64,000 bases of DNA, taken from a bacterium. GTDB lineage: Bacteria > Electryoneota > RPQS01. This document shows positions 1 to 64,000 of the stretch, piece after piece. Where the stretch lies: positions 342,806 through 406,805 of the forward strand of contig JAHDVH010000003.1 in the NCBI GenBank assembly GCA_023382385.1, read 5' to 3'. Within the stretch, counting starts at the first letter, position 1, and each line of letters opens with the position of its first letter. Under the pieces are notes generated by a model. It was not told the DNA's origin. It saw nothing but the letters and a program-made list of their open reading frames with translations, and did no database searches. Position numbers and translations under genes: made by a program.

Positions 1-164
1 GCAAACGGTGCAAATACATTGCTGAACAACAATGACCCACTCTATTGGGAGGCGTGAACTTGAGACTTCCAGAAACTTGACAGTCCACTTTCATCTGAAT
101 ATCTTCCGTCAGCCTCTGGCATGCATGGTTAACTCCCGCATATTCTCCAACTAATTCCCTTAAT

Positions 165-743
165 TTGATTTTCATTCTCGACAATTACGATTCATTTACT
201 TTTAATCTCGTCCAAGCTGTCAACAGACTTGGAGTTGAAACAGTCACCGCGAGAAATGACGAAATCACCGCCGCAGAAGTCCTTGAGTTAGGCCCTTCAG
301 GAATTATCCTCTCGCCCGGGCCGGGGAGACCCGAAAATGCGGGAAATATGCCGAAAATACTAAGTGCTGCGCTGGATAAAGTCCCGATTCTCGGCGTCTG
401 TCTGGGTCACCAAATGATCGGTTTGCTGTTGGGGGCACAAGTGGTAGCTGCTTCCAATATCGTCCACGGAAAGTCAACAAGAATACACCATGACGGACTT
501 GGCGTGTTTCATGGCCTGCCCAATCCGTTTTCCGCTGGTCGGTACCATTCCCTAATCGTTTCCCCGGAGGCCCTACCCGAAGACTTAACAATCTCGGCGC
601 GAACTGACGGAGGCGAAATCATGGGGTTACGTCACCGGAGGCTACCCGTTGAGGGAGTCCAATTCCACCCTGAATCGATCCTGACCCCGGAGGGCGATCT
701 GTTGCTTCTGAATTTTGTTCGGTTAACTTCTGGTTGTGTCTGA
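165..743 (+). CDS. trpG: glutamine amidotransferase, anthranilate/aminodeoxychorismate synthase component II
   Basis: A 192-residue class I glutamine amidotransferase. It hydrolyses glutamine and passes ammonia to a chorismate-using partner in tryptophan or folate synthesis. The N-terminus has the family signature DNYDSFTFNL. The nucleophile is Cys79 in GVCLGHQ and the rest of the triad is His168 and Glu170 in QFHPES. The oxyanion region SPGPGRPENAG is intact. The start is a TTG, chosen because the conserved family N-terminus begins exactly there. The length fits TrpG/PabA (about 190). No chorismate-binding partner (TrpE/PabB) is visible, so the choice between TrpG and PabA cannot be made from this window. 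Confidence 0.9.
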   Translation: MIFILDNYDSFTFNLVQAVNRLGVETVTARNDEITAAEVLELGPSGIILSPGPGRPENAGNMPKILSAALDKVPILGVCLGHQMIGLLLGAQVVAASNIVHGKSTRIHHDGLGVFHGLPNPFSAGRYHSLIVSPEALPEDLTISARTDGGEIMGLRHRRLPVEGVQFHPESILTPEGDLLLLNFVRLTSGCV

Positions 744-919
744 CGTCCCCTGCAGACCCGTGAATCCTTCTCTAAGTTCTTGTTTGGATTAACCAAACAT
801 GGGATGCGTTGAGTGCGGCCGAAAGCTTGTAAGTCCTTCAGAAAATCTGTATCTTCTGAGACTTGGAACAATTGGCCATGTGCCTTCGTTAACCTTCTGA
901 TCCCTCGGGAGCCGACACG

Positions 920-1471
920 ATGATGTCAAACAAAAATTCACACAAGGTTTTGCAAATCACTATGAAGACACTTTTCTCCCTGATGCTGGCGACGTTCGTG
1001 CTCGCTTCCGTCGGTTGCGGCCAATCGGGCGCCAAGCAGGAGGCCGTCAAGGTTGCCGATGCAAAGAAACTGAATTTCACCTACCAAACGACCGAAGGGC
1101 AGACGGTGGACGCACGCCAATTCTACGGCAAGGTCGTCATCGTCGACATTTGGGATACGTGGTGTGGTCCCTGTCGGAAAGGTATTCCGCATTTCGTCGA
1201 ACTTTACGACCAGTACAATGGGCAAGTTGAAATCGTGGGTTTGGCCTTTGGCCGCTATGGCGCACCGAAAGTCAAGGAATTCGCGGACCAGATGAAGATC
1301 AATTATCCTAACGGTCTCTTTAGCGACGAAGCCGCTACGCAGTTTGGTCGCCCGCGCTCGATTCCCACCTGCTTCATCATTGACAAGAAAGGTGAAATCG
1401 TCGAGACTGTGGTTGGCTATCGCCCGAAAGAGTATTTTGAGGAAAAGATTCAGGCTCTGCTGAAGTCTTAA
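920..1471 (+). CDS. TlpA/ResA-like thioredoxin-fold lipoprotein
   Basis: A 183-residue periplasm-facing thiol-disulfide protein. The N-terminus has a hydrophobic signal segment ending in LASVGC, a probable lipobox with Cys33 as the lipidated residue. The thioredoxin domain covers about residues 50-183, with the redox motif WCGPC at 81-85 and a cis-proline stretch RSIPTCF. A GGGAG ribosome site lies 8 nt before the ATG at 920. An in-frame ATG at 962 would give a more typical, shorter signal peptide. Proteins of this type reduce apocytochrome c cysteines or other exported thiols, which suits a genome this rich in c-type cytochromes (inference). Thioredoxin follows 44 nt downstream. Confidence 0.85.
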   Translation: MMSNKNSHKVLQITMKTLFSLMLATFVLASVGCGQSGAKQEAVKVADAKKLNFTYQTTEGQTVDARQFYGKVVIVDIWDTWCGPCRKGIPHFVELYDQYNGQVEIVGLAFGRYGAPKVKEFADQMKINYPNGLFSDEAATQFGRPRSIPTCFIIDKKGEIVETVVGYRPKEYFEEKIQALLKS

Positions 1472-1515
1472 TCCCCGGACAAGTATATATTGCAAATTAT
1501 TGTGGAGTTTCTATC

Positions 1516-1857
1516 ATGCCGAATACCGCTGCAGCCGCCGTGCTGAAGGTTACTGATCAGTCCTTCGGTGATACCGTTAAGTCAAACAAACTGTTGGTCG
1601 TGGATTGTTACGCGGATTGGTGCGGCCCCTGTCGCATGATTGCGCCGATCGTTGAGGATCTTGCCAATGAATACGCAGGTCGTGTGGCATTTGCAAAAGT
1701 AGACGTGGATCAGTCTCCCGATGTCAGCCGTCAGTTCCATGTCAGTTCGATTCCCACCCTCTTGTTCTTCAAGAATGGGGAAATGGTGGATCGCCAGATC
1801 GGTGCCCTGCCCAAGCACGCCTTGCAAGCTCGCGTCGAGTCGCTGCTCGCAAATTGA
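1516..1857 (+). CDS. trxA: thioredoxin
   Basis: A 113-residue cytoplasmic thioredoxin. The active site WCGPC has Cys36 and Cys39, the buried aspartate is in VVDCYADW, and the cis-proline is Pro80 in SSIPT. The length and the C-terminal helix are normal. It directly follows the TlpA-like lipoprotein on the same strand and is preceded by a GTGGAG ribosome site. It could supply electrons across the membrane for the exported thiol protein through a DsbD-like carrier not seen here (inference). Confidence 0.93.
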   Translation: MPNTAAAAVLKVTDQSFGDTVKSNKLLVVDCYADWCGPCRMIAPIVEDLANEYAGRVAFAKVDVDQSPDVSRQFHVSSIPTLLFFKNGEMVDRQIGALPKHALQARVESLLAN

Positions 1858-1943
1858 TCCTCATTCCGTAGTTCTCATGTTATTAGCCCCGTGAGATCAT
1901 GGGGCTATTCATTTCTCTACAAACCAAACTCTCGGGGAGAAAC

Positions 1944-2897
1944 ATGTCCGACAAAAAGACAATTGCAGTTATGGGGGCCACCGGTGCCCAGGGTGGCGGA
2001 TTGGTACGAGCCATACTCGCCAATCCGCAAAGTGGCTTTACGGCTCGAGCCGTGACTCGCGATCCCAATTCCGAAAAGGCCAAGGCACTTGCCGCACTCG
2101 GTGCTGAGGTGGTAGCCGCTGATATTGAAGATGTCGAGAGCTTAAAGCGCGCGTACAACGGCGCCTACGGCGTCTTCGGCGTTACGTTCTTCTGGGATCA
2201 CTTCAGTCCGCAAAAGGAAACAGCGCACGCTAAGGCTATGGCTGACGCAGCAAAAGCGGTTGGTGTCAAGCACTTCATTTGGTCAACTCTTGAAGACACG
2301 CGGAAGTTCATGCCGCTCAGTGACACGCGCATGCCCACGCTGCAGGAAGCTTACAAGGTTCCGCACTTCGACGGAAAAGGCGAAGTGGATGCCTACTTTG
2401 CGGAAATCGGTGTGCCGACAACCAATCTGCTAACCAGCTTCTATTGGGACAATCTTGTCCACTTCGGTCTTGGCCCGCAGAAGACTCCGGAAGGGAACCT
2501 TGCCATCTTTATTCCCATGGGCGACAAGCTCCTTCCGGGAATTGCAGCTGAAGATATCGGCAAGTGCGCATTTGGTATTTTCCAGCGCGGAGAGGAGTAC
2601 ATCGGCAAGACGGTCGGCATCGCCGGCGACCACCTTACCGCTGATTCTATGGCAGCCGAGTTGACCCGCGCCATCGGCAAGCAGATCGTCAACGTGTCGC
2701 TGCCTTTTGAAGTCTATCGCGGTTTGGGATTCCCGGGTGCCGACGACATGGGGAACATGTTTCAATTCAAGCACGACTTCGAAAAAGAGTTCGTCGGTGC
2801 GCGTGACTTAAACGTCTCACGTTCGCTGAATCCCGAACTCAAGAGCTTCGCTCAATGGTTGAAGGAATACGCATCGCGCATCCCGATTCCTGAATAA
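1944..2897 (+). CDS. NmrA-like NAD(P)-binding protein
   Basis: About 317 residues of the atypical short-chain dehydrogenase/NmrA family. The dinucleotide-binding loop GATGAQG sits near the N-terminus after a first beta strand (TIAVM). The family often senses or reduces quinones or binds NADP without a classical catalytic Tyr-Lys pair. I start it at the ATG at 1944 because GGGGAGA lies just upstream; a longer form from 1899 adds 15 residues with no family match. A substrate cannot be named. It converges on the hydrolase gene ending at 3024, and the two share a hairpin terminator. Confidence 0.8.
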   Translation: MSDKKTIAVMGATGAQGGGLVRAILANPQSGFTARAVTRDPNSEKAKALAALGAEVVAADIEDVESLKRAYNGAYGVFGVTFFWDHFSPQKETAHAKAMADAAKAVGVKHFIWSTLEDTRKFMPLSDTRMPTLQEAYKVPHFDGKGEVDAYFAEIGVPTTNLLTSFYWDNLVHFGLGPQKTPEGNLAIFIPMGDKLLPGIAAEDIGKCAFGIFQRGEEYIGKTVGIAGDHLTADSMAAELTRAIGKQIVNVSLPFEVYRGLGFPGADDMGNMFQFKHDFEKEFVGARDLNVSRSLNPELKSFAQWLKEYASRIPIPE

Positions 2898-2977
2898 GAC
2901 TGCTGTGATCCCAGCGAAAGACCTCCCCGAAGGGACTCTTGCGCTCCAAGGCGATGAACATGTGAGAGGCAAAACAG

Positions 2978-3004
2978 AGAACCCCGGCCATTGGCCGGGG
3001 TTCT
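2978..3004. terminator. bidirectional hairpin terminator
   Basis: A perfect 12-bp stem (AGAACCCCGGCC with its complement) and a 3-nt loop lie between two convergent genes. Short A- and T-rich flanks sit on both sides, so it can end transcription from both. Confidence 0.8.
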
Positions 3005-3023
3005 TAATGTTCAACTTCTCAAT

Positions 3024-5153
3024 TTAGTTGCGTTTGGCTACAACTCTAAAACACTCCGCTTCTTCACTCGCGAAGATGACCAGCTCCGTTCCCGTTGTTG
3101 TCATCGGCGGATTCGGCCAGGTTCCGTACTCGGTTGATGCATAGACATCATATGCCGTCGCTCCGAATATCGGAGTCCAGCGCAGATGCAGACTGTCTCC
3201 TTCAACTTGCATCGTCAACTCAGGCGCGGCCAGCGGTCCAATCACTTCCTGAATGAACCACTGTGCATTCTGAGGAGTGATCTGCACGTGATCCTGATTG
3301 TTCACTGGATAGTAGACCGAATCAAATGGTGTTAAGTCATAAAGATTCGGTGCACCTGCAATATTGAAGAACGGATCTGCCACATTCAGGTCCAGCGCGC
3401 TGATCGATGGAATGAAGCAGTGCGAGGGATAGAGAGCCTGAATATCGCCGTACGGTGCCGGCACAGCGGCCAGCTCTTCCATCGTGGCAGTTAATCCGCC
3501 GGGTGCGTTGTCCCACGGCAGGCACGGCGCAATGAATACATTGCTGAATCTGTCCGGCAGTGGCCAAATGACGTTGATCTCACCCTGCAACACACGGGTA
3601 TTGACCGTGTTGCTGACTGCCCATACATTGCCGCGAATATCCACAAGAAAGCTGTCATACACCCAGCGAATGATCTGTGCACCCGGCGCGTATCCGCTGT
3701 TCTGCTGCGTGCTGCTTCCATTAATAACTGAAACCAGCCGCGGCTGCGACGGATAGTCTCCCAGTGAGGCTAAATCGCTCTGCAGAGCCGCAAACAACGG
3801 ATCGGGGTTCGCCGTCCCGCTCCCGGATGACGAGAAGTGATACAGAAGCAGCTGGCGAGGAGCTGGAGTCAAGAGTGCGTCTCGAGCCGCGGCCGCTTCC
3901 GCCGCCTCGCTCGCAAAGAAGTCCGCCCAGTGCTGTATTCCAACCGGTATGTTTGCGCCGTTCTGCGGCGAATCAACTGAAATGAACGTCGACACGTTAT
4001 GCTCGAGATTGTTCGCTTCCATGTAGGTCAGAGCATATCGTGTCGTGATGCCGCCGAGACTCGTCCCGATCATTACCAGAGGATGAATTCCGCCCGTCGC
4101 GGAGTTGATCTCCTCTATCAACTCCTGAACCAGGAACGCGTTGTCTTGAACGTGCATGGTCGAGTTGCCGTAGTTCAGCACAACAGCATCGAATCCGATC
4201 TCAAGCAATGTCTCGATGAGCAACTCCTGATTCATCAAGTCGTATAGCTCGTCCCAATTCAAACTGTTGTTCAAATCCAGGCCTTCCACCAGCACGATAG
4301 GACGGGTGAGCATACTGTGTCCCGGCGCGTACAGGATATACGCCTCGCCGCTCGCAGGAGTCCCCGAGAAGCTGTGGCTTGCGGTAAGCTGCCATGTCTC
4401 AGAAGGTGCGGGCGCGTCAAGCGAGCGCACGTCGAGGCGCGTCCGTGCGAATAGAACCTCACCGGAAGCCAACGTAACTCGCGCCGTGATTAGCTTCTCG
4501 CCCGTCGTGGCGTAGGATATGAGAGTTTTCTCTTCCGCGATTTTCCTATATCCCGAGCCATCAGAGAAGTCAACATCGAGAGAGGCAATCTCTCCGGCGT
4601 TTCCGAACATGTGACGCTCCCGGTCGAATTTGAAGACAACGTCTTCGCCGTGATAGGTCCATTCGTTCAGCACAGTCATTGCAACCGTGCGCTCGGTGGT
4701 CAGTAATTCTGTTCGCATTCCGGTTATCTGCCCGTTGTCATACTGAAGCAGGCTGTCCATGAGCCATTTGTCCGCGACGCGTTGATACTCATAGATCATC
4801 AGCATCAGCGGATAGTCGCCCGCGCGCTGCGCAATCTGACGGTCGCGGCGAAGTTCATCATACGCAGGAATCGTGTTCGGCGTCAAAGATGCACGCTTCA
4901 ACTCGAACGCAATCTGCTCCCACGTCGAAAACGTCGCTGCGGGAGCCGCAAGTGTGCCATCGAAGTGCTCCAGTCCGGAGAGCGGTGTCGCGAGATCGTA
5001 AAGGATGCCGCTCGACAGCGGACTTTCTTTCATCCCGCCATACCGCGACTCCAACTGGCCCACGATCATGCTTTTCAATTCATCCAACTCGACACTCCCG
5101 AAAACCAACCGCGGAAGCACGACAAGAAACGCAAACAACGAAATTCTCATCAT
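3024..5153 (-). CDS. exported alpha/beta-hydrolase (esterase/lipase-like) with C-terminal Ig/fibronectin-like domain
   Basis: About 709 residues with a signal peptide (hydrophobic run ending LPRLVFG). The middle holds a hydrolase core: LVEGLDLNNS precedes a nucleophile elbow GTSLGG (Ser near residue 365), and the order resembles secreted lipases and PGAP1-like esterases. The last 90 residues read as a fibronectin type III-like module (LRWTPIFGATAYDVYAS). No T9SS sorting tag is present, so it is probably periplasmic or exported by another route. The substrate is unknown. The start is taken at the ATG at 5153; a TTG two codons upstream and an ATG one codon downstream are alternatives. Confidence 0.7.
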   Translation of the reverse strand: MMRISLFAFLVVLPRLVFGSVELDELKSMIVGQLESRYGGMKESPLSSGILYDLATPLSGLEHFDGTLAAPAATFSTWEQIAFELKRASLTPNTIPAYDELRRDRQIAQRAGDYPLMLMIYEYQRVADKWLMDSLLQYDNGQITGMRTELLTTERTVAMTVLNEWTYHGEDVVFKFDRERHMFGNAGEIASLDVDFSDGSGYRKIAEEKTLISYATTGEKLITARVTLASGEVLFARTRLDVRSLDAPAPSETWQLTASHSFSGTPASGEAYILYAPGHSMLTRPIVLVEGLDLNNSLNWDELYDLMNQELLIETLLEIGFDAVVLNYGNSTMHVQDNAFLVQELIEEINSATGGIHPLVMIGTSLGGITTRYALTYMEANNLEHNVSTFISVDSPQNGANIPVGIQHWADFFASEAAEAAAARDALLTPAPRQLLLYHFSSSGSGTANPDPLFAALQSDLASLGDYPSQPRLVSVINGSSTQQNSGYAPGAQIIRWVYDSFLVDIRGNVWAVSNTVNTRVLQGEINVIWPLPDRFSNVFIAPCLPWDNAPGGLTATMEELAAVPAPYGDIQALYPSHCFIPSISALDLNVADPFFNIAGAPNLYDLTPFDSVYYPVNNQDHVQITPQNAQWFIQEVIGPLAAPELTMQVEGDSLHLRWTPIFGATAYDVYASTEYGTWPNPPMTTTGTELVIFASEEAECFRVVAKRN

Positions 5154-5240
5154 CAGCAATACACCTGTTCTTTGAAAGTTGGCTCACTTCTTAAGGTACG
5201 ACCTCGCCCTTGAATCTGCAAGCCTCTTAGACCACAAAAC

Positions 5241-5264
5241 AGCCCTCGACGCGTGTCGAGGGCT
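5241..5264 (-). terminator. intrinsic terminator of the protease gene
   Basis: A perfect 10-bp stem, AGCCCTCGAC with its complement around GCGT. On the minus strand it is followed by TTTTG, 25 nt past the stop codon of the subtilisin-like gene. Confidence 0.8.
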
Positions 5265-5288
5265 GCTTCACCTGTGCCTTTTTGCGAA

Positions 5289-8200
5289 TTAGCGGGCTTT
5301 CGCCTGCTCAGGGAGGCGCTCCTCAACTGCCAGTGCCGACACTGCGATCACATGGTAGAATGCCTTGGGCGATCCATCGTAGGCAATCGTCAGCGATGTC
5401 CCCGATGTTGTGCCCTCTAACGTCAGGAAGGGTCCTTCCGGCTCCGGCGACGACCATAGCTCATAGAGCGGCGCACCGCTGCTTGTCCAGTTAAACTGGA
5501 GTTGATTCGTCCCGGGCAAGAAAAGAATTGTGAGGTTCGTCGGGGCAGGGATTGATCCTACCATGAACTCCACCGGCACAACGACAAGCCCTTCGTCAGG
5601 ATCGCTTGTTTGAATCAAGAGATCGCCCGTATACGTTCCCGCAGGCAATTCCCCGGCGTCGAATGTCACAGGAATCGTCACACAATTCCCCGGATCAATC
5701 GTTCCGGCTTCCGGAGGCGTAATCGTCAGCCAATCCACTGCCGCCTTGAGTTCTATCGCCATGTTACTGTGCAGATAGGCCGCGTTATAGACGACCTGCA
5801 AGCCAACAGTGCCGGCTTCGTTGTTTAAGCCGATCGTGCAGGATGCTAATCCGGCCGAACCGAGAACTAAGTCCTCGTATTGCAGCACAATGCGCCCGTT
5901 CGCATAAAGTAAGACTTGGAACGTGTAAAAATCTCCCGTTCCGGGATAGTGCGCGATGTTGTCCCACTCGACAATGAACCTATTGTTGGCAACGTCGTGG
6001 TACGTGTAAACCGTGCCGCCGGCTGGTGGGTATAGGTCATCCCAAAACGGAGCAATCATCGCCAGTGGTCCGGACGGATAAGGCAAAGGCTGATTGAAGT
6101 AGGCGGCATTCGCTGCGCCAAAGTGAATGTTACCGTTCGATGAAATCTTGACCGAGGTGTAGCTGATTCCGTAGAATGAAAACGCGAACGGTAAGTTTAC
6201 TGTCACAGTCTGATCGTCTCCGGTCACACCTGCGTTCGTTCCAATGGCGTTAATCTCAAACCAGCTATACGTGGGTCCGCCTGCTTCGTCTGAGTCGATC
6301 CAGCGATAGCCAAACGCATCCGGCCCGCCCTGTGCGTCTATAGGCGAACGACCGTCGCGATTCTCGATTTCAAGTTCCGGCTTCTCGCCGCGATTAATCG
6401 CTTCGATCAGGCTAATCTGCTCCTTCGTCATGACCACTTCCGTCGGCGCAACATAGCTTGACAGCGCGAGCGTCGGAGTCGTCTGATCCCAATCGATCTG
6501 CCAACTTAGAGGACACTCTCCGATATTGCAGATTTGCAGGGATCCTGTATCGGTTCCACCAATCGGTGCTGAGCCTGTCAATGAGGCCGGTGCAATGGTG
6601 ACCTCACCAAATCCGTCACAGCCCGGTCCTGTTGAGAAGTAAACCGTGCGTCCCGCTTCCTGTCCCCACGAATTCGCGTCGGCCGCGCCGTTGCACACAT
6701 ATTGCGAATAAACACCGGCTGCAGTCTTGATGCCGACGGTCGTCGCGCTCGTTTGCGTCAACGGCTCGTCGTACTGGAACAGAATGTGATTGTCGCCGGT
6801 CGCCGAGGAATAGAAGCCCTGATCATAAATGATGATCTGGAAGCTCGATTGGCCGCCCCCACTGAAATGGCTGATCTGATAGAATGAAATCACCAGCCAA
6901 TGGTTTGCAGCATCGTAGTAGTAGGCCACCTGACCTGAATAGGTCGTCATGTCGTCCCAGTTCGGATACAGTCCCGCTGGCATACTGCTCGGGAAACATG
7001 TGTTCGACCACGATGTTGCGCTGTTGCCGAATGTGACATAACCGTTGGACCCGATATAGTAGCTCGTGTACGTCGTGCCGTAGAACTGGAAAGGAAACGG
7101 GAAATTGATCGCTGTAGTTGCCCCGTCGTCTACCGAGTTTAGCACAGCCGTGCCGCTTCCGCCTTCCATAGGCGTAATCGCCCGCCACACGAGGGGGAAT
7201 CCTCCCACGTCCACGTTTTCACACATTGTATACCCGTATCCATCCGGTGCACTGCACTCGTATCTTGGATCCGTTAACAACGTGAAGTTCCGTGTCGTCG
7301 AGGCCCCGATCACCACTCCGTCCACTTGATGCGGTGCGCAGCCTGCACCGGTCGCGCGCATGTCATAGGTCCCTTGTGGCAGCGTAATCGAATAGAATCC
7401 CACGCCATTTGTGGTCGCAGGGGCGATGGGCGTGTTCAAAACGGTCACGGTCGCTCCGACAGCGGGACCGCCGTTGCAGTCGGTCACTATGCCGGACACC
7501 GTCCCCTGCGGGGCAAGCGTCAGCACAAAATTCCGCGTCACCGTGTCGCCTTCCACGATGACCACATTTGTCGCGGACTGCGAGATGTAGCCGAACGCAG
7601 AACATACAACCGTGTAAGTTCCAGCGGAAAGAGGCAGACAGTATGAACCGTCGCCACCGGTCAGAACTTCATTTGTTCCGCTGGTGATTCCGATACGCGC
7701 GCCAACGATCGGAGCGTTCGATGCATCCCGAACAGTTCCACACACCCGGCCCAAATCCGAAACCGCAATCACCGCGTCGTAGGCGTTAATAAATCCGTGA
7801 CCGTATTGATTATCCTGTCCCGCCGGACCGTAGTCAATTGCCGTCTGCATGATCGCATCTTTGATCGTGATGTGATCGCAGTCCGGACAAGCTTCGCGCA
7901 TCAGCGCAACCACACCCGCCACGTGCGGACCCGCCATCGAGGTCCCCGAGTATCCGCTGCTGTAACCGCCGCCCGGTATTGAAGAATACACGTTAACTCC
8001 CGGCGCCGCAATCTCAGGCTTGATGTTGTCCGGAACCGCCGGTGCACACGGCGTCGGCCCTTGACTGGAAAACGACGCCAGCGGATACGGCGCGCTGAAA
8101 TTCGTCGCGTCCACCGCGCCGACTGAGAATATCTGGTAGGCATTCAATGAGTAAATCGCCGGACTCCGCAATCCGCTCGTGCTCTCATTTCCGGCTGACC

Positions 8201-9221
8201 ACGTCACTACCGGCCCGGCCGCTTCGCAATTCGTGATAAACGAATTCCACAAATCAAAACACTGCGCGTAACCAAGTCCTGTAAAGACTCCCCAACTGTT
8301 CTGAATCACGTCCGGCACGTCGTCGAGGGTCGCGGGGTTCCCGTCCGGATCAGCAAACCACTGATAGTCGGCAATAATGTCGTTGTCAAAATCCTGGCTG
8401 ACGCCCTGATTGATTGAGTTCGTCGCAATCCATCTTGCGTTCGGAGCTGAACCAACCGTGTTGGTGTCGTTGCCGGAAATCGCACGTCCCGTGATGGTTC
8501 CCATGACATGCGTTCCATGCCCGTTGCCGTCCGACGGAAAGTTCGGTGCGCTTCCGAGCGCATCGCGCCAGCACTGTGCCGCAGGTGCGAAATTCCCCCG
8601 CCAGCGGGAAGCCAGTGCCGGATGATTCCCGTCCACGCCGGTGTCGCAATTCGCCACCAGCACGCCCTGACCTGTAATCCCGAGCACGCGATTCACTTCC
8701 GTCGCCCGAATCGCATCCTGGCCGGGCGTCGTCGTTTCAGTGTCCAGCGGATTCCGATCCGGCTCCCGCCCGTCACTCATAATCGGCTCGATAAGCTCAG
8801 GCCGGAAATTCTCCGTCACGTATTTGATATCCCCGCGACTCCGAAGTGACTCGAGATACTCCTTTGTTGCAGAGACCACAAACAGATTCTCAATCCAGTA
8901 GGCCGTGTAGCCTTTGACTCTGCTCTCAGCTTTCGCGGCGTCCAGCTCCGCTTGAAAAGCCGGCTGTGTCTGCGAGGCGTTGTACTTGAGCGCGCTGATA
9001 ACTTCCGCGTGCCGCTCTGCTAAAGACGCCCGGCGCGTGTGTAGTTGGAAGTCCAAATTCATGATATCAATCGGACTCTCGAGAATGACAATCGCACTCA
9101 CGAACTCCTCTGACTCCGACTTCTCAAGCTGATAGTCCAATGTCGGCGAGAACTCTGCGGCCAACGCCGCTGTGCACCATAGCAGAATCATCGCAACTAA
9201 CAAACGGGATCCATGTCTCAT
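5289..9221 (-). CDS. secreted subtilisin-like (S8) serine protease with carboxypeptidase-regulatory-like and duplicated beta domains
   Basis: About 1310 residues starting at the ATG that opens a clear signal peptide (MRHGSRLLVAM to AALAA). The S8 triad is intact: Asp193 in NCDTGVDG, His235 in GNGHGTH, Ser428 in GTSMAGPH, with oxyanion Asn345 in SAGNES. An N-terminal propeptide-like region comes first. After the protease come two carboxypeptidase-regulatory-like modules (VCGTVRDAS, VSGIVTDCNG), then two copies of a FPFxFYGxxYTS...SNGxxxFG beta module (about 660-870 and 970-1150), a choice-of-anchor module and a fibronectin-like end. No NYPNPFNP tag is present, although its neighbour has one. 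It probably degrades extracellular protein. Confidence 0.88.
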   Translation of the reverse strand: MRHGSRLLVAMILLWCTAALAAEFSPTLDYQLEKSESEEFVSAIVILESPIDIMNLDFQLHTRRASLAERHAEVISALKYNASQTQPAFQAELDAAKAESRVKGYTAYWIENLFVVSATKEYLESLRSRGDIKYVTENFRPELIEPIMSDGREPDRNPLDTETTTPGQDAIRATEVNRVLGITGQGVLVANCDTGVDGNHPALASRWRGNFAPAAQCWRDALGSAPNFPSDGNGHGTHVMGTITGRAISGNDTNTVGSAPNARWIATNSINQGVSQDFDNDIIADYQWFADPDGNPATLDDVPDVIQNSWGVFTGLGYAQCFDLWNSFITNCEAAGPVVTWSAGNESTSGLRSPAIYSLNAYQIFSVGAVDATNFSAPYPLASFSSQGPTPCAPAVPDNIKPEIAAPGVNVYSSIPGGGYSSGYSGTSMAGPHVAGVVALMREACPDCDHITIKDAIMQTAIDYGPAGQDNQYGHGFINAYDAVIAVSDLGRVCGTVRDASNAPIVGARIGITSGTNEVLTGGDGSYCLPLSAGTYTVVCSAFGYISQSATNVVIVEGDTVTRNFVLTLAPQGTVSGIVTDCNGGPAVGATVTVLNTPIAPATTNGVGFYSITLPQGTYDMRATGAGCAPHQVDGVVIGASTTRNFTLLTDPRYECSAPDGYGYTMCENVDVGGFPLVWRAITPMEGGSGTAVLNSVDDGATTAINFPFPFQFYGTTYTSYYIGSNGYVTFGNSATSWSNTCFPSSMPAGLYPNWDDMTTYSGQVAYYYDAANHWLVISFYQISHFSGGGQSSFQIIIYDQGFYSSATGDNHILFQYDEPLTQTSATTVGIKTAAGVYSQYVCNGAADANSWGQEAGRTVYFSTGPGCDGFGEVTIAPASLTGSAPIGGTDTGSLQICNIGECPLSWQIDWDQTTPTLALSSYVAPTEVVMTKEQISLIEAINRGEKPELEIENRDGRSPIDAQGGPDAFGYRWIDSDEAGGPTYSWFEINAIGTNAGVTGDDQTVTVNLPFAFSFYGISYTSVKISSNGNIHFGAANAAYFNQPLPYPSGPLAMIAPFWDDLYPPAGGTVYTYHDVANNRFIVEWDNIAHYPGTGDFYTFQVLLYANGRIVLQYEDLVLGSAGLASCTIGLNNEAGTVGLQVVYNAAYLHSNMAIELKAAVDWLTITPPEAGTIDPGNCVTIPVTFDAGELPAGTYTGDLLIQTSDPDEGLVVVPVEFMVGSIPAPTNLTILFLPGTNQLQFNWTSSGAPLYELWSSPEPEGPFLTLEGTTSGTSLTIAYDGSPKAFYHVIAVSALAVEERLPEQAKAR

Positions 9222-9828
9222 CTTCCAGCCTACCTCTCTTGGATGTGCTCTATTCTCTCGTACTCTGGGTAAAATCAAGCTATTTCAATTTGTTCAGCTT
9301 GTCAATATCTAACACCTTGCTGCAATTTTTTGTTTAGCTCCTGGATTCTTTGCGCGGCGGGTCTCCACTTTTGAAGCCCGCAAAACCGCGTTTGATTACG
9401 TTGAACTTGCACGGAGTGTCTGCGAAGTCAACTTCCCACACAGATTTTTGCCTGCCCCCAACTCCGGCCGCAAGAGGCATCCGTCTGCGCGCCGCCGACT
9501 CTCGAGCCATGCAATCACACCAGACCCATGTCCGACTTCCTTACGGCGTGTTGCGGAGAGGCAACTGGGTCAGAACAATGTTCGACTCAAATAGTCGAGT
9601 TCCTTGCTCAAAAATCGACTATTCCCAACTCCTGAAACTGTTGAACATAAATTTACTGACCCTCCTTGCCGCCACTATAGTAAGTATACTCATCCTTATT
9701 TCTCATTGTTTTATCTTCTATTTCAATCTTCACTATTCCTTCGGATATACTTATCCTCTTTCACTATATTAGTTTCGCTTCGACCAATGGATGGTGATAC
9801 TTTTTGGGAAAACATGAGGAAAGAAAAC
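9222..9828. other. intergenic region between divergent secreted-protein genes
   Basis: About 600 bases with no convincing gene. It carries an inverted repeat TCGACT-N5-AGTCGA at 9582-9598, with TCGACT again at about 9617. An AT-rich stretch with a TATATT at 9765-9770 could be the -10 of the downstream gene, but I see no matching -35. Confidence 0.5.
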
Positions 9829-12800
9829 ATGAAACGATTGGTTCTGATGTTGGGCCTTGTTGTAGCCTGTACCGGCGCGCTCTTCGCCGCTGGCAAGACG
9901 ATTGATCAAACAGCAATCGGTCAACAGTCTGCCAACAACAAGAGCGCGCTCGACCGTGAATTGCAGCGTCAAGCTCTGGAGGCCCAGATCTTCGCGGCCA
10001 AGACCCAAGGCGCAATTCCGCAGGCTCTGCTCGCTGAGTACGAGCAACTTCTGGATGATATGGGCCGCCTGAACCCGCAACATGGCGCGCTGGATCAGGG
10101 CGGCGACAACTGCTCGGACGCCGTGGACCTTGGCTCCGCGCTCGGTAACGGGATTGCCTCCGGTTCCACCGCCAATGCTCAAAACGACTTCCTGCACTTT
10201 GCGCAACAGCCCCCCTGCTATCAGGGAACCTATTATACCGGCAGTGCCACTGCGCCTGATGTCACCTACAAATGGACAGCTCCCCGCACCAGCACGTATA
10301 CCTTTGCCCTGTGCGGAAGCAACTTTGACACCGAGCTTTCCCTCTGGAACTACACCTGTCCCACGCACCCTTCTTTCCCTGCTGATTACATCTGCGGGAA
10401 TGACGACGCTCTGTCGGCATTCACATGCGAGTCCAACGGACTTCACTCTGTTGTCGGCTGCATCGCTCTGAACGCCGGACAGGAAATCCTCGTCGTCGTG
10501 GACGGCTGGAGCGGCTCGTCAGGCCAGTATTTCCTCTCGATTTTCGATTGCGACCCCGTTTGCTATGACGTTACGCTCGCCGCACCGGGTGCATACTCGG
10601 GAACCACTTGCGAACAGGGCAACGACTGTGCAGCCTTCGGTTCCGATGATCTTGTGATCGCAGTCGAAATCCCGTCTGCAGGCTTGTGGTCGTTCGCCTA
10701 TAACGGCATCGGTTTTGACCCCTATCTGCGAATCGGCTATGAGTGCTGCACCAGCGACATTTGTAGCGATGACGACAGCGGTGGCGGCTTGAATTCGCTT
10801 TGCCGCTGTGTTTCGCTTCAGCCCGGCACGGTCTATGTGACCCTCGAAGGTCTGGGTAACAGCTGTGGTGAGTTCACCCTCTCCGTCACCACCGATGACT
10901 GCGTCGGCGGTCGTTGCTGCTACACCAATCCCTTCGGCGGACCTGCCTGCTCCACGACGCGCTTCGAAGAGTGCATTGCGTTGGGCGGTGTCTGGGATGA
11001 AGGCCTGTCCTGCGAAGAGAATCCCTGCGGCGTCGGACGTTGCTGCTACTATGACGACGGCGAACCCGTCTGCGAAAGCGGAGTTCGCGAGGACTTCTGC
11101 CAGTTTGCCCTTGGCGGCGTCTGGACGGAAGGCGCAAGCTGCAACACCCCCTGCCCCGCTACGGGCGACTGCGGCCCGATTGACCTCGTGTTCGCTGTGG
11201 ACGTCACGGGTTCGATGTTTCAGGCGATTGACAACATCGTCAACGAGCTGCCGAACATCATCGCCATTGCCAACACCGCTTCAAATGGCGACCTGCGTTT
11301 GGGTCTGGTGACTTTCGATGATGAAGTCTTCGTCCACCATGCACTGACCAACAATATTGCCGCCGTGCAGGCGACCATCGCCGGACTCACCTCCTTTGGT
11401 GGTTTTGGGCTTCCTGAAGCATCCGACGAAGCACTCCGCGAGATCCTCACGGGTGACGGTCAGTGCGTATCAGTGGGTGATTTCAATGTAGCCTTCCGCG
11501 CCGGTGCCAACAAGATTGTCGTGTTGATTACCGACGCATCAAACGGTGGCTGTGATGACACCCATACGCCTGCCGATGTGGCTTACGCCCATCAGCGAGC
11601 GCTCGACGCACAGGCTGCCGGCGTTCGCATCTGCCCCGTCTGGCGTCCGCTGCCTGGTGCCGAACCGTTCGGAATCATTGTACCGGTGCTGCAGGACTAC
11701 GCTCTGACATCGGCCGGCACGTTCTCAATCATCGGCTTTGACGGCTCAGGTGCCGGCGGTGCGATTAATCAAATCGTCGCCAATTGCGGTCAGGGCGAAT
11801 TGCGCCTGTTCTCGCCGGGCATCGACCTGCGTTGCGATCCGAACGGCGGCGGCATCACCACCCCGACCTTTGATCTGCTCGTCCGCGTCGGTAACAGCGG
11901 CACGGAAACCTGCGAAAACGTTATGCTCGAACTCACCAGCATCGGTGGCGATGCCGGAACCGTCGTGCTGAACTCTGCCAATCCGGTTGCGCTTGGCAAT
12001 CTGCTCGCGGGTCAATCGGTTGATCAGCTCTTCAACCTCACCGTGACTCCGGATGCCGATGGCGGCCAGATCGTTATCACCGCGACCGTCACGAGCGACA
12101 ATTGCCCGTCGAACTTCCTGCAGATCGTGATTGATGTGCCGGATTGCGACGGCGACTGCGAAGGCGACTCCGAAATTCACTTCTACGAAATCGATTTCCG
12201 GGTTCCGCCTGACTGCATCTGCGCCCACCTGTGTGTCGGTCATCCGGTGCACGTCTACGTCTGCGGTGAAGGCTTCTCACCGGGACGCTATCCGCTTCTG
12301 AACATCGCGCCGGGCTGCATGACCGACGGCTGCGACGAAGAGTGCGATCCTGCTCAGTGGATGTTCAGCAATACCGGCTGGACGCTGATCGGCGACACCT
12401 GCTGGCACAATGTGATTATCCCGGGCACGGATGGCTGCATCTGTGTCTGCTTCGACCGCTTCCTGCCGGCTGAATTGGCCTCGTTCTCGGCTCTCCCGGG
12501 CAATGAAGAAATTCAGATCCGCTGGACTACCGCTTCTGAAACCCAGAACGACCACTTTGAATTGCTGCGCGACGGTGCTGTTACAGCCCATGTCGCCGCC
12601 ACCAATTCGCCGAGCGGTTCGTCCTACTCGTTCGTCGACCGTGGCCTGACCAACGGCCGCGTCTACACCTACGAACTGGTCAGCGTCAGCCTGACTGGAG
12701 ATCGTCAGGTCATCGGCTCACTGGAATCTGCTCCGCAAGCGGGAGCCGCAGTGGTCTCTGAACTGGCGCTCTTCCAGAACTACCCGAATCCGTTCAACCC

Positions 12801-13020
12801 CGAGACGAGCATCTCGTTTGACCTGGTCGAAAACAGCAGCGTTAAGCTGTCGGTTTACAATCCGGTTGGTCAGCTGGTGGCAACGCTCGTGGAAGGCTCG
12901 CTGAATTCGGGTCGTCACACGGTGCAGTTCAATGCAGCCGGGCTGCCCAGCGGTCTCTACTTCTACCGTTTGACCGTTGGTGAGACGGTTATGCAGAAGA
13001 AGATGCTGCTGCTGAAGTAA
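9829..13020 (+). CDS. secreted von Willebrand factor A protein with T9SS C-terminal sorting domain
   Basis: 1063 residues from an ATG preceded by a strong AGGAAAG site; the signal peptide is MKRLVLMLGLVVACTGALFA. The N-terminal half contains pre-peptidase-like cysteine-rich beta modules, then two short Cys-rich repeats (GRCCYTNPFGG and GRCCYYDDGEP). A von Willebrand A domain starts near residue 450 with the metal-site motif DVTGSM. A CARDB-like domain and a fibronectin-like part follow. The end has the type IX sorting domain (FQNYPNPFNPETSISFDL, then MQKKMLLLK). It is expected on the cell surface, perhaps in adhesion. A hairpin terminator follows. Confidence 0.9.
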   Translation: MKRLVLMLGLVVACTGALFAAGKTIDQTAIGQQSANNKSALDRELQRQALEAQIFAAKTQGAIPQALLAEYEQLLDDMGRLNPQHGALDQGGDNCSDAVDLGSALGNGIASGSTANAQNDFLHFAQQPPCYQGTYYTGSATAPDVTYKWTAPRTSTYTFALCGSNFDTELSLWNYTCPTHPSFPADYICGNDDALSAFTCESNGLHSVVGCIALNAGQEILVVVDGWSGSSGQYFLSIFDCDPVCYDVTLAAPGAYSGTTCEQGNDCAAFGSDDLVIAVEIPSAGLWSFAYNGIGFDPYLRIGYECCTSDICSDDDSGGGLNSLCRCVSLQPGTVYVTLEGLGNSCGEFTLSVTTDDCVGGRCCYTNPFGGPACSTTRFEECIALGGVWDEGLSCEENPCGVGRCCYYDDGEPVCESGVREDFCQFALGGVWTEGASCNTPCPATGDCGPIDLVFAVDVTGSMFQAIDNIVNELPNIIAIANTASNGDLRLGLVTFDDEVFVHHALTNNIAAVQATIAGLTSFGGFGLPEASDEALREILTGDGQCVSVGDFNVAFRAGANKIVVLITDASNGGCDDTHTPADVAYAHQRALDAQAAGVRICPVWRPLPGAEPFGIIVPVLQDYALTSAGTFSIIGFDGSGAGGAINQIVANCGQGELRLFSPGIDLRCDPNGGGITTPTFDLLVRVGNSGTETCENVMLELTSIGGDAGTVVLNSANPVALGNLLAGQSVDQLFNLTVTPDADGGQIVITATVTSDNCPSNFLQIVIDVPDCDGDCEGDSEIHFYEIDFRVPPDCICAHLCVGHPVHVYVCGEGFSPGRYPLLNIAPGCMTDGCDEECDPAQWMFSNTGWTLIGDTCWHNVIIPGTDGCICVCFDRFLPAELASFSALPGNEEIQIRWTTASETQNDHFELLRDGAVTAHVAATNSPSGSSYSFVDRGLTNGRVYTYELVSVSLTGDRQVIGSLESAPQAGAAVVSELALFQNYPNPFNPETSISFDLVENSSVKLSVYNPVGQLVATLVEGSLNSGRHTVQFNAAGLPSGLYFYRLTVGETVMQKKMLLLK

Positions 13021-13046
13021 TCCGGCAGCCGGATTTCGGTCCATCG

Positions 13047-13075
13047 AGGGGCCGCAGGCACAGCCTGCGGCCCCT
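13047..13075 (+). terminator. hairpin terminator after the vWA gene
   Basis: A perfect 13-bp GC-rich stem (AGGGGCCGCAGGC and complement) with a 3-nt loop, 26 nt after the stop and followed by TCCTCTCT. Confidence 0.75.
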
Positions 13076-13261
13076 TCCTCTCTAAATCGGTGAGTTTGGT
13101 GACCCTCTCACTTAACGATTGTTTAGTTGCTCAGCACACGTTCGCCTGTTAGTCGAAAAAGCCCGGCGAAACCTCCAGAATATCAAGAGAATACAGGCAC
13201 ACTCATCGCAGAAGTTTACCTTAATTGTCATATTTGCAAAAGGATACACTTTCGAAATTGG

Positions 13262-13290
13262 TTGCAATCGTGAGGAATCATGACTATATT
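13262..13290 (+). promoter_or_regulatory. sigma-70-type promoter for the tetraheme cytochrome
   Basis: TTGCAA and TATATT separated by exactly 17 nt, 60 nt before the start codon. It lies in an otherwise gene-free 329-nt gap after a terminator. Confidence 0.6.
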
Positions 13291-13349
13291 TATGCATGAA
13301 AAGAGCGTAACGCTCCGAATCGTCACGCATTTATTTTAAGGGCAAAACA

Positions 13350-13883
13350 ATGAAATTCAATCGAATCATTATCAGTGCCGGCATCTGCCTGGCCTTCGCC
13401 ATCAGCTCCTTTGCACAGGATGAGGCAAAGACTCCGACCTATGTCGGCTCGGGTAAGTGCAAGATCTGCCATAAGGGTGAGAAGAACGGCAACATCTACG
13501 AAACTTGGCTTGACAGCAAACATGCTAAAGCGTTGGAAACCCTTGTCGCAAAGGGCGAGCAGAACAACCCTGAATGTTTGTCCTGCCACACCACCGGCTA
13601 TGGAACGGCCAGTGGCTTTGACAAAATGCCCGATCTGCATGGCATGGAAGATTTAGGCGGCGTCGGCTGCGAATCCTGTCACGGCCCGGGTTCTGAGTAC
13701 AAGACCAAGAAGATTATGGAGTCCCGCGAAGCGTCGATCGCTGCCGGAATGTGGATTCCGGATGAAAATACCTGCAAGACTTGTCATAACGAAAAGTCCC
13801 CCACCTTTAAGGGCTTCAATTACGAAGAAGCATTGCAGAAGATTATCCATCACGTCCCGCCAAAGGCGGAAGCCACCGAATAA
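13350..13883 (+). CDS. periplasmic tetraheme c-type cytochrome (cytochrome c554-like)
   Basis: 177 residues with a signal peptide (MKFNRIIISAGICLAFAISSFA) and four CxxCH sites: CKICH, CLSCH, CESCH and CKTCH. The spacing and the SGKCKICH...W..SKHAKA opening match the cytochrome c554/c' family, in which an outer CxxCH binds near a small substrate or redox partner. The fourth heme site is 30 residues from the end. It has its own promoter and opens the Hmc-like locus, but a CRP-like site and two small hairpins separate it from the next gene. It may be a mobile electron carrier to or from the membrane complex (inference). Confidence 0.88.
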   Translation: MKFNRIIISAGICLAFAISSFAQDEAKTPTYVGSGKCKICHKGEKNGNIYETWLDSKHAKALETLVAKGEQNNPECLSCHTTGYGTASGFDKMPDLHGMEDLGGVGCESCHGPGSEYKTKKIMESREASIAAGMWIPDENTCKTCHNEKSPTFKGFNYEEALQKIIHHVPPKAEATE

Positions 13884-13911
13884 TTTTGTCCTGATGATGG
13901 TCGGCGCAACG

Positions 13912-13933
13912 GGACTTCCCCGCGAGGAAGTCC
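13912..13933. repeat. intergenic hairpin
   Basis: Perfect 8-bp inverted repeat GGACTTCC-N6-GGAAGTCC, 28 nt after the tetraheme gene. A second small stem (ACCCGGA-GTT-TCCGGGT) lies at 13966-13982. They could attenuate readthrough into the downstream operon. Confidence 0.5.
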
Positions 13934-13999
13934 TGCGCCGGCCACAGTGGACGCAACACCTTTTGACCCGGAGTTTCCGGGTTTGCGCACGGGGATTCT

Positions 14000-14015
14000 T
14001 GTGAAAAATTTCACA
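14000..14015. promoter_or_regulatory. CRP/FNR-family operator-like site
   Basis: TGTGA-AAAATT-TCACA, an exact match to the classical CRP consensus arms, centred 46 nt before the ferredoxin-subunit start codon. A second perfect site lies at 54928. Confidence 0.6.
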
Positions 14016-14053
14016 TGAGTCGGTGAGACTCCGGCCAAAAGGGGGAACCGAAT

Positions 14054-15007
14054 ATGAAGATTAATCGTCGTAACTTCCTGAAACTTGCCGGACTTGCCAC
14101 CGCTAATGTGGCCGTCGGCACGCTGCCGGGCAAAGCCGTCGCCTCCCCCGGCCACTTTACGGGTCACCCCGAACGGCGCGGCGTACTTGTGGACACCACA
14201 CAGTGCATCGGACTGAACTGCCGACGCTGTGAACTTGCCTGTGCCAAAGAGCACAACCTGCCGACGCCGGAAAAAGCTCCCGAAGATCCCACCGTCTTCG
14301 ACAAGAGACGACGGACACACGCCGACCAGTTCACCGTCGTCAATCGCTTCAAGGGACAGTCGCCTGAAACCCCGATCTACGCCAAGAAGCAGTGCATGCA
14401 CTGCGATGAACCGGCGTGTGCTTCCGCGTGTCTGGTCGGCGCATTTTCCAAAACGCCAAGCGGCGCAGTCGAGTATGATGCCAGCGTCTGCATCGGCTGC
14501 CGATACTGCATGGTCGCCTGTCCCTTTGATATTCCCACGTACGAGTATTTCAGTGCACTTCACCCTCGGGTTCGCAAGTGCACTTTTTGTTTTGAATCGC
14601 GGCTCCAGCAGGGCAAACCGCCTGCCTGTGTCGAAGCCTGTCCTCGCGAAGTCATGACGTTCGGCCGCAGGGAAGACTTGATCAAAGTCGCACGACAAAA
14701 GATTGTCCGAAGTCCCAACCGATACGTCGATCACATCTATGGTGAACACGAAGTCGGCGGCACAAGCTGGATGTATCTCTCGTCCGTGCCGTTTGACCAA
14801 ATCGGCTTCCGCACGGATCTGGGGACCACTCCCTACCCCGAACTGACGCGCAACTACCTGTCGGCCGCGCCGCTGGTCATGGCGATTTGGCCGACGTTCT
14901 TCCTGAGCATCTATCTGTTCACCAAACGCAAGGAGGAACTCGCCGCTGAACAGCGCCTGCTGAATCCCTCTGCGGACGGAAATCACAGAACCAAGGAGGA
15001 CAAGTAA
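14054..15007 (+). CDS. periplasm-facing iron-sulfur subunit, HybA/HmcB-like, with Tat signal
   Basis: 317 residues. The Tat signal RRNFLKLAG opens the protein. Four cysteine clusters follow, each typical of a [4Fe-4S] site: CIGLNCRRCELAC, CMHCDEPACASAC, CIGCRYCMVAC and the pair CTFC...CVEAC. A single C-terminal membrane segment (LVMAIWPTFFLSIYLF) anchors it. This is the build of HybA and HmcB, which pass electrons between multiheme cytochromes and a membrane NrfD-type subunit. The stop overlaps the next start by one base (TAATG), which indicates translational coupling. A CRP-like site lies just upstream. Confidence 0.9.
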   Translation: MKINRRNFLKLAGLATANVAVGTLPGKAVASPGHFTGHPERRGVLVDTTQCIGLNCRRCELACAKEHNLPTPEKAPEDPTVFDKRRRTHADQFTVVNRFKGQSPETPIYAKKQCMHCDEPACASACLVGAFSKTPSGAVEYDASVCIGCRYCMVACPFDIPTYEYFSALHPRVRKCTFCFESRLQQGKPPACVEACPREVMTFGRREDLIKVARQKIVRSPNRYVDHIYGEHEVGGTSWMYLSSVPFDQIGFRTDLGTTPYPELTRNYLSAAPLVMAIWPTFFLSIYLFTKRKEELAAEQRLLNPSADGNHRTKEDK

Positions 15008-16245
15008 TGGCTACTGTCCTCGCTCCTCCTGCTCACCTGCGTCCTACGCCGAACTTCGTTCGTGATAAGCTGCTGCTCGGCATGACGCCGCGCGAGTATC
15101 TCAAGAGTTTGATGACTCCCGGACATTACATTGCCGCACTGATTCTGGCTGTCGGAATTCCCGTCACCTATCAACGCTTCACCGGAGGTATCGGCGCGAT
15201 TTCCAACCTTACCGACGCCAATCCGTGGGGTATCTGGATCGGTATCGATGTGCTCTGCGGGGTCGCGCTGGCTGCCGGAGGATTCATCATCGGCTCCATC
15301 TACCACATCTTCGGTATGCACGAATACAAACCGCTCGTGCGTCCGGCCATACTCACGGGCTTTCTCGGCTACGCGCTCGTCGTGTTCGGTTTGATGTTCG
15401 ACTTGGGCCGCCCGTGGCGTCTCCCCTATCCGATGGTCTGGTCATTCGGCACAAGCTCAGTCATGTTTGAAGTCGGCTGGTGTGTCGCACTGTATTTGTT
15501 CTGTCAGTTCATTGAATTCTGGCCGCCGCTCTTCGAGTGGATTGGAGCCAAACGCGCGCGTGCCTTTGCCGTCAAGCTGACGCTCGGTGCGACGGTGATG
15601 GCCGTGGTCCTTTCGACGCTGCACCAATCATCACTTGGCGCGCTCTTCCTGATTATGCCGTCCAAGCTGCATCCGCTGTGGTACAGCATGTATCTGCCGG
15701 TCTTCTTCCTGATTTCGGCAGTCTCGGGCGGAATCGGAATGATCATCTTCGAAGCCACCATGTCCCACCGCTACTTCAAGATGCAAACTGGACATCTGAG
15801 TCATCGCGAGCTTGACAAGCTCATTCTCGGGTTGGCAAAGGGTGGTGCGCTTGTTCTTTATCTCTACTTCTGGCTCAAGATCATCGGCGTGGCGCATGAA
15901 CACCAGTGGGCATTGATTGCCACCGGATGGGGAGCGTGGTGGCTCGTGGAAGTCGTCGGCTTTATCCTGCTCCCGGCCTTCATGTTCCTGTTCGCTGTGC
16001 GCAGACTGAGTCCGACCCTCGCTCGCATTGCCGCCGTCTGGACCGTGTTGGGACTCATCCTCAACCGGGTAAACGTTTCCATCATCGCACTGAACTGGTA
16101 TGCCGAGGAACGCTACATCCCGCATTGGAAGGAAATTACCGTCACTTTGATGATTATCACAATCGGCGTGTTAGTCTTTAAGTTCATCGTGAATCGCATG
16201 CCGATTCTCCTGCAGCATCCTGATTATGCGGGCGACAGCCATTAA
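15007..16245 (+). CDS. NrfD/HybB/HmcC-type integral membrane quinone-interacting subunit
   Basis: 412 residues with about ten hydrophobic segments and no cofactor motif. The opening region (SLMTPGHYIAALILAVGIP) and the repeated helical layout match the NrfD/HybB (polysulfide reductase membrane subunit) family, which exchanges electrons with the quinone pool or moves protons. It is fused by a TAATG junction to the iron-sulfur subunit and is followed 15 nt later by a small membrane peptide, in the order HmcB-HmcC-HmcD of sulfate reducers. Confidence 0.9.
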   Translation: MATVLAPPAHLRPTPNFVRDKLLLGMTPREYLKSLMTPGHYIAALILAVGIPVTYQRFTGGIGAISNLTDANPWGIWIGIDVLCGVALAAGGFIIGSIYHIFGMHEYKPLVRPAILTGFLGYALVVFGLMFDLGRPWRLPYPMVWSFGTSSVMFEVGWCVALYLFCQFIEFWPPLFEWIGAKRARAFAVKLTLGATVMAVVLSTLHQSSLGALFLIMPSKLHPLWYSMYLPVFFLISAVSGGIGMIIFEATMSHRYFKMQTGHLSHRELDKLILGLAKGGALVLYLYFWLKIIGVAHEHQWALIATGWGAWWLVEVVGFILLPAFMFLFAVRRLSPTLARIAAVWTVLGLILNRVNVSIIALNWYAEERYIPHWKEITVTLMIITIGVLVFKFIVNRMPILLQHPDYAGDSH

Positions 16246-16260
16246 GGAAGGATGATATCC

Positions 16261-16383
16261 ATGTATACATTACATGACTTTACTGTTCTGACACAGACGG
16301 GTGAATATCTTGTCGCCATCCTCGGTCTGTTATCGTTTGTCCCATTTTGGAAAGCTTTGAATCAACGACCCAAGCGCCACTAA
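16261..16383 (+). CDS. 40-residue single-span membrane peptide, HmcD-like
   Basis: A short gene, MYTLHDFTVLTQ... to ...NQRPKRH, with one hydrophobic helix (about residues 16-29) and a basic tail. It begins 15 nt after the NrfD-type gene and has an AAGGAAGG ribosome site. The Hmc complex of Desulfovibrio has a similarly tiny membrane subunit, HmcD, in the same position between HmcC and later redox genes. The assignment rests on position, size and topology rather than detectable sequence motifs. Confidence 0.6.
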   Translation: MYTLHDFTVLTQTGEYLVAILGLLSFVPFWKALNQRPKRH

Positions 16384-16412
16384 TCGCGCTGTCGAGTCGG
16401 AGAATTCCGGCC

Positions 16413-17522
16413 ATGAAATATTACATATTCTTGCTTATCGCCAGTTTTACGCTTGTGCTCTCCAGCGAGCGCGCCGAAGCCGTCTCGCAGCAACCCGGCG
16501 CGTCCAATGGCTGCTCGCAATGTCACGTCTGCCGGACACCTACGGCGGACGACCCTTGCCTCCGTATCTGCCCGCGACCGCGCGTCACCCCGCAAGATCT
16601 GAAGATGGGGCCGGATGAAGTGCTCATCAACGAACTCGAGAATGAGTACGAAGCCGTTCGTTTTTCGCATCGCCTGCATGCGGAAATGACCGCGATGGAT
16701 CGCGGATGTCAGGATTGTCACCACTTCCAGCAGGTCGGCGGCATCACCGCCTGCAAAGATTGTCATCCCCCGCACATCGCCGACGAAAATCTCGAACAGC
16801 CGGGCCTGAAAGGTGCCTATCATCGGCAATGTCTTGGCTGCCATCAGGATTGGAGTCACGACACGTCCTGCGAAATCTGCCACCTGAAGAAGGGACAAGA
16901 GACGGCGACGCATCCGCTGCCTAAGCGTTCGCCCGGAAGCAAATTCGCCGGACTCGTCGAACCTGAAAAGAAGGTCTGGCATTCGTCCTATGGCGGCGGA
17001 ACGATTGTCACGCTGTTTCACAGAAATCACACCGAGAAATACGGCATCTCGTGTGCATCGTGCCATCATGCTGAAGGCTGCGCGTCGTGTCATTCGAAAT
17101 CCGAGCAAACCACCACGTCCATTCGCCACAGCGAAGAAGCTTTGCACGGCATCTGCAATTCCTGTCACTCGGAGATGAGCTGCAATCAGTGTCACATGAA
17201 AACGGAAGCCGTTGAGTTTTCTCACGACCGGACGGGGTGGCCGCTCAAGTTCTACCACGAACGACTGTCGTGCCGCCGGTGTCACGGCAATCCGAATCAC
17301 TTTACGAAACCGTCGCGCGACTGCAATAGTTGCCACAAGGACTGGGCCGTCGGCACGTTCAAACACGCGCACACCGGCTACGGATTGAACGACACGCATG
17401 CTGAAATCTCCTGCGAGGAATGCCACGTCGGGAAGAATTTCGCGGTCAAACCGACCTGCAATTCGTGTCACGACAACGACATTACATATCCTGCATCGCA
17501 ACCCGGTGGAAGATTGAGATAA
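16413..17522 (+). CDS. 13-heme periplasmic c-type cytochrome (class III-like)
   Basis: 369 residues with a signal peptide (MKYYIFLLIASFTLVLSSERAEA). Thirteen CxxCH sites run from CSQCH to CNSCH, with many extra His residues such as FSHRLH and LFHRNH that resemble the sixth ligands of cytochrome c3/c7 modules. I start it at the ATG after which the signal peptide begins; a longer reading from 16347 would overlap the 40-residue gene. In Hmc the large HmcA cytochrome has 16 hemes; this may be its counterpart. It most likely takes electrons from, or gives them to, the HybA-like subunit. Confidence 0.88.
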   Translation: MKYYIFLLIASFTLVLSSERAEAVSQQPGASNGCSQCHVCRTPTADDPCLRICPRPRVTPQDLKMGPDEVLINELENEYEAVRFSHRLHAEMTAMDRGCQDCHHFQQVGGITACKDCHPPHIADENLEQPGLKGAYHRQCLGCHQDWSHDTSCEICHLKKGQETATHPLPKRSPGSKFAGLVEPEKKVWHSSYGGGTIVTLFHRNHTEKYGISCASCHHAEGCASCHSKSEQTTTSIRHSEEALHGICNSCHSEMSCNQCHMKTEAVEFSHDRTGWPLKFYHERLSCRRCHGNPNHFTKPSRDCNSCHKDWAVGTFKHAHTGYGLNDTHAEISCEECHVGKNFAVKPTCNSCHDNDITYPASQPGGRLR

Positions 17523-17526
17523 TTCC

Positions 17527-20007
17527 ATGAAACGAGCACTTCTTACTCTCCTGCTTGTTGCCTGTTTCGGCACGCTGGCTTACGCAAACAAAGACAAAGA
17601 CGCGGCCTGCATCGAGTGTCACTCCGACGCGACGCTGACACGGACGAATCGAGACGGTTCCATCGTGTCGCTGGCCGTGACCCCGGACTCGCTCGCTCGC
17701 TCGAAACACGCTTCGCTCGCCTGTGTGGACTGCCACGCCGATTTGAAGAACTTTGATGACTGGCCGCACGCCGAACGACTGGCAGCCGTGAGCTGCGCAA
17801 GCTGTCACAAGGAAGCTGCGACGGAAGTTGCCATGGGCGGACATGAAGGTGTCTTGAAGTGCGCATCATGTCATGGAACCCATAACATATTGGATACCAA
17901 AGACCCGCGGTCAATGGTCTCAAAAGAGAAAATAGATCGCAGCTGCGAGCAGTGCCATAACAGGATGCATCCCCCTCATCGCGGACGTACCACCGTCTAT
18001 GAAAGCTACGACGTCGGCATTCATGGAAGGCTCGCAAAACTTGGAAAACAGGGTCTGCCCTCCTGCACGGATTGCCACTCGTCGCACGCCGTGCACGCGG
18101 AAGATCGCCAACCCGAAAAGCTTGAACAATCCTGTTTGAACTGCCACAGTGAGATCGTCGCGGAATTCAAGAAGTCGGTGCACGGTCAGTTCCGCGATGG
18201 CAGAAATCTCTCGCACTGTTTCGATTGTCACGGTGAACATCGCAGCCGCGCGCCATCAGACTCTACCTTGCGCGTGACAAACGAGTCACCGGCCGAGGCG
18301 ACCTGCGGCGCCTGCCACGAAGAGTCCGTGAGGCTTTACAATCAGAGCTTGCATGCGTATGCGCTGCAGAGCGGTTCTCCACGCGCACCGCGCTGTGAAA
18401 GCTGTCACGGCGCACATAACATCCGCAAAGTGGACGACCCCGAATCGCCGATGCACCGCTCAAAACAGGTCGAGACATGCGCAAAGTGTCATAGCCAGAT
18501 CGGCATCGCGCTCGATCCTGAAGTGCGGCTGCCGCGATCTTTCGAAAACTATCTCGAAAGCACGCACGGCAAACTTCTGAAGCAGGGCAACGAGAACGTT
18601 CCTGTCTGCATCGATTGTCACGGCGGTCACGCGGTGCTTGGCAGCACGAACCCGCTGTCCACAATTACGCTGACTAACATTCACAAGACCTGCGGACAGT
18701 GCCATCCGAAAGAACAGCAGCTTTACGAAGTTTCCATTCACTACCGCGCACTGATGAGCGGCATCACGGACAGCCCGACGTGCACAGGATGTCATGGTGA
18801 GCACTTGATGGTTTCGCCGAAGGATCCGAAGAGCAAGGTCAGTCACGCGCGAATCGCGGCGGAAACGTGCGGAAAGTGTCACGAAAACCCCGATATCATT
18901 CGCAAGTATGGATTGGCCCCGGACGTGGTCTCAACATATACAGACAGTTATCACGGTCTGGCCACGCGGGCAAGAAACCGGAAAACTCCCTCGTGTGCAG
19001 ATTGCCACGGTGCGCACGACGTGAGAACTGCGGCAGACCCGCTGTCCTCCATTCATGAAGCCAACGTCGTGCAGACCTGCGCGACTTGCCATCCCCGAGC
19101 GGATGCGAAGTTCGCGGCATCTTATACTCACCGTGCCTTGCAGCCGCGCGAGGGCGGGGCTCAATGGTGGATTGCGCGGATCTATTGGATTCTGATTTTT
19201 GCGGTTATCGGCGGAATGGTCCTGCACAACCTGATCATCCTGAACTATCATATGATCAAGGCGCGCGAGCATCAAACCAGCGGTCCGAAAGTCACGAGAT
19301 TTGACCGGCATCAGATCATTCAACACTTGGTCCTCTCGTTCACGTTTATTCTGCTCGCAATAACGGGATTTGCTCTGAAGTATCCGGACGCGTGGTGGGT
19401 CAGGATGCTCGCTTCGATCGGCTTCAGCGAAGGCATTCGCAGTGTCACGCATCGCGTCATGGCAGTAGGTTTGATCGCGTGCTCGATCTATCACATCGTC
19501 TATCTGTTCTGGACAAGGCGCGGCCGTGAAGAGTGGCAGGCACTGATACCGGCTAAGACGGATGTCAGCGACTTGACCGAGAATCTCTCCTATCACATGC
19601 AGAAGCGCAAGGATCCGCCGAAGTTTGATCGTTATGATTACTCACAGAAGGCGGAGTATTGGGCGCTGATCTGGGGAACAATCCTGATGATTGCTACTGG
19701 ATTTGTGCTGTGGTTCCCCGCAGAACTTTCTCCGATTCTTCCGGCGTGGGCGATTCCGGTCAGCCAGACCATCCACCTCTATGAAGCATGGCTCGCGACG
19801 CTTGCGATCGTTGTGTGGCACTTCTTCTTCGTCATCTTCCATCCCGAGGAGTATCCCATGAGCTGGACATGGTTGACGGGCAAGATTCCGCTGCATCTTG
19901 TCAAGCATCGTCACGGCCGCTGGTACGAGAAAATTACAGCCGGAAAGACCGACGTTGAGACGAGCGAGACTGAGGCGCCCAAGCCAACTGAACCCGCATC
20001 AGAATAA
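17527..20007 (+). CDS. 17-heme cytochrome c fused to membrane cytochrome b
   Basis: 826 residues. A signal peptide (MKRALLTLLLVACFGTLAYA) is followed by seventeen CxxCH sites within about residues 30-525, many in the repeated form CxxCHGxH. The C-terminal 280 residues hold five hydrophobic segments with paired histidines (VTHRVMA, SIYHIVY, VVWHFFF) typical of the cytochrome b561/NarI-type di-heme family. The protein can therefore link the quinone pool directly to a long periplasmic heme wire. It starts 4 nt after the 13-heme gene. A similar gene follows 11 nt downstream. Confidence 0.9.
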   Translation: MKRALLTLLLVACFGTLAYANKDKDAACIECHSDATLTRTNRDGSIVSLAVTPDSLARSKHASLACVDCHADLKNFDDWPHAERLAAVSCASCHKEAATEVAMGGHEGVLKCASCHGTHNILDTKDPRSMVSKEKIDRSCEQCHNRMHPPHRGRTTVYESYDVGIHGRLAKLGKQGLPSCTDCHSSHAVHAEDRQPEKLEQSCLNCHSEIVAEFKKSVHGQFRDGRNLSHCFDCHGEHRSRAPSDSTLRVTNESPAEATCGACHEESVRLYNQSLHAYALQSGSPRAPRCESCHGAHNIRKVDDPESPMHRSKQVETCAKCHSQIGIALDPEVRLPRSFENYLESTHGKLLKQGNENVPVCIDCHGGHAVLGSTNPLSTITLTNIHKTCGQCHPKEQQLYEVSIHYRALMSGITDSPTCTGCHGEHLMVSPKDPKSKVSHARIAAETCGKCHENPDIIRKYGLAPDVVSTYTDSYHGLATRARNRKTPSCADCHGAHDVRTAADPLSSIHEANVVQTCATCHPRADAKFAASYTHRALQPREGGAQWWIARIYWILIFAVIGGMVLHNLIILNYHMIKAREHQTSGPKVTRFDRHQIIQHLVLSFTFILLAITGFALKYPDAWWVRMLASIGFSEGIRSVTHRVMAVGLIACSIYHIVYLFWTRRGREEWQALIPAKTDVSDLTENLSYHMQKRKDPPKFDRYDYSQKAEYWALIWGTILMIATGFVLWFPAELSPILPAWAIPVSQTIHLYEAWLATLAIVVWHFFFVIFHPEEYPMSWTWLTGKIPLHLVKHRHGRWYEKITAGKTDVETSETEAPKPTEPASE

Positions 20008-20018
20008 ACGACAAGCTC

Positions 20019-22517
20019 ATGAGACTACTTGCCAGACCCATTCCCGTCCTGCTCTTCATGCTGTCGCTGGTTTGCCTCGTGGCACGGGCGCAGACCAACA
20101 ACGACTGCATGGAGTGCCATAGCGATCCGACGCTGACGATGGAGACGCTGACCGGCTCCAAGTCACTCACCGTGACGACTGACAGCCTGAAGCGTTCCGT
20201 TCATGCAGGTCTCGATTGCATCGACTGCCACGGCGATCTGAAGGGTGCGGACTTTCCGCACGAGCGACCACGCCATGTGAACTGCGGCGAGTGTCACGAA
20301 GCTGCGATGAAGACGTTCATGGCAGGCTTCTTCAATAAGCTGAATGCCATGGGCTTCCGTGGAGTGCCGGAGTGTTCGGACTGTCACGGCACGCACAACA
20401 TTACCGACCATGCGGATTCGCGCAAGGTTTGCGGCATCTGCCACCGCGCAGAACTCGCGGCGTTTGACAAGAGTGTGCATGCGCGGACGGGCAAGGCGGC
20501 CAAGGCGGAAATGAGCTGCACGTCCTGTCACGATCCGCACTTCAAATCCAAACGCGACAGTATGACGGTGGCGCAGTGGCACGAATACAATATTCGCGGC
20601 TGCATGGAGTGCCACAAGAACGAATCACGTAACTATATTGCCAGTCAGCATTATCAGAAACTGAAAGGCGGAAATCTTGACGCGCCGAACTGCGTAACCT
20701 GTCACGGAGAGCATGGAATATTGTCTCCCGAAGATCCGGCTTCGCATACCTCGGTTGAACGTCTTGACGCGCTCTGCGCGACCTGTCACAAGGGCTATGA
20801 AGAGTCGCTGCACCGCAAGGACAGCGTGGACGCGCGGTTGATGACCTGCGTGGCCTGCCACACCGGACATCAGACTCAAATGGTGCATGCGGTAGGCGGA
20901 ATCTTCCGCGAAGAGCTGCCGGCCACCTGCAACCGATGTCACGAGAGTGAGCGCCATGCCAAGGAGTTCCTCGCGCACGGACGGATCATGAGCGCATCGG
21001 AAACGGGCGAACTGGCGAATTGCACACAGTGCCACGTCTACCACTTCAATCGCAAGATAGAGGGACAAAAGCCGATTTCGAACCTTCGCATGCAGTGCGA
21101 GAACTGTCATGCCAAGGAATATCAGGAATACATGCGGTCAGAGCACGGAATAGCCTATGCCAAGGGGCATACGGAGGCTCCGACGTGCGTGACGTGTCAC
21201 GGAGAGAAGGACATCAAGAAAGTCAGCGACGACATGCGGCCGCGGCATATCATTGATATGTGCAGCAAGTGTCACGGCAATCGCGAATTCGCGCTGAAAT
21301 TCCAGCTTAATCCCGAAGTCGTGCGGTCTTATTCCCGCACATATCACGGACAGGCCTACAACCTCGGATATCAGGGTGACGAATTTGCGACGTGTGTGAA
21401 CTGTCACGGCAATCACGACATTCGTTCACAGAATGATCCGGGTTCTTTGGTCAGCCGTGAGAAGATTGTGCAGACGTGCGCACGCTGTCACAAGGACGCG
21501 AACGAGAATTTTGTGCAGTTTCTCTCGCACTACGATCCTCACGGCGGGTCGCTCGGGCCGACTTCACCTCAGAGAAAGGTGAGTCGCGCCGAGAAGTTCA
21601 TGACGTCGCTGCTGCTGTTCGTGTTCGGATTCTTCGGGATTCACACGGTGCTTTGGTTGATCAGAGGATTTGCGGAGGGTCGTCCGAAGCGAACGCCGGA
21701 AGCGATGCGGAAGTGGGTGCGAAGATTTTCGCCGTGGCAGCGGACTTTGCACATCTCGCTGGCCACGAGTTTTCTGGTGCAGGCGATGACGGGCTTGCCG
21801 CTGAAGTTCTCGCACAGCGTGGCCGCATACTGGATCACGAGCAATGTGATGGATCTGCGGACGATGGCGCTCACGCATCGCATCGGTGCGGTGATCATGA
21901 TCGCGACGTTCGTGCTGCACATCTTGAGTCTATTGACTGCGGCCTTCATTCAGCGCAAGCGCGGAATGTTCTACGGTGAGCATTCGATGACACCGCGCCT
22001 GCAGGACGCGAAGGACATGTTCAACCACTTCAAGTGGTTCCTCTGGCTCGGTCCGAAGCCGAAATTCGGCAAATTCACCTACTGGGAGAAGTTCGACTAC
22101 TTCGCAGTATTCTGGGGTGTGATCATCATTGGTTCGAGCGGGTTCATTCTGTGGTTCCCGGAGTATTTTACGAAGCTATTGCCGGGCTGGATGATCAATC
22201 TGGCGCACATCGTCCACAGCGAGGAGGCGTTGCTGGCAACGGCGTTTATCTTCACGGTGCACTTCTTCAACGGGCATCTGAGACCTTCCAAGTTCCCGTT
22301 TGACGACGTGATTCTGACGGGCCGCGAGTCCACCGAAGAGATGGAGCGCGAGCGGCCGCGCGAAATGGCAGAACTCGTTGGTGAAGACAAACTTGACAAG
22401 CATGTGGTTCCGCCGATGAAGCGGTGGCACAAGATCCTACTGACTATCTGGGGATGGAGCGCATTTATCACGGGACTTGTGCTGCTCGTGTTTATCCTGT
22501 ATAGTTTGTTCGGATAG
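20019..22517 (+). CDS. second 17-heme cytochrome c fused to membrane cytochrome b
   Basis: 832 residues, a paralogue of the gene just upstream. Both open with a CxECHSDxTLT motif after the signal peptide and share the heme number (17), the order of CxxCHGxH repeats and the C-terminal di-heme b domain (LTHRIGAVIMIA, FVLHILS, FTVHFFNGHLRP). It has one more terminal hydrophobic helix (IWGWSAFITGLVLLVF). It closes the operon and is followed by a strong terminator. The pair may form a heterodimer or serve different quinones or acceptors (inference). Confidence 0.9.
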   Translation: MRLLARPIPVLLFMLSLVCLVARAQTNNDCMECHSDPTLTMETLTGSKSLTVTTDSLKRSVHAGLDCIDCHGDLKGADFPHERPRHVNCGECHEAAMKTFMAGFFNKLNAMGFRGVPECSDCHGTHNITDHADSRKVCGICHRAELAAFDKSVHARTGKAAKAEMSCTSCHDPHFKSKRDSMTVAQWHEYNIRGCMECHKNESRNYIASQHYQKLKGGNLDAPNCVTCHGEHGILSPEDPASHTSVERLDALCATCHKGYEESLHRKDSVDARLMTCVACHTGHQTQMVHAVGGIFREELPATCNRCHESERHAKEFLAHGRIMSASETGELANCTQCHVYHFNRKIEGQKPISNLRMQCENCHAKEYQEYMRSEHGIAYAKGHTEAPTCVTCHGEKDIKKVSDDMRPRHIIDMCSKCHGNREFALKFQLNPEVVRSYSRTYHGQAYNLGYQGDEFATCVNCHGNHDIRSQNDPGSLVSREKIVQTCARCHKDANENFVQFLSHYDPHGGSLGPTSPQRKVSRAEKFMTSLLLFVFGFFGIHTVLWLIRGFAEGRPKRTPEAMRKWVRRFSPWQRTLHISLATSFLVQAMTGLPLKFSHSVAAYWITSNVMDLRTMALTHRIGAVIMIATFVLHILSLLTAAFIQRKRGMFYGEHSMTPRLQDAKDMFNHFKWFLWLGPKPKFGKFTYWEKFDYFAVFWGVIIIGSSGFILWFPEYFTKLLPGWMINLAHIVHSEEALLATAFIFTVHFFNGHLRPSKFPFDDVILTGRESTEEMERERPREMAELVGEDKLDKHVVPPMKRWHKILLTIWGWSAFITGLVLLVFILYSLFG

Positions 22518-22541
22518 TTGGGAACGGTTTGTGGAAACTGG

Positions 22542-22572
22542 CGGCGGCCCGGCAACGGGTCGCCGTTTTTTT
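22542..22572 (+). terminator. strong intrinsic terminator of the Hmc-like operon
   Basis: A 10-bp GC-rich stem with one G-U pair, closed by a GCAA tetraloop and followed by seven T. It lies 25 nt after the last cytochrome gene. Confidence 0.92.
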
Positions 22573-22871
22573 GTGGGACTGAAGAGAGGGTTCTCTTGCG
22601 GCACTCAGGCTGGGGACGGGCACTTGTTGTAGAGTCGGGCTTGGGGTGGGAAGCTGCTTAGAAGAGATCCTTTCGGTATGACAGGAAAGGTAAGTGGGAA
22701 AGGTAGAGCTTCGTCTGTATTGCGCTGGCTTGTGTTCGCCCCGCGATCGGAGTTACTTAAGTTGGTTCAAGACGAGAGGTGGTTGCTGAGTCATCAGAGC
22801 ACAGAAGCGTGGGCGGGCCACAGTTGGCCAGTCTGCCCGGTTCCTCCGGTTCGGTGCTTTGGTTGGTTAGC

Positions 22872-22943
22872 TGGTGCTAATATAATACAATATTTACGAA
22901 AAGTCAAGTGTTTTTCGTAAAAATGTTGTAAACATTTGGGCAA
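22872..22943 (-). promoter_or_regulatory. 72-bp regulated promoter element, copy 1
   Basis: Read on the minus strand it has a -35 TTGACT (22902-22907), a 17-nt spacer and a -10 TATATT (22879-22884). A perfect palindrome AAATGTT-N3-AACATTT lies upstream (22921-22937). A second perfect one, TTTACGAAAA-N9-TTTTCGTAAA (22893-22902 and 22912-22921), straddles the -35. It matches copy 2 at 60392-60463 in 66 of 72 positions. Transcription would run left from about 22872, where I find no clear gene. Confidence 0.75.
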
Positions 22944-22976
22944 ATTGGAGTTAGGGGGTCGAGGTGGGTAAACAGG

Positions 22977-23008
22977 GGATCCTTCAGCCGCAACGGCTTC
23001 AGGATGAC
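22977..23008. repeat. extragenic palindromic repeat
   Basis: An imperfect palindrome: GGATCCTTC, then AGCCG-CAA-CGGCT, then TCAGGATGAC. Shorter related pieces occur at 22665-22682 and 23060-23077. It resembles the short AGGATGAC-ended intergenic repeats seen in many bacterial genomes. Confidence 0.5.
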
Positions 23009-23144
23009 GACCTGCTACGGTTGGTGGGTGCACTTTGGGTAGCAACCCGCTTGGACAGGAATCTTTGCAGGATGACACAAAGGAACTAATTGGGTGATTG
23101 CCAATGCTGGCCATGAGAGTCGCAACGGCGAAGAAGAATGCGAA

Positions 23145-23166
23145 CGGCCCCTCTCTCGAGGGGCCG
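23145..23166 (-). terminator. hairpin after the minus-strand cytochrome operon
   Basis: Perfect 9-bp stem CGGCCCCTC with complement and a TCTC loop, 32 nt past the stop of the 9-heme lipoprotein. It is followed on the minus strand by a T-rich stretch with no long T run. Confidence 0.6.
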
Positions 23167-23197
23167 CGCAACAGTAAGGCGGATGGCGAATTCGGTC

Positions 23198-24133
23198 TTA
23201 CTGGAAGAAGATGTTTACGACACCATTGACATGCAGCGTATCGCCCGGCAGGAAGATAATCTGATTTGCGTCAAAGTAGTTGGAGTTCGGATCCACGTTG
23301 TGATGACACAAATGACACTGCGGAATTGCGGGATGCGTCGGACTGGCCGGCGGCACCTGATGACAGGAGCGACAGTTGTTAAGAGTCTGCCCCGTGCCCC
23401 ACGTCACGGGAACCAGAGGATCCCCGCCGCGGGCGTTGGAATGACAGTAGGTGGCGCAGTTGCTTTGATTCGTATACGTCGCGGGATATCCGTTAGTAGT
23501 TGATATCCGCGCATCGTCGAAGCGCACGTCCGCAGGCAGCGGGCCGATGTGATCCAATCCACGAACGCGATTGTGGCATTCGGTGCAGGAATAGCGCGTG
23601 TGCGCATAATGAGCACCGGGGTTACGGTCACCGAGCGGATTCTGCGCCGAAGGCGGCATGCCGTGACAGGTGCTGCACGACGCCGGACCTGAGTTCTGCG
23701 TGTGGCAGGTGCGGCAGCTTGCCTCTGTGCGGCCACCTGCGAAATCGACACCGTGACATGCCTGACAGTCTCGGATCGTCTGCCACTCCATTGCGCGAAT
23801 CTCTGCGGCATGTCCCTGCGCGAAGTCGCCCTGATGCGGATACGAGTGACATTCGTAGCACCCGGTCTGCTGCGCCGAGATCGGCGACGGATCGGGACGC
23901 TCACTGGCCGCAGGATCAAAGGGCAGGATGTTGTGACAGCCTGCGCAGCTTTGTCCCTGACTGCCCATCGCAGCCTGACCGTGCCATTCGGGGCTATGCA
24001 CATCCATCCATCCGGTGGGATGCGTCTTGTAGCTTGACGTCACGCGGTCTTCGCTGCAGGAGAGCACGACAACGGCAATCACCGCAATACTGAGCAGCGC
24101 GAAGAGCGCTGACCTTTTGGAATTAGTTTGCAT
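23198..24133 (-). CDS. outer-membrane-type multiheme cytochrome c lipoprotein (8 CxxCH plus 1 CxxxCH)
   Basis: 311 residues with a lipoprotein signal (AVIAVVVLSC). Eight CxxCH sites are present, plus CATYCH, a site with three residues between the cysteines. That region (YCHSNARGG followed by CRSCH and CHLCH) resembles the Geobacter CxxxxCH...CxxCH cytochrome domain. The start overlaps the end of the 11-heme gene by 11 bases, and GAGGTG precedes it. As the last gene after a barrel protein and a periplasmic cytochrome, it could be the outer-face partner of a conduit. Confidence 0.85.
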   Translation of the reverse strand: MQTNSKRSALFALLSIAVIAVVVLSCSEDRVTSSYKTHPTGWMDVHSPEWHGQAAMGSQGQSCAGCHNILPFDPAASERPDPSPISAQQTGCYECHSYPHQGDFAQGHAAEIRAMEWQTIRDCQACHGVDFAGGRTEASCRTCHTQNSGPASCSTCHGMPPSAQNPLGDRNPGAHYAHTRYSCTECHNRVRGLDHIGPLPADVRFDDARISTTNGYPATYTNQSNCATYCHSNARGGDPLVPVTWGTGQTLNNCRSCHQVPPASPTHPAIPQCHLCHHNVDPNSNYFDANQIIFLPGDTLHVNGVVNIFFQ

Positions 24134-25031
24134 GGCACCTCACGCAGGTTGGTTCGCGACGCGGAGTGTCATGACAGGACATACAGCTTTCGAGATCGAA
24201 CTCAGCGGCTTCGGCATGCCGTCCGCCGGTCGCAGTCAGGAAACCCGGGCGGAAGTGGTCGGCGGGCAGAATGTTCATCTGCGCGTGACAGTCCACACAG
24301 AAGCTGCGCTGCTCGTGGCACGTGCCGCACCGGAAGTCGGACAGATGCGCATCGTGGCCGTGACGACTTAAGTAGTTTTTCGGATGCGGGTTGAAGACGG
24401 CGTCGCCCTGATGACAGGACTGGCAATCGAGCTTCGAGCCGCTGATGTGACACATCGAGCAATTTGCGTTGGCAGCGGCAGCTTCAATGCCGTGCCTTTG
24501 ATCCCACATGACGGCGTGATCGTCGGGAACGAGTTTCTCGCCGGGCAGGTGACACGTGTTGCATTCCATCGCGACGGCACGCGTGACGTGGCAGTCCATG
24601 CACTCGGACATCGTCGGGAAGCGTCCGCTCTGTTTTGCGGAGATCGGTTCATCGAGATTGTTGTGACAAGCCGTGCATGCGAGCTTGGCATTACTCAGAT
24701 GACGCTGATGGCCGAAGCCTGGGCTGTAATCGGAGATCACTTTGAGGATGAATCCATCGTAAGGTTCACCGAGCGCGATGCCCTTACCCGCCAAGTCGTT
24801 GTGCTCGTGACAATCGGCACAGGCCGACCACTTGGGCATCAGATTGTCCGTGCCCGCCCTGCTGGTTTCAACTCCGACGTGACAGGCCGAGCACTCGAGT
24901 CCCTGTTCGATGTGCACGGCGTGGCTGAAGGCAGGCGGTGCCGCGCGTTCAGGCTTGGCCACCGCGAATCTGCCGACGATAAAGACCACGATAACGGCGC
25001 AACTCAAGATCAGGAAGATGAATCGTTTCAT
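24123..25031 (-). CDS. 11-heme periplasmic cytochrome c
   Basis: 302 residues. The N-terminal hydrophobic stretch (MKRFIFLILSCAVIVVFIVG) may be a signal peptide or an anchor. Eleven CxxCH sites run from CSACH to CVRCH, five residues from the end. Extra His pairs (FSHAVHIE, FGHQRHLS) look like c3/c7-type ligands. The ATG overlaps the barrel gene stop as ATGA and has a GGAGG site, so translation is coupled. Its position beside a barrel suggests it is the periplasmic donor in a porin-cytochrome complex, as MtrA is with MtrB (inference by analogy; no shared sequence claimed). Confidence 0.88.
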   Translation of the reverse strand: MKRFIFLILSCAVIVVFIVGRFAVAKPERAAPPAFSHAVHIEQGLECSACHVGVETSRAGTDNLMPKWSACADCHEHNDLAGKGIALGEPYDGFILKVISDYSPGFGHQRHLSNAKLACTACHNNLDEPISAKQSGRFPTMSECMDCHVTRAVAMECNTCHLPGEKLVPDDHAVMWDQRHGIEAAAANANCSMCHISGSKLDCQSCHQGDAVFNPHPKNYLSRHGHDAHLSDFRCGTCHEQRSFCVDCHAQMNILPADHFRPGFLTATGGRHAEAAEFDLESCMSCHDTPRREPTCVRCHAN

Positions 25032-26272
25032 GACACACCTCCCAGCATGCGGCGGAAGCTTGTCGTCAGATGGAAGAGCGCGCGCCAATCCTCACTGCGC
25101 AGCGGATCTTTCAAATGCTCAATCCTTGCTCCGATCGACAACATGCGTTGCGGCGACCACGAGAGACCGCCGTAGATGACTTGTGCTTCGGTATTGGGAC
25201 GAATCTCGCTATTCGAACCGCGAGAGTAATCGAACCCGGCCATCCCTTCAAACTCCCGGTAGAGATAACGCGCCTGACCGTAGAAGCCGTCCATGTCGCC
25301 GTCTCCCGCGGAGAGCCAATGCGTGTAGCCGACTTCGGCTTCGGGGATGCCGACGCCGCAGCGAGCTTTGTAGAGCATGTCGTCTTCGGAAAACACCAGA
25401 TAGCCCATACCCGTAGCGTAGATGCCCCGGTTCTTACAGAAAGTCCACTGCGCGCCGCCGCGAGCGGAGGTGGTTTTGGATTCTTCCAAGAACATCGCGA
25501 AGAAGGAGTCTTCAAAGATACGCGGGGTTTGCGTTCGGACATCGGCGGACACCAGCAGTTTGGTCATGGCCTGCCAATAGGCCGTCAGCTGCGCGGTTTC
25601 GATAGACGACTGCATGAGGTTCATGTGCAAGCGGCCACGCAGAGTCACGTCATCGTGAGGTTTGCCCGAAGCGTCGAGACCTGCGCCGCTAAACAGGAGG
25701 TCACCGTCTCTGCCGACATAGTAATAGGACAGACCGAGACGAGTTCCCTGAATGCGTGTGCGCAGATTGACGCCCGCAGCCATTCCCTGATCGTCATTCT
25801 CACCATCAAGCCTCAAGGATGAAGCGAGTCGATATCCAACATAGACGCGCGCATCGGTCCTGCGGTTGAACGTGAAGCTACTCCAGAGACCTGTGACATT
25901 CCCGCGACCGACACCTTCCGTAATCCACTGTTGTCCGCCGCGGATTTCCCACGGGGAATCGGAGGGTTTCCAAATCAGCAGTGCCCGACTGACGCGCACG
26001 GACGCCGAGCTATCGGCGTAGCCGTTCTGATACTCCGCATAGCCGCGCAATGTGCTTTCGAATGACCACGCGCCGCCTCCGCCAAAGCGGTGGACATTGA
26101 GACTGAGCAGCGGCACAACCTGCACACGATCCACGGAGTCGTCACGAACGTACGACCAGAGTCCGAAACGTCCGGAGACGGAGGCCGCTCGCGCGGCCTC
26201 CGTACTCACAAACGTCAAGGCAAGTGAGATCGTCAGGAGGAGAGTGCCCTGCCGAGATATTATGAATCGCAT
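25028..26272 (-). CDS. predicted outer-membrane beta-barrel protein (porin-like)
   Basis: 414 residues with a signal peptide (LLLTISLALTFVSTEAARA) and no cysteine motif. The rest alternates polar and hydrophobic residues in short strands rich in Tyr, Trp and Arg (VYVGYRLASSLRLDG, GLSYYYVGRDGDLLFSG, QARYLYREFEG), as in barrels. I recognise no family. It is coupled by ATGA to the 11-heme gene and sits between cytochrome lipoproteins, which makes a role as a cytochrome sheath likely. It is shorter than MtrB-type barrels (about 690) and closer in size to the Geobacter OmbB porins. Confidence 0.65.
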   Translation of the reverse strand: MRFIISRQGTLLLTISLALTFVSTEAARAASVSGRFGLWSYVRDDSVDRVQVVPLLSLNVHRFGGGGAWSFESTLRGYAEYQNGYADSSASVRVSRALLIWKPSDSPWEIRGGQQWITEGVGRGNVTGLWSSFTFNRRTDARVYVGYRLASSLRLDGENDDQGMAAGVNLRTRIQGTRLGLSYYYVGRDGDLLFSGAGLDASGKPHDDVTLRGRLHMNLMQSSIETAQLTAYWQAMTKLLVSADVRTQTPRIFEDSFFAMFLEESKTTSARGGAQWTFCKNRGIYATGMGYLVFSEDDMLYKARCGVGIPEAEVGYTHWLSAGDGDMDGFYGQARYLYREFEGMAGFDYSRGSNSEIRPNTEAQVIYGGLSWSPQRMLSIGARIEHLKDPLRSEDWRALFHLTTSFRRMLGGVS

Positions 26273-26319
26273 AATTTTGCGACCGTTCTATTGATGAGCG
26301 TCAACAAGTGACGCGAGGT

Positions 26320-28038
26320 TTACTCTGTCCAGGCAGCCATCTTGTTTGAATCCGGAGACGTTATGGCGGCACCACTTGCGTGCAGATAGTCAATCGCGTT
26401 GATCAGCAGCGAGCGCGCATACGGGTAGTTGTGGACGCCCATCGAGCCTTCGTTAGTCACGAAGTACCAAGCGTAGCCGGCTTCGCGCTGGACACGTGTG
26501 GAATTGCTCGCCAAGAAGTTCGGGGAGGTGCCGTTGTTCGGAAGCAGATTGAACAGCGAATCTCTCAGAGCGGCAATTTCCGTACGACGGCCGTGATAGT
26601 CGAAGTCGGCGGGAGTCGCGTGGCAGGTATTGCAGGCCTGCAGATTCGGTGCAAAGCTGTGTCCGTGCAACGGACCGCCGGGCTGACCGAACGGAATCAC
26701 GTAGATGTGGCACTTGACGCACATGTCTTCAAGCGTGCTTTCACCAATCACAACATCGGGCTGGTGCGGCGATTCACGATTGTAGGTGTAGCCCGGGATT
26801 TCATAGGAGCCGTAGCCAACGACCATGTCGGCCTGACAGCTTCCATGCGGGCCGGGGCGCGCGTTTCCGTTGTTGATTTGGCCGAGGACATTGGCTTCAG
26901 TGCGGCGCGCGTGGTGGCACTGGCCGCAGAGCTGGCCTTTGCCGTAGCTGGGAATGCCCATCGCCTCATTGGGAATCTCGAAGCCTTCGGGATGATCCGG
27001 TCCGCCGTAGATGATGTCGAACGGTGCGAGAGCACGCAGATAGCTGGGGTTGTTTTCGGCATCGTGCGAGTGCACATCATGGCAAGTTGCACACGTGACC
27101 TGATAGTGTTCTTCCGGCAACTCACGCGTTGCCCATTCGGCGTCCCAAAGCTTAATGAAGCCTTCGTTCGTATGGCAGTCCATACATCCGGTGCGCGCGA
27201 ATTCAGTATTAAACTCTTCGAGGCCTCCGGCATTCGCAATCGCATGGCCGTGACCGGATTCCATGTATTCTTCGTTCTGGCTGTGGCAACGATTGCAGGC
27301 GTCACCCGTCAGAGCCTTGTGGATGTCCGGTGCATGTCCTGCGAACTGCGGACCCTGTGGAGAGTGGCAGGCTTCGCATTGCACGTTATGCAGCATCGCA
27401 GACGGGAAGTCGTCAAAGCCGCCGTTGTCAATACCGGGGGTTGCGATGGAGCCGTCGAAGTTCACGATGTCGTCGTAGCCCGTGACGTGGCACTGCACGC
27501 AATACGGGTTGTTCGTGACATTGCTCGTGACCAGCGTTTCCCAAGCATTCGCGTGGTGAGTGGTCGACCAGCCGTCTACGTAAGCGGCGTGGCAGTGGCT
27601 GCAGCGATTGGCGTTGTCACCTAAGAAGCTCGGGAAGACAGCGGGGACGTAGGTGTTTACACCGACAGTAACCGTCGCAGTCGCGCTGCCGTCGTTGTCG
27701 GTTACGGTCACTGAGACCTGATACAATCCGATTTCCCGAGGCGGAGAGTAATTCGTTACGGCCATCGTCGGAGTTGCGAGTGTGCCGGTCGCGGCACTCC
27801 ACTGATAGGTCATCGGATCGCCGTTCGGATCGTAGGCACTGACGAACAGCACGGTGCTTTCGCCGGTACCTACCGAATCGGGTGCAGCGACAATAGCGGT
27901 AATAATAGGTGCGGAGTCAGGGTTAAGACCTGCAGGACCCGCAGGACCCTGGTCTCCTTCGCAGCCCATGAAAGCGACGGTCACAACCATGACACTGACG
28001 AGGAGAAATACGGCTGGATGTAATTTTTTTCGATACAT
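26320..28038 (-). CDS. 9-heme cytochrome c lipoprotein with N-terminal PKD/Ig-like domain
   Basis: 572 residues. The lipoprotein signal ends in VAFMGC. A short collagen-like run (GDQGPAGPAG) and a PKD/Ig-like domain (about residues 40-125) follow, then nine CxxCH sites from CSHCH to CNTCH. The heme part has the GxxSxxCxxCH look of the cytochrome c554 group. Surface lipoproteins with this make-up act as terminal extracellular electron transfer cytochromes in other bacteria (inference). It is the first gene of the conduit set and is preceded by about 500 bases with hairpins. Confidence 0.85.
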   Translation of the reverse strand: MYRKKLHPAVFLLVSVMVVTVAFMGCEGDQGPAGPAGLNPDSAPIITAIVAAPDSVGTGESTVLFVSAYDPNGDPMTYQWSAATGTLATPTMAVTNYSPPREIGLYQVSVTVTDNDGSATATVTVGVNTYVPAVFPSFLGDNANRCSHCHAAYVDGWSTTHHANAWETLVTSNVTNNPYCVQCHVTGYDDIVNFDGSIATPGIDNGGFDDFPSAMLHNVQCEACHSPQGPQFAGHAPDIHKALTGDACNRCHSQNEEYMESGHGHAIANAGGLEEFNTEFARTGCMDCHTNEGFIKLWDAEWATRELPEEHYQVTCATCHDVHSHDAENNPSYLRALAPFDIIYGGPDHPEGFEIPNEAMGIPSYGKGQLCGQCHHARRTEANVLGQINNGNARPGPHGSCQADMVVGYGSYEIPGYTYNRESPHQPDVVIGESTLEDMCVKCHIYVIPFGQPGGPLHGHSFAPNLQACNTCHATPADFDYHGRRTEIAALRDSLFNLLPNNGTSPNFLASNSTRVQREAGYAWYFVTNEGSMGVHNYPYARSLLINAIDYLHASGAAITSPDSNKMAAWTE

Positions 28039-28548
28039 ATGGTACCCCTTTGGGACCTTTTTCCCTGTTTTGGAAAGCTCCTGCTACGGACGGAAAATAA
28101 TGACCCCCCGCGGAAGTTTTCCACAGGGGGTGTCAATAATGTTGATAAGTTTTGTCAGATTAAGATGGCAAACGGGAATGCCTGCGTTGGTCAGCAACTG
28201 ATTGGAAACAATGATGATTCGTTGATGATGGAGACTCATTGTGCGTTCAAATTGCAACGACTAATGCCTATCCTTAGCCAATGCATTTATTCTACACAAC
28301 TTTCGTTCCAAGTGCAACGGTGCAAAGACCTTGGAAGAACCGGATCAGTTCCAGTTCAAAATCTCAAGCCTTTCTTTTTCAGCAATGTAGACCCAAGCAG
28401 TCCACTTTGCAATTTGCTTGATAAGGAGGCTCTTTTCAACACTTAGGTGTTGCGATGCCTCCACGCTGACTTTAGTTGCACGAGTCGAGCCGACTCGTAA
28501 CCCTATGGTTTTCAGTAATTAAGCTTTTAATATTGCGCAATTAGCTTT
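28039..28548. other. 510-base intergenic region with three hairpins
   Basis: No gene. It has three structures: a GC-rich imperfect hairpin at 28101-28135 in the leader of the 9-heme gene; a two-part stem at 28425-28462 (GGAGGC...GCCTCC enclosing CAACAC-TTAG-GTGTTG); and a perfect ACGAGTCG-AGC-CGACTCGT at 28480-28498. The last could end the upstream operon, though no T run follows. Confidence 0.55.
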
Positions 28549-28857
28549 TTAGTGTCCCGTGGCGCGGTGGTCTCGAATGAAGCGCATGATCTCATCACGT
28601 TCGAAAAGAATGACTTTACGTGATAAGCGCACACATTTCAAGCGATCTTCACGCACCCAACGCATAATTGTGGTACGATGTACACGGCCGAGCATTTCGG
28701 CAGCTTCGGACAGAGTTAGTAGTCCCTGCGGTCCTTCTCCCGGCGCACGCGGCGCGGTCCCACCGTCGGCCCGGGTCACCTTAGCAACGCGAGTTCGCGG
28801 TGCTGTGTTCATGGCTTCTCCTTTCGCGGCAGTCTTCATTGGTTTTCGAGTACTCAT
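28549..28857 (-). CDS. small helix-turn-helix DNA-binding protein (excisionase/MerR-like HTH_17)
   Basis: 102 residues. The C-terminal half is a clear winged HTH of the excisionase type: LLTLSEAAEMLGRVHRTT, then IMRWVREDRLKCVRL and FERDEIMRFI. The N-terminal 45 residues are basic and low in complexity. The ATG overlaps the stop of the 18-heme gene as ATGA. An internal ATG at 28812 has an even better AAGGAG site and would give 87 residues. It may regulate the cytochrome genes around it. No integrase is nearby, so a phage or plasmid origin is not supported. Confidence 0.8.
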   Translation of the reverse strand: MSTRKPMKTAAKGEAMNTAPRTRVAKVTRADGGTAPRAPGEGPQGLLTLSEAAEMLGRVHRTTIMRWVREDRLKCVRLSRKVILFERDEIMRFIRDHRATGH

Positions 28858-30791
28858 TGGGCTGCTCCAAGCGATTCATACCACCGCTTGAATAGTTCTG
28901 GGTTATGAGCGGTACCGCTTCCGTCTTTCTTCAGCAGGTCCGCCAATTGTTGGTATTTTCGATAAGGTTCACTTCCGGCACGGTAAGCTGACATTGCTTT
29001 CTGCACGTTGCGTGCAATTTCCTGTGCATCGGACTTCCACATTTTCAACGTGTCGGCAGTGTTCTCGTCGTGACACGCGATGCAAGACGGCAAAACGTCG
29101 CGTGAAACATGAGTCCCGCTTACGGCATGGCAGTCCGTACAAACGATTTCGAGGTCCATTTTAAATGACGGCTTCGCGCCCGCGAATTCAGGAACGTTGC
29201 CGGCATACACAGCCGCTTGCGTCGTATGACACGTCTTGCAATCTGTCTTCGCCAGTGCAACGGACTCATGGTGGCAGGCGTTGCACTGGTTGCTCGACAT
29301 TTGAATCGCGCCGTGACGGTCCGTCCGTTCCGACACGTGGCAGGCTGTACAGTCACCAGCGCGCGAATGTTTGCTATGGTTAAAGAGCTTGCCGTCATAG
29401 GCCACCACAGCGTTGGCCGCGCCCGGGTGACAGACTGCGCAGGCGTGCCCGGTCGCCGCAGGTGAGCCGGTGATGCGCGCGGTGAGCACGTCCACCAATT
29501 CCGGATTGTGCAACGGATTTCCCCGCCTGTACACATCAATCGCCGCCCGAATCGTGTCTGCTTCCGCAGGACTCAGTGTATGAAGCTTTGCTTCGAGGTC
29601 GCGCAAGCCCTGGGCAATCGTCACTTCCCAACGCGGCCAGAGTCTGTCGAACTCCGCGTCATGACAAGGCGTGCAGGAGGGCGGCTCAGGCTTGCCGCGA
29701 ATCGTGTGCACATCCCCTGTGTGACAGGACGTGCAGGACATTCCGGCACTTGCCATAGACGACGGAGAAGGCGGAATGCCGGGCAACTCGCCGCGCCAAA
29801 CTTTTTCGATGGCGTTATCCGGTTTGCCGTGGCACTGCCCGCAGGTCCGTTCCTGACTGGCAAACGCGACGGCTTCCTTGCCGTGCCTGATTTGAATGTG
29901 ACAAGCCGTGCATTCCACTTTACGATCGGTCACGTGCATCTGATGAACGAATTCGTGATCATCGTAGCGCTCGATGTGAGCGACCTGCGCGTGACAGGAA
30001 TTGCAGCGTTCGCGCGGGACAAAACCGTCGCCTGCAATTTCCGAAACGTGGCAGCTTGAACAATCAATCTTGCGGGCAAGCATCTCGGTATGGTCGTAGC
30101 TCGTGTCCGCGGCGGCCGGTCCGGTCGGGGGATTGTGACAAATCGTGCATGTGGCGAGCGCAGTCACCTGTCCCAGGGAATCCGGCTTGAAGTGGCACAG
30201 GAAACACGTGGACTCGTTGACCGATATGTGCTCGCCTTGAACGATGTTTGCGTGGCACGATGTGCAGCGCAACTGCCGACCGCGCCGGACATTCTCGAGA
30301 TGCGGCTTGTGGTCAAACATCACACCCCGAAAACTCTCGGTGCTCTGCAGCAAGCGAGTGTCATGACAACCGGAACGCAGACAGCTCCTGTCATCGATTT
30401 CCGCCCAAGGCTTTGAGCGCTTATACAGTCCCGTCATATAATTGGTGACCATCGAGATGGCCAAGAACTTCGAGTGAATCGTTCCTTCCAACCCGGGCGG
30501 AATATGGCACTCCGTGCAGGTAACCATACTATGCGTTGATGTTTCCCACGCATCGAAGTAGGGAATCATCACATGACACGACTTACAGAAGTTCGGCTGC
30601 GACGTGACTTTGACAAAGAACAACAAAGAAAACAGAATGACCGCGGCAGAGGCAAACAACACCAAGCCGATGCGTCGCGGTCCGAATTCCATCAATCGCT
30701 TCCAGCCAACGCCAAAAAGCCAGAAAGGAAGTTTGATCGTCTCCCAGCAGGCGATGAAGAATTCGTGCAGAAGGAACTTGAACTTGGACAC
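28854..30791 (-). CDS. membrane-anchored 18-heme cytochrome c with NapC/NrfH-like N-terminus
   Basis: 645 residues. One transmembrane helix (IGLVLFASAAVILFSLLFFV) is followed by a NapC/NrfH-type opening: CKSCHVM, the CxxCHxM form of the NrfH first heme, then CTECHIPPG and the third site CLRSGCH, with four residues between cysteines. Fifteen more CxxCH sites follow, giving 17 CxxCH and one CX4CH. NrfH-like parts oxidise menaquinol; here the quinol dehydrogenase is joined to a long heme chain. It would feed the barrel-associated cytochromes encoded next. No SD-independent start choice is needed, as the helix begins near residue 40. Confidence 0.87.
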   Translation of the reverse strand: MSKFKFLLHEFFIACWETIKLPFWLFGVGWKRLMEFGPRRIGLVLFASAAVILFSLLFFVKVTSQPNFCKSCHVMIPYFDAWETSTHSMVTCTECHIPPGLEGTIHSKFLAISMVTNYMTGLYKRSKPWAEIDDRSCLRSGCHDTRLLQSTESFRGVMFDHKPHLENVRRGRQLRCTSCHANIVQGEHISVNESTCFLCHFKPDSLGQVTALATCTICHNPPTGPAAADTSYDHTEMLARKIDCSSCHVSEIAGDGFVPRERCNSCHAQVAHIERYDDHEFVHQMHVTDRKVECTACHIQIRHGKEAVAFASQERTCGQCHGKPDNAIEKVWRGELPGIPPSPSSMASAGMSCTSCHTGDVHTIRGKPEPPSCTPCHDAEFDRLWPRWEVTIAQGLRDLEAKLHTLSPAEADTIRAAIDVYRRGNPLHNPELVDVLTARITGSPAATGHACAVCHPGAANAVVAYDGKLFNHSKHSRAGDCTACHVSERTDRHGAIQMSSNQCNACHHESVALAKTDCKTCHTTQAAVYAGNVPEFAGAKPSFKMDLEIVCTDCHAVSGTHVSRDVLPSCIACHDENTADTLKMWKSDAQEIARNVQKAMSAYRAGSEPYRKYQQLADLLKKDGSGTAHNPELFKRWYESLGAAQ

Positions 30792-31103
30792 GTCAGCCAG
30801 AATTAAGCGGCAGGAAGGCCCGCCGTCGGTTCAACAGAATTGGACTCACCCTGTAAGGATACGTGGAAGGGGACAGCGAATGTTCAAGCGGACTCTTGAA
30901 TGAAGGATTCGCAGGCCGGTCTTTCGGAAGCCTAATGCCCTCCTGAGCTTGCCACGCACCCTGAGACGGATTCACCCTTAAATATCGGAAAGCAATCAAG
31001 AGCAGTCAAGCATAAATAATGTGTTTGTGTCACTTTGTGGCGAAAAAGCCTAACAGGCAGAAGTGCATATCTTCTATATAAACTGCAAATCCGCCTGATT
31101 ATG
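30792..31103. other. 312-base intergenic region
   Basis: Upstream of the 18-heme gene and downstream of the membrane protein, both on the minus strand. I see AT-rich patches (31010-31085) but no promoter, hairpin or gene I can support. Confidence 0.4.
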
Positions 31104-32078
31104 TCAACTTTTTGAGGAGGCAATGTGTCTTTGCGATGATAATTTCTGAGGCGGAATCAGCGCAAAGCACACCAGTGTGAAGTAAACGGTATCTAAGACG
31201 TGTTCGAAGTAGTGGGAGGCCAGAAGGTAGGGAATTGGGAGCGAGTCGGAGGCGAAAGCGGGTTGCTGAGCAAGGGTCTGGAGACCGGCTTGCAGCGGAA
31301 GAATAGTCTGATAGGCAAGGAGCGGGAGCGCCAAGCCGAGCAGGCCGAGCACCAACCTGCGAACCGCAGCAGGCAGCTGCGCGTCTGCGGGAAACTCGGT
31401 AGCCAACCAGAATGCGGCAGGAATCGGAAAGAAAGTAAGCGGGAACGTTGCCAGTTCCCGCACGCTGTGAGCGAGATAGCGAGGATCGGTCAGAGCATGA
31501 AAGACAAGGCGGGCATCGTTTGTGAAGAACACTGCGAGTGCCATCGTCACGCCAAACGCGTATAGAAGCTTCCCTGTTATGCGCGGGCGCCAAACCACTT
31601 TCCGATGAGTCATCCATTTGGCCGCGAGAATGAACAACGGAGTGAGCACAAACAGCGAGAGCGTGCTTGGCAGATGCAGGAGAAAAGAGCCGCCCGACTC
31701 ATTGCGCGACACGCTTTGTTTTCCTTGAAGGATGAAAGCCCAAGTATCCGTTGCTCCGAAGTGCCAGAGGCTGCCAAGCAGACTTACAGCAAGGAGTGCT
31801 CCGGCGGCAGCACTCCAGCCGAGTCTGGCTTTACGATTACTGACTGCATCTTCTGCAAAGGTGGAGTGCCAGACCGCAAAGATGAATGCAATGATCGTCA
31901 GCGAGGGGACGTGGCCAAGGAAGTGCGACGCGTAAAGCGTTGTCTCCAGCAGAGTGAGTGTGCCGCCTTCGTGAACGACGGTATTCCACAGCCACCACTT
32001 ACCATGATAGAACGCGAGGTAAATGTAGGACAGGACGTAGACGGCCGCCGGAACGGCCAGCAACCGCCTACTGTTCAA
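31104..32078 (-). CDS. polytopic membrane protein of unknown function
   Basis: About 324 residues with eight or so hydrophobic segments. Histidines cluster near membrane faces ([29 protein letters not shown]). I recognise no family. The start is uncertain: a TTG at 32078 overlaps the aldolase stop by 11 bases and gives a protein beginning with the first helix. A GTG at 32111 or an ATG at 32183 would give longer forms that overlap the aldolase gene more. It lies in the same direction as and directly after threonine aldolase. Confidence 0.6.
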
Positions 32079-33096
32079 TCGCTTTGAGAATGAGACGTGC
32101 GGCGGTTTCACAGTCAGCTGGTCTGACGTCGCGGTGTGTGACGAGCCTGATCGTACGCGGACCAAATGCAAAGAAGGAGACACCCAAGCGCTCCGCTCTG
32201 CTTACCAAGGTCTCGGCATCCCGTGCTTCCGGGTTCAAATCAAAAATGACGATGTTTGTCTGCACGCTGTTCATATCCAATGAGACGAGCGGCGAACTGC
32301 TCAACGTTTCGGCGAGTTTGCGCGCGTTGTGATGGTCATTGTGTAGCTGTTCAAGATGGTTGTCGAGCGCATACATGCAGGCCGCTGCCAGAATACCGGT
32401 TTGCCGCATCGCTCCGCCAAGCATTCGGCGATAGCGGATCGCTCGATTGATGATGTCGCGCGACCCAGCGAGCATCGAGCCGGCGGGGCAGCCGAGTCCT
32501 TTAGAGAAAGCAACGGAAACGAGGTCAAAGGGCTCGGCGAGTTGTGCGAACTCCCTGCCTGTGGCGAGTGCGGCATTCCAGAGGCGGGCGCCGTCGCAGT
32601 ATGAGAATACGTTGCGCTCGCGTGCCGCTTGACCAATACGTAAAGCCTCATCCAGCGGAAAAATCACACCGCCCGCCCGGTTATGTGTGTTCTCGACGGC
32701 GACCAGCGTCGTCGGCGGATGGACGATGTGACCGGGGGCTTTGTAGGCTGACACAAACTCTTCTGCGGTGAACATCCCGCCGCTCCCGATTTCCGTGAAT
32801 TGCACACCAGAATTTGCCGCAGCCGCACCAGTCTCATGAATGACGACATGCGACTCTTTGCTGACGATCACGTCATCGCCGGGGCGGGTCAACGTGCGAA
32901 TCGCGCATTGATTTGCCATCGTTCCCGTCGGAAAGAATAGCGAGGCTTCCTTGCCCAGCAGGTCGGCAACTCGCTCCTGCAGGAGATTGACCGTCGGGTC
33001 CTCACCGAACTGGTCATCGCCGACTTCGGCTCCGGCCATTGCTGAGCGCATTCCTGCAGTAGGTTTCGTGATAGTGTCTGAACGAAGATCAATCAT
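32068..33096 (-). CDS. ltaE: low-specificity L-threonine aldolase
   Basis: 342 residues, a PLP enzyme of fold type I that splits threonine or allo-threonine into glycine and acetaldehyde. The opening [17 protein letters not shown] is the family signature. The PLP lysine is in [13 protein letters not shown] (near residue 198). The phosphate-binding and aspartate motifs ([20 protein letters not shown]) are intact. Length is normal. It lies 23 nt downstream of metH on the same strand, so glycine and one-carbon metabolism may be co-expressed. Confidence 0.93.
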
Positions 33097-33119
33097 ATGT
33101 AAACCGTTCCGGTTTCGAG

Positions 33120-36100
33120 TTAGTCTTGATTTGCCGCGAGCAAGCGTTTCGCATCGGAGAAAGCGATACCCTTGCGGCGGGCGTAGTCTTCCACCTGATC
33201 ATCGGCGATTTTGCCGACGCCGAAGTATTTGGAATCGGGATGCCAGAAGTAGAATCCGGATACCGACGAAGCGGGCAGCATCGCAAAACTCTCGGTGAGC
33301 GTCATGCCAATCTGATTCTCTGCCTGCAAGAGGTCAAACAGGACGCGCTTTTCTGAATGTTCAGGACACGCGGGGTAGCCGGGTGCGGGGCGTATTCCCT
33401 GATAACGCTCTTTGATCAAGTCTTCATTGGAGAGAGATTCGTCTGCAGCATAACCCCAGAACTCCCGTCGGACGCGTTCGTGCAGATGCTCGGCGAAAGC
33501 TTCGGCCAAGCGGTCGGCCAGTGCCTTCATCATGATCGCGTGGTAGTCGTCATGTTTGCTTTCATACTCGCTGACCAGCGCATCCAAGCCGATTCCTGCG
33601 GTTACTGCAAAGGCACCCACGTAATCCGCCACGCCGGATTCTTTCGGCGCGACGAAGTCGGCAAGCGACAGGTTTGGAGAGCCTGAGTCTTTCTTCATCT
33701 GCTGACGAAGCATGTGAAAAGTCTTCAGAACTTTTCCGCGCTGTTCGTCCGAGTAGACTTCAATCGAGTCGCCGATGCTATTGGCGGGGAACAGCCCGAA
33801 TACCGCGTGCGCAGTTAACAGTCTGTTCCTGAGGATATCCTGCAAGAGTCTTTGGGCGTCCTCAAACAGCGAGCGAGCACTTTGGCCAACTACTGAGTCC
33901 GTGAGGATTGCCGGATAGCGGCCCGCAAGCTCCCAAGCTTGAAACAGCGGAGTCCAATCGATACGTTCAATCAGAGTCTCAATCGGGTAGTCGCGTAATA
34001 CGGTTACTCCGAGATTCCGTGGAACGGGTGGAGCGGCGAACTGCAAACGGGCGCGATTGGCGCGCGCTTCGTCGAGTGTGGCAAGCTTCAGTGTGCCGGT
34101 CTGCTGCGCCCGAATCACTCGCACCTTCTCGTAGTCGGCGGAAATCTCTTTGACAAACTCCTCGCGCAGCTGCTTGCTAATCAGACTTGTTGCGACTCCC
34201 ACCGCTCGGGAAGCGTCCAGCACGTGAACCGTCGGGCCACTGTAGTTCGGACTGATCTTGACGGCAGTGTGCACGCGAGAGGTCGTGGCTCCGCCGATCA
34301 TTAGTGGCATGTGCATGCCGCGTCTTTGCATTTCCGATGCGACAAATGACATCTCTTCGAGCGAGGGAGTGATCAGTCCACTTAAACCGATGACGTCAAC
34401 CTGCTCTCTTTCGGCTCGGTCGAGGATTGTTGCGCAGGGAACCATCACACCGAGATCAATTACCTCAAATCCGTTGCATTGCAGGACGACGCCGACAATA
34501 TTCTTGCCGATATCATGCACGTCCCCTTTGACGGTCGCGAGCAGAATACGACCCTTGCTGCTGCTGTCACCGGCTTTCTTCGAGGCTTCAATGTATGGGA
34601 TCAGGTGCGCGACAGCTTTCTTCATGACTCTGGCGCTCTTGACGACTTGCGGGAGAAACATCTTCCCCGCTCCGAACAGATCTCCGACTCTGTTCATTCC
34701 GGCCATCAGCGGCCCCTCGATGACTTCGATAGGTTCCGCAAACTGCAGACGGGCTTCTTCGGTGTCCTCGACAATGTAGTCGTCAATTCCTTCAACAAGG
34801 GCGTGTGTCAAGCGCTCCTGCGCAGTGTGCTTGCGCCACCCCAGCTCGGCCGTCCTTGATTTTCCCTTTCCCTTGACCGTCGCCGCAAATTCGAGCATCC
34901 GGTCTGTTGCATCAGGGCGGCGGTTGAGCACAATGTCCTCAACACGCTCCAGCAGCTCCGGCTCAATATCGTCATAGATGGGGAGTGCGCCGGCATTCAC
35001 AATCGCCATGTCCATTCCCGCGTGAATCGCGTGATAGAGGAACACGGCATGAATCGCTTCCCGCACGGGATTGTTGCCGCGAAACGAGAACGAGACATTG
35101 CTCAAACCGCCGCTGATTCTTACGTGCGGCAGCTTCGCCTTTATTTGACGCGTCGCCTCAAAGAACTGCACGGCGTAGTCGTTATGCTGCTCGATGCCTG
35201 TGGCAATCGCGAACACATTCGGGTCAATGACGATGTCCTGCGGCGCGAAACCTGCACGCTCCGTCAGCAGGCGGTAGGCGCGCTCGGCAATCGCCACTCT
35301 TCGCTCGACTGTGTCCGCCTGACCGTCTTCATCGAAGCACATGACGATGACCGCCGCTCCGTAACGGCGGCAAAGCTTCGCCTGTCTGAGAAACTCCGCT
35401 TCGCCCTCTTTCAGGCTGATAGAATTGACGACAGGTTTGCCCTGAATGCACTTTAGCCCCGCTTCAATGACCGACCATTTGGACGAATCGATCATGAACG
35501 GCACCCGCGCAATCGAAGGCTCGGTCGCAATCAGATTCAGAAAACGAGTCATGGCCGCTTCGGAGTCGAGTAGCGCCTCGTCCATATTGATGTCAATGAC
35601 TTGCGCACCACTCTCAACCTGCTGCCTTGCCACTTCAATGGCTGCCTCAAAGTCGCCACTCAGGATTAGTTTTGCGAAGCGAGCAGAGCCTGTCACATTG
35701 GTGCGTTCCCCGACATTTACGAAGCCGCTTTCTTCGCCTATCGTCAGCGGTTCGAGTCCGGAGAGTCTTAATCGGGCGGGCTGCTGTGCCACGCTACGAC
35801 GGGGATGTTTCTTCACCGCGCTGGCAATCGCCGCGATATGTTCGGGTTCCGTGCCGCAGCACCCCCCTGCGATATTCAGGAGTCCTGCTTCAGCGTAGCC
35901 GCCCATGACTTTCGCCATACGCCCGGGCGTATCATCATATTCTCCGAATTCGTTGGGCAACCCCGCGTTCGGATGCAAACTCACATAGCAATCCGCGATG
36001 CGAGAAAGCTCCTGCAAGTAGGGCAAGAGCGTCTCCGCTCCGAGGGCGCAGTTCAACCCTACTGCAAAGGGTTTGGCGTGGGCAACTGAATTCCAAAACG

Positions 36101-36803
36101 CTTCGGTGGTCTGACCGGAGAGCGTGCGACCGCTGGCATCGGTAATCGTTCCTGAGACAATCAGAGGAATGCGTTCACCGCGTTCGTCAAACAATTTTTC
36201 GATGGCGAAGATCGCAGCTTTCGCGTTCAATGTGTCAAAAGACGTCTCAACCAATAACAGGTCCGCTCCGCCGTCATATAACCCGCGCGCGCAAGCAAGA
36301 TAGACTTCGACCATTTGGTCGAAGTTCAAGTCACGGTATCCCGGATCATTGACGTTTGGAGAAAGGGACAGCGTCTTATTGGTCGGACCGATGCTTCCGG
36401 CAATAAATCGCGGACGACTCGGGTCTAATTCTTCATATTTGTCGGCCACGTCACGGGCGATGCGAGCCGCAGCGAAGTTGATTTCCTCGGAGAGTTCCTC
36501 AAGTCCGTAGTCCGCCAATGAAGGAGAATTTGCCGTGAAGCTATTCGTCGAAACAATGTCTGCATCGGCATCAAAATACAGCCCGTGAAGCCGTTTAATC
36601 AAATCCGGCTTGGTTAACGACAGGAGATCATTACAACCCTTCAAATCTCGGGTCCACTCTGCGAATCGAGCGGCGCGGTAGTCGGACTCGGTCAAGCCTT
36701 GCCGCTGAATCAGCGTTCCCATCGCTCCATCGAGCACAAGTATCCTCTCGGACGCTATCCTCTGAAGCGCATCTATCCGGGTCTTGCGAGTCCAGTTAGC
36801 CAT
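33120..36803 (-). CDS. metH: cobalamin-dependent methionine synthase
   Basis: About 1227 residues, the same length as the E. coli enzyme. It transfers a methyl group from methyltetrahydrofolate to homocysteine. Four modules are present in order: homocysteine-binding ([12 protein letters not shown]; zinc cysteines in GLNCALG and GGCCGT), pterin-binding ([14 protein letters not shown]), cobalamin-binding with DVHDIGKN near residue 760 (the His that binds cobalt), and the SAM reactivation domain ([12 protein letters not shown]). The start is set at the ATG giving MANWTRKTR; a longer reading from 36875 adds 24 unrelated residues. No cobalamin or SAM riboswitch is evident in the short leader. Confidence 0.96.
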
Positions 36804-36928
36804 GGTAGCGAAATCGTATCCTTCGGTTTGACAAGAGGTTAAGAAAATTAGGTCGCGGCAGGACTTCTGAGACAACAGAAGCAGTAATTATACGAAATCC
36901 TCACTCGTCTTGCATACCCACAAAAGAA

Positions 36929-36963
36929 AGCCCCCATCCGGTATGGGTAACCGGACAGGGGCT
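36929..36963 (-). terminator. intrinsic terminator of the T9SS protein gene
   Basis: Stem AGCCCC-TG-TCCGGT pairing with ACCGGA-TG-GGGGCT, followed on the minus strand by TTTCTTTTG, 20 nt past the stop codon. Confidence 0.85.
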
Positions 36964-36983
36964 CTTGCCTGAGGGAGCAAGAC

Positions 36984-38891
36984 TTATTTGAGGAGCAACA
37001 TCCGGTTCACGAGGCTCTGCTCGTTCACTGTAATGCGATACATGTACATTCCTGACGGCAGGCTTGCGGCATTCCAGGTGGTGACGTACGAACCTGCGCT
37101 CAGGTTATCGTTCACCAGCGTGGCCACCTGACGACCCAGCACGTCAAAGACTGTCAGAGTTACCAGACCGGAGACCGGAGTCGAGAATTCGATGGTCGTA
37201 GTCGGGTTGAACGGGTTAGGATAGTTTGTTGCGACCAAGTGCGAGACCGGAATCATAGACGGATTCGGGCTAACAGACATGCCTTCGAGAGGATCGAGCC
37301 CTTCCGTGTCGCCGGGCATCCGATAGAATTGGCCATCCACTTCATAAACCACAACCCACCGAGCCTCAAGGTTATTGATCGGGCAGGGAACCATGCCACC
37401 GACCACTTCAACATTCTGGCCGAGCGTTGGAATCACTGGATTGCTGAGATCGAAGTTTTCGCCAAAGTCGATAACGTAGTCAGCTGAGCCATTCATGTCG
37501 CGGTCGATACCAAGGAACACCGAGCCGAAAACATTGATGTCCACAACCTGTCCGGAAATTTCGACCCACGTCAGCGGATCCGAGCAACCGAAGCCTTCCG
37601 AACGGCCGCCGCCATCTCCACCATGCTCACCGTCACGTCCACCACGCGGCTCCCACCACAGTTCACCGTTCAGGAAGTGAACGTGAACAATCGGGGCCTC
37701 GCCGTGCGACATCAGCGCACCGACGATTGTCACTTCATCGCCATCCGCCGGACGCTCAGCGCCGCTGGGCGGAGTATACCACGGAGGACCAAAATTCAGA
37801 CGGTAGTCAATCGCGCCGTCGGCATCGACATCCAGCGCATAGAAGGTGCGATCCGGATAGAGCGGGTCTGGCGTAATAATTGAAACCGTACCGGCCAGCT
37901 CGACAATTTCAAAGTGATGCCCGCCACCGCCACCGCCGCCATGCTCGCCGGAATCGGCTGCAACAAGCGTCAGCGTAACAAACGTGGTCTGGGCTTCAGA
38001 AATCTCGATGACTTCGCTGGCAAAGCCGACGCCGCGCTTGGAGGCATTGACGTTGTAGATACCTACAGGCAGGGTGTTCACGAGCAAGTTACCTTCCGCA
38101 TCGGTCAAACCGACGAAATGCTGCGGGCGCGGTCCGCCGTGGTCACGAATAAACGAGACGCGCACGCGGGCCTCCTCAACAGGACTCGTCACTCCGAGAG
38201 AATCGGTAACCACGACATCGACAGACAGGCTGCCGGTGATGATGTTTGCGCCATGACCCGTCAACGGGATAATAACGATGTCACGCACGGGATCATTCGA
38301 GGTCACCGTCAGCGTCCCTTCATACAATTGAATATCCGTCGGTGTGAATGTCACCAGCACTTCCGTGCCGTTGTTCATCGGATCGGCGGTCAGCGTGAAT
38401 TCCGCTGGTGAGTTCAAGGCGAACGCTGCGCCCGAAACACTTAGGGACACGTTCAGGTCCGCCGTGCCGCGATTCTCGACGCGGACAATGCGCGTAAAGG
38501 TCGTCCCGATACCGACAGGGCCAAAGAACACATGTTCCGGCATCAGGAAGATGCGCGGGGCGGGTTCAAAGACAGGCAGCGTTAGCGTGACTTCCGCCAA
38601 CTGCCCCGGCAGAACTTCGACATCCGCTCGCACCGGCGGAATACCCGGAATACCGGCGGTCACAGAATAACCGATGGCAGGAATGGCCGGGAAGAAGATC
38701 TGACCTTCGAGGTTCGTGATGCCGTCAAAGTGTGGGCGCTGGTGTCCCTGACCGTAGCCAAGCACATTGACCATAGCGCCTACGACGGGAGCATCGCCCG
38801 CCAGAACTGTTACTCGCAGGTCGCCCGTCTGGGCAAATGCCATTGAAATGCCGAGCAGGGTTGCGAGGGTGAGAAGGAATAGCTTTTTCAT
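36984..38891 (-). CDS. secreted T9SS-tagged protein with carboxypeptidase-regulatory-like and choice-of-anchor domains
   Basis: 635 residues from the ATG of MKKLFLLTLATLLGIS, a clear signal peptide preceded by GGAG. Modules in order: a carboxypeptidase-regulatory-like fold (LRVTVLAGDAPVVGAMV), a choice-of-anchor D/HYDIN-like domain (VFFGPVGIGTTFTRIV), a second regulatory-like fold, a glycine/histidine-rich linker (GEHGGGGGGGHHFE), two related beta segments with the pattern VDxDxDGxxDYxxxFG, and the T9SS end (NYPNPFNPTTTIEFSTP to NRMLLLK). Its function is unknown; it is probably a cell-surface structural or metal-binding protein. Confidence 0.85.
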   Translation of the reverse strand: MKKLFLLTLATLLGISMAFAQTGDLRVTVLAGDAPVVGAMVNVLGYGQGHQRPHFDGITNLEGQIFFPAIPAIGYSVTAGIPGIPPVRADVEVLPGQLAEVTLTLPVFEPAPRIFLMPEHVFFGPVGIGTTFTRIVRVENRGTADLNVSLSVSGAAFALNSPAEFTLTADPMNNGTEVLVTFTPTDIQLYEGTLTVTSNDPVRDIVIIPLTGHGANIITGSLSVDVVVTDSLGVTSPVEEARVRVSFIRDHGGPRPQHFVGLTDAEGNLLVNTLPVGIYNVNASKRGVGFASEVIEISEAQTTFVTLTLVAADSGEHGGGGGGGHHFEIVELAGTVSIITPDPLYPDRTFYALDVDADGAIDYRLNFGPPWYTPPSGAERPADGDEVTIVGALMSHGEAPIVHVHFLNGELWWEPRGGRDGEHGGDGGGRSEGFGCSDPLTWVEISGQVVDINVFGSVFLGIDRDMNGSADYVIDFGENFDLSNPVIPTLGQNVEVVGGMVPCPINNLEARWVVVYEVDGQFYRMPGDTEGLDPLEGMSVSPNPSMIPVSHLVATNYPNPFNPTTTIEFSTPVSGLVTLTVFDVLGRQVATLVNDNLSAGSYVTTWNAASLPSGMYMYRITVNEQSLVNRMLLLK

Positions 38892-39071
38892 AATTTTCTC
38901 CAGATACCGAATAAAGTGTGAAACTGGGTTACTGTTACTGCTTTCTGCGCTATATAATGGCAAGACCCGTTCCACTTCTTAATTTATGTATTTTAAAATA
39001 TTTTCAAGGAAAATCTACCTCGGAACTGTGCGCTCACTTCACAAGTGATGTGAATACGGTGCGCACCCCCT

Positions 39072-39824
39072 TTACAGGTGAATTTGGAGCCGTGCGCCGA
39101 ATTCAGTCGGGACGATTTCGTATGCTTTAACTGGTATTCGCAGAAAAGCAAGGTCAATCTGGGAGACTATATAAAGGGCTCCTGCAGCTAAGCCATAGGT
39201 CCACATTCGGCGGTGATGCGAGTCATAGGTTTCATACAAGCGCTCGACCGACGCGGAATCGGCTGCCAAGTAGTCCTTGCGAGCCGAGTTATTCTGGCTC
39301 AGCTCGCTGAGCCAAAGCGCCGTTACGCCTGCCTGTGCCGCAATGTAAATGAGTCCGCGAACGCTTCGGCCCTCTGCCAAGAAACCTGCACCCGGCAAGG
39401 CAAGATTCAGAAGCTGGGAGGATGGTCTGGCTCCCTGCTGAATGGTAAACTCTCGAATCGCCGCCGTCGGCACATCCATTGTTCTGGTGGACATCCATTC
39501 CCGCTTGACGTCGTCAAACACGGTGCGAAACTTCGGACTGACCTGAATTGGGTCCAGCACCAGTGCGGAGTCGAGTTCGAGCGCTCTGGCGAAATGTGCG
39601 CGGGCCTCACTTTCCCGTTCCAGCATGATCAGTGAATAGCCCCCAAGCAGTTCGAGAGCAACTCTGTCTGTTGTAGGCAAATCTCCCTGTCGGTCGGCGC
39701 GCAACACGAGCAACTCGACTTGCTCATATTCGCCAAGACGAAAGAGCGAGTCGGCTTGCAAGCGGAGATTGTCTTGGGCGAACAGGCAGGAAACCAGAGA
39801 GAGTAGTGCGATGAGAAGTTTCAG
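39072..39824 (-). CDS. TPR-containing membrane protein (DUF5683-like), probable CTG start
   Basis: 250 residues if read from a CTG at 39824. No ATG, GTG or TTG precedes the first conserved part, yet the reading frame stays open and encodes a clean signal peptide (KLLIALLSLVSCLFAQ) straight after a GGAGGCGGCAA ribosome site. The CTG overlaps the kinase stop as CTGA. A TTG at 39761 is the first usual start and would cut the signal peptide. The N-terminal part carries TPR-like helices (SLFRLGEYEQVELL, ARAHFARALELD). The rest has two or three hydrophobic segments (LLNLALPGAGFLAEG, GLIYIAAQAGVTALW). It ends the kinase operon. Confidence 0.7.
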   Translation of the reverse strand: MKLLIALLSLVSCLFAQDNLRLQADSLFRLGEYEQVELLVLRADRQGDLPTTDRVALELLGGYSLIMLERESEARAHFARALELDSALVLDPIQVSPKFRTVFDDVKREWMSTRTMDVPTAAIREFTIQQGARPSSQLLNLALPGAGFLAEGRSVRGLIYIAAQAGVTALWLSELSQNNSARKDYLAADSASVERLYETYDSHHRRMWTYGLAAGALYIVSQIDLAFLRIPVKAYEIVPTEFGARLQIHL

Positions 39825-41497
39825 TTGCCGCCTCCAGATTGTCGAACAGCAAGTTCTGAGGTTTGCAGGTTTGCGCGAATCGAAAGTGTTTCTCCTGCAG
39901 CGGCCTGCCAGTCAGTTTCGATGGCAGGGAGGCTTGGATGGGTGATGCGCAAATTGTGATCGCCCGGCAGCACAACGGGCATTCGATGCAACGGTGTCGT
40001 GCCAATCCGCTCTCCGTCAACATACACATCGCCCCACGGTTCGACCGATACGTCGAGATGCTGCACATAGTGATCGAGACTTACCGTCGTCCGAGTGTCC
40101 TGTCGTAAATCGATGGAGACTTGAATCGGAGGATACGCCGGATTGCGCAACAGCACCACGTGTCGACCCTCCGGCAGTTTAACGGGTGCCCCCAGTGGCG
40201 TGATGCCGAACTCCACTCCCTCCAATGACACACGTGCCCACGGAGTCGAGTCCAGAAACAGATTAAAGCTGTCTGTCGCAGCCGGTGCGTTAACGCGAGT
40301 CTGCATAGTCCGGTCGGAAGGGTCTGTCAAGCGTGCAGGAGTATCCTGTTTTGGTGGAGGTGGGAAAGATTGGGGAACACTGTCTCCGGCCGCGCGTCGC
40401 GCATCAGACACTTGCGAATTGGGCGACGCGGTTCCGGCAAGAGTCGATGCGGTGTCGCGGCGCGAGGATTCTGCTCCGTGCGCACTATCAATGGCAGAAG
40501 TAATGCTTTGGGCCCCAACAGAGTCTTGCGCGAGGCTCTGGGAATCAATCTGCGTCAGGTGGGTGTTGTTGCTTTCCACGACTTTGCGGGTAGGCCATAA
40601 GACGTAAGACAGCACTCCCAGAATAATCGCAAGAAACAACGCAAGTGGGATAGTCCGCGAATGTGCCCTTTTGGTAACTCTCGCATCATGAGTATGACCG
40701 TTGAGGGAGTCGCGGGCTGCCTGCGCGGAGGCAGGTCGTTGCTCTGCCTCCTTTGAAAGACAAGTCTTGATTAACTTCTCAAGAGACTCGTCAAGCTCTG
40801 CCGCCTCAAGGCGACTCCAATCCGGCTCTTCTTCGCGGACGCGGCGCAACGATTCAAGCAGCGCGCCGGCATCAAAAGGATTCTCTCCGGTCGCGGCTTC
40901 GAAGAGCACGACGCCCACCGCAAACAAATCTGAAAGCTCACTTGGTCCTTTGCCCCGCGCAACTTCGGGAGCAAGATAGGCGGGTGTTCCCACAATCGCC
41001 GTATGATAAGTCAACTTGGGAACATCGGCAAGCAGCGCTAAACTGAAATCCGTCAGCTTGAACTCGCCGCTCGAACTGCACAGAATGTTTTCCGGCTTGA
41101 TGTCGCGATGCAAAATCCCGGAGGAGTGAAGTGCGCTCAAACCGGAACAAAGTGCCTCCGCAAGCCTGCGGACTTCTGACGGGGAGAGCTTCTTCTCTCG
41201 TGTCAGACGACTGCGCAGAGACTCGCCATCCACCCACTCGTGCACCATGTATGGACCCTCGGAAGGATCCTCGCCGACTTCGTAGATCTTGACCAGCTGC
41301 GGGTGATTCAATCGCGCAGCCGCTCTTGCTTCGCGTTCAAAGCGAGCGAGCAGTTCGGGATCTCCGGCCAAATGCGGATGGAGAATCTTCAGGAATACGT
41401 CACGATCCAGACGGGCGTCATGCGCGCGGTATGCCGCCGAAATGTCTCCTCTGGAAAGTAACTTGCGGTCGGTGAGTCGCTCCCTCAGCGCTCTCAT
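39821..41497 (-). CDS. membrane Ser/Thr protein kinase with two PEGA repeats
   Basis: 558 residues from an ATG that overlaps the sigma-54 activator stop (ATGA). The kinase domain fills residues 10-275: ATP lysine Lys37 (VFLKIL), catalytic loop HRDIKPEN (Asp132), then DFS instead of the usual DFG at 150-152, and GTPAYLAPE. A transmembrane helix lies at about 281-300 (LALFLAIILGVLSYVLW). A low-complexity linker leads to two PEGA modules (about 412-462 and 472-522), which often bind cell-wall material. This layout suggests a surface sensor signalling inward. The metal-binding Asp is kept in DFS, so activity is likely. Confidence 0.9.
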   Translation of the reverse strand: MRALRERLTDRKLLSRGDISAAYRAHDARLDRDVFLKILHPHLAGDPELLARFEREARAAARLNHPQLVKIYEVGEDPSEGPYMVHEWVDGESLRSRLTREKKLSPSEVRRLAEALCSGLSALHSSGILHRDIKPENILCSSSGEFKLTDFSLALLADVPKLTYHTAIVGTPAYLAPEVARGKGPSELSDLFAVGVVLFEAATGENPFDAGALLESLRRVREEEPDWSRLEAAELDESLEKLIKTCLSKEAEQRPASAQAARDSLNGHTHDARVTKRAHSRTIPLALFLAIILGVLSYVLWPTRKVVESNNTHLTQIDSQSLAQDSVGAQSITSAIDSAHGAESSRRDTASTLAGTASPNSQVSDARRAAGDSVPQSFPPPPKQDTPARLTDPSDRTMQTRVNAPAATDSFNLFLDSTPWARVSLEGVEFGITPLGAPVKLPEGRHVVLLRNPAYPPIQVSIDLRQDTRTTVSLDHYVQHLDVSVEPWGDVYVDGERIGTTPLHRMPVVLPGDHNLRITHPSLPAIETDWQAAAGETLSIRANLQTSELAVRQSGGGN

Positions 41498-42942
41498 TGC
41501 GAGTCTTGTTCCCCCCACTCTTTGAGCTTATAGTGAAGGTAGCGGCGGGAGATCCCGAGTAACTGAGCGGCACGCGACCGGTTTCCGCCGCAGAGCGACA
41601 GCACTTGAAGGATGTGAACCTTCTCCGCCGCTTTCCAGCTCCAGTCCTCCCCTGCGGACGACGCGCTGGCGATTGCCTGATGGGAAATGTCCTCCGCTTC
41701 AATGCGGTCGCTGCGTGTAATTACTGCCGCTCGGACAATCGTGTTTTCGAGTTCGCGCACGTTCCCGGGCCACGTGTAAGACTGCAGGCGCCGCAGCGCC
41801 TCGGGTGAGATTCCTGTGACGTGATTGCCGAGTTTGCGCAGGAAGTGGTGAACAAGGAAGGGAATATCCGAAAGCCGGTCGCGCAATGGAGGGACCGATA
41901 TCGGAAGGATATACAACCGATAGTAGAGATCCTCGCGGAAGTTGCCGGACTGAATCTCTGCCTGAAGATTCTTATTGGTCGCCGTCAGAATACGAACGTT
42001 GGCCTTGCGCACCTCCGTATCCCCCACCCGCCTGTATTCGGACTCTTGCAGAAAACGAAGCAACTTGGCCTGCAGCGGGGCCGGGATATCCGCAACTTCA
42101 TCGAGAAAGAGTGTTCCGCCTTCCGCCGCTTCGACCAATCCTTCCTTATCCGCAACCGCTCCCGTAAAAGAACCGCGTTTGTGGCCGAAGAGTTCGCTCT
42201 CAAACAATTCGGCGGAGACGTTTCCGCAATACAGCGCCAGAAAGGGCTTTCCCGAACGCTGGGACGTGCGATGAATTTCGCGCGCAACCAGCTCCTTGCC
42301 TGTCCCTGATTCACCGGTGATAATGACGGGCAAGTCACTGGCGGCAACGCGGTCAATCAGGCTATACAACTCGCGGATTGCCGGACTGTCGCCAACTATC
42401 AGATTCTTGCTGCCGCGTGACTTCAGTGCGGCGATTTCGTTTTGGACGTGTTCAAAACGACGGGCGTTTTCAATCGCGAGTGTGGCAAAGGCCGCGAGCG
42501 TGGAGAGCGGGGCCAGATTCTCTTTGCGAAAGAGGTCGCGGTCCGAGCGGCTGTCCAGATAGAGGGCGCCTTCGATGGCATGCCGGCCCGAGAGCGGGAG
42601 AATGACTGCAGACTGAATGTGTTGGAGAATGATTGAAGACTTGCCGGAGAATCGCGGGTCTTCCACCGCGCTCTCTGTCAGTATCGGCTTGTTGCTCGAG
42701 ATGACTTCCCGGACCAACGATTGCGAAACGTCTTCTACGCTGCGAATGTCGCCGCGTCTGGAAAACGAAGCGGCTAACTGAAGCTGGGTGCCCGTCGACA
42801 GAATAACCACCGCAGTTTCCGCGTGCATGGCCTGCGCCGCCGTCTCGAGAATCGCAGAAAATACCTCCTCCAGCGGCCGCAGCTCAAGGAGCTTCTGGCC
42901 TGCAGCGAGGACTTGCTCAGCGGTTAGAAGACCGGTGCTCAT
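41494..42942 (-). CDS. sigma-54-dependent transcriptional activator with N-terminal GAF domain
   Basis: 482 residues. A GAF-type sensory domain occupies about 1-165. The AAA+ domain has Walker A GESGTGKE (about 207-214), the sigma-54 contact loop written GSFTGA rather than GAFTGA, Walker B GGTLFLDEVADIP and the arginine-finger region. A Fis-type HTH (NRSRAAQLLGISRRYLHYKL) ends the protein. GAF plus sigma-54 activation gives NorR/FhlA-like control by a small ligand or a partner kinase. ATGA overlaps join it to the lipoprotein gene before it and the kinase gene after it, so the three are translated together. Confidence 0.94.
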   Translation of the reverse strand: MSTGLLTAEQVLAAGQKLLELRPLEEVFSAILETAAQAMHAETAVVILSTGTQLQLAASFSRRGDIRSVEDVSQSLVREVISSNKPILTESAVEDPRFSGKSSIILQHIQSAVILPLSGRHAIEGALYLDSRSDRDLFRKENLAPLSTLAAFATLAIENARRFEHVQNEIAALKSRGSKNLIVGDSPAIRELYSLIDRVAASDLPVIITGESGTGKELVAREIHRTSQRSGKPFLALYCGNVSAELFESELFGHKRGSFTGAVADKEGLVEAAEGGTLFLDEVADIPAPLQAKLLRFLQESEYRRVGDTEVRKANVRILTATNKNLQAEIQSGNFREDLYYRLYILPISVPPLRDRLSDIPFLVHHFLRKLGNHVTGISPEALRRLQSYTWPGNVRELENTIVRAAVITRSDRIEAEDISHQAIASASSAGEDWSWKAAEKVHILQVLSLCGGNRSRAAQLLGISRRYLHYKLKEWGEQDSQ

Positions 42943-43697
42943 GGTGCTGATGCCTCAACAAGAAAGTAGCCCTCACGTGAGCGCGTCGAATTGTTGAAGT
43001 CGTCGTAAACAAAAAGCGTCCAGTAGTAGTCGTCGTCTTCCAGCGAATCCGGAACCTGCACAGATGTGTTCGAGGATGGCAGCGTATCCGACACCCAGAC
43101 ACGCACAACGATCGAGAATTCAAGGATGCGATCCACTGCCGCCTGATAGCGGAACGGATAGAATGCACTGAACGGCTGCCAAACCAACTCGGGGAAAGGG
43201 CCGGCAACCTGATTGGAATCGGGTGACTCTACAACTGGCGTTTCCTGCAACACTCGGAACAGAAAGGTGGGACCCACCGCGTGGCTATCCTCAGGAGTAT
43301 AGACCACAAAAGTAAACGGCTGACCTACGACTGATTCGAGACGGTTATCAGAAAAATAAGACGAAGAAAAGGAGGCGGCCCAGCGCGCGTCATTCGTCAG
43401 CGACATTCGGACCGGCGCTCGAGTCTTGTATCGCACCTTCACCGAGTCAATCTCAATTACTGAGTCCGGCCACAGCTCCGTTAACACCGAATACGAGTCT
43501 GTAGTCGGAAACAACCGAGCAGTGTGCACGCTGCGCACACGAGTCTGAAATGTCGGCACAGGCAGCTCTTCCGGCGGAATTACGGGCGGTCGATAGTTTT
43601 CGGAAGCAGGATCGAGCGGGTTGTCGTGCGGGGCCGAGCAGGCCAACAGCAGTCCAAAGCAGGATATAAGTAAATATATTTTATAATTTTGAATCAT
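42939..43697 (-). CDS. lipoprotein of unknown function
   Basis: 252 residues. The lipoprotein signal MIQNYKIYLLISCFGLLLAC is followed by APHDNPLDPAS, a pattern common after the lipid cysteine in FCB lipoproteins (DNPLDP). The remainder appears to be beta-rich with weak Ig-like periodicity. I recognise no family. A longer reading from 43802 adds 35 residues before the signal and is unlikely. Its stop overlaps the activator start by ATGA, so it is the leading gene of the lipoprotein-activator-kinase-TPR operon. Confidence 0.7.
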   Translation of the reverse strand: MIQNYKIYLLISCFGLLLACSAPHDNPLDPASENYRPPVIPPEELPVPTFQTRVRSVHTARLFPTTDSYSVLTELWPDSVIEIDSVKVRYKTRAPVRMSLTNDARWAASFSSSYFSDNRLESVVGQPFTFVVYTPEDSHAVGPTFLFRVLQETPVVESPDSNQVAGPFPELVWQPFSAFYPFRYQAAVDRILEFSIVVRVWVSDTLPSSNTSVQVPDSLEDDDYYWTLFVYDDFNNSTRSREGYFLVEASAP

Positions 43698-44282
43698 AAT
43701 CGATCGTTGCTGAGGTTGCTCTGGTAAGCTCAACCGGTGATGTTCTTCCTTTTGGAGCTTAGACACGGTAGTTCGCAGGAAGGTTGAATCGACCATGCGC
43801 ACATGTGCACTTGGTGCGCATTTCCCTCATAATATAGCCAATTCTTACAAAACATGCGCCGCTTTGCTGCTTGCCTGAAGCAGGCCCCGATTCTCATACT
43901 GCAAATGAGTTCTATCAGGCAAATTCCTGAGCTATCGAGAAGATGAATGACAAGCAAGATATTCACAAAACGACACAATTGCTCCTTACAACAAACAATC
44001 TCCATTTCTTGTGACAAAGTCGCTTTAGGAACGAATTCCACAACGCTCAAATCAGACCAAGGAGGGCCAATTCTAAACTTCTGCTATGTTCAAATTGCGC
44101 TTTCGCAGGCGCTTGATTTTCCTTGCTTGCCGAACACTCCATCACGCGCAAGCGATTCGCGGAAGTTTGCAGACTCTCTTTTGCATGTGTATATTAATAG
44201 ATATCAATCATTGCTGGAAACCGCGCGACGGGCAAGTAGAAATGTTTTGAGTCCGTCGAGCGCAGCATAGACCGGAGGCTGC
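43698..44282. other. 585-base intergenic region between divergent operons
   Basis: No gene. It contains a perfect inverted repeat ATGCGCAC-N11-GTGCGCAT (43795-43821) upstream of the kinase operon and, at the right, the promoter of the 2-oxoacid oxidoreductase operon. An AATATA at 43831 could be a minus-strand -10, but no -35 is clear. Confidence 0.5.
44167..44195 (+). promoter_or_regulatory. sigma-70-type promoter for the 2-oxoacid oxidoreductase operon
   Basis: TTGCAG and TATATT with a 17-nt spacer, 87 nt before the ferredoxin subunit start. Confidence 0.6.
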
Positions 44283-44522
44283 ATGTCTGAACCAACAACT
44301 CCCAGTGTGGAGATCGCTCCTCATCTGTGCAAAGCCTGTTTGCGCTGTATCGAGGTTTGCAAACCGGGCGTCATCGAGACGAATCTCGAACGCGCGTTTA
44401 ATGAGTTAGGTTATCAGTGGGTAGAGTATAAGGGAGACGGCTGCACGGGCTGCGGCGCATGCTTCTACGCATGCCCCGAGCCGGGCGCGATCATTGTATT
44501 CAAGAAAGGCAGTGCGGCCTGA
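44283..44522 (+). CDS. 2-oxoacid:ferredoxin oxidoreductase, delta (ferredoxin) subunit
   Basis: 79 residues with two [4Fe-4S] sites, CKACLRCIEVCKP and CTGCGACFYACPEP, in the layout of the VorD/KorD subunit. It is preceded by GGAGG. It is first in a three-gene operon whose other members bind thiamine diphosphate. The subunit would collect electrons from 2-oxoacid oxidation and pass them to free ferredoxin. Confidence 0.9.
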   Translation: MSEPTTPSVEIAPHLCKACLRCIEVCKPGVIETNLERAFNELGYQWVEYKGDGCTGCGACFYACPEPGAIIVFKKGSAA

Positions 44523-44537
44523 GCCAAAGGAAAGAGT

Positions 44538-45581
44538 ATGGAATTAATCAAAGCAAACGAAGCGGTTGTCAAGGCCGCGATTCTGGCAGGATGCACGCAG
44601 TACTACGGTTATCCGATTACTCCTGCATCAGAAGTGGCGATGGCCGCTGCCAAATATCTGCCTAAGATCGGTGGAACGTTTTTGCAGGCAGAGTCGGAAG
44701 TCGCCGCAATTAATATGGTATATGGAGCGGCTGGTGCCGGCGCTCGGGTCATGACGGCATCATCCGGCCCGGGTATTTCGCTAAAGCAAGAAGGCATCTC
44801 CTATATCGCTGCGGCGGAGTTACCTTGTGTGATCGTGGACGTCATGCGCGCCGGACCGGGTTTAGGAAATATCTGGCCGGAGCAAGGTGACTACATGCAG
44901 GTCGTTCACGGAGGCGGACATGGCAACTACAAGACGCTGGTGTTCCTGCCGAACTGCGCTCAGGAAATGGCGGATCTTACGATTCTGGCTTTCGAACTTG
45001 CCGACAAATATCGGATTCCCGCCTACATCCTGACCGATGCTTACATCGGGCAGATGATGGAGCCCGTTGAGTTCCCGACGAAGACAGTGCATCCGCCGCG
45101 CAAAGACTGGGCGCTCTATGCCGACCATGAGTCCAAGGAGCACCTAATCTCTTCAATTCACATGAGCACCGAAGACCTTGAAAAGCATAACCTGCATTTG
45201 CAGGCGAAGTATGCCGAAATCGAGGCCAATGAAGTCCGCTATCAGGAAATCGAAGTGGACGATGCCGAGTTGGTCATGATTGGCTACGGGTTCATTTCGA
45301 GACTCCTGCAATCCGTGCTCGAAACGCTGCGCGAAGAAGGACACAAGGTCGGATTGCTCAGGCCAATAACCGCGTTCCCTTTCCCCTCCGTCCGTATTGA
45401 AGAGCTTGCGGACCGAGGAAAGGCTTTTCTCAATGTTGAATTGTCCAACGGGCAGATGCTCCGCGATGTGCAACTGGCAGTGGGCAGAAAGACGCCGGTT
45501 CATTTCTATAACCGTATGGGCGGAATGGTTCCGTCAGTCGAAGAGCTGACGAACGTTGCGCGCCGATACTTGACGAAGTAG
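44538..45581 (+). CDS. 2-oxoacid:ferredoxin oxidoreductase, alpha subunit (VorB/KorA-like)
   Basis: 347 residues. The opening [16 protein letters not shown], then YPITPASEV and [15 protein letters not shown] are typical of the alpha subunit of 2-oxoisovalerate or 2-oxoglutarate:ferredoxin oxidoreductases. It lacks an attached gamma domain at the N-terminus, as in VOR. The enzyme oxidatively decarboxylates a 2-oxoacid to an acyl-CoA. The exact substrate (branched-chain or 2-oxoglutarate) cannot be decided from sequence, but an acyl-CoA dehydrogenase and an HMG-CoA-lyase-like gene nearby make branched-chain acids plausible. Confidence 0.88.
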
Positions 45582-45591
45582 GAGGATAGCG

Positions 45592-47049
45592 ATGTCGCAA
45601 CAAGTTCTGGAAAAACCCCATTCCTTCTACGATAAGTTTGAGCGCAAGGGAGGACCGCAGAAGACCACGCACTACTGTCCGGGCTGCGGTCACGGCAATG
45701 TGCACAAACTGATTGCCGAAACCATTGATGAAATGGGACTCGCGGACAACACGGTATTCGTGTCTCCCGTAGGCTGCTCAGTCTTTGCATATTACTACTT
45801 TGATGTCGGCAACATTCAGGCCGCACATGGCCGGGCTCCTGCGGTCGGCACCGGAGTCAAGCGTACGCGCCACAATTCCATCGTCATCTCGTATCAGGGT
45901 GACGGTGACCTCGCTTCCATCGGCACCGCTGAGATTATTCATGCGGCAAATCGCGGCGAGCAGATGACTGTGTTCTTCATCAACAACGGCATCTACGGAA
46001 TGACCGGCGGTCAAATGGCTGCGACCAGTCTGTTGGGTCAGAAGACCGCAACGACACCGTATGGCAGAACAGTGGAAAATGAGGGCTACCCAATCCACAT
46101 GGCCGAAGTCATTGCCACGCTCGAAGCGCCCGTGTTCGTGGCCCGCACGCATCTCGCCGACTTGAAAGGCATCATGAACACGCGCAAGTGCGTCCGCAAG
46201 GCGGTTGAAGCACAGGTTAAGGGGAAAGGATTCACGTTTGTCGAGATTCTCTCTCCCTGCCCGACCGGCTGGAAGATGGACACGCAGACGGCATGCGAGT
46301 ATATCCTGTCGCAAATGCTGCCGGTGTTCCCTGACAAGGTCTTCAAGGATGTCATCGCCGAACGCGAAAGTTATTTCAGAGAGAACATCGAGCTTACGGA
46401 TGAACAAATCCTCGAGACGCTGGAACTCGGGCAACTTGGCGAGCCGTTTCCCTATGTCAAGGATTTTGTCGAGAATTTCCCGACTACGAAGTTCAAGTTC
46501 GCGGGTTTTGGCGGACAAGGCGTCTTGACAGCGGGCGCGATTCTGGCCGCCCTCGGCATGCAGGAACATCTTAAGGTTTCGTGGATTCCGTCTTATGGAC
46601 CGGAAATGCGTGGCGGGACCGCGAATGCTTCTGTGGTCTTATCGACGAAACCGGTCGGCTCGCCGATGGTGGTGAAGCCGGATGTGCTGGCGGTCATGAA
46701 TGACCCCTCAATGGACGCCTTTGAAGCTACGGTGCGACCCGGCGGGTTGATGATTGTGAACAACACAATCATTTCACGAAAGGCCAAACGCACCGACATC
46801 GATGTGCTCTATATGCCTTTGACTGGTATCGCGGATGAACTGGGGCTGAAAGCCTCCGCAAACATGGTGCTGCTCGGCGCCTATCTCGAATACAGCAAGC
46901 TCTTGCCGGTTGAGCATCTCAAGCAGATTGTTCCCAAGGGACTGAAACGCAAACAGCTGGGCGAGCAGAACATTGTCGCCGTCGAAGCGGGCGCAAAGTG
47001 GATTCGCGACAACGTCAAGCGCAAAGTTGCGGAACCCGCGCTGGCATAG
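45592..47049 (+). CDS. 2-oxoacid:ferredoxin oxidoreductase, fused beta and gamma subunits
   Basis: 485 residues. Residues 1-270 form the thiamine-diphosphate-binding beta subunit (CPGCGHGNVHK, then the GDGD...N motif in YQGDGDLASIG and NNGIYGMTGGQMA). From about 300 a complete gamma domain begins (FAGFGGQGVLTAGAILA) and runs to the end. In many organisms these are separate polypeptides. GGAGG precedes the ATG and only 10 nt separate it from the alpha gene. It ends at a hairpin shared with the malic enzyme gene. Confidence 0.92.
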   Translation: MSQQVLEKPHSFYDKFERKGGPQKTTHYCPGCGHGNVHKLIAETIDEMGLADNTVFVSPVGCSVFAYYYFDVGNIQAAHGRAPAVGTGVKRTRHNSIVISYQGDGDLASIGTAEIIHAANRGEQMTVFFINNGIYGMTGGQMAATSLLGQKTATTPYGRTVENEGYPIHMAEVIATLEAPVFVARTHLADLKGIMNTRKCVRKAVEAQVKGKGFTFVEILSPCPTGWKMDTQTACEYILSQMLPVFPDKVFKDVIAERESYFRENIELTDEQILETLELGQLGEPFPYVKDFVENFPTTKFKFAGFGGQGVLTAGAILAALGMQEHLKVSWIPSYGPEMRGGTANASVVLSTKPVGSPMVVKPDVLAVMNDPSMDAFEATVRPGGLMIVNNTIISRKAKRTDIDVLYMPLTGIADELGLKASANMVLLGAYLEYSKLLPVEHLKQIVPKGLKRKQLGEQNIVAVEAGAKWIRDNVKRKVAEPALA

Positions 47050-47072
47050 AGAGAATCATCGTCAGTTATGTA

Positions 47073-47100
47073 AAAGGGCTTGCCGTTCGGCAAGCCCTTT
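47073..47100. terminator. bidirectional terminator between convergent genes
   Basis: Perfect 12-bp stem AAAGGGCTTGCC with its complement around GTTC. A-rich and T-rich ends on the two sides suit termination of both converging operons. Confidence 0.88.
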
Positions 47101-47124
47101 CGATTGATACGTATCTCTATAGTG

Positions 47125-49404
47125 TCAGTGCCGCGCGTCCACCGCCGCGTAGGCCGCCATCTGCACGATATCGTTGACGGCGCAATCAGGCTGGAGAATG
47201 TGTACCGCATGACTCATTCCCATCAAGATTGGGCCGATCGCCGTTGCTCCGCTCAACTCGGTCAACAGCCTGAAGGCAATGTTGCCACTGTTCAGATCGG
47301 GGAAGATAAGTACGTTGGCCGCTCCGCCCTTCAATGTGGAGAACGGGTAGAGAGTCTGAATGATTGATTCATCCAGCGCCGTATCCGCCTGCATCTCCCC
47401 ATCGATAACGATGTCCGGTCGCAGCTTCCTCACGATACGCACGGCTTCCGCAACTTTGCGTGAGGCCTCATGCGGAACATTGCCGAAGTCTGAGAAGCTC
47501 AGCATTGCGACGCGCGGCTCACTCTTGAAGTTCGCACGCACAGTGTCCGCCGACAATATCGCGATTTCGGCAAGGTCTTCCGCCGTTTTCAGCTCGACAT
47601 TGACTCCAACATCGGCCAGATACAGGTTTCTGTTCTTGAAGACCAGCGCATACATCGCAGCGACATGATTAACACCGGGCTTCTTCGGCAGGACTTGCAG
47701 CGCCGGACGCACGGTGTCCGAGTAGTGCTGCGAGATACCCGCGACCAAAGCGTCCGCGCGGCCTTCACGGAGCAGCATCGGTCCAAGATAATTGGGATTC
47801 CGAACCAGCTTGCGAGCTTCCATCAGCGTCATCCCCTTCCGCCTGCGCAAATCCCAGAGCTTCCCGGCAAGATTTTCGACTTCGGGGAACGTCATGCGCT
47901 GGGGATCCAAGATCTCCATTTCAGCGAGGCTGATCCCCAATTCCTTCGCATGTTCATGGATGACATCACGATCACCAATCAAGAGCGGATAGCCGATTCC
48001 TTCCTTGACAATCAAACCTGCGGCCCGCAACACCTTGGGGTGACTGCCTTCCGGCAAAACAATTCGCTTGCGATTGAGTCGCGCCTGATCGATAAAGATG
48101 CGCGTGACGTGCCGGCCGCTCCCGAGCAACTTCTCGAGATGATTGTGATACGCGGCGAAATCCTTGATGGGTTTCCGTGCAACACCGGATTCTCCCGCTG
48201 CGCGGGCCACCGCAACTGCGACGCGCAAAAGCACCCGGTGATCCATCGGCTTCGGAATCACGTACTCGCGTCCGAAGTGCAGATAGTCGAGGCCGTAGGC
48301 CGCACTTACGTAGTCGGGAACATCTTCCATAGCAAGCTCAGCCAGTGCGCGCGACGCCGCCATCTTCATCTCTTCGTTGATTTGCGTGGCGTGGCAATCG
48401 AGTGCTCCGCGGAAGATTGCGGGGAATCCGAGCACATTGTTGATCTGATTCGGGAAGTCGCTGCGGCCTGTGCAGACAATCGCATCGGGGCACGCTTCTT
48501 TGGCATCGCGATAGGCAATCTCAGGATCGGGATTAGCGAGCGCGAAGATGATTGGCTGCTTTGCCATCGACTTTACCATCTCTGGCTTGACTACACCTCC
48601 GACGGAACAGCCGATGAACACGTCCGCGCCGACCATCGCTTCGGCCAGCGTGTTTGCCGAGGTTTCGCGGGCGAAAGCCGCCTTGTAGGGATTGTAGCGC
48701 TTATGTCCTTCGGCCATGTCCTCGCGGTCAAGGCGCAGTGTTCCCTTCGTATCGCACATCAATATGTTCGCAGGATTCACACCCAGCGATATATACATCT
48801 TCGCGCAGGCGATAGCCGAGGCTCCTGCGCCGTTTACGACGACCTTGACCTGCTTGATATCCTTCTCGACCAGCTTCAGAGCGTTGAGCAGGCCCGCACC
48901 CGAAATGATTGCCGTGCCGTGCTGATCATCGTGGAAGACGGGGATTCCCATCGTCTTCTTGAGGGTTTCTTCGATATAGAAACACGCGGGCGCAGCAATA
49001 TCCTCAAGGTTTATTGCGCCGAAAGTCGGTTCAAGCAGCTGGCAGGCTCGAATGACTTCCTCTGGATCTTCGCTGTTGATTTCGATGTCGAAGACATCGA
49101 CCGCAGCGAATCGTTTGAACAATACTCCTTTGCCTTCCATGACCGGCTTGCCCGCCAGCGCTCCAATGTTTCCAAGCCCGAGCACGGCCGTTCCGTTTGA
49201 GACAACCGCAACGAGATTCTGCCGCGCCGTGTACTCCGATACGAGCTCTGGATTCTTCTCGATTCTCAAACACGGTTCGGCAACTCCCGGACTGTAGGCA
49301 AGCGACAGATCATATTGCGTTTCGACCGGTTTGGTCGGTATGACTTCAATCTTCCCCTTCGGTTCTCGACTATGATATTCGAGGGCATCTTCTGCTAATG
49401 ACAT
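47125..49404 (-). CDS. maeB: NAD(P)-dependent malic enzyme with phosphotransacetylase-like domain
   Basis: 759 residues, the usual MaeB length. The malic enzyme part (1-425) has [32 protein letters not shown] and the NAD(P) loop. The C-terminal part (430-759) is phosphotransacetylase-like ([16 protein letters not shown]). It converts malate to pyruvate and CO2, and the second domain normally senses acetyl-CoA. It stands alone on the minus strand. A TGTGA-N6-TCATT sequence 35-50 nt upstream may be a degenerate CRP-like site. Confidence 0.96.
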
Positions 49405-49438
49405 CTTTCCTTACTCCTGAATTTCAAGCAACAGTGCT

Positions 49439-49454
49439 TGTGAAATTTTTCATT
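49439..49454. promoter_or_regulatory. degenerate CRP-like site
   Basis: TGTGA-AATTTT-TCATT between the malic enzyme and ArsR genes. It has one perfect arm and two mismatches in the other. It is weaker than the two perfect sites at 14000 and 54928. Confidence 0.3.
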
Positions 49455-49562
49455 AATATACGATTTGGCCCCGTAGGATGCTCGTTTCAGCACCTTAATT
49501 GCGCTGTTTACGCAACTATTTGTCGCATTGTCACATTTCAGACGAGAAATTTGCCCGAGGGC

Positions 49563-49591
49563 TTGACAAGCTTGACTGCAATTTGTATATT
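49563..49591 (+). promoter_or_regulatory. sigma-70-type promoter of the sulfur operon
   Basis: TTGACA and TATATT with 17 nt between them. The predicted transcript starts near 49598, about 25 nt before the ArsR start. Confidence 0.75.
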
Positions 49592-49599
49592 CAAATATT

Positions 49600-49613
49600 C
49601 AATTGATTAATTG
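49600..49613. promoter_or_regulatory. possible ArsR autoregulatory operator
   Basis: CAATT-GATT-AATTG inverted repeat at the predicted transcription start. Together with the adjoining ATATTCAAATATTCAA it resembles AT-rich ArsR-family operators and lies just before the arsR-like gene. Confidence 0.45.
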
Positions 49614-49622
49614 AGACAAGAA

Positions 49623-50309
49623 ATGACACATTTTGATCGTCTGCGCGACAACCTAAGTTCAGAATTCTCCAAAATTGGCAGAGTCCTCTCCAGCCCTAAG
49701 CGAATTGAAATCATTGAGTTGCTGTTCCAGTGTCCCAAGAGCGTCGAGACACTTGCCGAGAATACCGGAATGAGTCTCGCCAATACTTCCCAGCATCTAC
49801 AAGTGCTGAGAGGCGCCGGAATGGTCGAGGCCCAAAGGAGCGGCACCTACATGATTTATCAGCTCGCGAGTCCGCTCGTCCATGAGTTGGTCAGTATGGT
49901 TCGACAGGTCGCCGAGACGCACCTTGCCGATGTGGACAGAGCGCTCGCCAAAATCAGAGAAGGCACGACAGACCTCGAGAATATCGATCGCACACAGTTG
50001 ATGCAGCGCGCCAAGGAGGGCAAGGTTATCGTCTTGGATGTCCGCCCGCAGGACGAATATAATGCCGCCCATCTGCCATTTGCGGTGTCAATCCCGCTCG
50101 CAAAACTTGAGAAGCAGTTGGCGACTCTGCCGCGCGACCAGCAAATCGTCGCCTATTGCCGGGGACCATATTGTCTGCTGGCCGGCGAAGCCGTTCGCCT
50201 GCTCAAGCACAAGGGTTTCAAAGCAACTCACATTCGTGATGGAGTCGGCGAGTGGAAAGCACATGGACTCCCTTTGGAAACAGGCTCCGAAAAAGGGTCC
50301 GAAAAGTAA
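49623..50309 (+). CDS. ArsR-family repressor fused to a rhodanese domain
   Basis: 228 residues. Residues 10-95 form an ArsR winged HTH (SSPKRIEIIELLFQCPKSV, GMSLANTSQHLQVLRGAGMV). Residues 120-220 are a rhodanese domain with VLDVRPQDEYNAAHLP and active Cys in AYCRGPYC. This fusion is known in bacteria and fits a sensor of reactive sulfur that is read by the rhodanese cysteine (inference). An ATG at 49623 is preferred over the TTG at 49611, which sits inside the possible operator. It opens the sulfur island. Confidence 0.9.
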   Translation: MTHFDRLRDNLSSEFSKIGRVLSSPKRIEIIELLFQCPKSVETLAENTGMSLANTSQHLQVLRGAGMVEAQRSGTYMIYQLASPLVHELVSMVRQVAETHLADVDRALAKIREGTTDLENIDRTQLMQRAKEGKVIVLDVRPQDEYNAAHLPFAVSIPLAKLEKQLATLPRDQQIVAYCRGPYCLLAGEAVRLLKHKGFKATHIRDGVGEWKAHGLPLETGSEKGSEK

Positions 50310-50338
50310 ACCTTCTAAACTAAGAATAGAAAAGAATC

Positions 50339-50701
50339 ATGGGACTGATTGAAAAGCTCTTCGGAAGTTCGAAGGGCGTAAAACCGCTTGAAACAAGCGA
50401 TGAGACGTTTGAGACAGATGTATTGAACTCTGACCTGCCGGTGATGCTCGACCTCTGGTCGCCGGGCTGCATGCCCTGCCAGGTTCTGGGCGGAATGCTC
50501 AGGGAACTTGCACCCGAGTATGCGGATCGAGTCAAAATCCTCAAGCTGAATGTCTCGCAGAATATGCAGACAGCTATGAAATTTCAGGTGCGCGGGGTTC
50601 CGACAGTGCTGTTCTTTAAGAAAGGCAAAGTCGTTGACCAGATGGTGGGACTTGCTCCCATGGATGTTCTGCGTCAGCGACTTGATCGTCTGGCGGCCTA
50701 A
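50339..50701 (+). CDS. thioredoxin with CMPC active site
   Basis: 120 residues with the thioredoxin fold. The redox motif is GCMPC rather than WCGPC: Trp and Gly are replaced while both cysteines remain. The cis-proline GVPT is intact. It is preceded by a 29-nt gap from the ArsR-rhodanese gene and followed by the octaheme cytochrome, so it may act on sulfane sulfur or cysteine persulfides in this island rather than as a general reductant (inference). Confidence 0.85.
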   Translation: MGLIEKLFGSSKGVKPLETSDETFETDVLNSDLPVMLDLWSPGCMPCQVLGGMLRELAPEYADRVKILKLNVSQNMQTAMKFQVRGVPTVLFFKKGKVVDQMVGLAPMDVLRQRLDRLAA

Positions 50702-50744
50702 GCCGGAGAATCATTAGCACACACTCTCACACGACCTCTTTTGT

Positions 50745-52310
50745 ATGCGACGACTTCTCTTTTCACTGGCATTGCTCTCCGCACTGATCATGCTGGTGAT
50801 AAACATACTGCCGGAACCGGGCGGCGAACGCACTCCGCATGAGATACTGCGAGCAAAACACTCGGTAACGCGCAAGCCATCCGTTGATCACGCGAAGTTC
50901 TCCGTGCTGGACGGACCCTTCGAAAATCCTCAAGACGTCACCCGTGTCTGCATCTCCTGCCACACGGAACGGCACATTGAGGTGATGCAATCCTCACACT
51001 GGAACTGGGAACGCATCGAATACATCGAAGGTAAAGGCATCCGCAAAGTTGGTAAGAAGAACATCCTGAATAACTACTGTATCGGGATTTCCGGAAACGA
51101 GCAGGCATGCAACCGCTGTCATATCGGATACGGTTACGGCGATGCTTCGTTCGACTTCAAGAATCCCTACAATGTGGATTGTCTGGCCTGTCACGACCAA
51201 AGCAATCTCTACATGAAGGCCGGCGCCGGAATGCCTGACCCGAATGTGGACCTTGCAAAAGTGGCAAAAGACGTCGGGGCGCCGACGCGCACCAACTGCG
51301 GAACCTGCCACTTCTTCGGTGGCGGCGGCAATAACGTGAAGCACGGTGATCTTGAGATGGCGCTGTTCGAGCCGTCGCGTGAAATGGATGTGCATATGGC
51401 AGTCGACGGCGTGAATATGCAGTGTGTGGCCTGTCATACTGCGGAACAGCACCAAATGCTGGGTAAGCTGTATTCCGTATCTTCAATGAATCGCGACCGT
51501 GTTTCATGTGAAACATGCCACGGCGGTCTGCCGCACGCAGACAAGGTTTTGAATAATCACACGCTTAAAGTCTCCTGCCAGACCTGCCACATTCCAACCT
51601 ACGCAAAAGACCATCCGACAAAACTGCAATGGGATTGGTCCACGGCCGGCCAGCTGCAAGACGGCAAACCATTCAGTCAGGTGGATGACCAGTTAGGTGT
51701 CGAAACCTACATGTCCACCAAGGGTTCATTTGTCTGGGGCAAGAACATCAAACCTGAATATGCATGGTTTAACGGCACGGCTTCGCATTACTTGCTCGGG
51801 GATACTTTTGATCCGGCGGATACGCTGCAGATGAATTCGCTCCGCGGTTCGTACGACGATCCCGACGCGAAAGTTGTTCCCGTCAAGATACATCGCGCGA
51901 AGCAGATCTACGACGTAGAACATAACTACCTGATTCAGCCGAAGACTGTCACAAATCATCCCGGAGACAGCGCGTTCTGGAGAGAGTTTGACTGGCAACG
52001 TGCGTCCGCCGCAGGCATGCGTGAAGTCGGACTTCCCTACAGCGGCAAGTTTGATTTCGCGCAGACTGTGATGTACTGGCCGATTAACCATATGGTCGCG
52101 CCGGCCAGCAAGTCCGTGACATGCGCTGAGTGTCACACGCGCCAAGGCGGGAGACTTGAGGGCCTGAACGATTTTTATATGCCGGGCCGCGATCGTGTGT
52201 TATGGATTGATCGGGCGGGAGCAGGACTTCTGGTGTTGACCATTCTCGGCATATTGGTTCACGGTACCGCACGCTTTATCGTATCGCGCAGACGGAACGG
52301 GGGACACTAA
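50745..52310 (+). CDS. octaheme cytochrome c, tetrathionate-reductase (OTR) family
   Basis: 521 residues with an N-terminal signal anchor (LLFSLALLSALIMLVINILP) and a C-terminal membrane helix (AGAGLLVLTILGILVHGTA). Eight CxxCH sites: CISCH, CNRCH, CLACH, CGTCH, CVACH, CETCH, CQTCH, CAECH. The arrangement NxxxCGxCHFxGGGGNNVKHGDL is characteristic of the octaheme tetrathionate reductase family described from Shewanella, which reduces tetrathionate and, in vitro, nitrite and hydroxylamine. A membrane cytochrome b starts one base after its stop. With rhodanese and thiosulfate-transport genes around it, a sulfur-oxyanion substrate is likely. Confidence 0.88.
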   Translation: MRRLLFSLALLSALIMLVINILPEPGGERTPHEILRAKHSVTRKPSVDHAKFSVLDGPFENPQDVTRVCISCHTERHIEVMQSSHWNWERIEYIEGKGIRKVGKKNILNNYCIGISGNEQACNRCHIGYGYGDASFDFKNPYNVDCLACHDQSNLYMKAGAGMPDPNVDLAKVAKDVGAPTRTNCGTCHFFGGGGNNVKHGDLEMALFEPSREMDVHMAVDGVNMQCVACHTAEQHQMLGKLYSVSSMNRDRVSCETCHGGLPHADKVLNNHTLKVSCQTCHIPTYAKDHPTKLQWDWSTAGQLQDGKPFSQVDDQLGVETYMSTKGSFVWGKNIKPEYAWFNGTASHYLLGDTFDPADTLQMNSLRGSYDDPDAKVVPVKIHRAKQIYDVEHNYLIQPKTVTNHPGDSAFWREFDWQRASAAGMREVGLPYSGKFDFAQTVMYWPINHMVAPASKSVTCAECHTRQGGRLEGLNDFYMPGRDRVLWIDRAGAGLLVLTILGILVHGTARFIVSRRRNGGH

Positions 52311-52970
52311 ATGAAACGCGAATTAGTCTATCCGGTCTTTGAACGCTTTTGGCATTGGACGCAGGCCGCGCTGATTATTCTGTTAGGTGTCACAGGCTTC
52401 GAAATTCACGGTTCACTCCATTTCTTCGGGTTCCGGCAGGCGGTCAACATTCACTCTGTCGCAGCCATCGCATTTCTGATCCTGATCTGCTTCGCCGTGT
52501 TCTGGCATTTAACCAGCGGTGCGTGGCGACAGTATCTTCCCACATCCACTAACATCAGGGCGCAAGTGGACTATTACGTAACGGGCATTTTCCGCGGCGC
52601 TCCGCATCCGACGAAGAGAAGCGTGCTGAGCAAGCTCAACCCTTTGCAGAAACTCGTCTATGCCGGGCTGAAGGTCCTGGTCATTCCCCTGATGGTCACG
52701 ACCGGTCTTATCTACATGTTCTATCGCTATCCGCAGCAATATGAAGTCATCAGTCTGAATATTGAAGGGCTGTCTGTGGTGGCGGCAATTCATACGCTTG
52801 GTGCGTTCCTCTTGGTCACATTTCTGATTGCACACCTCTACTTGACGACCACCGGCACCACGCCCACTGCAAACCTCAAGGCCATGGTCACAGGCTACGA
52901 AGACCTGCCCGACGAGCAGGCCGTCGCACACGAACGAAATCTCCTGCTAAAAACGGAAACGGTTAGCTGA
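52311..52970 (+). CDS. di-heme membrane cytochrome b (b561/PhsC-like)
   Basis: 219 residues with four transmembrane helices and paired histidines (ERFWHWTQ, VNIHSVAAI, VFWHLTSG, AIHTLGA, LIAHLYLT). It belongs to the cytochrome b561 / thiosulfate reductase cytochrome b group that moves electrons from quinol to a periplasmic cytochrome. It abuts the octaheme gene and overlaps the next start (TGATG), so it is the membrane partner of the octaheme protein. Confidence 0.9.
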   Translation: MKRELVYPVFERFWHWTQAALIILLGVTGFEIHGSLHFFGFRQAVNIHSVAAIAFLILICFAVFWHLTSGAWRQYLPTSTNIRAQVDYYVTGIFRGAPHPTKRSVLSKLNPLQKLVYAGLKVLVIPLMVTTGLIYMFYRYPQQYEVISLNIEGLSVVAAIHTLGAFLLVTFLIAHLYLTTTGTTPTANLKAMVTGYEDLPDEQAVAHERNLLLKTETVS

Positions 52971-53491
52971 TGGAACACCGTACAACCAAATACATGAACC
53001 CGTATCTGGCAGGTTTCCTGCTCGGACTGGTTCTCTTAGGAAGCATCTTCATTACGGGGCGTGGACTCGGTGCCAGCGGCGCAATCAAGGATACGATTGT
53101 GTCCGTTGTGAGCGGCATCGCTCCTGAGCATGCCGCGGAGTCGCCCTACTACGGCCCGCTCATCGCCGATCAAGAGCACAGTCCGATGAAATCCTGGCTC
53201 GTGTTTGAGCTAATCGGCGTGCTGATCGGTGCCTTCGTATCCGGACTGATCTCAGATCGGCTCGGCTTTCGCAGCGAAGGCGGACCACGAATTCAGAACA
53301 AAACACGCTGGATGTTCGCGGTCATGGGTGGTGCGCTGTTTGCCATCGGTGCGCAGTTCGCCCGAGGCTGTACAAGCGGAGCTGCCTTAAGCGGTATGGC
53401 CGTGCTTTCCACCGCCGGCTTTGTGACCATGCTGGCGATTTTCGGAACGGGGTATCTGGTCGCTTTCTTTTTCCGCAGATTGTGGATCTGA
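52970..53491 (+). CDS. YeeE/YedE-family sulfur transporter, first half
   Basis: 173 residues with four or five hydrophobic segments. The motif ARGCTSGAALSG contains the conserved cysteine of the YeeE/YedE (TsuA) thiosulfate transporter family. In TsuA two such halves are joined; here the second half is the next gene. The start overlaps the cytochrome b stop by one base. Confidence 0.87.
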   Translation: MEHRTTKYMNPYLAGFLLGLVLLGSIFITGRGLGASGAIKDTIVSVVSGIAPEHAAESPYYGPLIADQEHSPMKSWLVFELIGVLIGAFVSGLISDRLGFRSEGGPRIQNKTRWMFAVMGGALFAIGAQFARGCTSGAALSGMAVLSTAGFVTMLAIFGTGYLVAFFFRRLWI

Positions 53492-53509
53492 ACAAACGGG
53501 AGCTGTTCC

Positions 53510-54697
53510 ATGGGACCATTTGTGCCGGATCCAATCTCTTTTGAGCTAAACTTAGTTATCGCGTTGCTGATAGGTATCGCCTTTGGATTCGTTCTCGAGC
53601 AAGCCGGCTTCTCTTCGTCACGCAAACTTGCCGGACTGTTTTACGGATATGACTTCACGGTGTTGCGGGTCTTCTTCTCAGCGGCCGTCACGGCTATGGG
53701 CGGAATTCTGCTATTAGGCTTTGCAGGCTTACTCGACACGGAGGCAATATACATTAATCCGCTCTGGTTGTGGCCAGCTGTCGTCGGTGGAGCCATCATG
53801 GGTGTTGGTTTTATTCTCGGAGGATACTGCCCGGGGACCAGCTTCTCAGCTGCGGCAATTGGTAAAATTGATGCGTTGTTCTTCATCGGTGGGCTGTTTC
53901 TCGGAGTGTTTGTCTTTGCCGAGATGTTTCCTGCCTGGGAAGAGTTCTATTACTCGTCGGCCTTCGGACCCGTCAGAGTCTTTGACACTTTGGGACTCTC
54001 GATCGGCTGGTTCGCGTTCTTGCTGATTGTTATCGCGCTCTCCGCATTCGCCGTCACCAGCTGGATTGAGAAGCGCGTTAGCGCAAGTGCCCCGTCACGG
54101 CAATTCCGCTTGCGTCCCCACTCCATCGCCGCCGTAGCCACCGTGCTCGCCGGCGTGCTGCTGATTTCGCTGCCGGATAGGAAGTCGCGCGTATTGGCAA
54201 TGGTCACAGCAGCCGAGCACCTCGCCGCGTGTGAGACTGCGTTCATGACAGCCGATGAACTCGCCTTTCGGATTATTGACCGCGAACCGAACATTCAAAT
54301 CGTTGACGTGCGCGATTCTGCTGCCTTCAACTCGTTCGCTCTGCCCGGAGCGATGAACATTCAAGTCCGTAATCTGTTCGACAAGGAATGGAATCGCCTG
54401 TTTGCACGCAGGCACGTCAAGAAGGTGCTGGTTGCCGAACACGAGAGTGACGCAATTGCAGCGTATCACGTTCTGGATGAGCTGGGATATTCCAACCTCG
54501 CTGTCCTCCAAGGTGGCCTGCCTCTCTTCAAGCAGGACATCTTATCCGAATCAACGCATGAAGCCGTGCCGCTTCACGAAGATGTAGCTGAATTTCGCAT
54601 GAGTGCGCGAGAGACTATCAATAAACTCATCGAACAGGAACGGCAGAAACCTCCCGCTGTGGAGAAGAAGCCCAAGAAGGTGATTGGCGGCTGCTAA
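53510..54697 (+). CDS. YeeE/YedE-family transporter half fused to a rhodanese-like domain lacking the active cysteine
   Basis: 395 residues. The N-terminal 190 residues form the second YeeE half with GGYCPGTSFSAAA, its conserved cysteine. About 205-225 is a further membrane helix. The last 150 residues are rhodanese-like (IQIVDVRDSAAFNSFALPGA), but the active-site loop reads VAEHESDAI with no cysteine, so the domain probably binds rather than transfers sulfur. The final residue is Cys (VIGGC). A GGGAG site precedes the ATG. It completes the sulfur island. Confidence 0.85.
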   Translation: MGPFVPDPISFELNLVIALLIGIAFGFVLEQAGFSSSRKLAGLFYGYDFTVLRVFFSAAVTAMGGILLLGFAGLLDTEAIYINPLWLWPAVVGGAIMGVGFILGGYCPGTSFSAAAIGKIDALFFIGGLFLGVFVFAEMFPAWEEFYYSSAFGPVRVFDTLGLSIGWFAFLLIVIALSAFAVTSWIEKRVSASAPSRQFRLRPHSIAAVATVLAGVLLISLPDRKSRVLAMVTAAEHLAACETAFMTADELAFRIIDREPNIQIVDVRDSAAFNSFALPGAMNIQVRNLFDKEWNRLFARRHVKKVLVAEHESDAIAAYHVLDELGYSNLAVLQGGLPLFKQDILSESTHEAVPLHEDVAEFRMSARETINKLIEQERQKPPAVEKKPKKVIGGC

Positions 54698-54715
54698 AAT
54701 CATCCTGCGAATGTC

Positions 54716-54743
54716 AAAAGGCCCGCACTTGTGCGGGCCTTTT
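54716..54743 (+). terminator. intrinsic terminator of the sulfur operon
   Basis: Perfect stem AAAAGGCCCGCAC with its complement, 19 nt past the stop codon, ending in TTTTCTTCT. Confidence 0.88.
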
Positions 54744-54927
54744 CTTCTGCCTTATGCTTTTCTATTTCCCCAAAAAGCGGCTAACGTTTAGTATTAGAGC
54801 ACCATTGTGCTCAATTTGAGGCATATGAGCCAGAATAGGAGAATTTGTATCTGATTTTAAGCTCCTGTGAAAGCTGGACTCCCCGTTATGTAAGAGAGTC
54901 ACAATCGGAGCCGCTCCCCTTTCCTTT

Positions 54928-54943
54928 TGTGAAGTGTTTCACA
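54928..54943. promoter_or_regulatory. CRP/FNR-family operator-like site
   Basis: TGTGA-AGTGTT-TCACA within the longer symmetry TTGTGA...TCACAA, about 100 nt before the dehydrogenase start. It has the same arms as the site at 14000. Confidence 0.65.
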
Positions 54944-55035
54944 ATATTTATGGTGTTGTCGTATCGGGGCAAAAAACCGCCCCGCTCCCCTCTGAAAACA
55001 TCACTACCAATTAGTCATAGATTGAGGTCTTAACC

Positions 55036-56175
55036 GTGAAGAAAAAGTATATCATCGGCTGGCTGCCCGGTGACGGAGTCGGCATTGAAGTTCTGGAAGC
55101 TGCGAAGATCGTGCTCGACCGCTTGGATTTTGACGCCGAGTACATTCATGGCGACATCGGCTGGGAATTCTGGTGCAAAGAAGGCGATGCCCTTCCGCAG
55201 CGCACGATGGATTTGCTCAATCGTGTCGATGCAGCGATGTTCGGCGCAATCACTTCAAAACCCGCCAAACTGGCCGAGAAGGAACTAATTCCCGCTCTGC
55301 AGGGCAAAGGCATGACGTATCGCTCGCCTATCGTGAGAATGCGCCAGTCGTTTGATCTGTATATCTGTTTGCGGCCCTGCAAGTCGTATCCCGGAAACCC
55401 GCTGAACTTCAAAGAGAATATTGATCTCGTCGTGTTCCGCGAGAATACCGAAGACTTATATGCGGGCGTCGAGTTCGCGCCTGTTCCCGATGAACTGAAA
55501 GACACGCTCTTGAAACTCTCAAAGCCGTTCAAAGCGTTCGATGGAATTGCCCCAAGCGACTATGCCGTATCGTGCAAGATCAACACGCGCAAAGGCTCCG
55601 AACGCATCGTCAAGGCGGCCTTTGACTACGCGCGCAAACACGGGCGCAAGAAAGTCACGGTCGTGCACAAGGCGAACGTCGTCCGCGCGGCTGACGGACT
55701 GTTTCTGGATGTGGCGCGCGAAGTGGCTGCCAACTATCCGGAAATTACCTTTGACGAAGCGAACGTGGATGCCATCATGATGTGGCTGCTGAAGAATCCA
55801 TTTAACTATGACGTGCTGGTTGCACCCAATCTCTATGGTGACATTGTCAGCGACCTGTGCGCACAGTTGGTTGGCGGATTAGGCTTCGGCTGCTCCGGCA
55901 ATATCGGAACAAAACTTGGCGTCTTTGAACCCACACACGGATCCGCCCCGAAATATGCCGGACAATACAAGGTGAATCCGATCGCCACGATACTTTCGGC
56001 AAAGCAGATGCTCGAGTGGCTCGGCGAAATCGAGCTTGCAAAGCTCGTTGAGAAGGCCGTCGCCGAAGTGATCAAAGAAGGCAAGGTACGAACCTACGAT
56101 ATGGGCGGTTCGAATACGACGCTGGAAATGGGTCAAGCCATCGCCGACAAACTTCCCGCACTTATGACGGCTTGA
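55036..56175 (+). CDS. isocitrate/isopropylmalate-family beta-decarboxylating dehydrogenase
   Basis: 379 residues. PGDGVG opens the fold, ENTEDLYAG and HKANVVRAADGLF follow, then the family signature NLYGDIVSDLCAQLVGGLG and the nucleotide site PTHGSAPKYAG. The enzyme oxidises and decarboxylates a 2-hydroxy-3-carboxy acid using NAD(P). The substrate loop RMRQSFDLYICLRP differs from usual LeuB sequences, so isocitrate, homoisocitrate, 3-isopropylmalate and 3-methylmalate all remain possible. It leads an operon that also contains the aconitase-family isomerase expected to make its substrate. Confidence 0.88.
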   Translation: MKKKYIIGWLPGDGVGIEVLEAAKIVLDRLDFDAEYIHGDIGWEFWCKEGDALPQRTMDLLNRVDAAMFGAITSKPAKLAEKELIPALQGKGMTYRSPIVRMRQSFDLYICLRPCKSYPGNPLNFKENIDLVVFRENTEDLYAGVEFAPVPDELKDTLLKLSKPFKAFDGIAPSDYAVSCKINTRKGSERIVKAAFDYARKHGRKKVTVVHKANVVRAADGLFLDVAREVAANYPEITFDEANVDAIMMWLLKNPFNYDVLVAPNLYGDIVSDLCAQLVGGLGFGCSGNIGTKLGVFEPTHGSAPKYAGQYKVNPIATILSAKQMLEWLGEIELAKLVEKAVAEVIKEGKVRTYDMGGSNTTLEMGQAIADKLPALMTA

Positions 56176-56179
56176 GCTG

Positions 56180-57091
56180 ATGAATTCCTTGATCCTTCAT
56201 GAAGTCGGGCTGCGCGACGGGCTGCAAATGGAAAAGCAGGTCGTCCCGCTTGACACCAAGATTCGCTGGGCCGAACAGATGATCGATGCCGGCGTGGACA
56301 TTCTCCAGCTTGGCTCCTTCGTGCATCCTGAAAAAGTCCCGCAAATGGCCGATACGGATGCGCTGTTCAACTACTTCAACGAACCGGGAAGAAGACCCGC
56401 CAATGTTACTCTCTCCGGTCTTGTCCTGAATGAAAAAGGACTGGATCGCGGGATGGCCTGTGGTGTGGACATGTTCTGCATGGGAGTCTCGGCAAGTGAA
56501 ACGCACAGCAAGAAGAACACCGGCATGACCGTAGCTGAGGCGACTGATCGTATTATCGGCGCAGCTAAGGCCGCGCTGTCCGCAGGCAAACGCGTGCAAG
56601 TATCCGTTCAGTCTGCTTTCGGCTGCGGCTTTGAAGGTGCTGTGCCCGCCTCGCGTGTGCTGGGAATTCTCGACAAATACTTCGAAGCAGGCCTGAACGC
56701 GGTCTCCCTCGCGGATACTGCGGGCCACGCTCTGCCCGAACAAGTCGAAGCTCTGTTCTCTTCAGTATACAAGATGAATCCGCAGGCGGAATGCGCCTGC
56801 CACTTGCACAACACCTACGGTCTCGGATTGGCCAACTGCCGCGCGGCGATGAATGCCGGCGTAAGAATATTCGAGTCCGCCATTGCCGGCCTTGGTGGCT
56901 GTCCGTTCACAAAAGTCGCCGGCGGAAACGTCTGCACGGAAGACCTTGTTCACTATTGGCAGCGCGGCGGTTCACGCACTGATCTGGATTTGCCAAAATT
57001 GATTCAGACGGCTCAAGATCTGGCCAGCTACTTCGGCCGCGAGATGCCCGGCTTGGTCTACAAGTCCGGACCGGTCAATTACGCCGCATAA
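56180..57091 (+). CDS. HMG-CoA-lyase-family enzyme
   Basis: 303 residues. The metal and catalytic motifs of HMG-CoA lyase are all present: EVGLRDGLQ near the start, the HLHNTYG metal ligands, and the catalytic Cys241 in GLGGCPFTKVAGGNVCTEDLV. The family splits 3-hydroxy-3-methylglutaryl-CoA to acetyl-CoA and acetoacetate; relatives act on citramalyl-CoA. It begins 4 nt after the dehydrogenase gene and is followed by a CoA-transferase, so the acid it cleaves may be activated by its neighbour. Confidence 0.88.
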   Translation: MNSLILHEVGLRDGLQMEKQVVPLDTKIRWAEQMIDAGVDILQLGSFVHPEKVPQMADTDALFNYFNEPGRRPANVTLSGLVLNEKGLDRGMACGVDMFCMGVSASETHSKKNTGMTVAEATDRIIGAAKAALSAGKRVQVSVQSAFGCGFEGAVPASRVLGILDKYFEAGLNAVSLADTAGHALPEQVEALFSSVYKMNPQAECACHLHNTYGLGLANCRAAMNAGVRIFESAIAGLGGCPFTKVAGGNVCTEDLVHYWQRGGSRTDLDLPKLIQTAQDLASYFGREMPGLVYKSGPVNYAA

Positions 57092-57112
57092 ACTAACTGT
57101 AACATAACTGCT

Positions 57113-58306
57113 ATGAAATTGCTTGAAGGTATTCGCGTCCTCGATCTGACCAACGTGCTCTCCGGCCCCTTTGCCACATTGCATCTGGCACTCGCAGGTG
57201 CGGACGTGATCAAAATTGAAAATCCGACGGACGGCGATCTCGCGCGCAAGCTCGGCTGTGTTCCCGATTTTAACAAGAAGCTGATGGGAACAAGTTTCCT
57301 CGCACAGAACGCGAACAAGCGCTCCCTGACTCTAAACCTGAAACAGCCTGCGGCCAAAGAAATCTTCAAAAAGCTCGTCAAGAACGCCGACGTGGTGGTG
57401 GAGAACTTCCGGCCCGACGTGATGAAGCGGCTCGGACTCTCATATGAAGTCTTGTGTGAGATTAACCCCAAACTCATCTACTGCGCCATCTCCGGCTTCG
57501 GTCAAACAGGGCCCGACGCGTTCAAACCCGCCTACGACCAGATTATTCAGGGATTGTCCGGCGAAATGGCCATCAACGGAGACGAGCGGCTGCATCCTCT
57601 GCGTGCAGGGTTTCCGATCTGCGATACGGTCGGCGGACTGAATGCCGCTTTTGCCGTGATGGGAGCGCTTTACTATCGCGAGCGCACGGGTGAAGGCCAG
57701 TTTATTGACGTTGCACTCCTCGACTCGATCATGCCGCTTATGGGCTGGGTCGTCGCCAACTGGATGATTGGACAGCAGCATCCCGTTCTGATGGGCAATG
57801 AAAACTTCACAGCCGCTCCCTCAGGTGTGTTCAAGACCAAAGACTGCTACATCAATATCGCCGCCAATAAACAGGAACAGTGGGAAGCCCTGGCGGATTT
57901 GGTCGGTGTGCCCGAACTTAAGACCGATCCGCGTTTTCAGGAGCGTGATGCTCGCAAGAAGAATCGCACGCAACTGACTCCCCTGCTCGAAGCGAAACTG
58001 ATGGAGCGCGAAGGTGCGTTCTGGGTCGAAGAACTGAATAAGCATGATGTGCCGGCCGGATTGATTCTGTCCCTCGAAGACGCCCTGATGCAGCCTCAAA
58101 TCGCACATCGCAAGGCGTTCAACAAGGTCAACGTGGACGGCATCGGTGACTTGGAACTATTCAATCTCACGGCGAAATTCTCGAAAACTCCGGGCGACGT
58201 TACCGCGCCGCCGCCGAAACTTGGTGAACATACCGATCTGCTGCTTGGCGAACTGGGCTACAGCGCCGCGGAGATTGCCAAACTGCGTGAAGACAAAGTA
58301 ATTTAA
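57113..58306 (+). CDS. class III (CaiB/BaiF) CoA-transferase
   Basis: 397 residues. LLEGIRVLDLTNVLSGPFAT and VIKIENPTDGD are the typical opening, and the GEGQFIDVALLDS stretch is near the catalytic aspartate region. The family moves CoA between carboxylic acids without free intermediates, for example succinyl-CoA to citramalate. The short spacing on both sides places it inside the operon. The acceptor acid is not known. Confidence 0.9.
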   Translation: MKLLEGIRVLDLTNVLSGPFATLHLALAGADVIKIENPTDGDLARKLGCVPDFNKKLMGTSFLAQNANKRSLTLNLKQPAAKEIFKKLVKNADVVVENFRPDVMKRLGLSYEVLCEINPKLIYCAISGFGQTGPDAFKPAYDQIIQGLSGEMAINGDERLHPLRAGFPICDTVGGLNAAFAVMGALYYRERTGEGQFIDVALLDSIMPLMGWVVANWMIGQQHPVLMGNENFTAAPSGVFKTKDCYINIAANKQEQWEALADLVGVPELKTDPRFQERDARKKNRTQLTPLLEAKLMEREGAFWVEELNKHDVPAGLILSLEDALMQPQIAHRKAFNKVNVDGIGDLELFNLTAKFSKTPGDVTAPPPKLGEHTDLLLGELGYSAAEIAKLREDKVI

Positions 58307-58324
58307 GATATCAGGAGCAACATA

Positions 58325-59611
58325 ATGCCCATGACGTTAGCAGAGAAGATTCTGGCGCGCGCGGCAGGTCTGCCGGAAACCAAAGCGGGAGACGTGGTCG
58401 AACCGCAGGTGGATCTGGCCATGTCGCACGAGAACGCCGCGCTCGTTCTCCATCAATTCAAGGAAATCTACAAGGGTCTCAATGTCGAGCCGCGCGTGTG
58501 GGATCCAAGCCGGATCGCGATCATTTTCGATCATCGTGTCCCCGCCGAAAGCTCGAAAACCGCGACGAACCAAAAGCGCGTGCGCGATTTCGTCGGCGAA
58601 CAAGGCATCACGAAATTCCACGACATTCGAGGCGACCAAGGCGGCATCTGCCATCAGATTCTGCCCGAATACGGCTACGTGCGCCCGGGTGCCGTCGTGG
58701 TCGGCACGGACAGCCACACCACCACTCACGGAGCGCTTGGCGCGTTTGCCTTTGGCATCGGTGCGACGGAAATGGCCAGCGTCTGGGCACTCGGATCCGC
58801 GCTGAACATCGAGGTGCCCAGAACCATCAAAGTCGAAATCAACGGCGCCTTGTCAAATTTTGTGTCCGCAAAAGATGTGATCCTCTATCTCATCGGACTG
58901 ATCAAAGCCAACGGTGCCAACTACCGCGCGCTTGAGTTTCACGGCTCGACGATCCGCAATATGTCCACGTCGTCGCGGCTGGTGCTTTGCAACATGTCCG
59001 TCGAAGCCGGCGCGACGGTCGGCATGGTTCCACCCGATGTCGAAACCAAGCGCTACCTGCGCGACGAAGCGAAAGTCTCCGACACCCTCTGGATGGAATC
59101 ACCCGATGCCGATGCGGACTATGAGCGTGTCGTTCAGATTGATGCAAACAAACTTGCCCCGCAGATCGCCTGCCCGCATACGGTGGACAATGTGAAGCCT
59201 GTGACCGACATTAAGGGAAAGAAAGTCGACCAAATCGTGATCGGATCCTGCACCAACGGACGGCTTGACGATCTTGCCGCAGCCGCATCGCTGATCCGCA
59301 CAAAGAAAGTGCATCAACGCACGCGCATGCTCGTCTTCCCCGCGTCGTGGAATATCTACAAAGCGGCCATGGAGCGCGGCTATCTGAAAGACTTCGCCGA
59401 TGCCGGTGCCGTCGTCATGAATCCCGGCTGCGGCTGCTGCTTGGGCGTGCATCAAGGCGCGCTGGGCGATGGTGAAGTGTCGCTTTCGACAACCAATCGC
59501 AACTTCAAAGGCCGTATGGGCAATCCGAATGCTGAAGTGTTTCTCTGTTCGCCGGAAGTGGCCGCTGCCAGTGCCATTCGCGGCGAAATCACCGACCCGA
59601 GAGAGGTGTAA
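58325..59611 (+). CDS. aconitase/isopropylmalate-dehydratase-family large subunit
   Basis: 428 residues, close to archaeal-type LeuC/homoaconitase large subunits and much shorter than full aconitases. The [4Fe-4S] cysteines are in GSCTNGR and GCGCCLGVH. The HTTTHGALGAF and FDHRVPA motifs of the active site are present. It dehydrates and rehydrates a branched hydroxy-acid together with the next gene product. AGGAGC precedes the ATG. Confidence 0.92.
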   Translation: MPMTLAEKILARAAGLPETKAGDVVEPQVDLAMSHENAALVLHQFKEIYKGLNVEPRVWDPSRIAIIFDHRVPAESSKTATNQKRVRDFVGEQGITKFHDIRGDQGGICHQILPEYGYVRPGAVVVGTDSHTTTHGALGAFAFGIGATEMASVWALGSALNIEVPRTIKVEINGALSNFVSAKDVILYLIGLIKANGANYRALEFHGSTIRNMSTSSRLVLCNMSVEAGATVGMVPPDVETKRYLRDEAKVSDTLWMESPDADADYERVVQIDANKLAPQIACPHTVDNVKPVTDIKGKKVDQIVIGSCTNGRLDDLAAAASLIRTKKVHQRTRMLVFPASWNIYKAAMERGYLKDFADAGAVVMNPGCGCCLGVHQGALGDGEVSLSTTNRNFKGRMGNPNAEVFLCSPEVAAASAIRGEITDPREV

Positions 59612-59613
59612 TC

Positions 59614-60114
59614 ATGCCGAATGTCATTGCCGTTCTGGGAGACGATATCTCCACTGATCATATCTATCCGGGCCGTTTCATGGCTACGGTGCTGCCCAGC
59701 GAAACTCCTCAATTCTGTTTCGCCGATATGACCGAACTGAACGCCGCGTTGAAAGCAAAACAATTCCCCGCAGGGAGCTTCCTGGTCGCGGGTGAAAACT
59801 TCGGATGTGGCAGCTCGCGTGAGCAGGCCGCTTCGACGATTAACGGCCACAACTTGATTGTGGTCGCCCGCAGCTTCGCGCGCATTTTCATGCAGAATGC
59901 CGTCAATCTCGGCCTGCCCCTCATCATCTGTCCGCAGGTTGAAGCCTCGGAAGGGGACGAGCTGGAGCTTGCTGGCGGCAAGCTCGTCAACAAGTCTACG
60001 CGGAAGCAATTCGACATTGAGCCGCTGCCCCCATTACGTCAGGCCATCATCGATGCGGGCGGTTTGGTCGCCTACACAAGAGAAAGAGTAAAGCAGAGAC
60101 TCGCCGCGCATTGA
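59614..60114 (+). CDS. aconitase/isopropylmalate-dehydratase-family small subunit
   Basis: 166 residues, starting 2 nt after the large subunit. The opening DDISTDHIYPGRF and the swivelling-domain motif GENFGCGSSREQA are conserved. In related enzymes the four residues after PGR set substrate choice (YLRT in homoaconitases, YLVV-like in isopropylmalate isomerases). Here they read FMAT, which matches neither. It therefore may process an unusual acid. A terminator lies 22 nt after the stop. Confidence 0.9.
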   Translation: MPNVIAVLGDDISTDHIYPGRFMATVLPSETPQFCFADMTELNAALKAKQFPAGSFLVAGENFGCGSSREQAASTINGHNLIVVARSFARIFMQNAVNLGLPLIICPQVEASEGDELELAGGKLVNKSTRKQFDIEPLPPLRQAIIDAGGLVAYTRERVKQRLAAH

Positions 60115-60136
60115 TTCGCTGCGGCTTAATCATAGT

Positions 60137-60169
60137 AAAGCCCTCTGGTTCACCATCAGGGGGCTTTTT
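60137..60169 (+). terminator. intrinsic terminator of the dehydrogenase-isomerase operon
   Basis: 11-bp stem AAAGCCCTCTG with its near-complement (one G-U pair), loop of nine, then TTTTT. Confidence 0.9.
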
Positions 60170-60391
60170 CATTTTAGCTCATCCCTTGACACGCTTATCA
60201 GGTAACAAGCGTCTCGCACCACTTTGAGTGCCAACTCGTCCGCGTAGGGACCCTGAATCACAGTCACAGCCGACGATACTTGCTTTAATCCCGTAAGCAT
60301 GTTGCCCAATTGGGTTCCCCATCCAAGCCGGGCAATAGGCTTGCAACCCTTACATAACTCAATGGACCCATCAGAATAATCTAAATCGTGA

Positions 60392-60463
60392 TTGCCCAAA
60401 TGTTTACAACATTTTTACAAAAACAGCTTGACTTTTTGTAGATATTGTATTATATTAGCACCA
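60392..60463 (+). promoter_or_regulatory. 72-bp regulated promoter element, copy 2
   Basis: -35 TTGACT (60428-60433), 17-nt spacer, -10 TATATT (60451-60456). A perfect palindrome AAATGTT-N3-AACATTT lies at 60398-60414. A second near-palindrome flanks the -35: TTTACAAAAA at 60414-60423 and TTTTTGTAGA at 60433-60442. Compared with copy 1, a G-C pair in this palindrome is changed to A-T on both arms, a compensating change. It reads toward the FabV-like gene. Confidence 0.78.
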
Positions 60464-60561
60464 ACAAACCACCAGCGGCGCAATCAAAATCCGGCACCAG
60501 CCAGACGAATCTCTTCCCGCACCCTCCTTAGTCTACAGTTTTCAGGTTATTGCTCGATAAG

Positions 60562-60590
60562 TTGACCCACGAGGGAGGATTGGTTATATT
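60562..60590 (+). promoter_or_regulatory. proximal promoter of the FabV-like gene
   Basis: TTGACC and TATATT separated by 17 nt, 45 nt before the start codon. The gene thus seems to have two tandem promoters. Confidence 0.6.
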
Positions 60591-60635
60591 TGGGGCCAGC
60601 CAGAACATTTCTCTTGACCCCTGAGTATAAAGCAC

Positions 60636-61781
60636 ATGATTGACTCCCCTTCCCCGTTTGTCAAGCCGCATCCCGGCCTCCGAATCAAGGACTACCAGCC
60701 GGTCGTCCCGCGTCCCACTGCCGAACAAGTCGCACGATTCCCGCAGGATGCAACTGAGTTGCTCGACCGTATCTGGGCCAGACACAACGAGCTGATTCCC
60801 TACGGGCAGTATGGCCTCGACTGGATTCGTGGCAAGCACTTCCTGATTGCCGGTGGAACCGGTCCCGGCCTCGGTGGAGCCATCGAAAGCGCCGTGCGCA
60901 GATTCACCTCTGTTGACGGAAGCGTGACTGTGCTGGCTCGTGATCTAACCCGCTCCGTCGGTTTCGAAATGGGCAAGCAGATGGCCGAGCGCGCGGAAAG
61001 AATGGGCTTCGGCAATCGCTATCACCTGTCCAATGACGGGATGGCGCTCGAAGGTCCCGCCTTCGAGTCACTGCTGCAATCGCTCAAGGAAGCAGGGGCA
61101 CAGCAGATCATTTACATCAACTGCGTTGCTGCGGCCGTTGCGGGAATGCTGCCCGGAATGCCCCCGATTTACGTCAAGGATGTCGATGAGGAAGGCCTTT
61201 TTCAATACAAGCTCCTTCCCTTGACAGACGCGCAGATCGAAAACACCCGCCACGTGATGGGCCGCATGGCCGTCGAGTTCCCGCATAAGCTCGAAGAAGC
61301 AGGCATTAAGGTTCACGTCACCACCTACATCGACTGGCGCGGCAGTCTGGACGTCATCAGCCGCGACCCTGAAAGTCCGTTCTACGGTCGTCAGGGACCC
61401 TACTCCACCAGCCTCTATCTTCCCAAAGAATTCCTGCAGGCGGACACCATCAAGTCCTACGGGCATGGCCGCATCGTGCTGGATGTATTTCTGCCTGTGA
61501 TGCGCACCCGTGCCTTGGGTTTTATTCCGGGTGCAATTCCCCAGTCCTACCTGTTCGAAAAGATGATGAAAATGTCGGACATACGGCAGCGCGACGTTCC
61601 CGAACTCGCATTGGGAGTCCTCGACCAGATTGGCCGCGCCGTCTCCGGCGGAACCTACAATCCCTTCCCTCGTCTGGACGAACACGAAATCCCGCTCGAA
61701 GAGTGGTATTGGCAGATCGTCCAGAGACTCTGTGACGACGAGTCAAGTGAGTTTTACTGGAAGAAATGGATTGAAATGTAG
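60636..61781 (+). CDS. FabV-like enoyl reductase / SDR-type oxidoreductase
   Basis: 381 residues. A glycine-rich NAD(P) loop GGTGPGLGGAIESAV follows a 65-residue N-terminal extension. The region TDAQIENTRHVMG resembles the FabV/trans-2-enoyl-CoA reductase stretch TDEEIExTVKVMG, and the total length is near that of FabV (about 400). These enzymes reduce the double bond of enoyl-ACP or enoyl-CoA. I cannot place the catalytic Tyr-Lys pair with certainty, so the assignment is moderate. Acyl-CoA dehydrogenase follows downstream. Confidence 0.65.
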   Translation: MIDSPSPFVKPHPGLRIKDYQPVVPRPTAEQVARFPQDATELLDRIWARHNELIPYGQYGLDWIRGKHFLIAGGTGPGLGGAIESAVRRFTSVDGSVTVLARDLTRSVGFEMGKQMAERAERMGFGNRYHLSNDGMALEGPAFESLLQSLKEAGAQQIIYINCVAAAVAGMLPGMPPIYVKDVDEEGLFQYKLLPLTDAQIENTRHVMGRMAVEFPHKLEEAGIKVHVTTYIDWRGSLDVISRDPESPFYGRQGPYSTSLYLPKEFLQADTIKSYGHGRIVLDVFLPVMRTRALGFIPGAIPQSYLFEKMMKMSDIRQRDVPELALGVLDQIGRAVSGGTYNPFPRLDEHEIPLEEWYWQIVQRLCDDESSEFYWKKWIEM

Positions 61782-61805
61782 CCTCGCAAGAGTGTGATTC
61801 CTTTC

Positions 61806-61836
61806 AAGGATCCGGTGCGAGCTGCGCCGGATCTTT
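61806..61836 (+). terminator. intrinsic terminator of the FabV-like gene
   Basis: Stem AAGGATCCGGTGC pairing with GCGCCGGATCTT around GAGCT, followed by TCTTT, 24 nt past the stop. Confidence 0.82.
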
Positions 61837-61902
61837 CTTTATCTCACGATTTATCTGAGGATAGAATGGGATAACACGAGTCAGGTTCTGCCGCGTGCCA
61901 AG

Positions 61903-61931
61903 TGGACAATTCGGCGTAAATTCTCTACATT
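61903..61931 (+). promoter_or_regulatory. promoter of the acyl-CoA dehydrogenase gene
   Basis: TGGACA and TACATT with a 17-nt spacer, 46 nt before the start codon. Confidence 0.5.
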
Positions 61932-61977
61932 GGTGCTTACAATGAATAGCTATTTCTCTTAAATCTAAGGCATAGTA

Positions 61978-63120
61978 ATGGACTACTTCCTAAACGAAGA
62001 CCAACTGGCGTTGCGCGATCTGGCGCGCAAGATTGCAGAAGAAAGAGTTCGCCCCGTCGCCGCGCAGTATGACCGCGACGGAACCTTTCCGTGGGACATC
62101 GTGAAAGTGTTCGCCGAAGCCGGACTGTTCGGCATCGTGATTCCCGAAGAGCACGGCGGACTGGGCATGGGCGTGCTCGAACTCGCCGTCGTTACTGAAG
62201 AACTCTCCAAGGCGTGCGGCGGCATTACGCTCGCGCTTGCGGCTTCCGCGCTCGGCACCTTTCCGATTCTGCTCAGCGCCAACGAAGAACAGCAGAAGCG
62301 TTATCTGCCCGATCTTGCCGAAGGAAAGTATCTTGCCGCTTTCGGATTGACCGAACCCAACGCGGGTTCAGACGCGGGTTCGATGAGAACGCGCGCCGTG
62401 CGCGACGGTGACGACTACATTCTGAACGGTTCGAAGATCTTCATTACCAATGGCGGCGCGGCGCACATTTATACCATCATCGCCGTGACGGATCCGACGA
62501 AAGGGTCGCGCGGCACGACCGCGTTCATCGTGCAGGATGATTACCCCGGCTTCAAGGTCGGCAAGCACGAGGACAAGATGGGCATTCGCGCGTCGGCAAC
62601 GAATGAGATTATTTTTGAAGACTGCCGCGTTCCCGTCGCAAATCGCATCGGTCAAGAGGGTCAAGGGTTTCTCGTGGCGATGAAGACGCTCGACAAGTCT
62701 CGTCCCGGTGTCGCGGCGCAGGCGCTCGGCATCGCGCAAGGCGCGTTTGATCTGGCCGTGGACTACGCGAAGCATCGCTATCAGTTCGGACATCCGATTA
62801 TGAATCTGCAGGCGATTCAATTCATGCTGGCGGATATGGCCACCTCGATCGAATCGGCACGCGCGCTGCTTTATCAGACTGCACGACACATCGACGCGGG
62901 CAACAAGGACATCTCGCGTTATTCGGCAATGAGCAAGCTCTACGCCTCCGACGTCGCGATGAAGGTCACGACCGACGCCGTGCAGATCTTCGGCGGCTAC
63001 GGCTACATGCGCGATTATCCGATTGAGAAGTACATGCGCGACGCGAAGATTACGCAAATCTACGAAGGCACCAATCAGATTCAGAGACTCGTTATCGGCA
63101 ATTCACTGGTGAAAGGTTAG
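61978..63120 (+). CDS. acyl-CoA dehydrogenase
   Basis: 380 residues of the medium/short-branched-chain type. FGLTEPNAGSDAGS and NGSKIFITNGG bind FAD and substrate. The catalytic base is Glu363 in IYEGTNQIQR, the position used by short- and medium-chain enzymes. It introduces a trans-2 double bond and passes electrons to ETF (not in the window). It is a single gene with its own promoter and terminator. Confidence 0.95.
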   Translation: MDYFLNEDQLALRDLARKIAEERVRPVAAQYDRDGTFPWDIVKVFAEAGLFGIVIPEEHGGLGMGVLELAVVTEELSKACGGITLALAASALGTFPILLSANEEQQKRYLPDLAEGKYLAAFGLTEPNAGSDAGSMRTRAVRDGDDYILNGSKIFITNGGAAHIYTIIAVTDPTKGSRGTTAFIVQDDYPGFKVGKHEDKMGIRASATNEIIFEDCRVPVANRIGQEGQGFLVAMKTLDKSRPGVAAQALGIAQGAFDLAVDYAKHRYQFGHPIMNLQAIQFMLADMATSIESARALLYQTARHIDAGNKDISRYSAMSKLYASDVAMKVTTDAVQIFGGYGYMRDYPIEKYMRDAKITQIYEGTNQIQRLVIGNSLVKG

Positions 63121-63158
63121 GCAGGCCGCTGTCGTTTCGGTGATACTCTACGAAACAA

Positions 63159-63188
63159 AAGCGCCTGACGATGGATCGTCAGGCGCTT
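63159..63188. terminator. bidirectional terminator between convergent genes
   Basis: Perfect stem AAGCGCCTGACGAT with its complement. The acyl-CoA dehydrogenase gene ends on the left and a minus-strand gene ends on the right. Confidence 0.82.
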
Positions 63189-63209
63189 CTCGCGAAGCAA
63201 TATTGCTGA

Positions 63210-64000
63210 TTACTTTTTGCGCCTCTTGGAAGAGCTTTCCAAGATCGGAGCGAGGGCATCCACCAGCGTGGGTTCACCGATCTCCTGCAGGTCATACATC
63301 ACGCGCACGTGCGGCTTAGTAATCTTGATGACGCGACCGAGGTCAATCGGTGTCGCAACGATCACCGAATCCACTTTCGCCTTTGTAATCGTTGCCTCAA
63401 GGTCCTTCATCTGCTTTTCCCCGTATCCCATTGCTGGAAGCAGCGAACCAATGCCGGGATAGATCCTGAACGTCTCGGCAATCGAGCCGACCGCGAAGGG
63501 ACGCGGATCCACCATCTCGGCAGCCCCGTATTTCTTTGCCGCGACCACTCCCGCGCCATACTTCATCTCGCCGTGCGTGCACGTCGGGCCGTCTTCAATC
63601 ACCAGAACGCGCTTGCCGCGAATCTTCTCGGGGTGTTCAACCTTGATCGGAGAAGCGGCATCGATCACCATCGCCTTCGGATTGACTTCTTCAATCGTCT
63701 GCCTGAGCTGTTGAATCTGCTCCGGTGCCGCGCTGTCGATCTTGTTCATCACAATCACATCGGCCATGCGGAAATTCGTCTCGCCGGGATAATAGGTCAT
63801 CTCGTTGCCGGCTCGCAGCGGATCGGCGACCGTGATGTAAATATCCGGCTTGAAGAACGGTAAATCGTTGTTCCCACCGTCCCACAAAATCACATCCGCT
63901 TCCTTCTCCGCCTCACGCAGAATCTTCTCGTAGTCCACGCCCGCATAGATGACTTGTCCGCGCGCGATGTGTGGCTCGTATTCCTCCATCTCCTCAATGG
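63210..64000 (-). CDS. cyclic 2,3-diphosphoglycerate synthetase-like GTPase-fold protein (N-terminus outside window)
   Basis: At least 263 residues; the frame is open to the window edge, so the N-terminal part is missing and the first visible ATG is not necessarily the start. DVILWDGGNNDLPFFKPD and MADVIVMNKIDSA are P-loop NTPase features (metal Asp and NKxD base specificity). GPTCTHGEMKYGAGVVAA is the conserved region of the archaeal cyclic diphosphoglycerate synthetase family. In bacteria related proteins are common but their role is not established. A Lys/Arg-rich tail (SSSKRRKK) ends it. Confidence 0.8.
   Translation of the reverse strand, partial: IEEMEEYEPHIARGQVIYAGVDYEKILREAEKEADVILWDGGNNDLPFFKPDIYITVADPLRAGNEMTYYPGETNFRMADVIVMNKIDSAAPEQIQQLRQTIEEVNPKAMVIDAASPIKVEHPEKIRGKRVLVIEDGPTCTHGEMKYGAGVVAAKKYGAAEMVDPRPFAVGSIAETFRIYPGIGSLLPAMGYGEKQMKDLEATITKAKVDSVIVATPIDLGRVIKITKPHVRVMYDLQEIGEPTLVDALAPILESSSKRRKK

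What the first reader, a model, noticed from the sequence alone, without database searches (positions are those of the whole stretch)
23198..28038. Candidate porin-cytochrome conduit for extracellular electron transfer
Four overlapping or closely spaced minus-strand genes encode a 9-heme lipoprotein with a PKD-like domain, a barrel protein, an 11-heme periplasmic cytochrome and a 9-heme lipoprotein. ATGA coupling joins barrel and 11-heme genes; an 11-base overlap joins the 11-heme and last lipoprotein genes. This is the logic of MtrCAB and the Geobacter Omb-Oma-Omc sets, but the barrel shows no family I recognise. It may be a new conduit type for an FCB lineage.
Basis: partly seen in the sequence, partly recalled or inferred. 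Interest (0 to 1): 0.75.

Follow-up and report, generated by a model that had tools for sequence, protein, structure and literature searches.

The report
Porin-cytochrome electron conduit, Geobacter/Ignavibacterium kind
These four genes very probably build a wire of heme proteins through the outer membrane, so the bacterium can exchange electrons with something outside the cell; it is a new but ordinary member of the porin-cytochrome conduits already known from Geobacter and Ignavibacterium, not a new type.

Summary
Four minus-strand genes encode a 9-heme PKD lipoprotein, a heme-free barrel, an 11-heme secreted cytochrome and a 9-heme lipoprotein (8 CXXCH plus one CX3CH), with the ATGA and 11-base overlaps as described. 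The conduit reading is supported: AlphaFold gives a 22-stranded barrel (pLDDT 82), and 67 of 70 barrel homologues have a multiheme gene within 300 bp; the other three lie at contig ends. The 'new conduit type' reading is not supported. Pfam and NCBIfam simply lack models for these porins, Geobacter-type ones included. A barrel profile matches OmbB/OmaB/OmcB-like and ExtABCD-like clusters; hhalign gives 100%, E 2.6e-38, 392 columns. Relatives in another FCB phylum match the published Ignavibacterium album cluster, down to its 400-residue, 14-heme cytochrome. It is not MtrB/PioB. What is modestly new is breadth: one barrel subfamily in 25 of 39 genomes of this candidate phylum, mostly vertical in the tree. 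Direction of electron flow and substrate are unknown.

The parts
26320..28038 (-). Outer-membrane lipoprotein cytochrome: collagen-like GPAGPAG linker, PKD domain, 9 CXXCH; probable cell-surface partner
   Evidence: homologues beside the conduit in several families of the phylum; the PKD N-terminus found only in the window genome, G028 and G030
25028..26272 (-). 22-stranded outer-membrane beta-barrel, Pcc porin (OmbB/ExtB superfamily)
   Evidence: AlphaFold pLDDT 81.9, 22 strands; hhalign to Geobacter-type Pcc barrels 100%, E 2.6e-38; 67 of 70 homologues adjacent to multiheme cytochromes
24123..25031 (-). 11-heme secreted (periplasmic) cytochrome, c7-like, predicted to sit in the barrel
   Evidence: 11 CXXCH, Sec signal, ATGA overlap with barrel; heme motifs invariant or nearly so in 12 sequences
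23198..24133 (-). 9-heme outer-membrane lipoprotein cytochrome (8 CXXCH + 1 CX3CH)
   Evidence: lipobox Cys26 invariant in 10 sequences; PF09698/TIGR01904 domain; 11-base overlap
28854..30791 (-). Associated NapC/NirT-type inner-membrane cytochrome with 18 heme motifs, candidate quinol dehydrogenase
   Evidence: PF03264; 17 CXXCH + 1 CX4CH; homologue beside the conduit in G028, G030, G004, G020 and G023
28549..28857 (-). Small HTH (excisionase-like) gene, possible regulator
   Evidence: PF12728; kept at the same place in G028 and G030
20019..22517 (+). Associated CbcL-like protein: 17 CXXCH plus cytochrome b561 domain
   Evidence: PF01292 + multiheme domains, 17 CXXCH; homologues near conduits in other genomes
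17527..20007 (+). Associated CbcL-like protein: 17 CXXCH plus cytochrome b561 domain
   Evidence: PF01292 + multiheme domains, 17 CXXCH; homologues near conduits in other genomes
14054..17522 (+). Associated FeS (Fer4_11) - NrfD - c-type cytochrome genes, candidate quinone-linked module
   Evidence: PF13247, PF03916, PF14522

Best explanation
A trans-outer-membrane porin-cytochrome (Pcc) electron conduit. The 22-stranded barrel (25028-26272) sits in the outer membrane and sheathes the 11-heme c7-like cytochrome (24123-25031), which carries electrons across the membrane between periplasmic carriers and the cell surface. The 9-heme lipoprotein (23198-24133) and the 9-heme PKD lipoprotein (26320-28038) are the outer face and pass electrons to or from an external acceptor or donor. 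The nearby NapC/NirT-type and CbcL-like inner-membrane cytochromes probably link it to the quinone pool. Shown here: gene content, heme motifs, signals, predicted barrel fold, conserved linkage, profile homology to Pcc porins. Inferred: complex formation, insertion of the cytochrome in the barrel, surface exposure, electron direction (outward, respiratory, judged more likely) and substrate.
For: Gene anatomy and overlaps. Barrel model with 22 strands, pLDDT 81.9. The triad is syntenic in relatives; 67 of 70 barrel homologues have a multiheme gene within 300 bp, 68 a downstream homologue of the 11-heme protein, 58 a homologue of the last lipoprotein within 3 kb. Profile homology to barrels in tandem 8-heme / 9-12-heme-lipoprotein clusters (OmbB/OmaB/OmcB-like) and 12-heme / barrel / 5-heme-lipoprotein clusters (ExtABCD-like). 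Relatives match the published I. album cluster. Candidate quinone-linked cytochromes nearby.
Against: Multiheme profiles match each other partly through CXXCH spacing, so cytochrome homology is weaker evidence than barrel homology. ExtI, the porin of a published Geobacter ext cluster, has been implicated in selenite/tellurite reduction (PMC5877670).
Confidence: 0.86

Rival explanations
1. The barrel is a substrate porin, for example for oxyanions such as selenite, and the cytochromes are reductases of what it imports, rather than a wire through it.
For: ExtI, the porin of a Geobacter ext cluster, is implicated in selenite and tellurite reduction (PMC5877670, PMC6148476); G026 carries a rhodanese lipoprotein just upstream of the barrel, the ExtH position.
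Against: The periplasmic cytochrome is kept next to the barrel almost without exception, while no substrate-specific enzyme is; two surface-type lipoprotein cytochromes make sense mainly for an outside partner.
Confidence: 0.08
2. A genuinely new conduit type whose barrel is unrelated to known Pcc or Mtr porins.
For: No Pfam, NCBIfam or PDB sequence match; about 20% identity to barrels outside its own order.
Against: Profile-profile homology over 392 columns to Geobacter-type Pcc barrels; those barrels also lack Pfam/NCBIfam models; clusters of the I. album kind match.
Confidence: 0.04
3. The same conduit runs inward, taking electrons from an external donor (Fe(II), partner cells, a cathode). 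This is compatible with the best explanation except for direction.
For: CbcL/MtoC-type quinone proteins occur in both Fe(III) reducers and Fe(II) oxidisers (PMC6295460); nothing in the sequence fixes direction.
Against: I. album, with the same kind of cluster, is a chemoheterotroph (PMC4245776); PFOR and malic enzyme genes in the window fit heterotrophy, though weakly.
Confidence: 0.2

Closest known systems
Ignavibacterium album Pcc cluster IALB_1837-1840 (Shi et al. 2014, PMC4245776)
   Same: Barrel, then large periplasmic cytochrome, then lipoprotein cytochrome with an atypical heme motif; relatives in G042's phylum match the I. album cluster in order, size and heme number
   Different: 11 hemes instead of 14 in the periplasmic cytochrome; extra PKD lipoprotein upstream; barrel only about 20% identical to the Bacteroidota example L034
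Geobacter OmbB-OmaB-OmcB (Pcc)
   Same: Barrel of about 400 aa homologous by profile; barrel, periplasmic cytochrome, lipoprotein cytochrome in that order
   Different: 8-heme OmaB and a much larger 12-heme OmcB; different lipoprotein family
Geobacter ExtABCD
   Same: Homologous barrel type and two lipoprotein cytochromes (PMC6148476)
   Different: 12-heme ExtA lies upstream of the barrel and a 5-heme lipoprotein follows it
Shewanella MtrCAB
   Same: Same working logic: barrel, periplasmic multiheme insert, surface cytochrome
   Different: MtrB/PioB family absent from all 39 genomes of the phylum; solved MtrB not matched by the profile; 22 strands versus 26 in MtrB (the latter from own knowledge)

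Membership tests
Porin-cytochrome (Pcc) conduit, OmbB/ExtB superfamily | Outer-membrane barrel of about 400 aa with 18-22 strands | tested here: met
   414 aa, 22 strands in the AlphaFold model; range from PMC4245776
Porin-cytochrome (Pcc) conduit, OmbB/ExtB superfamily | Barrel gene paired with a periplasmic multiheme cytochrome of 5-14 hemes | tested here: met
   11 hemes, ATGA overlap; pairing kept in homologues
Porin-cytochrome (Pcc) conduit, OmbB/ExtB superfamily | Outer-membrane lipoprotein cytochrome in the cluster (most cases) | tested here: met
   Two lipoprotein cytochromes; lipobox Cys invariant in homologues of one; localisation itself not tested
Porin-cytochrome (Pcc) conduit, OmbB/ExtB superfamily | Sequence homology of the barrel to known Pcc porins | tested here: met
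   hhalign 100%, E 2.6e-38 to Geobacter-type barrels recognised by anatomy; no named OmbB sequence could be fetched
[quoted passage not shown]
   needs reconstitution or mutants
MtrCAB / MtoAB / PioAB | MtrB/PioB-family barrel (PF11854) | tested here: not met
   no match in window barrel or in 39 genomes of the phylum
MtrCAB / MtoAB / PioAB | 10-heme MtrA-type insert | tested here: not met
   11 hemes; only a weak local match to 6r2q_A
ExtHIJKL | Rhodanese lipoprotein ExtH and pentaheme ExtK | tested here: not met
   absent in the window cluster; a rhodanese lipoprotein was seen beside the barrel in relative G026 and scores far below the ExtH model cut-off

The most novel reading that the evidence does not exclude
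This barrel / 11-14-heme / lipoprotein set is an ancient conduit of the FCB side of the bacterial tree, passed on mostly by descent, with a fast-changing outer face (PKD lipoprotein in one lineage, last lipoprotein grown from 9 to 25 heme motifs by repeat duplication in another).
Probability: 0.35. Interest if true: 0.55.

Novelty: new member of a known kind. Interest (0 to 1): 0.34.

Why it matters
It extends a functionally verified kind of extracellular electron conduit to a little-known FCB-side candidate phylum, where 25 of 39 genomes hold a full-length (or contig-end) barrel homologue. It also shows that these porins are invisible to Pfam and NCBIfam, so annotation pipelines will miss such conduits; a barrel profile like the one built here finds them.

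Tried and rejected
MtrB/PioB membership: rejected. Structure of the 11-heme protein: prediction unusable (pLDDT 50). Foldseek of the barrel against the PDB gave only general barrel matches (OprD, AlgE, MOMP, ushers; TM 0.3-0.6), not informative about family. NCBIfam and Pfam names for the Geobacter-type barrels: none. The promoter/terminator scan gave terminator-like sites at the shuffled rate and promoter-like sites somewhat above it (8 versus 3.5), none just upstream of the first gene; not used.

Full report
Observation. 26320-28038 encodes a 572-residue lipoprotein with a GPAGPAG stretch, a PKD domain and 9 CXXCH; 25028-26272 a 414-residue heme-free barrel with a signal peptide; 24123-25031 a 302-residue secreted protein with 11 CXXCH; 23198-24133 a 311-residue lipoprotein with 8 CXXCH and one CX3CH. 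Barrel and 11-heme genes share ATGA; the last two genes share 11 bases. Ribosome-binding-like GGGAGGT and GAGGTG precede the last two starts. Shuffled versions of the proteins give almost no CXXCH.

The barrel. No Pfam, NCBIfam or PDB sequence matches. With 13 sequences AlphaFold gives 22 strands at pLDDT 81.9. Many homologues end in an aromatic-rich final strand such as RGLLRVKWSF, as BAM substrates do (the BAM rule is established knowledge). Foldseek returns generic barrels.

Distribution and linkage. By single sequence the barrel is found in 13 of 39 genomes of its phylum; by profile in 28, of which 24 are essentially full-length and one (G011) is a long fragment at a contig end. It is also in records labelled Calditrichota, KSB1, Zixiibacteriota and Bacteroidetes (the Zixiibacteriota record is itself a genome of the window's phylum), in 43 of 297 genomes of G042's phylum with strong matches, and in 59 of 297 genomes of G039's phylum, many of these weak or partial. 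In 70 distinct homologues at E below 1e-15, 67 have a multiheme gene within 300 bp on the same strand, 68 a downstream homologue of the 11-heme protein and 58 a homologue of the last lipoprotein within 3 kb; the three exceptions are at contig ends. These genomes were scanned whole, so the profile is selective for conduits rather than for barrels in general; the PDB, rich in barrels, gave no barrel match.

Relation to known conduits. In G039's phylum the profile built without any member of that phylum hits barrels in a tandem cluster barrel / 8-heme / 9-12-heme lipoprotein (L070) and in 12-heme / barrel / 5-heme lipoprotein / lipoprotein clusters (L083, L084), at E between about 1e-23 and 1e-38. 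These are the anatomies published for OmbB-OmaB-OmcB (PMC4245776) and ExtABCD (PMC6148476). hhalign of the two barrel alignments gives 100%, E 2.6e-38, 392 columns. In G042's phylum the usual cluster is 4-heme cytochrome / barrel / about 400-residue 14-heme cytochrome / lipoprotein, as described for IALB_1840 to IALB_1837, where IALB_1838 has 400 residues and 14 hemes and IALB_1837 an atypical motif. A 2020 study calls Ignavibacteria porins OmbB-like (PMC7399161).

Tree. In a tree of 69 barrels the own-phylum barrels form one group (96/90), the G039-phylum barrels another (100/99), and the four groups need 4 changes where 3 is the minimum and shuffles need about 35. This suggests mostly vertical descent. 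One barrel of G042's phylum (L094) falls with KSB1/Calditrichota. The root is a midpoint and the branch to the window's order is long, so age is not shown.

Outer face and inner partners. The PKD lipoprotein has homologues beside conduits in other families of the phylum, with collagen-like starts but no match to the PKD part; the PKD form is confined, among the loci read, to the window genome, G028 and G030. An 18-motif NapC/NirT-type cytochrome lies upstream in the window and next to the cluster in G028, G030, G004, G020 and G023; CbcL-like proteins (multiheme plus cytochrome b561) lie next to the cluster in the window and near conduits elsewhere (architecture as in PMC6295460).

Mechanism. 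Most likely quinol electrons pass from the inner-membrane cytochromes through periplasmic carriers to the 11-heme protein in the barrel, then to the two lipoproteins and an outside acceptor. The steps from complex formation onward are inferred. Direction and substrate are open.

Verdict. A new member of a known kind.

Noticed in passing
own genome G000:C2:360000-369000 (L132) and G000:C4:204000-212543 (L133); same-genus L134: Two further barrels (about 530 aa) directly after giant cytochromes (31 and at least 49 heme motifs), weakly related to the conduit barrel (hhalign 97%, E 1.7e-10); perhaps two more conduits of a less-known kind in the same genome.
   Followed up: partly
L023:11527-13632: In G014 the last lipoprotein has grown to 25 heme motifs by tandem duplication of a roughly 144-base, two-heme unit.
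   Followed up: partly
window 24123-25031 versus L016, L017, L019-L021: Within the order, the 11-heme state is seen only in the window genome, G028 and G030; the others have 12, one heme site being replaced by a CXXCH-less segment.
   Followed up: partly
L028:3641-4621 (G026): A two-domain rhodanese lipoprotein just upstream of the barrel, in the place of ExtH of Geobacter ext clusters.
   Followed up: partly
window 28549-28857: A small excisionase-like HTH gene between the NapC-type cytochrome and the conduit is kept at the same place in G028 and G030; possible regulator.
   Followed up: no
window 14054-22517: FeS - NrfD - cytochrome genes followed by two CbcL-like 17-heme proteins with cytochrome b domains; the last three genes are kept in the same order in G030.
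   Followed up: partly
L094 / L108 (G476): A barrel from G042's phylum groups with KSB1/Calditrichota barrels, a possible gene transfer.
   Followed up: no

Follow-up and report, generated by a model that had tools for sequence, protein, structure and literature searches.

An OTR operon with its own cytochrome b, a two-gene YeeE transporter and a cysteine-tipped rhodanese-like domain

Introduction

The closest described relative of the octaheme cytochrome c studied here is OTR of Shewanella oneidensis (1SP3, TIGR04315). In vitro this enzyme reduces nitrite and hydroxylamine in addition to tetrathionate, and it is described as soluble and fed via CymA/STC (PMC4484225). Genome papers cite OTR as a tetrathionate or nitrite reductase, and for bacteria without NrfA it has been proposed to act on nitrite (PMC5276818, PMC6896113). 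In the marine acidobacteriotal Ca. Sulfomarinibacter, otr transcripts rose 36-fold with tetrathionate (PMC8528874). Caldithrix, which has Otr, reportedly did not grow by sulfur, polysulfide or thiosulfate respiration (PMC5317091). For Thermosulfurimonas, a cytochrome b next to OTR has been pointed out (PMC4911364). An earlier note on the DNA analyzed here treated OTR as a protein known mainly as an isolated enzyme, which is too strong, given that the Thermosulfurimonas cytochrome b and the tetrathionate induction precede it.

Sulfur-related systems provide further points of comparison. PhsABC/PsrABC operons combine a molybdenum protein with an FeS protein and NrfD, and some are followed by YeeE-A, YeeE-B and rhodanese genes. 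The YeeE/TsuA transporter (PF04143) has two invariant cysteines, one per half, and imports thiosulfate in E. coli (PMC11073785). SoxY carries a flexible extracytoplasmic C-terminal arm (GGC or GGCGG) with its cysteine beside glycines (PMC11237559, PMC6067878), the canonical motif being given as VTIGGC, and in lucinid symbionts otr adjoins soxY-S3/soxZ (PMC11237559). Finally, the YTD cluster of sulfur disproportionators ties a transporter of the YedE/YeeE family to anaerobic sulfur metabolism, together with TusA, DsrE-like and conserved hypothetical proteins (PMC12998232); the operon described below has OTR and a cytochrome b instead. It lies in a 64,000-nucleotide stretch of bacterial DNA that we call the window.

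Results

Operon layout

Six genes at 49611-54697 of the window, all encoded on the plus strand and spaced by −1 to 43 bp, form one co-directional operon (Table 1). The earlier note had read them as a single operon, which our analysis confirms, and matches to Pfam, TIGR04315 and 1SP3 bear out the identities it had given to all six. The upstream promoter-like site, at the position where the earlier note lets the island begin (49563), is weak, since a consensus scan found 3 such sites in the region against 3.6 expected by chance. An Rfam search of the window gave no match. The operon lacks a Mo-bisPGD catalytic subunit; the PF00384 matches of the host genome (NarG, an ACIII-type subunit and a probable NuoG) lie elsewhere. 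Unlike the YTD cluster, it has no TusA-type gene nearby (TsuB seed), and Pfam found no DsrE among the six operon proteins.

Table 1. Features of the OTR operon, in window positions
Feature	Position	Strand	Basis
Promoter-like site TTGACA-17-TATATT, upstream of operon	49563..49591	+	consensus scan, 11/12 matches
ArsR-family regulator fused to rhodanese domain, CRGPYC active-site loop	49611..50309	+	HTH_5 41.5 bits, Rhodanese 55.8 bits (Pfam)
Thioredoxin, CMPC motif	50339..50701	+	PF00085 80.5 bits
Octaheme cytochrome c, OTR family, hydrophobic N- and C-terminal segments	50745..52310	+	TIGR04315, 1SP3, 8 CXXCH
Codon of OTR Lys199	51339..51341	+	aligned with lysine ligand of catalytic heme in 1SP3
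Cytochrome b561-type membrane subunit, probable quinol oxidase of the chain	52311..52970	+	PF01292 (Ni_hydr_CYTB) 97 bits
YeeE half A (YeeE-A)	52970..53491	+	Sulf_transp 62.3 bits, profile 174-309 of 310 (C-terminal half of PF04143)
YeeE half B (YeeE-B) with one further TM helix, rhodanese-like domain and GGC tail	53510..54697	+	Sulf_transp 59.3 bits (N-terminal half of PF04143), Rhodanese 39.3 bits
YeeE-B rhodanese-like domain, no conserved active-site Cys	54281..54535	+	PF00581 on residues 258-342
YeeE-B terminal Gly-Gly-Cys, residues 393-395, proposed mobile sulfur arm	54686..54694	+	conserved terminal Cys; tail disordered

Octaheme cytochrome and membrane subunits

The window OTR is full-length and above the curated cut-off of TIGR04315 (584.2 bits, cut-off 375, profile 1-440 of 440), matches 1SP3 with E=5.9e-137 and is assigned to Cytochrome_cB by Pfam (222 bits). 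With the Shewanella enzyme it shares the eight heme motifs and the lysine of the catalytic heme, K153 in 1SP3. This residue aligns with Lys199 of the window protein, is kept in 106/106 OTRs and may likewise be the ligand of the catalytic heme. In contrast to the soluble Shewanella protein, the window OTR has hydrophobic segments at both termini, with 57 residues beyond the last heme motif. Moreover, Asp at position 150 of 1SP3 is replaced by Asn, so the chemistry may differ from that of the Shewanella enzyme. We dropped this Asn as a mark of the window clade, given that it occurs in 92 of the 106 OTRs, with Asp in separate branches.

For the cytochrome b, the best NCBIfam match is PhsC-type, at 102.9 bits under a cut-off of 204. 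In an alignment of 92 homologues His33 and His48 are present in all and His161 and His175 in 90, and the quinol route through this subunit that the earlier note had suggested is supported. Both YeeE genes exceed the Sulf_transp gathering score of 27 bits and keep the two cysteines of the family, Cys134 in YeeE-A (77/77 homologues) and Cys107 in YeeE-B (76/76). Compared with YeeE/TsuA, the transporter is encoded by two genes whose order is reversed, the C-terminal half coming first, and has an additional rhodanese-like domain and GGC tail. It scores 41.7 bits against the TsuA equivalog (cut-off 400), and TIGR04112, which covers putative selenium transporters, matches weakly.

A rhodanese-like domain with a cysteine-tipped tail

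Pfam finds only Sulf_transp and Rhodanese in YeeE-B, and no SoxY domain. Active rhodaneses carry an active-site cysteine loop, CRxGx[RT]; the YeeE-B domain is without a conserved cysteine, as the only cysteines conserved at ≥60% in the protein are Cys107, Cys113 and the terminal one. In a Foldseek search against the PDB with the AF2 model (mean pLDDT 87.7), the best rows were all rhodanese-type folds, and YeeE structures were absent among the 50 rows shown. The domain is followed by a Lys/Arg-rich tail that is modeled as disordered coil (pLDDT 42) and ends KKVIGGC. Net loop charges alternate as the rhodanese-outside topology predicts, from which we infer that the domain is apparently extracytoplasmic. 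Among 76 unselected YeeE-B homologues the terminal cysteine is aligned in 70, the other 6 having gaps; we rely on this figure because set A2 was picked for GGC ends, which makes its invariant GGC circular. The tail resembles the sulfur-carrying arm of SoxY and might be loaded with sulfur in a similar way, although YeeE-B is not a SoxY and bears the arm at the end of a YeeE-rhodanese fusion. The earlier note mentions neither the rhodanese-like domain with its GGC end nor the swapped YeeE halves, nor the hydrophobic termini of OTR.

New here are this combination of a rhodanese-like domain lacking a conserved active-site cysteine with a disordered -GGC tail, and the recurrence of the same tail near OTR. 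Of the same-strand ORFs close to OTR, 91 of 1045 end in GGC, as against 5 of 1858 ORFs in the remainder of these loci (Fisher odds ratio 35; counted ORFs include overlapping frames). The five background cases include YeeE-unit proteins beside a PhsA-type gene (L076, L046) and an ORF with a YeeE-B/psrA neighbor (L142). In operons without YeeE, the tail is found instead on lipoprotein rhodaneses with a CK/RKGxR loop, which, unlike the YeeE-B domain, have an active-site loop. A hydrophobic N-terminal segment is present in 32 of 33 stand-alone xGC rhodaneses.

Conservation of the neighborhood

We counted profile matches on stop-to-stop ORFs, allowing a 30-base overlap in gene order. A codon-scored gene caller was unreliable at high-GC loci. 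The named set comprised 80 loci, or 76 after removal of 4 duplicates of host-phylum loci, and 68 of these had at least 2.5 kb downstream; being the best 80 of 538 confirmed matches, it leans to the clade of the window. L121 (OTR split) and L150 (weak match) were excluded, and L107, L109, L111, L114, L120 and L143 were not evaluable.

Of the 89 evaluable loci, the named ones being drawn from the best 80 of 538 matches, 72 show the order OTR-cytochrome b-YeeE-A-YeeE-B (57/68 named, 9/10 host-phylum and 6/11 other-phylum loci), spread over about eight phyla, and 79 encode a GGC-tailed protein close to OTR (64/68, 9/10 and 6/11, respectively). Cultured carriers of the operon include Mariniphaga anaerophila DSM 26910, Carboxylicivirga linearis and Gaoshiqia sediminis (L053, L068, L074). 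The recurrence of this ordered core is beyond chance; by comparison, the entire 2.9 Mb host genome has just two YeeE pairs (4 matches). Nine of the 11 exceptions in the named set (best 80 of 538) have rhodaneses instead. YeeE and/or rhodanese occur in 91 of 104 rows of the OTR tree, and the YeeE/rhodanese/GGC context recurs over deep branches. Nevertheless, not every member of the family has the cassette: both plasmid OTRs in the set (Paracoccus, Photobacterium) come with a cytochrome b yet without YeeE, rhodanese or GGC tail, and in 4 of the 11 other-phylum loci YeeE and rhodanese are missing altogether. The sulfur genes that the earlier note had called constant are so in part: YeeE-A and YeeE-B are, together with the cytochrome b, whereas the ArsR-rhodanese precedes OTR only in the family of the host (the window, L111 and L118) and an adjacent same-strand thioredoxin is found only in the window and L111. 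We hence dropped both as members of the core.

The cassette, ending -EGC or -GGC, also adjoins molybdenum reductases of the PhsA type and is shared with PhsA-NrfD respiratory operons. In a reverse survey of 20 YeeE-B loci without adjacent OTR, hand-picked from a larger match list, 12 had a PhsA-type subunit, and 18 had a cysteine within the last four residues of the YeeE-B or rhodanese ORF. Two of the 20 (L202, L203) lie at contig edges and may be OTR operons cut by the assembly, and the tail of L207 is on a doubtful 89-residue ORF. The PhsA-type neighbors score best to thiosulfate reductase PhsA, though under its cut-off.

Discussion

The window operon is best read as a heme counterpart of PhsABC: both share the downstream cassette, the cysteine-tipped tail and a membrane quinol subunit, and differ in the catalytic part, which in the window is OTR with a cytochrome b561. 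The earlier note had argued for a sulfur compound as the substrate; that this class is more likely than nitrite is well supported by the conserved YeeE and rhodanese genes. We consider it probable, at roughly 0.6, that the operon encodes a quinol-driven periplasmic reductase of a sulfur compound, with heme in place of molybdenum and a cysteine-arm relay to YeeE; tetrathionate or another polythionate, or else thiosulfate or polysulfide, would be reduced. In this scheme the cytochrome b would oxidize quinol and pass electrons to a membrane-anchored OTR, where the substrate would be reduced at the Lys-ligated heme. YeeE-B would present its rhodanese-like domain in the periplasm, with the mobile, positively charged, Cys-ended arm taking up a sulfur species that OTR consumes or releases. 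The arm may then exchange sulfur, in one direction or the other, with the YeeE-A/B channel (Cys134, Cys107), which would lead to the cytoplasm. There, in the family of the host, the ArsR-rhodanese might sense sulfur species and the thioredoxin serve as reductant. What we observe is the gene content and its conserved order, the conserved ligands, cysteines and tail, and a cassette common to this operon and PhsA-type ones; which side of the membrane the domain faces, which way sulfur moves, which compound is reduced and any chemistry on the arm are inferred.

Alternatively, the genes might form a unit for sulfur uptake and detoxification or assimilation, in which OTR clears periplasmic polythionates and YeeE imports thiosulfate, with little energy conserved. 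Thiosulfate import by TsuA would fit, and the upstream ArsR-rhodanese and thioredoxin resemble sulfane-sulfur stress genes. We nevertheless regard this as unlikely, as 83 of 89 evaluable loci (named part from the best 80 of 538) have a quinol-type cytochrome b of their own and the same cassette occurs in PhsA-NrfD respiratory operons. Furthermore, a TsuB/YeeD homolog was absent within 6 kb of OTR in all 105 loci (E. coli TsuB seed, blastp E<=1e-5).

Slightly less likely still is that OTR acts as a nitrite or hydroxylamine reductase in ammonification, with the sulfur genes as bystanders or as protection against sulfide toxicity. The in vitro activities of Shewanella OTR and the proposals for NrfA-less bacteria speak for it, and in L071 NrfAH adjoins the operon. 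However, with E. coli NrfA, NapA, NapC, NapH, NrfD and Hcp as seeds, NrfA was found within 6 kb of OTR in only 1 of 105 loci and Hcp in none, and the NapA-seed matches all coincide with PhsA-type matches. OTRs of this clade are hence not found mostly with nitrogen-cycle genes, the outcome that would have spoken against the earlier note, and we rejected ammonification as the main reading; the sulfur context on deep OTR branches points the same way. In the host itself OTR is not needed for nitrite, because NarG, NrfA and NrfH are encoded away from the operon; a NIR_SIR (DsrAB-type) match was absent from its genome.

An oxidizing direction, with OTR loading thiosulfate or sulfane sulfur on the GGC arm in a SoxXA-like manner and passing electrons to quinone, appears improbable. 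It would agree with the SoxY-like arm and the otr-soxY neighborhood of lucinid symbionts, but electron flow to menaquinone would be uphill because the tetrathionate/thiosulfate couple is high (+198 mV, as quoted in PMC8528874), and soxB, soxCD and soxXA are absent among the frequent neighbor families annotated. Selenite or another chalcogen oxyanion as natural substrate is improbable as well. In its favor, putative selenium transporters belong to the YeeE/YedE family, and selenite reducers are marked by rhodaneses close to PsrA-like SrrA (PMC8528874), but the PhsA-type neighbors score best, if under the cut-off, to a thiosulfate reductase, and no selenium-specific feature was seen.

Returning to the sulfur-compound reductase, we may speculate, as a tentative extension, that the physiological substrate of OTR is sulfur held covalently on the SoxY-like cysteine arm. 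A thiosulfonate or persulfide would be presented to the reductase and its sulfur returned to the YeeE channel. The arm occurs on at least two architectures, the YeeE-rhodanese fusion and the rhodanese lipoprotein, and is shared with PhsA-type reductases. If true, this would establish the cysteine-arm relay as a general device of respiratory sulfur reductases and would account for the ambiguous results of OTR assays with free substrates. For a family cited as tetrathionate or nitrite reductase, the conserved operon provides a genome-wide argument for sulfur. If the arm indeed carries sulfur, the arm-borne substrate channeling familiar from Sox oxidation would extend to sulfur-reducing respiration, both heme- and molybdenum-based.

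Operon and octaheme cytochrome

Six genes in the same direction, with intergenic gaps of -1 to 43 bp, form the single operon that the earlier note had described, and this description is confirmed. A malic enzyme-phosphotransacetylase gene precedes it on the opposite strand, and 338 bp separate its end from the start of the next downstream gene. YeeE-A corresponds to the C-terminal half of PF04143 and YeeE-B to the N-terminal half; hence the order of the halves is swapped.

Location and content of the operon and of two further gene groups of the host
Feature	Location	Content
OTR operon	window 49611-54697 (+)	ArsR + rhodanese; thioredoxin; OTR octaheme cytochrome; cytochrome b561; YeeE half (YeeE-A); YeeE half + C-terminal rhodanese domain (YeeE-B)
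Gene set 3' of the operon	window 55036-59611	isocitrate/isopropylmalate dehydrogenase, HMGL-like lyase, class III CoA-transferase, aconitase-family protein; the set resembles a CoA-linked di/tricarboxylate pathway
Second YeeE pair (L122)	host contig C1, about 975000-988615	both halves without GGC tail, with a protein resembling persulfide dioxygenase-rhodanese, beside a cytochrome oxidase-like gene cluster (named by eye from sequence)

The window OTR has eight CXXCH motifs. Its score against TIGR04315 is 584 bits, and its alignment with 1SP3, the Shewanella oneidensis OTR structure, runs over the full length. Counted along this alignment, its Lys199 falls on Lys153 of 1SP3, the lysine on the distal side of the active heme. 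Among 106 OTRs, this lysine and Asn109 are invariant (106/106 each) and Cys112 is conserved in 105/106, while the Asp150 position is Asn in 92/106, the window protein included. PMC4484225 identifies heme II as the catalytic heme. Most OTRs of the window clade continue for about 50-75 residues past the last heme motif, with a hydrophobic segment within, and a soluble-looking group for about 21-39 residues. In six loci from outside the host phylum (L139, L140, L141, L142, L144, L147), a soluble-looking OTR is separated from cytochrome b by an ORF that carries seven heme motifs; there this ORF accompanies every such OTR that precedes the YeeE cassette. A natural reading would be that, where OTR lacks a membrane anchor, this additional cytochrome links it to the membrane.

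Conservation of the OTR neighbourhood

OTR neighbourhoods were surveyed for YeeE and rhodanese genes, as the earlier note had suggested, in a named set (80 loci, the best 80 of 538 confirmed OTR matches in GTDB genomes), a host-phylum set (OTR at E<=1e-60 in 15 of 39 genomes) and an other-phylum set with OTRs from 12 genomes outside the host phylum, out of a 386-genome survey in which 27 genomes overall had an OTR match. Two plasmid records were also compared. Duplicates and loci with less than 2.5 kb downstream of OTR were dropped before counting. The order OTR-cytochrome b-YeeE-A-YeeE-B was found at 57/68 named loci (from the best 80 of 538), 9/10 host-phylum loci including the window and 6/11 other-phylum loci, 72/89 when pooled, and on neither plasmid (0/2). 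By record titles and tree labels, this core occurs in Bacteroidota, Ignavibacteriota, Chlorobiota, Acidobacteriota, Planctomycetota, Myxococcota, Armatimonadota and the host phylum, one member of which is deposited as candidate division LCP-89. Rhodaneses are encoded at 9 of the 11 named loci that lack the full core, typically as Crp/Fnr-OTR-cytochrome b-rhodanese lipoprotein-rhodanese-porin-rhodanese. On the OTR tree (104 rows), the YeeE label changes 5 times vs 24 when shuffled, and labelled rows are found not only in the large window clade but also in a soluble group apart from it.

Several loci were arranged differently. At L094, a single cytochrome b gene is flanked by two OTR genes on one contig. 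On the Paracoccus plasmid pFER4 (L136), OTR and cytochrome b adjoin suf/cysteine desulfurase genes, without YeeE or rhodanese, and a nitrate reductase alpha gene follows about 8 kb downstream. On the single 4.98 Mb contig of G381 (L138), a short ORF resembling a cytochrome and NiFe-hydrogenase subunits come after OTR, an order like that reported for Caldithrix abyssi in PMC5317091.

Substrate class of OTR

With E. coli seeds and a 6 kb distance, NrfA was found at 1/105 loci (L071, Pfam-confirmed), NapH at 2/105 and Hcp at 0/105, so OTRs of this clade do not mostly accompany nitrogen genes; the six loci with NapA-seed matches were each also positive for the PhsA-type profile. Outside the operon, the host encodes NarG (1529 bits, cut-off 1084) as well as NrfA and NrfH, and OTR is thus not needed there for nitrite. 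The host has no match to NIR_SIR (the DsrAB/sulfite reductase family), and its complete list of Mo-bisPGD matches comprises NarG, an ACIII-type subunit and a probable NuoG. Hence, in this host, the analysis found no candidate respiratory sulfur-compound reductase other than OTR. Independent published support for the mechanism comes from papers recording OTR with a neighbouring cytochrome b in Thermosulfurimonas dismutans (PMC4911364), a 36-fold rise of otr with tetrathionate in a marine acidobacterium (PMC8528874) and otr adjoining soxY-S3/soxZ in lucinid symbionts (PMC11237559). At class level, the claim of a sulfur compound as OTR substrate is well supported; electrons would pass from quinol via cytochrome b to OTR and on to this compound.

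A cysteine-tipped tail and its cassette

In the YeeE-B alignment, the YeeE Cys107 is invariant (76/76) and the rhodanese domain has no conserved cysteine (n=76). The extreme C-terminus is Cys in 70/76, the remaining 6 being gaps; the window protein ends in KKVIGGC. Allowing up to three residues after the motif, terminal GGC occurs in 91/1045 ORFs that share the strand of OTR and lie no more than 5.5 kb away vs 5/1858 other ORFs of the same loci (Fisher p 2e-35, with independence overstated), and at 64/68 named (from the best 80 of 538), 9/10 host-phylum, 6/11 other-phylum and 0/2 plasmid loci. In YeeE-less Bacteroidota operons, the tail belongs either to a lipoprotein rhodanese, which has a CK/RKGxR loop and an invariant lipobox Cys, or, at L098 and L102, to a two-domain rhodanese. 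The tail thus tracks OTR across protein architectures. Stand-alone xGC rhodaneses have a hydrophobic N-terminal segment in 32/33 and a lipobox-like motif in 15/33.

The loop charges of YeeE-B alternate (mean +2.4 before TM6, -0.3 after), as expected if its rhodanese domain lies outside. The AlphaFold2 model of YeeE-B (mean pLDDT 87.7) has a helix at 201-220, ahead of the rhodanese domain, and coil from 379 (last block pLDDT 42); the lipoprotein rhodanese tail is similar (pLDDT <50). The mean net charge of the YeeE-B tail is +3.7. By analogy with the sulfur-carrying arm of SoxY in Sox, whose motif and role are described in PMC11237559 and PMC6067878, the GGC arm might carry sulfur among OTR, the rhodanese site and the YeeE channel. 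In lucinid symbionts, the place of the tail could be taken by a genuine SoxY arm.

YeeE-B profile matches were present in 56/386 genomes. At 20 fetched YeeE-B places without adjacent OTR, a PhsA-type molybdenum subunit lay beside YeeE in 12, usually as PhsA-FeS-NrfD-YeeE-A-YeeE-B-rhodanese, and 18/20 had a YeeE-B or rhodanese ORF with Cys among its final four residues, mostly -EGC, sometimes -GGC. The PhsA-type proteins best match PRK15488 thiosulfate reductase at 455-495 bits, under its cut-off of 694. Occurring beside both OTR and PhsA-type subunits, the YeeE/rhodanese genes form one sulfur-handling cassette common to two unrelated reductases. On one contig (L101), a PhsA-FeS-NrfD-YeeE cassette is directly followed by an OTR-cytochrome b-rhodanese-porin-rhodanese operon, with a GGC tail in each. 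At L189, L190 and L205, YeeE-A/B and proteins ending in -EGC, -AGC or -DGC have a further rhodanese as neighbour, and no OTR or PhsA was detected there. The cassette may have other clients as well.

As kinds of proteins, OTR, YeeE, rhodaneses and Phs are all known already. We found no description of the OTR-cytochrome b-YeeE operon or of the GGC tail in the open full-text PMC literature; the terms 'octaheme tetrathionate reductase' and 'YeeE' co-occur there in one paper, whose YeeE passage concerns a different locus. New, then, are this operon and the cysteine-tipped cassette it has in common with PhsA-type operons, of which the cysteine arm is the element most testable and least expected.
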